A stretch of DNA of 10,719 bases from Desulfobacteraceae bacterium (GTDB lineage: Bacteria > Desulfobacterota > Desulfobacteria > Desulfobacterales > UBA11574). The position numbers and the translations under genes are program-made. The notes below the pieces were generated by a model. It searched no databases, had not been told where the DNA came from, and saw only the letters and a list, made by a program, of their open reading frames with translations. The stretch lies in NCBI GenBank assembly GCA_002868985.1, contig PKTV01000423.1, positions 1 to 10,719 on the forward strand, given 5' to 3'. Shown one piece after another: positions 1-10,719 of the stretch. The first letter of the stretch is position 1. Each line of letters begins with the position of its first letter.

Positions 1-1185
1 AATAAGGTCGTTATGGACGAAAATTACGCGCTGATACGGCACTTAGCTCCTGAAGAAACGCCTACGGTTTTGGCAGGCATCATGGGCAAGGAAAAGCTTA
101 TTGCCGTGATTTCATCCATGAAACGTTCAACATACCAACCGCTGATTGATGCTCTTGGGGTTAAAACGATTACTTATGCAACACCGGATAATATTACTTT
201 TAATCAGATTGAAGAAAATTCGTTACTCATTGCCGGCTATGACAATCCTGTTGTGAAAATGCTTTTTGGCAAACAGACGGTTTCGGAAGACGGATTACAT
301 GTAAAAGTGTATAAAAATCCGTATAATACATCGGAACGTGTTGCATTGTTACATGTTGCCGACAAACAGCAGGCACAGGCGGTCCAGTATAAAATATCGC
401 ACTATGGAAAATATACCGAGCTTGCTTTTAAAGACGGACGAAACACCTTCAAAGCGATTGCAGAATCAGAAAACGGCATTAAAATGTTATCCCGTCCCAC
501 AGTCCGGGCGCTCAAGCCTGATGCGCTTGCAACAATAGACGATATTATCCCCCAGCTTACGGTTTCGCGTATTATTTATGTTGGAGAAGCCCACGACCAA
601 TTTGCTCACCATATGAACCAGTTGAAGGTGATCAAAAAAATCCACGACGCCGGATATAAACTGGCTGTGGGTATGGAAATGTTCCAAAAGCCTTATCAAC
701 AGGTGGTGGATGACTACCTGGCCGGACAAATTGATGAGTTTTCTTTTTTAAAAAAGACCGAATATTTCAGCAGGTGGAGATACGATTACAATTTGTATAA
801 ACCGATTATCGATTATCTCAAACAACAGCGCATCCCGCTTGTTGCCTTAAATATTCAGGGAGATCTCACCCGCAAAGTTGCACGGGAAGGAATGTACGAT
901 CTGTCTGACAAGCAAAAAAAACAGTTGCCTTCTAACATGAATTTTTCAAATGAAACGTATCGGAAGGATTTGAGCCAGGTGTTTGTGGTGCACAATAAAC
1001 AAGAAGATCTTCAGGATTTTAACTATTTTTTACAGGCTCAAATGCTGTGGGATGAAGGCATGGCCGAGTCCGCGCATCGGTTTTTGGCAAAACATCCCGA
1101 ACATAAAATGGTTATTCTGGCGGGCAATGGCCATGTCAGGCATAAATATGGAATTCCGGACCGACTCTATCGGCGCAACCATTAA
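1..1185 (+). CDS. ChaN-domain (haem-binding-like) protein, 5' truncated, C-terminal part cut off by an in-frame stop
   Basis: The frame is open from base 1, so the true start probably lies upstream; the first in-frame ATG is at 13 but has no clear ribosome binding site. Counting from that ATG, residues ~1-180 are not recognised with confidence; a stretch near 130-142 (HYGKYTELAFKDGRN) looks like part of a surface-protein module seen in some delta-proteobacterial proteins. Residues ~185-390 match the ChaN/Tiki-like fold: VGEAHD near the start, GMEMFQ, then the Tyr/Trp-rich YFSRWRYDYNLYKPI, and GNGHVRHKYGIP near the end. Family members are often membrane-anchored lipoproteins that bind haem as a dimer; function here is inferred. 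The TAA at 1183-1185 interrupts a frame that continues into a PDZ domain, so this is probably the larger part of a broken or misread ChaN-PDZ gene. Confidence 0.8.
   Translation, partial: NKVVMDENYALIRHLAPEETPTVLAGIMGKEKLIAVISSMKRSTYQPLIDALGVKTITYATPDNITFNQIEENSLLIAGYDNPVVKMLFGKQTVSEDGLHVKVYKNPYNTSERVALLHVADKQQAQAVQYKISHYGKYTELAFKDGRNTFKAIAESENGIKMLSRPTVRALKPDALATIDDIIPQLTVSRIIYVGEAHDQFAHHMNQLKVIKKIHDAGYKLAVGMEMFQKPYQQVVDDYLAGQIDEFSFLKKTEYFSRWRYDYNLYKPIIDYLKQQRIPLVALNIQGDLTRKVAREGMYDLSDKQKKQLPSNMNFSNETYRKDLSQVFVVHNKQEDLQDFNYFLQAQMLWDEGMAESAHRFLAKHPEHKMVILAGNGHVRHKYGIPDRLYRRNH
1183..1185 (+). other. In-frame TAA splitting a ChaN-PDZ gene
   Basis: The codons around it read CGG CGC AAC CAT TAA TCG TTT ACC GTT, with the same frame coding on both sides. 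There is no frameshift. TAA is not a known selenocysteine or pyrrolysine codon, so a nonsense mutation (for example from CAA) or a base-calling error is the simplest reading. Confidence 0.75.
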
Positions 1186-1227
1186 TCGTTTACCGTTGTT
1201 GTTCAGGATGAAGAGATTGAAGACGGT

Positions 1228-1542
1228 GTGGCGGATTATATACTGTTAACCACAAAACTCAACGGGAAAGTATCGCCCAAGCTGGGTGTAATGGTAGAAG
1301 AAAAAGACCAGCGCCTGGTGATCAAAGGTGTGAGTCAAAGCGGTCCTGCAAAAAAAGCAGGGCTTGAAAAAGGTGACGTTATCGAGATGTTTGCAGAACG
1401 ATCCATACAATCACTGGCAGACCTGAAACTCGCTTTGTTTTACGGCAACATCGGAAGCACAGTCAAGATTAAGGTCAAACGGGCGGATAAGACGATTGAT
1501 AAAGAAATCGAACTGTTTGATTTTGAACGATTTCCACATTGA
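1228..1542 (+). CDS. PDZ-domain fragment, C-terminal part of the interrupted ChaN-PDZ protein
   Basis: This is in the same reading frame as the upstream ChaN segment and is separated from it only by the TAA at 1183-1185. The codons between (SFTVVVQDEEIEDG) read as ordinary protein. From the GTG at 1228 it gives 104 residues with a PDZ fold: LGVMVEEKDQRLVIKGV, then PAKKAGLEKGDVIEMFAER, which is the usual carboxylate-binding and 'GDVI' region, and a final SVKIKVKRADK strand. Known ChaN-like proteins can carry a C-terminal PDZ that binds peptide tails. The GTG has no good Shine-Dalgarno sequence, so independent translation is doubtful; if the stop is real, this is probably a dead fragment or is made only by reinitiation. 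A CAA-to-TAA change would explain the break with one base. Confidence 0.7.
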   Translation: MADYILLTTKLNGKVSPKLGVMVEEKDQRLVIKGVSQSGPAKKAGLEKGDVIEMFAERSIQSLADLKLALFYGNIGSTVKIKVKRADKTIDKEIELFDFERFPH

Positions 1543-1544
1543 TT

Positions 1545-1750
1545 AGACGTTTCGAAAAATCTACAACTTAATGAAAATATGGGACATTTTCACGCTTGAA
1601 CGCTATACTTGAATATGGAAGAATGGAAAAGTGGAATACTGGAAGGTTGGTTTTTAAAAGGATATGGTTCATTTTTTGTTTTATAGTCGACACAAATTTT
1701 ACCATTTATCCAACATTCCAGTATTCCAATTGAGGCGAAGCCTCTATCTT
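1545..1750. repeat. Dispersed palindrome-containing repeat, copy 1
   Basis: The element begins a few bases after the PDZ stop codon. It contains near-perfect inverted arms at 1632-1650 and 1710-1728 (18 of 19 positions pair, core TGGAATACTGGAA) and ends in a perfect small hairpin GAGGC-GAA-GCCTC at 1732-1744. It shares several blocks, in the same order, with 2903-3130: a leading ACGTTTCG...CTACAACTT block, then GAATGGAA, then CCAATTGAGGCGAAGC. No transposase is present. It looks like a non-coding dispersed element. Confidence 0.65.
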
Positions 1751-1778
1751 AAGATTCATGCTTTTTGATGTTTAGATG

Positions 1779-2153
1779 CTAAAAGATGGATTTCATGATT
1801 TCGCAAGACCGGCAAAGCTTCATTTTTTCTTTCCAGGTTCTATGAACATTGCCGCCGCAAATTGTACCACAGATAAACCAGCAAAGATCACCGGCCTGAA
1901 ACTCCCATGCCGGACACATTTCTTTCTTTTCAGTAGGACACGCTTTTCTATCCCAGCAGGGAATTTTGTCATGGATATTTTTCTTTAACCTTGAAACCAG
2001 AAAAAAAATCTGACGTTCCACATGGGTCGGTACGGATCGCCACCCTTGTTCATAGCTGTGAACAGCCTTAATGGAGATACCAAGGAGCTGTGCCATCTGG
2101 CGCTGTGTTTTTTCTAGTTTTTTTCTGAACTTTTTAAATTCATTATTGGTCAT
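1779..2153 (-). CDS. XRE-family helix-turn-helix regulator with Cys-rich 'two-CW' C-terminal domain
   Basis: 124 residues. The N-terminus (about 5-55) is a Cro/cI-type helix-turn-helix: TQRQMAQLLGISIKAVHSYE gives the scaffold and recognition helices. The second half has eight cysteines (66, 72, 80, 91, 95, 99, 114, 117) including two Cys-Trp pairs at 66-67 and 91-92, the pattern of the small 'two-CW' domain common in sulfate reducers. These Cys probably bind zinc, another metal or a cluster, so the protein may be a metal- or redox-responsive DNA-binding regulator; that is inference. A good ribosome binding site, AAGGA, lies 6 bases before the ATG. The gene stands alone on the minus strand, with repeat copy 1 downstream and a long intergenic region upstream. 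Its target is unknown. Confidence 0.82.
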   Translation of the reverse strand: MTNNEFKKFRKKLEKTQRQMAQLLGISIKAVHSYEQGWRSVPTHVERQIFFLVSRLKKNIHDKIPCWDRKACPTEKKEMCPAWEFQAGDLCWFICGTICGGNVHRTWKEKMKLCRSCEIMKSIF

Positions 2154-2534
2154 GCTGAGTCCTTGGCCGCCGAGTATTCAGTTTATTAAAAGGGTTAAAA
2201 AAATGACCATATGGAACCATTTAAAAACACTCTCTTTTAGCCATTCCCTGCGTTAGGCTCAAATTTTAATCCGCCACCGAACTTTGGCGGATTATTCCTT
2301 GAAACACTTAATGCGTTCGTGTGGTTTAAATTGTCGCCTTCCTTGCCTTGAATAAAATCGAGCGTTTTCAAAAGGTCTCACAAATTTTGATTAACAGTAT
2401 TACTATGTGGTATTTTATGTCAAGTGTTTATTAAAGCAAAATTCTTATAAAGAAAGAATCACTCAAGTTTAATGCTCTCAATCTTAAGCTCAACCAGGCC
2501 GGAAGAATATTATAAGGTAGAAATCATATGAGAA
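2154..2534. other. Intergenic stretch with one strong hairpin, no gene seen
   Basis: About 380 bases upstream of the XRE regulator. I see no convincing ORF. It holds a 10 bp perfect hairpin at 2267-2294 and a segment at 2240-2272 that resembles an internal part of the palindromic element at 3590-3730 (shared CTGCGTTA, GCT, AAA and TAATCC blocks at matching spacing). The promoter of the regulator must lie here but I cannot place it. Confidence 0.5.
2267..2294. repeat. Perfect 10 bp inverted repeat, 8-base loop
   Basis: TAATCCGCCA pairs perfectly with TGGCGGATTA around the loop CCGAACTT. No clear T-run follows on either strand, so it is not a classic terminator. It could be an operator, an mRNA leader structure of the minus-strand regulator, or the remnant of a palindromic element. 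Confidence 0.6.
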
Positions 2535-2612
2535 TAAAAAAGGCGATTCATCTCAAAGACGAACCGCCCCAAGCCATAAAGAGGAGGGAGAATGGAGGAT
2601 TTTTGGTTTATA
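2535..2612 (-). ncRNA. Candidate C-rich small regulatory RNA (~78 nt)
   Basis: On the minus strand a consensus -35/-10 pair is followed by about 45 bases that look unstructured and then a strong intrinsic terminator. The single-stranded part carries two anti-Shine-Dalgarno tracts: AUCCUCCA (2593-2600) and CUCCCUCCUC (2581-2590). This layout, with exposed C-rich CCUCC motifs ahead of a terminator hairpin, is that of known trans-acting sRNAs that bind ribosome binding sites of target mRNAs. The exact start (about 2612) is placed from promoter spacing. I do not recognise it as a named family. Alternatively the terminator may simply end a transcript coming from the small ORF at 2691-2798. Confidence 0.6.
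2536..2568 (-). terminator. Rho-independent terminator of the candidate sRNA
   Basis: On the minus strand GGCGGTTCGTCT (2568-2557) pairs with AGATGAATCGCC (2553-2542) around a 3-base loop. The stem is 12 bp with two G-U wobbles that are possible only in the minus-strand RNA, and six T follow (2541-2536). The wobble direction and T-run both assign it to the minus strand. Confidence 0.8.
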
Positions 2613-2618
2613 TTGTAA

Positions 2619-2646
2619 AGTATCATCCCGGAGCAGGGATTGTCAA
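2619..2646 (-). promoter_or_regulatory. Sigma-70-type promoter for the candidate sRNA
   Basis: Read on the minus strand: TTGACA (2646-2641, perfect -35), a 16-base spacer, and GATACT (2624-2619, 4 of 6 to consensus). The spacer contains a small dyad ATCCC...GGGAT that could be an operator. Confidence 0.6.
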
Positions 2647-2690
2647 GTAAAAAGTACTACATAGTGGCAATTTGATGGTTGGGCCCACAG

Positions 2691-2798
2691 TCATGTTTCC
2701 AAAAATATTTTATTTAGCCGTTGCAGTTCAGATTCGGCATCGTTCACCATTTCGTCGATGATCCCTCGAGCCGGTTTGATAAATTTGTCCAATAACAT
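2691..2798 (-). CDS. Possible 35-residue small protein
   Basis: ATG at 2798 to TGA at 2693-2691 on the minus strand, preceded by TGAGGG about 10 bases before the start. The peptide (MLLDKFIKPARGIIDEMVND then AESELQRLNKIFLET) is charged and amphipathic, with a likely helical second half; composition is protein-like rather than repeat-derived. I do not recognise it. It lies just upstream of the candidate sRNA on the same strand. It may be a real small gene, a decayed gene remnant or chance. Confidence 0.3.
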   Translation of the reverse strand: MLLDKFIKPARGIIDEMVNDAESELQRLNKIFLET

Positions 2799-3229
2799 AA
2801 CAATAAACCCTCAATGCCTTCATTCAAACTTTATCGAAACGGTAAATTCACATTGACATTTCGTGGCACAAAGTGGTATTTTTTTCGAGAAAAATATAAT
2901 CAAACGTCTCGGAAATGCTACAACTTTTTGTAAGCAAAAATCTTTCAATGGCGATTTATTCATTTTACCGGTATGAAAGAATGGAATGTTGGAGTGCTGG
3001 AATATTGGGAGCAAGAACGGATATAAACTATTTAAATTGTAAAAAAATCCTTTAAACTCATCTTTCCATTATTCCCTCCGGGGCGTCGGCCTTACGGGCC
3101 GGAGGCCAATTGGGGTGAAGCGCCTAAGCTCTCTCTCAATTCCGATACTTTTTAGAATCAGGAGTATTCATCTTATCTTCTTGCAGCTTTACCAAGCTGA
3201 ATCAATGTTAACGTCCTAAAGGAGAACCG
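2799..3229. other. Intergenic stretch filled largely by repeat copy 2
   Basis: About 430 bases before the VOC gene. It contains repeat copy 2, a TTGACA-N18-TATTTT promoter-like pair on the plus strand at 2853-2882 with no gene close behind it, and a 6 bp hairpin CAGCTT-TACC-AAGCTG at 3184-3199 just ahead of the VOC ribosome binding site. No gene is seen. Confidence 0.5.
2903..3130. repeat. Dispersed palindrome-containing repeat, copy 2
   Basis: Blocks match copy 1 at 1545-1750 in the same order: AACGTCTCGG...CTACAACTT at the left, GAATGGAATG in the middle, CCAATTGGGGTGAAGCG at the right. The middle is diverged, and an extra GC-rich palindrome CCTCCGG...CCGGAGG (3075-3081 with 3099-3105) is present. 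No coding content is seen. Confidence 0.6.
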
Positions 3230-3586
3230 ATGTCTGCTGGCAGTATTAAACGCATCAATACGATTTTATATTGTCGTAACTGGCAAACCACGGTTAAGTT
3301 TTATCGTGATGTGTTGAAACTCATGGTCAATCACGAAACAGAATGGTTGGTGGAATTTCATTTGGTTGACAACACCTATTTAAGTGTCGCCAACGCTGCC
3401 GGAACATCTATTCAAAGCTCAAATGGCGATGGAATTACGCTCTCTTTTCAGGTTGGAACCGTTGATGCCGCTCATCGTCAGTTACGTGAGATCGGCATAG
3501 AAACCGGTCCAATCAAACCCATATGGGGCGCACGAGCATTTTACATCTTTGATCCCGAGGGGCACCGCATAGAGTTATGGTCTTAA
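3230..3586 (+). CDS. VOC-superfamily (glyoxalase / bleomycin-resistance fold) protein
   Basis: 118 residues, the usual size of a single-domain VOC protein. The pattern is a beta-alpha-beta-beta-beta repeat: INTILYCRNWQTTVKFYRDVLKL (first strand and the helix ending in FYRDVLKL), LSFQVGTVDAAHRQLREIGI (second module helix), and the closing strand FDPEGHRIELWS, where Glu115 sits at the common metal-ligand position. Members include glyoxalase I, dioxygenases and drug-binding proteins; the sequence does not tell which. AAAGGAG lies 5 bases before the ATG. It appears to be monocistronic: a long repeat region precedes it and a palindromic element follows 3 bases after its stop codon, which may act as a transcription end. 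Confidence 0.85.
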   Translation: MSAGSIKRINTILYCRNWQTTVKFYRDVLKLMVNHETEWLVEFHLVDNTYLSVANAAGTSIQSSNGDGITLSFQVGTVDAAHRQLREIGIETGPIKPIWGARAFYIFDPEGHRIELWS

Positions 3587-3589
3587 CTC

Positions 3590-3730
3590 GTGCCCATCCA
3601 TAAATGGTTTTTTTGTCCAACCTCTGCGTTATGCTTAAAAAATAATCCTCGGAATATCCAATATATGCCTGTGGTTATTTTTTAAGCATGCCTTGATCTT
3701 GAACAAAAATCCTCATTTATGGATGGGCAC
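3590..3730. repeat. 141 bp MITE-like nested palindrome
   Basis: Terminal arms are a perfect 17 bp inverted repeat (GTGCCCATCCATAAATG at 3590-3606 with its complement at 3714-3730). Inside lies a second pairing block, TTTTTGTCCAA-like (10 of 11), and a perfect 15 bp inverted repeat at 3631-3645 with 3675-3689. TAACT occurs at 3584-3588 on the left and 3731-3735 on the right, a possible 5-base target duplication offset by one base from the left arm. No ORF is inside. It could move through a transposase supplied elsewhere, and as RNA it would fold into one long hairpin. Confidence 0.8.
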
Positions 3731-3864
3731 TAACTAAAGTTTCGCACCCTTAATTTTTTATAAGGTCTATAAAAGCGAAGCTGGCCCTGAAATTATGTTT
3801 AAGGTAAAATCATACCCGAAGCGGTAATGTATTCAAAAGACTATAATGTTACAATTTTTTCAGG

Positions 3865-3893
3865 TTGACACAGCCACACTGTAGGATTATTTT
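3865..3893 (+). promoter_or_regulatory. Sigma-70-type promoter for the HMA-hgcA-hgcB unit
   Basis: TTGACA at 3865-3870, a 17-base spacer, and TATTTT at 3888-3893, 30 bases before the HMA start codon. A TATAAT also occurs at 3842-3847 but lacks a matching -35. Confidence 0.55.
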
Positions 3894-3923
3894 CTGAAAA
3901 GAAACCAAAGGAGGAACCATAAA

Positions 3924-4127
3924 ATGGCAAAAGAAACCTTTTCCATACCCAATATTTCCTGTGGCCATTGTGTGATGTCGATCAAGAATGAGTTGAATGA
4001 ACTGGAAGGCGTCAAAACCGTGGAAGGTGATCCTGGGAATAAAAGTATAACGGTTGAATTTGAGTCCCCTGTCACACTGGAACAAATCAAAGAAACACTC
4101 AAGGAGATTAATTATCCGGCAGTTTAA
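3924..4127 (+). CDS. Heavy-metal-associated (HMA) domain protein, CopZ/MerP-like metallochaperone
   Basis: 67 residues, the full length of a free HMA domain. The metal-binding loop is ISCGHCVMSI with Cys13 and Cys16 (CxxC), followed by the expected helix IKNELNEL, a strand VKTVEGDP, and the closing IKETLKEINYP. Such proteins bind soft metals (Cu+, Hg2+) in the cytoplasm or, with a signal peptide, the periplasm; no signal peptide is present here. A strong Shine-Dalgarno AAAGGAGG ends 9 bases before the ATG. Only 34 bases separate its stop from the proposed hgcA start, so the two are probably cotranscribed. This position suggests delivery or buffering of Hg(II) for HgcA, but copper handling cannot be excluded from the sequence. 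Confidence 0.88.
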   Translation: MAKETFSIPNISCGHCVMSIKNELNELEGVKTVEGDPGNKSITVEFESPVTLEQIKETLKEINYPAV

Positions 4128-4161
4128 CCCGGAATCGCGAGCCGAACTAGAGGAATATCCG

Positions 4162-5331
4162 ATGACGTTAGAACCCATTGATCTATTAAAAGATCGACCT
4201 GTTCAAGAACAAGGACCGTTGCTATCGACGGATACCAGTTGCTGACCTCAGCAACAAAAGGCTCAGTTGAGTCGTCCGGATATGAATCAACCCTTTATCA
4301 TTGGTTCGGTTAAGACACCGACAGGTGATATACCCAAAATTTCTTCCGATCTGAGCCGGCGGGATCACTGGGGAAGCATTAAGGCCCGTTGGGGTGTGGG
4401 TCGCATGCACTATACTGTCGACCCAGGTCTTTATGCCCTTGGGGCGCCGAATGAACGATCACCTGTTCTGGTTACAGCCAATTACAAAATGAGTTTTGAT
4501 CGATTGCGTGAAGCGCTTTCCAACCGGCATGCATGGATTTTGGTTCTGGACACCAAGGGCATCAATGTCTGGTGTGCGGCCGGGAAAGGGACATTTGGGA
4601 CGGATGAACTGGTTCGGCGTATCGAATATAGCCAATTAAATCGCGTGGTATCCCATACGGAGTTGATTCTACCCCAACTGGCAGGCCCCGGTGTTGCAGC
4701 CCACAAGGTGAAAAAACGAACCGGTTTCAAAGTGTTATACGGTCCTATTCAGGCCACCGATTTGCCGGCTTTTCTGGATGCCGGCATGGAGGCAACCCCC
4801 AACATGCGGCGAAAGACATTTACAATGCTTGAAAGGGTGGTTTTAATACCCGTTGAACTGGTAAGCGCTTTTAAATGGTCATTACTGATACTGCCGGCCT
4901 TTTTCTTATTGGGAGGGGTGGGCGCACCATCCGGATTTTGGCAGGGTGTATTGAACGATGGGCTCTTTGCCGTACTCCATCTGCTGGGTGCGCTGTTGGC
5001 CGGAGCAGTTCTAACACCGATTCTTTTACCATGGCTTCCAGGTCGAGCTTTTTCTCAAAAAGGCTTGATCATGGGCCTGATAACAACACTGTTTATCACT
5101 CTTTTCGGAGCGTTTTATCTTAACATTCGGCAAGATTATATGAATATCATGGCCTGGTTCTTTCTGGCTCCGGCGTTATCGGCCTATCTTGCTATGAATT
5201 TTACCGGCGCTTCGACCTACACGTCTCTTTCCGGTGTCAAAAAAGAGATGAGATGGGCCGTACCCCTTGAAATTGTGGGTGGAGTGGCGGGTTTGACCCT
5301 CTGGGTAGGATCGCGATTTGTCTTACCCTAA
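4162..5331 (+). CDS. hgcA: HgcA, corrinoid protein of mercury methylation, with candidate selenocysteine (UGA) at residue 28
   Basis: HgcA transfers a methyl group from its corrinoid to Hg(II), forming methylmercury. The signature cap-helix motif NVWCAAGK is at 4564-4587; its Cys138 is the lower corrinoid ligand known in the family. The soluble corrinoid domain is followed by five predicted membrane segments (about residues 235-388: SLLILPAFFLLGGV, LHLLGALLAGAVLTPILL, LIMGLITTLFITLFGAF, MAWFFLAPALSAYLAM, VPLEIVGGVAGLTLWVG). The start at 4162 has AGAGGA 7 bases before it and reads 27 codons to ...DTSC, then UGA, then PQQQKAQLSRPD in the same frame into the conserved body. If UGA were a stop, the protein would need TTG 4267 or ATG 4282, neither with a good ribosome binding site. 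Homologues, from memory, often have a Cys pair in this N-terminal segment. HgcA identity is very secure; the Sec reading and N-terminus are inference. Confidence 0.93.
4243..4273 (+). promoter_or_regulatory. In-frame UGA with candidate bacterial SECIS hairpin
   Basis: UGA at 4243-4245 follows a Cys codon. Downstream, GGCUC (4260-4264) pairs with GAGUC (4269-4273) around the loop AGUU. This gives a 5 bp stem (one G-U) with the loop beginning 19 bases after the UGA, and G and U in the loop, as in known bacterial SECIS elements such as that of fdhF. An alternative hairpin TTGCTGA/TCAGCAA overlaps the UGA itself. The stem is short, so this is suggestive and not conclusive. Confidence 0.5.
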
Positions 5332-5502
5332 TTGAGCGAAAGCCGATGATACCCCATGGCCTGCGGCCTGACTCCTACGGTGTCTTCGTTATCAAGGGCT
5401 CGAAGTAGACGACTACGACTTCGCCCTTGATGCCTTTCGCAGTGAAACGAAGATCCCGTTATCGGGGGAATATGGGGCATCCTCGACTTTCGTCAATTAG
5501 GG
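5326..5502. repeat. 177 bp nested palindrome between hgcA and hgcB
   Basis: The outer arms 5326-5357 and 5471-5502 are an imperfect ~31 bp inverted repeat (shared blocks CCCTAATTGA, CGAAAG, CGA, CCCCAT); the left arm includes the hgcA stop codon. Inner pairings: TCTTCGTT 5383-5390 with 5446-5453, ATCAAGGGC 5391-5399 with 5423-5431, and GTAG-ACGA-CTAC at 5405-5416. No ORF is inside. It would form a long branched RNA hairpin in any hgcA-hgcB transcript. Confidence 0.75.
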
Positions 5503-5522
5503 TTTTTTAAAGGTCGATGAAA

Positions 5523-5846
5523 ATGGAAAAGATGAGCTATTTAAAAGATGTTGTAACGCTTCAATTAAACGAGAAAATATGCTCGGGTTGCGGGATGTGC
5601 GTCGTCGTATGCCCTCACGCGGTTCTGAGCATGAACAACAGGAAAGTTCAAATTGAAAACAGGGATGCCTGCATGGAGTGTGGGGCTTGTGCAATGAATT
5701 GTCCCACAGAAGCGCTCACTGTTCAGGCTGGTGTTGGCTGTGCCGCGGCTGTTATCAATTCAGCTCTGGGTAGAGAAGGATCCTGTTGCTGTGTCATCGA
5801 AACCAAGAACGAACCTGGCAAAGACCAAAGTAAAAGCTGCTGTTAA
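5523..5846 (+). CDS. hgcB: HgcB, ferredoxin-like partner of HgcA in mercury methylation
   Basis: HgcB is a small 2[4Fe-4S] protein thought to reduce the HgcA corrinoid and to bind Hg(II) or methylmercury through extra cysteines. Counting from ATG 5517, cluster motifs are CSGCGMCVVVCP (Cys22, 25, 28, 32) and CMECGACAMNCP (Cys52, 55, 58, 62). A further Cys75 in GVGCAAAV matches the family's extra Cys, and the protein ends in a Cys pair, SKSCC, another HgcB hallmark. There is an additional CCC cluster at 90-92. At 107-109 residues it is longer than the ~95 of the Pseudodesulfovibrio protein. Starts at 5517, 5523 and 5532 are possible; AAAGG at 5509-5513 best suits 5523 (9-base spacing). It lies downstream of hgcA, separated by a palindromic element. 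Confidence 0.93.
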   Translation: MEKMSYLKDVVTLQLNEKICSGCGMCVVVCPHAVLSMNNRKVQIENRDACMECGACAMNCPTEALTVQAGVGCAAAVINSALGREGSCCCVIETKNEPGKDQSKSCC

Positions 5847-5990
5847 TCCTATCACCGAAAGGCATTTCTTTCGTCTTAAAATTCATCACCCCATATGCGT
5901 TTTCCTGAGTTTTCAAGCCGACATGTTTTTTTTCAGTGGAAAGTGTATGATTTTGCGGCACCATGTTGCAAAAATCAACAAAAACAACTC

Positions 5991-6019
5991 TTGACAATTT
6001 TGATTTTAGAAATTAAAAG
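5991..6019 (+). promoter_or_regulatory. Possible promoter of the nuo operon
   Basis: TTGACA (perfect -35) at 5991-5996, a 17-base spacer, and TAAAAG (4 of 6) at 6014-6019, in an AT-rich stretch about 85 bases before nuoA. Confidence 0.45.
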
Positions 6020-6034
6020 AACTTCTTTGGCAAA

Positions 6035-6073
6035 TGAGGTTCAATTAGAATGCCTCACCAGGCGTTTTTTTTT
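6035..6073 (+). terminator. Short intrinsic terminator with competing hairpin in the nuoA leader
   Basis: GCCT (6052-6055) pairs with AGGC (6060-6063) around CACC, followed by G and nine T (6065-6073): a weak-stemmed terminator. TGAGG (6035-6039) can instead pair with CCTCA (6053-6057), which would block it. The element lies after the proposed promoter and before nuoA, so it could be an attenuator; it could also simply end hgcB transcripts. Confidence 0.45.
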
Positions 6074-6107
6074 GCGCTAAAATAACCGGCTCATTAGGAT
6101 CGTGGAA

Positions 6108-6506
6108 ATGACGGAAACCGCCCTTTTAGACTACATGTACATCTTTCTTTTCCTAGTTGTAGGATTTATTGGAGGATTTGCACCTTTTATTATCAACTGG
6201 TTTATCCGCCCCAAAAGAACACATCTAAATAAATCTCTGAATACATACGAATGCGGGATGGATATTTACGGAAAAGCCTGGGATTACCGTTACGGCGTTT
6301 CCTATTACCTTTACGCACTCATTTTTCTCGCATTTGATGTCGATATCCTGTATCTGTTTCCGGTTGCAGCGGCCTTTGACAAGGTATCCGGCATTCGTGG
6401 AATTGTGGAGTTTTTCATCTTTTTGGGCATTCTGATCCTGGCCATCGTTTATGCTTGGGCTAAAGGAGTCTTCACGTGGGAGAGGAAAATAAAAGTTCGC
6501 CGATAA
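6108..6506 (+). CDS. nuoA: NADH-quinone oxidoreductase (complex I) subunit A
   Basis: About 132 residues, normal for NuoA, with three membrane helices: [40 protein letters not shown] and [20 protein letters not shown]. The loop between the first two contains YECGMD and the second helix [10 protein letters not shown], both family hallmarks near the quinone channel. ATG 6108 is favoured over GTG 6102, because TAGGA at 6095-6099 is 8 bases from the ATG and only 2 from the GTG. Its 3' end overlaps nuoB by 31 bases. It is the first gene of the operon. Confidence 0.95.
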
Positions 6507-7108
6507 GACCCGACTTAGATGCATATGCCGCATATTTAAAGTCTGAATCCTGTCGACCGGTTGTCGAACAAGGCAGAGAATATGGTGAAGGGCCTCTGTT
6601 GCGCATGAAGTTGGCCGACACCATTATGAAGCTGTGCCAGGCGAATTCACTGTGGCCCATGACCTTCGGCATCGCTTGCTGCGCAATAGAGATGATGGGA
6701 ACCGGTATGGCCCGTTTCGACATCTCCAGATATGGATCTGAAGTTTTCAGACCGTCGCCCAGACAATCGGATCTGATGATTGTGGCCGGAACGGTGAACA
6801 AAAAACTTGCTCCGGTACTTTTGACGCTCTACGAACAAATGCCGTCTCCCAAGTGGGTCATTGCCCTGGGCAACTGCGCTATCTCAGGAGGACCCTTCAA
6901 GGTCAAGGAAAATTATAATATCATCGAGGGCGCCGACAAACTGATCCCTGTGGATGTCTATGTTCCCGGCTGCCCCCCCCGTCCGGAAGGTCTCATCGAA
7001 GGGATTCTTAAAGTTCAGGAAAAGATTACCGGCATCCGTCATCCAATTCCCCAGAATCGTCATCCCAAATCTCCTTTGAAAAAAATAAAAGGATTGAGGG
7101 TGAAGTAA
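6476..7108 (+). CDS. nuoB: Complex I subunit B, carries the N2 [4Fe-4S] cluster
   Basis: NuoB passes electrons from the cluster chain to quinone. The N2 ligands are visible: the tandem Cys68-Cys69 in [11 protein letters not shown], Cys134 in [10 protein letters not shown] and Cys166 in [11 protein letters not shown]. The start is GTG at 6476, with AAAGGAG 7 bases before it, inside the end of nuoA. At 210 residues it has a Lys/Arg-rich C-terminal tail beyond the usual fold. An eight-C run encodes the CysProProArg segment; the frame is intact across it. Its stop overlaps the nuoC start (TAATG), showing tight coupling. Confidence 0.96.
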
Positions 7109-7653
7109 TGGCAAAACAAAACAAAGATTATAATAAAGATTTTCTGCATCAAGGATTTGATGCCGCCGAGACGGACTATGACCAGCGGGGATATCACCTG
7201 GACGTTGTGTTGGATGTGAATCAGGTTCGAAAATTTGCCCAAACAGCCTATGACCTTGGTTTCTATATCGTATTTGTTGCAGGGCTTCATGTTCGGCCGG
7301 ATGAAGGGCACGATAAGGAGTGTTCCGGCCTGGAGGTGGTTTATCAATTTGCACGGTATGATCAACTGTATCGGATTAAGGGACGCGTTTCCGTGCCCAA
7401 TACCCTCGAGATTCCAAGCATATCCGATATTTATCAGGGAGCTGACTGGCATGAAAGAGAAACCCGCGATTTTTATGGTGTTGTTTTTGACGGTCATCCC
7501 AACATGAAACCCCTTCTGCTTTCTGAAGAAGATCCGGACTTTCATCCGCTGTTAAAGGAAGAAAAAAAGCTGAAATCTCTTGACGAGGTTTCTTGGCAGC
7601 CAGAGGCGCCGGAAGTTGCAAAAGGAGAAACCGAGGCCGAAACCGGCCAATAG
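7108..7653 (+). CDS. nuoC: Complex I subunit C (30 kDa subunit)
   Basis: 181 residues. The 30 kDa signature is at 116-138: ERETRDFYGVVFDGHPNMKP, followed by LLL. The N-terminal alpha/beta domain is present (LDVVLDVNQVRKFAQTAYDLGFY). The N-terminus is somewhat short, and the C-terminal tail is acidic and Lys-rich (KLKSLDEVSWQPEAPEVAKG). NuoC helps hold the hydrophilic Q module together. NuoC is separate here and not fused to NuoD as in Escherichia coli. The start overlaps the nuoB stop by one base. Confidence 0.95.
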   Translation: MAKQNKDYNKDFLHQGFDAAETDYDQRGYHLDVVLDVNQVRKFAQTAYDLGFYIVFVAGLHVRPDEGHDKECSGLEVVYQFARYDQLYRIKGRVSVPNTLEIPSISDIYQGADWHERETRDFYGVVFDGHPNMKPLLLSEEDPDFHPLLKEEKKLKSLDEVSWQPEAPEVAKGETEAETGQ

Positions 7654-7691
7654 TATGACTTTATAACCGACGATAAAAAGACAAATTCATC

Positions 7692-8804
7692 ATGCTCGAA
7701 TCAGAATATCAGGAACAGAACCGCTTCTTTTTAAATATGGGCCCCCAGCATCCCAGCACCCACGGCGTGCTTCTCATTGTGCTGGAGATGGAAGGTGAAT
7801 ACGTCCTCGATCCCCAACCGGTGCTCGGGTTTATCCACCGAATGCACGAAAAGATGGGAGAGTCCAGACCTTGTCAGGGCTTTATGCCCAATACTGCCAG
7901 GATGGATTATGTTTGTGCGCTTCCTTACAATCACGGGTACGTTTCTCTCATTGAGCGAAAAGCGGGAATCGAGGTCCCAAAAAGAGCGGAGTATATCCGG
8001 GTCATTACATCGGAGCTGAACCGGGTTGCCAGCCACCTGCTCTGGCTCGGCGCCTACCTTCTCGATCTTGGTGCGTTTACCCCCATTCTTTACGGTTTTG
8101 ATGACCGTGAACACATCTTAGATATTTTAGAAAGCATTACTGGTTCCAGACTCACTTACTGCTATTACCGTTTTGGCGGTGTATACCAGGATATCGACGA
8201 CACGTTTATAGAGGCGACCCGAGCCTTTATTAAACGACTGCGCAAACGTTACGTGATTTATGAGAAGCTGGTGACCAAAAATATTATTTTCATCAAACGT
8301 GCGGAAAACATCGGAATTGTTTCGCCGGATATGGCGCTTCGATACGGCATGACCGGTCCGAACCTGAGAGGATCGGGTATTGCTTATGATGTTCGCAAGA
8401 ATGAACCGTATTCTGTTTATCCTGAATTTGATTTTGAGATTCCGGTTGGAGAACAAGGGGACTGTCTGGACCGATATATGGTTCGTGTCCGGGAGATCGA
8501 ACAAAGCCTCAGGATTATAGAGCAGGCGCTGGATCGGCTGCCGGATGGACCGATTCGAGCCAAGGTGCCAAAGAATATAAAGCTGACTCCCGGTGACTGC
8601 AATTTCGCCGTGGAAGCTGCAAGAGGAGAGCTGTCATACTACCTGGTGGGAGATGGAACGAGTACCCCATACAGGTTGAAAATCAGGGTTCCGTCATATT
8701 CCAACTTAAGCTGTCTCCCGGAGCTGGCACGCGGGATTCTATTGCCCGACCTGGTTTCTATTTTGGGGAGCTTCGATCTGGTGATACCGGAAATCGATCG
8801 GTAG
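7692..8804 (+). CDS. nuoD: Complex I subunit D (49 kDa, quinone-site subunit)
   Basis: 370 residues. NuoD forms the quinone pocket with NuoB and descends from [NiFe]-hydrogenase large subunits. Family blocks are in order: NMGPQHPSTHGVLLIVLEMEG (15-35), the HRMHEK block (49-54), TSELNRVASHLLWLG, GSRLTYCYYRFGGV, TGPNLRGSGIAYDVRKNEPY, and the C-terminal end SILGSFDLVIPEIDR. The start at 7692 is 38 bases after nuoC with only a weak ribosome binding site. It is followed by a 266 bp non-coding gap, where nuoE, nuoF and nuoG would stand in a 14-subunit operon. Confidence 0.96.
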   Translation: MLESEYQEQNRFFLNMGPQHPSTHGVLLIVLEMEGEYVLDPQPVLGFIHRMHEKMGESRPCQGFMPNTARMDYVCALPYNHGYVSLIERKAGIEVPKRAEYIRVITSELNRVASHLLWLGAYLLDLGAFTPILYGFDDREHILDILESITGSRLTYCYYRFGGVYQDIDDTFIEATRAFIKRLRKRYVIYEKLVTKNIIFIKRAENIGIVSPDMALRYGMTGPNLRGSGIAYDVRKNEPYSVYPEFDFEIPVGEQGDCLDRYMVRVREIEQSLRIIEQALDRLPDGPIRAKVPKNIKLTPGDCNFAVEAARGELSYYLVGDGTSTPYRLKIRVPSYSNLSCLPELARGILLPDLVSILGSFDLVIPEIDR

Positions 8805-8830
8805 AAAATGTATAGGCGCTTATTTTTTCG

Positions 8831-8895
8831 TTGCCACGGAGACACTAAGGCACGAAGAAAAAATAATAAATATATTTTTTGTGCCTTTGTGGCAA
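8831..8895. repeat. Inverted repeat of the 'CCACGGAGACAC' type between nuoD and nuoH
   Basis: TTGCCAC (8831-8837) pairs with GTGGCAA (8889-8895), AAGGCAC (8847-8853) pairs with GTGCCTT (8881-8887), and the arms continue into A/T-rich complementary runs. The left arm has nine extra bases. The sequence resembles the widespread intergenic 'CCACGGAG-ACAC-AGGCAC' repeats that I recall from many delta-proteobacterial genomes. Confidence 0.65.
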
Positions 8896-8910
8896 TAAAT
8901 ATCTAAATTA

Positions 8911-8988
8911 TTAACTTTGAAGTAATTAAAGTTGTAGAATTCTAAAAAGTTAATATTAAAATTCGGAGCACAGCGACTCCTTAACTTT
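8911..8988. repeat. Cluster of TTAACTTT direct and inverted copies
   Basis: TTAACTTT at 8911-8918 and again at 8981-8988, with its complement AAAGTTAA at 8946-8953. A GGAG...CTCC dyad lies at 8965-8980. It is AT-rich, with no ORF. It may be part of a composite palindromic insertion or a regulatory site ahead of nuoH. Confidence 0.45.
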
Positions 8989-9070
8989 AGCTCACTTGTA
9001 ACTTTTTCGATTTGGCTTGGGTATGGCTTTGAGTAAACCAACTTTTCGAACTATTTATTAACTAAAGAAT

Positions 9071-10054
9071 ATGGAAACGATTTCAATACTACCGCCTGAA
9101 CTGATCCGGATGGTGATCGCCGCCGTCATCATCATTTCATTCCTTTTTCTCAACGCCATTATGATGGGGTATGCGGAGCGGAAAATCGCAGGACACGTTC
9201 AACGGCGTCCCGGCCCCATGGAAGTGGGGTCACACGGCATCCTTCAAATGGTTGTCGATGGTGTAAAGCTGGTGGGAAAAGAGTTGCTGATCCCGTTCAA
9301 TGTGGATCGTACCCTCTTTAGGGTGGCGCCGCTTTTGTCATTTACGCCGGTGATTCTTCCCCTTCTTGTGATCCCCTTTAGTGAAAAACTTCAGGCAAGG
9401 GATTTGAATCTGGGTCTTATTTTCATTGTTACCATGGGCTCCGTCAATGTCATGGCGCTTTTGGTCGGCGGATGGGGCTCCAATAACAAATACTCTATGT
9501 TCGGCGCCATGCGGGCCGTAGCCCAATCCATTGCTTATGAAATCCCGATTTTGCTTTCATTACTCGCCGTAGCTCTCATGTGTAATACGTTCAGTCTTAA
9601 GGAAATTGTCGGCGCACAACAAAACATCTGGTTCGTTTTTTTACAACCGGTGGCCTTTATCATATACATTGTTGCAGGACTTGCAGAAACCAACCGTAAT
9701 CCATTTGACCTTCCGGAGGCTGAAAGCGAACTCACAGCAGGGTTTCACACCGAATACAGCGGAATGGGATTTTCACTTTTTTTTATAGGAGAGTACACCA
9801 ATATGTTCATCGTCGCTTCGTTGGCGACGGTTTTATTTTTAGGCGGCTGGCACGGACCTCATCTTCCCTACGGTGAATACCTGGGTGTGATCTGGTTTTT
9901 TCTGAAGGTCTATTTTCTGTTGTTTCTTATGATTATGGTGCGATGGACATATCCCCGGGTACGTTTCGATCAATTGCTTAACTTTGCCTGGAAGTATTTG
10001 GTCCCCTTTTCTCTTGTGAATCTTTTGATAACAGCAGTGCTTGTTAAACTATGA
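9071..10054 (+). CDS. nuoH: Complex I subunit H (membrane subunit joining the Q module to the pump arm)
   Basis: 327 residues with about eight membrane helices. Hallmarks: AERKIAGHVQRRPGP (36-49), then GVKLVGKELLIP (64-75) at the quinone tunnel, and the acidic segment AETNRNPFDLPEAESELTAG (205-224) with Glu206, Asp213, Glu216, Glu218 and Glu220, followed by HTEYSG and FIGEYTNM. The ATG at 9071 is preceded only by a weak AAAGAA. It is the first gene after the nuoD-nuoH gap, and its stop overlaps the nuoI start by ATGA. Confidence 0.96.
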   Translation: METISILPPELIRMVIAAVIIISFLFLNAIMMGYAERKIAGHVQRRPGPMEVGSHGILQMVVDGVKLVGKELLIPFNVDRTLFRVAPLLSFTPVILPLLVIPFSEKLQARDLNLGLIFIVTMGSVNVMALLVGGWGSNNKYSMFGAMRAVAQSIAYEIPILLSLLAVALMCNTFSLKEIVGAQQNIWFVFLQPVAFIIYIVAGLAETNRNPFDLPEAESELTAGFHTEYSGMGFSLFFIGEYTNMFIVASLATVLFLGGWHGPHLPYGEYLGVIWFFLKVYFLLFLMIMVRWTYPRVRFDQLLNFAWKYLVPFSLVNLLITAVLVKL

Positions 10055-10494
10055 AACAATATTTTTCAGAGCTCTATACCGGCGGAAAGAGTTTGGTTGA
10101 AGGACTCGGCGTCACCATGAAGGCGCTGTTCCAACCTATTGTTACGGTGCAGTATCCCAGGGAAGAGATTGATATTACGCCCAATTTTCGGGGGCACATC
10201 GATCTTATTCTGGACCCGAAGAAAAATTCATATCTGTGCATCAGCTGCGGAATGTGTCAAAAATCCTGCCCTTCCGACTGTATCAAAATCAAAGGTAAAA
10301 AAATGGAGGGAGAAAAAAAGAAGAGCCTGGTTCTTTTTGAGCTGGACTTTACCAAATGCAGCCTGTGCGGGACATGTGTTGAGGTCTGCCCAAAAGACGC
10401 ACTTGAGTATTCCCAGGATTACAACCTGGCGGCCTTTACCAAGGAAGCATTTCACTTTGATATCCTCAAACGGCTGGAGGAACGGAGAATATGA
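10051..10494 (+). CDS. nuoI: Complex I subunit I, 2[4Fe-4S] electron carrier
   Basis: 147 residues. Two cluster motifs: CISCGMCQKSCP (Cys63, 66, 69, 73) and CSLCGTCVEVCP (Cys103, 106, 109, 113), which hold N6a and N6b next to N2. The N-terminus has the amphipathic GLGVTMKALFQPIVTVQYP segment typical of the family. In an enzyme without NuoEFG this subunit would be near the entry point for electrons from ferredoxin or a similar donor; that is inference. It overlaps both nuoH and nuoJ by four bases. Confidence 0.96.
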   Translation: MKQYFSELYTGGKSLVEGLGVTMKALFQPIVTVQYPREEIDITPNFRGHIDLILDPKKNSYLCISCGMCQKSCPSDCIKIKGKKMEGEKKKSLVLFELDFTKCSLCGTCVEVCPKDALEYSQDYNLAAFTKEAFHFDILKRLEERRI

Positions 10495-10719
10495 CCTTTT
10501 ACCAGATCATTGCCGAAGGGCTTTTTTTCGCATTTGTTATTCTGGTGATATTGGGAAGCCTCATTACCATCCGAGCCAAAATTCTCATGCAAACGGTTTT
10601 GGGGCTGGCTGTGGCACTTCTCGGCGTTGCCGGTATTTATTTCTATCTGGGAAGTATGTTTCTCACCCTGATGCAGATTCTCGTCTATGTCGGCGCCATC
10701 TGTATCGTTCTGGTATTCG
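10491..10719 (+). CDS. nuoJ: Complex I subunit J, 3' truncated by window end
   Basis: The first 76 codons are present and the frame is still open at the last base. It reads MTFYQIIAEGLFFAFVILVI, then ...RAKILMQTVLGLAVALLGVAGIYFYL and LMQILVYVGAICIVLVF, the first three membrane helices of NuoJ. The VYVGAICIVLVF helix is the conserved one with a pi-bulge in solved structures. GGAGG lies 10 bases before the ATG, which overlaps the nuoI stop (ATGA). nuoK, L, M and N are expected beyond the window. Confidence 0.93.
   Translation, partial: MTFYQIIAEGLFFAFVILVILGSLITIRAKILMQTVLGLAVALLGVAGIYFYLGSMFLTLMQILVYVGAICIVLVF

Follow-up and report, generated by a model that had tools for sequence, protein, structure and literature searches.

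The UGA codon at position 4,243 in the hgcA gene of a Desulfobacteraceae bacterium is very probably decoded as selenocysteine (Sec), a reading that comparison with related genes strongly supports. HgcA is the bacterial protein that converts mercury to methylmercury. The gene lies on contig PKTV01000423.1 of assembly GCA_002868985.1, and the 10,719 nucleotides of this contig that were analyzed are hereafter called the window. As an earlier note on this DNA had proposed from the window alone, HgcA appears to be a selenoprotein, a proposal now backed in relatives by UGA in the same column, by Cys in its place, and by a covarying hairpin. Should HgcA use selenium, the formation of methylmercury by many sulfate reducers and related bacteria would be tied to the supply of selenium in addition to that of mercury. 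The analysis adds a firm member to the Sec-HgcA proteins, a SECIS hairpin that covaries across the family, and a frequency for the absence of the neighboring Cys.

The gene model was re-derived from the sequence, and all coordinates hold for a frame that opens with a ribosome binding site and the ATG at 4162 and reaches UGA directly after a Cys codon (Table 1). That this frame runs on into undoubted HgcA was also borne out: read through to its stop, which ends at 5331, it matched family NF040863 in a profile search with 467.2 bits (cut-off 275), and the product of the adjoining hgcB matched NF040864 with 116.9 bits (cut-off 99). The cap-helix motif N(V/I)WCAAGK is a hallmark of HgcA, and residues 135-142 of the translation read NVWCAAGK. 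By its sequence the product is a member of the HgcA family, predicted to methylate mercury. In an AlphaFold2 model the corrinoid domain is followed by a C-terminal half rich in helices, which we take to be the membrane domain. Residues 85-209 matched the large (gamma) subunit of the corrinoid/iron-sulfur protein in sequence (PDB 4djd, 2h9a, and 4c1n), a match that covers neither the N-terminal arm nor the helix-rich half.

Table 1. Features of the window around hgcA
Feature	Position	Strand	Basis
Small HMA-domain (MerP/CopZ-like) protein gene	3924..4127	+	PF00403
Ribosome binding site of hgcA, AGAGG	4149..4153	+	sequence
hgcA, 389 codons plus stop, UGA predicted to be read as Sec28	4162..5331	+	translation; NF040863; CdhD domain
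27-codon segment of hgcA preceding the UGA	4162..4242	+	peptide recognizable in L015-L018; pLDDT <50
TGC codon, Cys27 of hgcA	4240-4242	+	sequence
UGA codon, predicted selenocysteine 28, next to Cys27	4243..4245	+	same-column TGA in relatives
Candidate bacterial SECIS-type hairpin, GGCUC-AGUU-GAGUC	4260..4273	+	stem conservation in UGA forms; covariation
Hairpin parts: GGCTC, loop AGTT, GAGTC	4260-4264, 4265-4268, 4269-4273	+	sequence
hgcB ferredoxin, Cys form (GVGC), end SCC-TAA	5517..5846	+	NF040864

A 2026 review (PMC13188914) lists HgcA as a selenoprotein with the motif CU, family NF040863, and one Sec, lists HgcB with the motif GVGU, and cites Zhang and Gladyshev 2008 and Haft and Gwadz 2023 for Sec-HgcA; a 2024 paper stated that some hgcA homologs may be selenoproteins. 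The statement in the earlier note that no described Sec form of HgcA was known is thus wrong, and HgcA of the window is a further member of a described kind. We could not confirm the credit given by the review to the 2008 paper (PMC2398784), whose text, searched by term, names neither CO dehydrogenase nor acetyl-CoA nor corrinoid. The window protein shows no difference from the described Sec-HgcA, being of the same family with one predicted Sec beside a Cys and a UGA that would be decoded. It shares its core and the protein position of the residue with Cys-HgcA (CCG or CxC), which has a Cys codon instead of UGA. The partner protein has a described Sec form of its own (Sec-HgcB, GVGU, NF040864), from which HgcB of the window differs in ending its motif with Cys (GVGC).

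The UGA column and its hairpin in related genes

Conservation of the UGA was analyzed in the best 80 of at least 580 confirmed hgcA loci from a genome collection (hereafter the best-80 sample, to which locus numbers up to L093 refer unless a genome is named). TGA occupied the same column in 40 of these 80 relatives, and 38 of the 80 had no stop there but for the most part CC, CxC, or one Cys, which is the pattern of Cys or UGA that the earlier note had suggested looking for; in the remaining two, L044 and L057, the sequence ends short of the column. The 40 relatives, L070 included, and the window together make up the 41 UGA forms. Cultured bacteria with the UGA form include Desulfacinum infernum and D. 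hydrothermale (L082, L093) and strain NaphS2 (L087). Thirty of the 38 loci lacking UGA were placed by script and form the Cys set. The other eight, for which the script obtained no match, were left out (L047, L052, L071, L075, L077, L079, L083, and L091); CC or CxC is visible at the column in L052, L075, and L091, and neither Cys nor Sec in L071, L077, and L079.

Among the 41 UGA forms of the best-80 sample, window included, the residue before the UGA is Cys in 32, Gly in four, Thr in two, and Ser, Leu, or Gln in one each. The Cys-Sec pair that had been proposed from the window is therefore not supported as obligatory, another residue standing before the UGA in nine of the 41, and the wider set departs to that extent from the published CU motif. 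Such forms, possibly the less known part of these results, and the decayed hairpins described below were not found in the available parts of the literature searched, to which Haft and Gwadz 2023, the likeliest source, did not belong.

A second sample was drawn from the order of the window (194 genomes, 30 hgcA loci fetched). UGA was present at the column in 11 of the 30 loci, window included, and CCG in 15 of the other 19. Judged by sequence, several of these genes are already in the first sample, whereas L130, L135, L137, L138, and L140 appear to be additional. In a tree built from 81 HgcA cores, 79 of them labelled, the distribution of UGA requires eight changes, at least four of which are forced by starred branches; since the search was short and the root arbitrary, the direction of change between Sec and Cys cannot be read from this tree.

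In bacterial SECIS elements the loop lies 16-37 nt past the UGA and has a G among its first two bases. The hairpin of the window conforms to this rule, and its positions, with the stem starting 14 bases and the loop AGUU 19 bases past the UGA, were re-derived exactly as the earlier note had given them. By itself it makes no more than a fair case: a hairpin of the same quality arose within the permitted range in 34 of 1000 mononucleotide shuffles, and the 48-nt stretch, folded plainly, was not significantly stable (z -0.32, equalled in 69 of 200 shuffles). A pattern count with 0.01 expected is not independent, the pattern having been taken from the window sequence. The case for more than chance comes from the relatives, in which TGA stands in the same column and the full stem goes with UGA.

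All five stem pairs, sought in the homologous place with one codon of shift allowed, were present in 39 of the 41 UGA forms versus none of the 30 Cys forms (best-80 sample). The two incomplete stems among the UGA forms have four pairs (L070) and three of five (L048), and eight of the 30 Cys forms of the best-80 sample have four of five. A hairpin of -4 kcal/mol or lower anywhere in the permitted place was found in 40 of 41 UGA forms versus five of 30 Cys forms of the same best 80 loci. Covariation was scored in the 37 ungapped sequences among the 41 UGA forms, L021, L048, L051, and L062 being left out for length. Pairing holds in 92.8% of the hairpin cells of these sequences, and both sides have changed in four of the six scored pairs. 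Neither the pairing percentage nor the covariation score was matched in any of 500 shuffles; the count of pair types was matched in 76 of 500, and in 15 of the 37 sequences the outermost bases do not pair. Sliding the hairpin by +1 column left a covariation score of 0.150 versus 0.167 but lowered pairing to 59%.

In most UGA forms the hairpin coincides with codons for Ala-Gln-(Val/Leu)-Ser. The full stem is absent, however, from Cys homologs in which Ala-Gln is retained (L030, L032, L045, L063, L069, and others), and constraint on the protein is therefore not a sufficient explanation. On visual inspection, the Cys forms L030, L032, and L069 retain GGCTCAG with a broken 3' arm and have four of the five pairs. 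Judged from sequence, these hairpins look like decayed versions of a SECIS element, in a set in which five other Cys forms are also four-paired.

Possible role of residue 28

Under the reading of the UGA as Sec, the ribosome would start hgcA at the ATG at 4162, and the hairpin at 4260-4273 would recruit SelB with Sec-tRNA to the UGA, so that Sec is inserted after Cys27 and translation continues to the full HgcA of 389 residues. Cys27 and Sec28, on a flexible N-terminal arm ahead of the corrinoid domain, could then hold Hg(II) or hand it over to allow methyl transfer from methyl-cobalamin. We give this role of the arm about an even chance. The C94-C95 pair of HgcB is likewise supposed to hold or hand over Hg(II). 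The AlphaFold2 model of HgcA, built with 19 sequences, has a mean pLDDT of 74.5 and values below 50 for residues 1-35, which fits a flexible arm, although low confidence does not prove flexibility. The 19 aligned UGA forms all agree at residue 28, necessarily so by the choice of sequences. Two observations count against a role in Hg(II) binding: the three loci mentioned above with neither Cys nor Sec at the column (L071, L077, and L079), and a published N-terminal His tag on another HgcA that did not much change activity.

The main rival to an Hg(II)-binding arm is that Sec is inserted but has a redox role, forming a selenylsulfide with Cys27 or with HgcB. According to PMC13188914, a thioredoxin-like fold and a redox motif are found in most characterized selenoproteins, but HgcA matched neither a thioredoxin-like family nor a thioredoxin-like solved structure in sequence searches. 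Sec28 moreover lies in the low-confidence tail of the model, and the Cys partner is missing from the nine UGA forms of the best-80 sample noted above; we consider the redox role rather unlikely.

A more specific version of the Hg(II)-binding arm can be put forward tentatively, at somewhat less than an even chance. The working ligand of HgcA may be the single Sec and not the Cys-Sec pair, the Sec form may be old in Desulfobacterales and their kin, and L030, L032, and L069 may represent later exchanges of Sec for Cys with decaying SECIS hairpins. Methylmercury output in the Sec lineages may then depend on selenium supply.

Start of translation and selenocysteine genes

If the UGA were instead the true stop of a short leader peptide, HgcA would start at TTG 4267 or ATG 4282. 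The database entry for HgcA of the window (P0002) fits the second of these: at 349 aa, its start is inferred from length to be ATG 4282, and it omits the first 40 residues of HgcA, the UGA site and with it a likely mercury ligand. In a scan of the 41 UGA forms of the best-80 sample, a Shine-Dalgarno (SD)-like pattern preceded a start codon within 20 codons past the UGA in 10, and an upstream in-frame ATG in 30; no in-frame ATG upstream of the UGA was seen in L031 and L087. The same scan saw an SD-like pattern before neither start in the window, and TTG 4267..4269, where the stop-to-stop open reading frame on the forward strand begins, was rejected as the real start and ATG 4282..4284, on the same strand, as the main one. 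The first ATG, GTG, or TTG past the UGA comes as late as codon 52 in L070, 32 in L088, and 26 in L060, leaving 51, 31, and 25 codons with no start, so restarting cannot serve all UGA forms; 13 of the 41 (best-80 sample) have no ATG or GTG within 20 codons. A leader peptide also leaves aside the Cys found at this place in most relatives that lack UGA, and the full hairpin that tracks UGA in 39 of 41 versus 0 of 30 forms of the best-80 sample. With selB and tRNA-Sec missing from the assembly counted in its favor (see below), we regard this reading as very improbable.

Coding conservation upstream of the UGA points to Sec as well. Its absence was what the earlier note had named as telling against Sec, and the peptide before the UGA is identical to that of the window at 22 of 27 residues in L015 and at 19 of 27 in L018, which are among the nearest relatives. 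Compared with L015, five of the nine changed codons before the UGA are non-synonymous versus 20 of 57 from the UGA on (300 codons), which indicates that the segment evolves faster than the HgcA core; L018 carries a stretch of N, and its part past the UGA is not comparable. Changes before the UGA fall at codon positions 1, 2, and 3 in numbers of 2, 1, and 6 (L015) and 5, 2, and 8 (L018), an excess at third positions that is less marked for L018; the distribution was flat in the six other pairs compared. The share of non-synonymous changes and the flat distribution elsewhere count against the Sec reading.

The genome of the window is a draft of 577 contigs that is 89.7% complete. A profile search recovered selD (370.9 bits, cut-off 125) with one inner TGA, which lies in CG-TGA-AAKI, the CGU motif (L095:1528-1530). 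Since the TGA falls inside this motif, SelD itself is probably a selenoprotein. The selA family search gave no match, but the start of contig C446 consists of the final 24 codons of this gene. The SelA C-terminus encoded there, RTILDDELQLIEHAFRHMLKKAGS, differs by one residue from that of the near relative G001, which the contig also resembles further on. In the G001 piece, the stretch at about 3.1 to 6.5 kb, where the remainder of selA lies, had no match listed in the window's genome (40 of 121 candidates scored). With its 3' end at a contig end and the remainder unmatched, selA appears to be cut by the assembly.

Neither selB (profile search) nor tRNA-Sec (150 of 227 tRNA candidates scored) was found in the draft. 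The frame with the best selB match was recognized as EF-Tu, which is presumably what it encodes, and six sub-threshold tRNA-Sec hits were assigned by ARAGORN to Trp, Leu, Arg, Tyr, and two Ser. The check for Sec genes suggested earlier thus found selD and the 3' end of selA but neither selB nor selC (tRNA-Sec) in this incomplete draft, and that these two and a full selA were not found in the window's own assembly counts against Sec decoding. The 14-kb contig that carries tRNA-Sec in G001 is matched in the window's genome by only a few repeated stretches (40 of 168 candidates scored), so this part of the genome may just be absent from the assembly. In G001 tRNA-Sec is present and selB is not over the cut-off, an exception among five near relatives of which the other four have selB over it. 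Across 40 relatives, tRNA-Sec scored above the gathering score in 35, with at least 68 bits in 33. selA was found in 38 of 39 genomes with UGA-HgcA versus 32 of 35 genomes without it (best 80 of at least 580 loci; L048 left out of the UGA set, and L044, L052, L057, L075, and L086 in neither set); being near-universal, it is no discriminating test of co-occurrence.

Reading of the UGA as another amino acid, through a suppressor or a changed code, has nothing specific in its favor and is extremely unlikely, given the Cys at this place in relatives and a hairpin and Sec genes that fit Sec. A sequencing error or inactivating mutation, conceivable in a draft of 577 contigs, is already refuted for practical purposes by the same-column TGA in 40 relatives from other assemblies (best-80 sample) and by the conservation of the remainder of HgcA.

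Genes and repeats around hgcA

The HMA-domain protein gene stops 34 bases short of hgcA, and its product contains a GHC motif. By tblastn, such a gene precedes hgcA only in L015-L019 among the best 80 of at least 580 loci, some of which have little upstream DNA. The protein could be a metal chaperone partner of HgcA.

Two dispersed repeats were noted. One, at 5325-5503 between hgcA and hgcB, has inverted ends, with arms at 5337-5357 and 5472-5492 that are 86% complementary; the 196-base stretch searched there gave 39 BLAST matches in the genome, counting the window itself and many short pieces, and an 81% copy also lies behind hgcA in L015. The second, at 1547-1727, matches part of a G001 contig with many genome hits.

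In L069 (4420-4422) and L078 (1811-1813) the hgcB frame meets a TGA right after Cys-Cys, followed by Val-Val, at a place where many other HgcB proteins have CCC. From these sequences, the TGA may represent a further site of Sec in HgcB, or it may shorten the protein. Behind hgcAB, the window carries NADH dehydrogenase-like genes (6102-10494), of which 6102-6506 matched the chain 3 family and the rest were judged from their translations.
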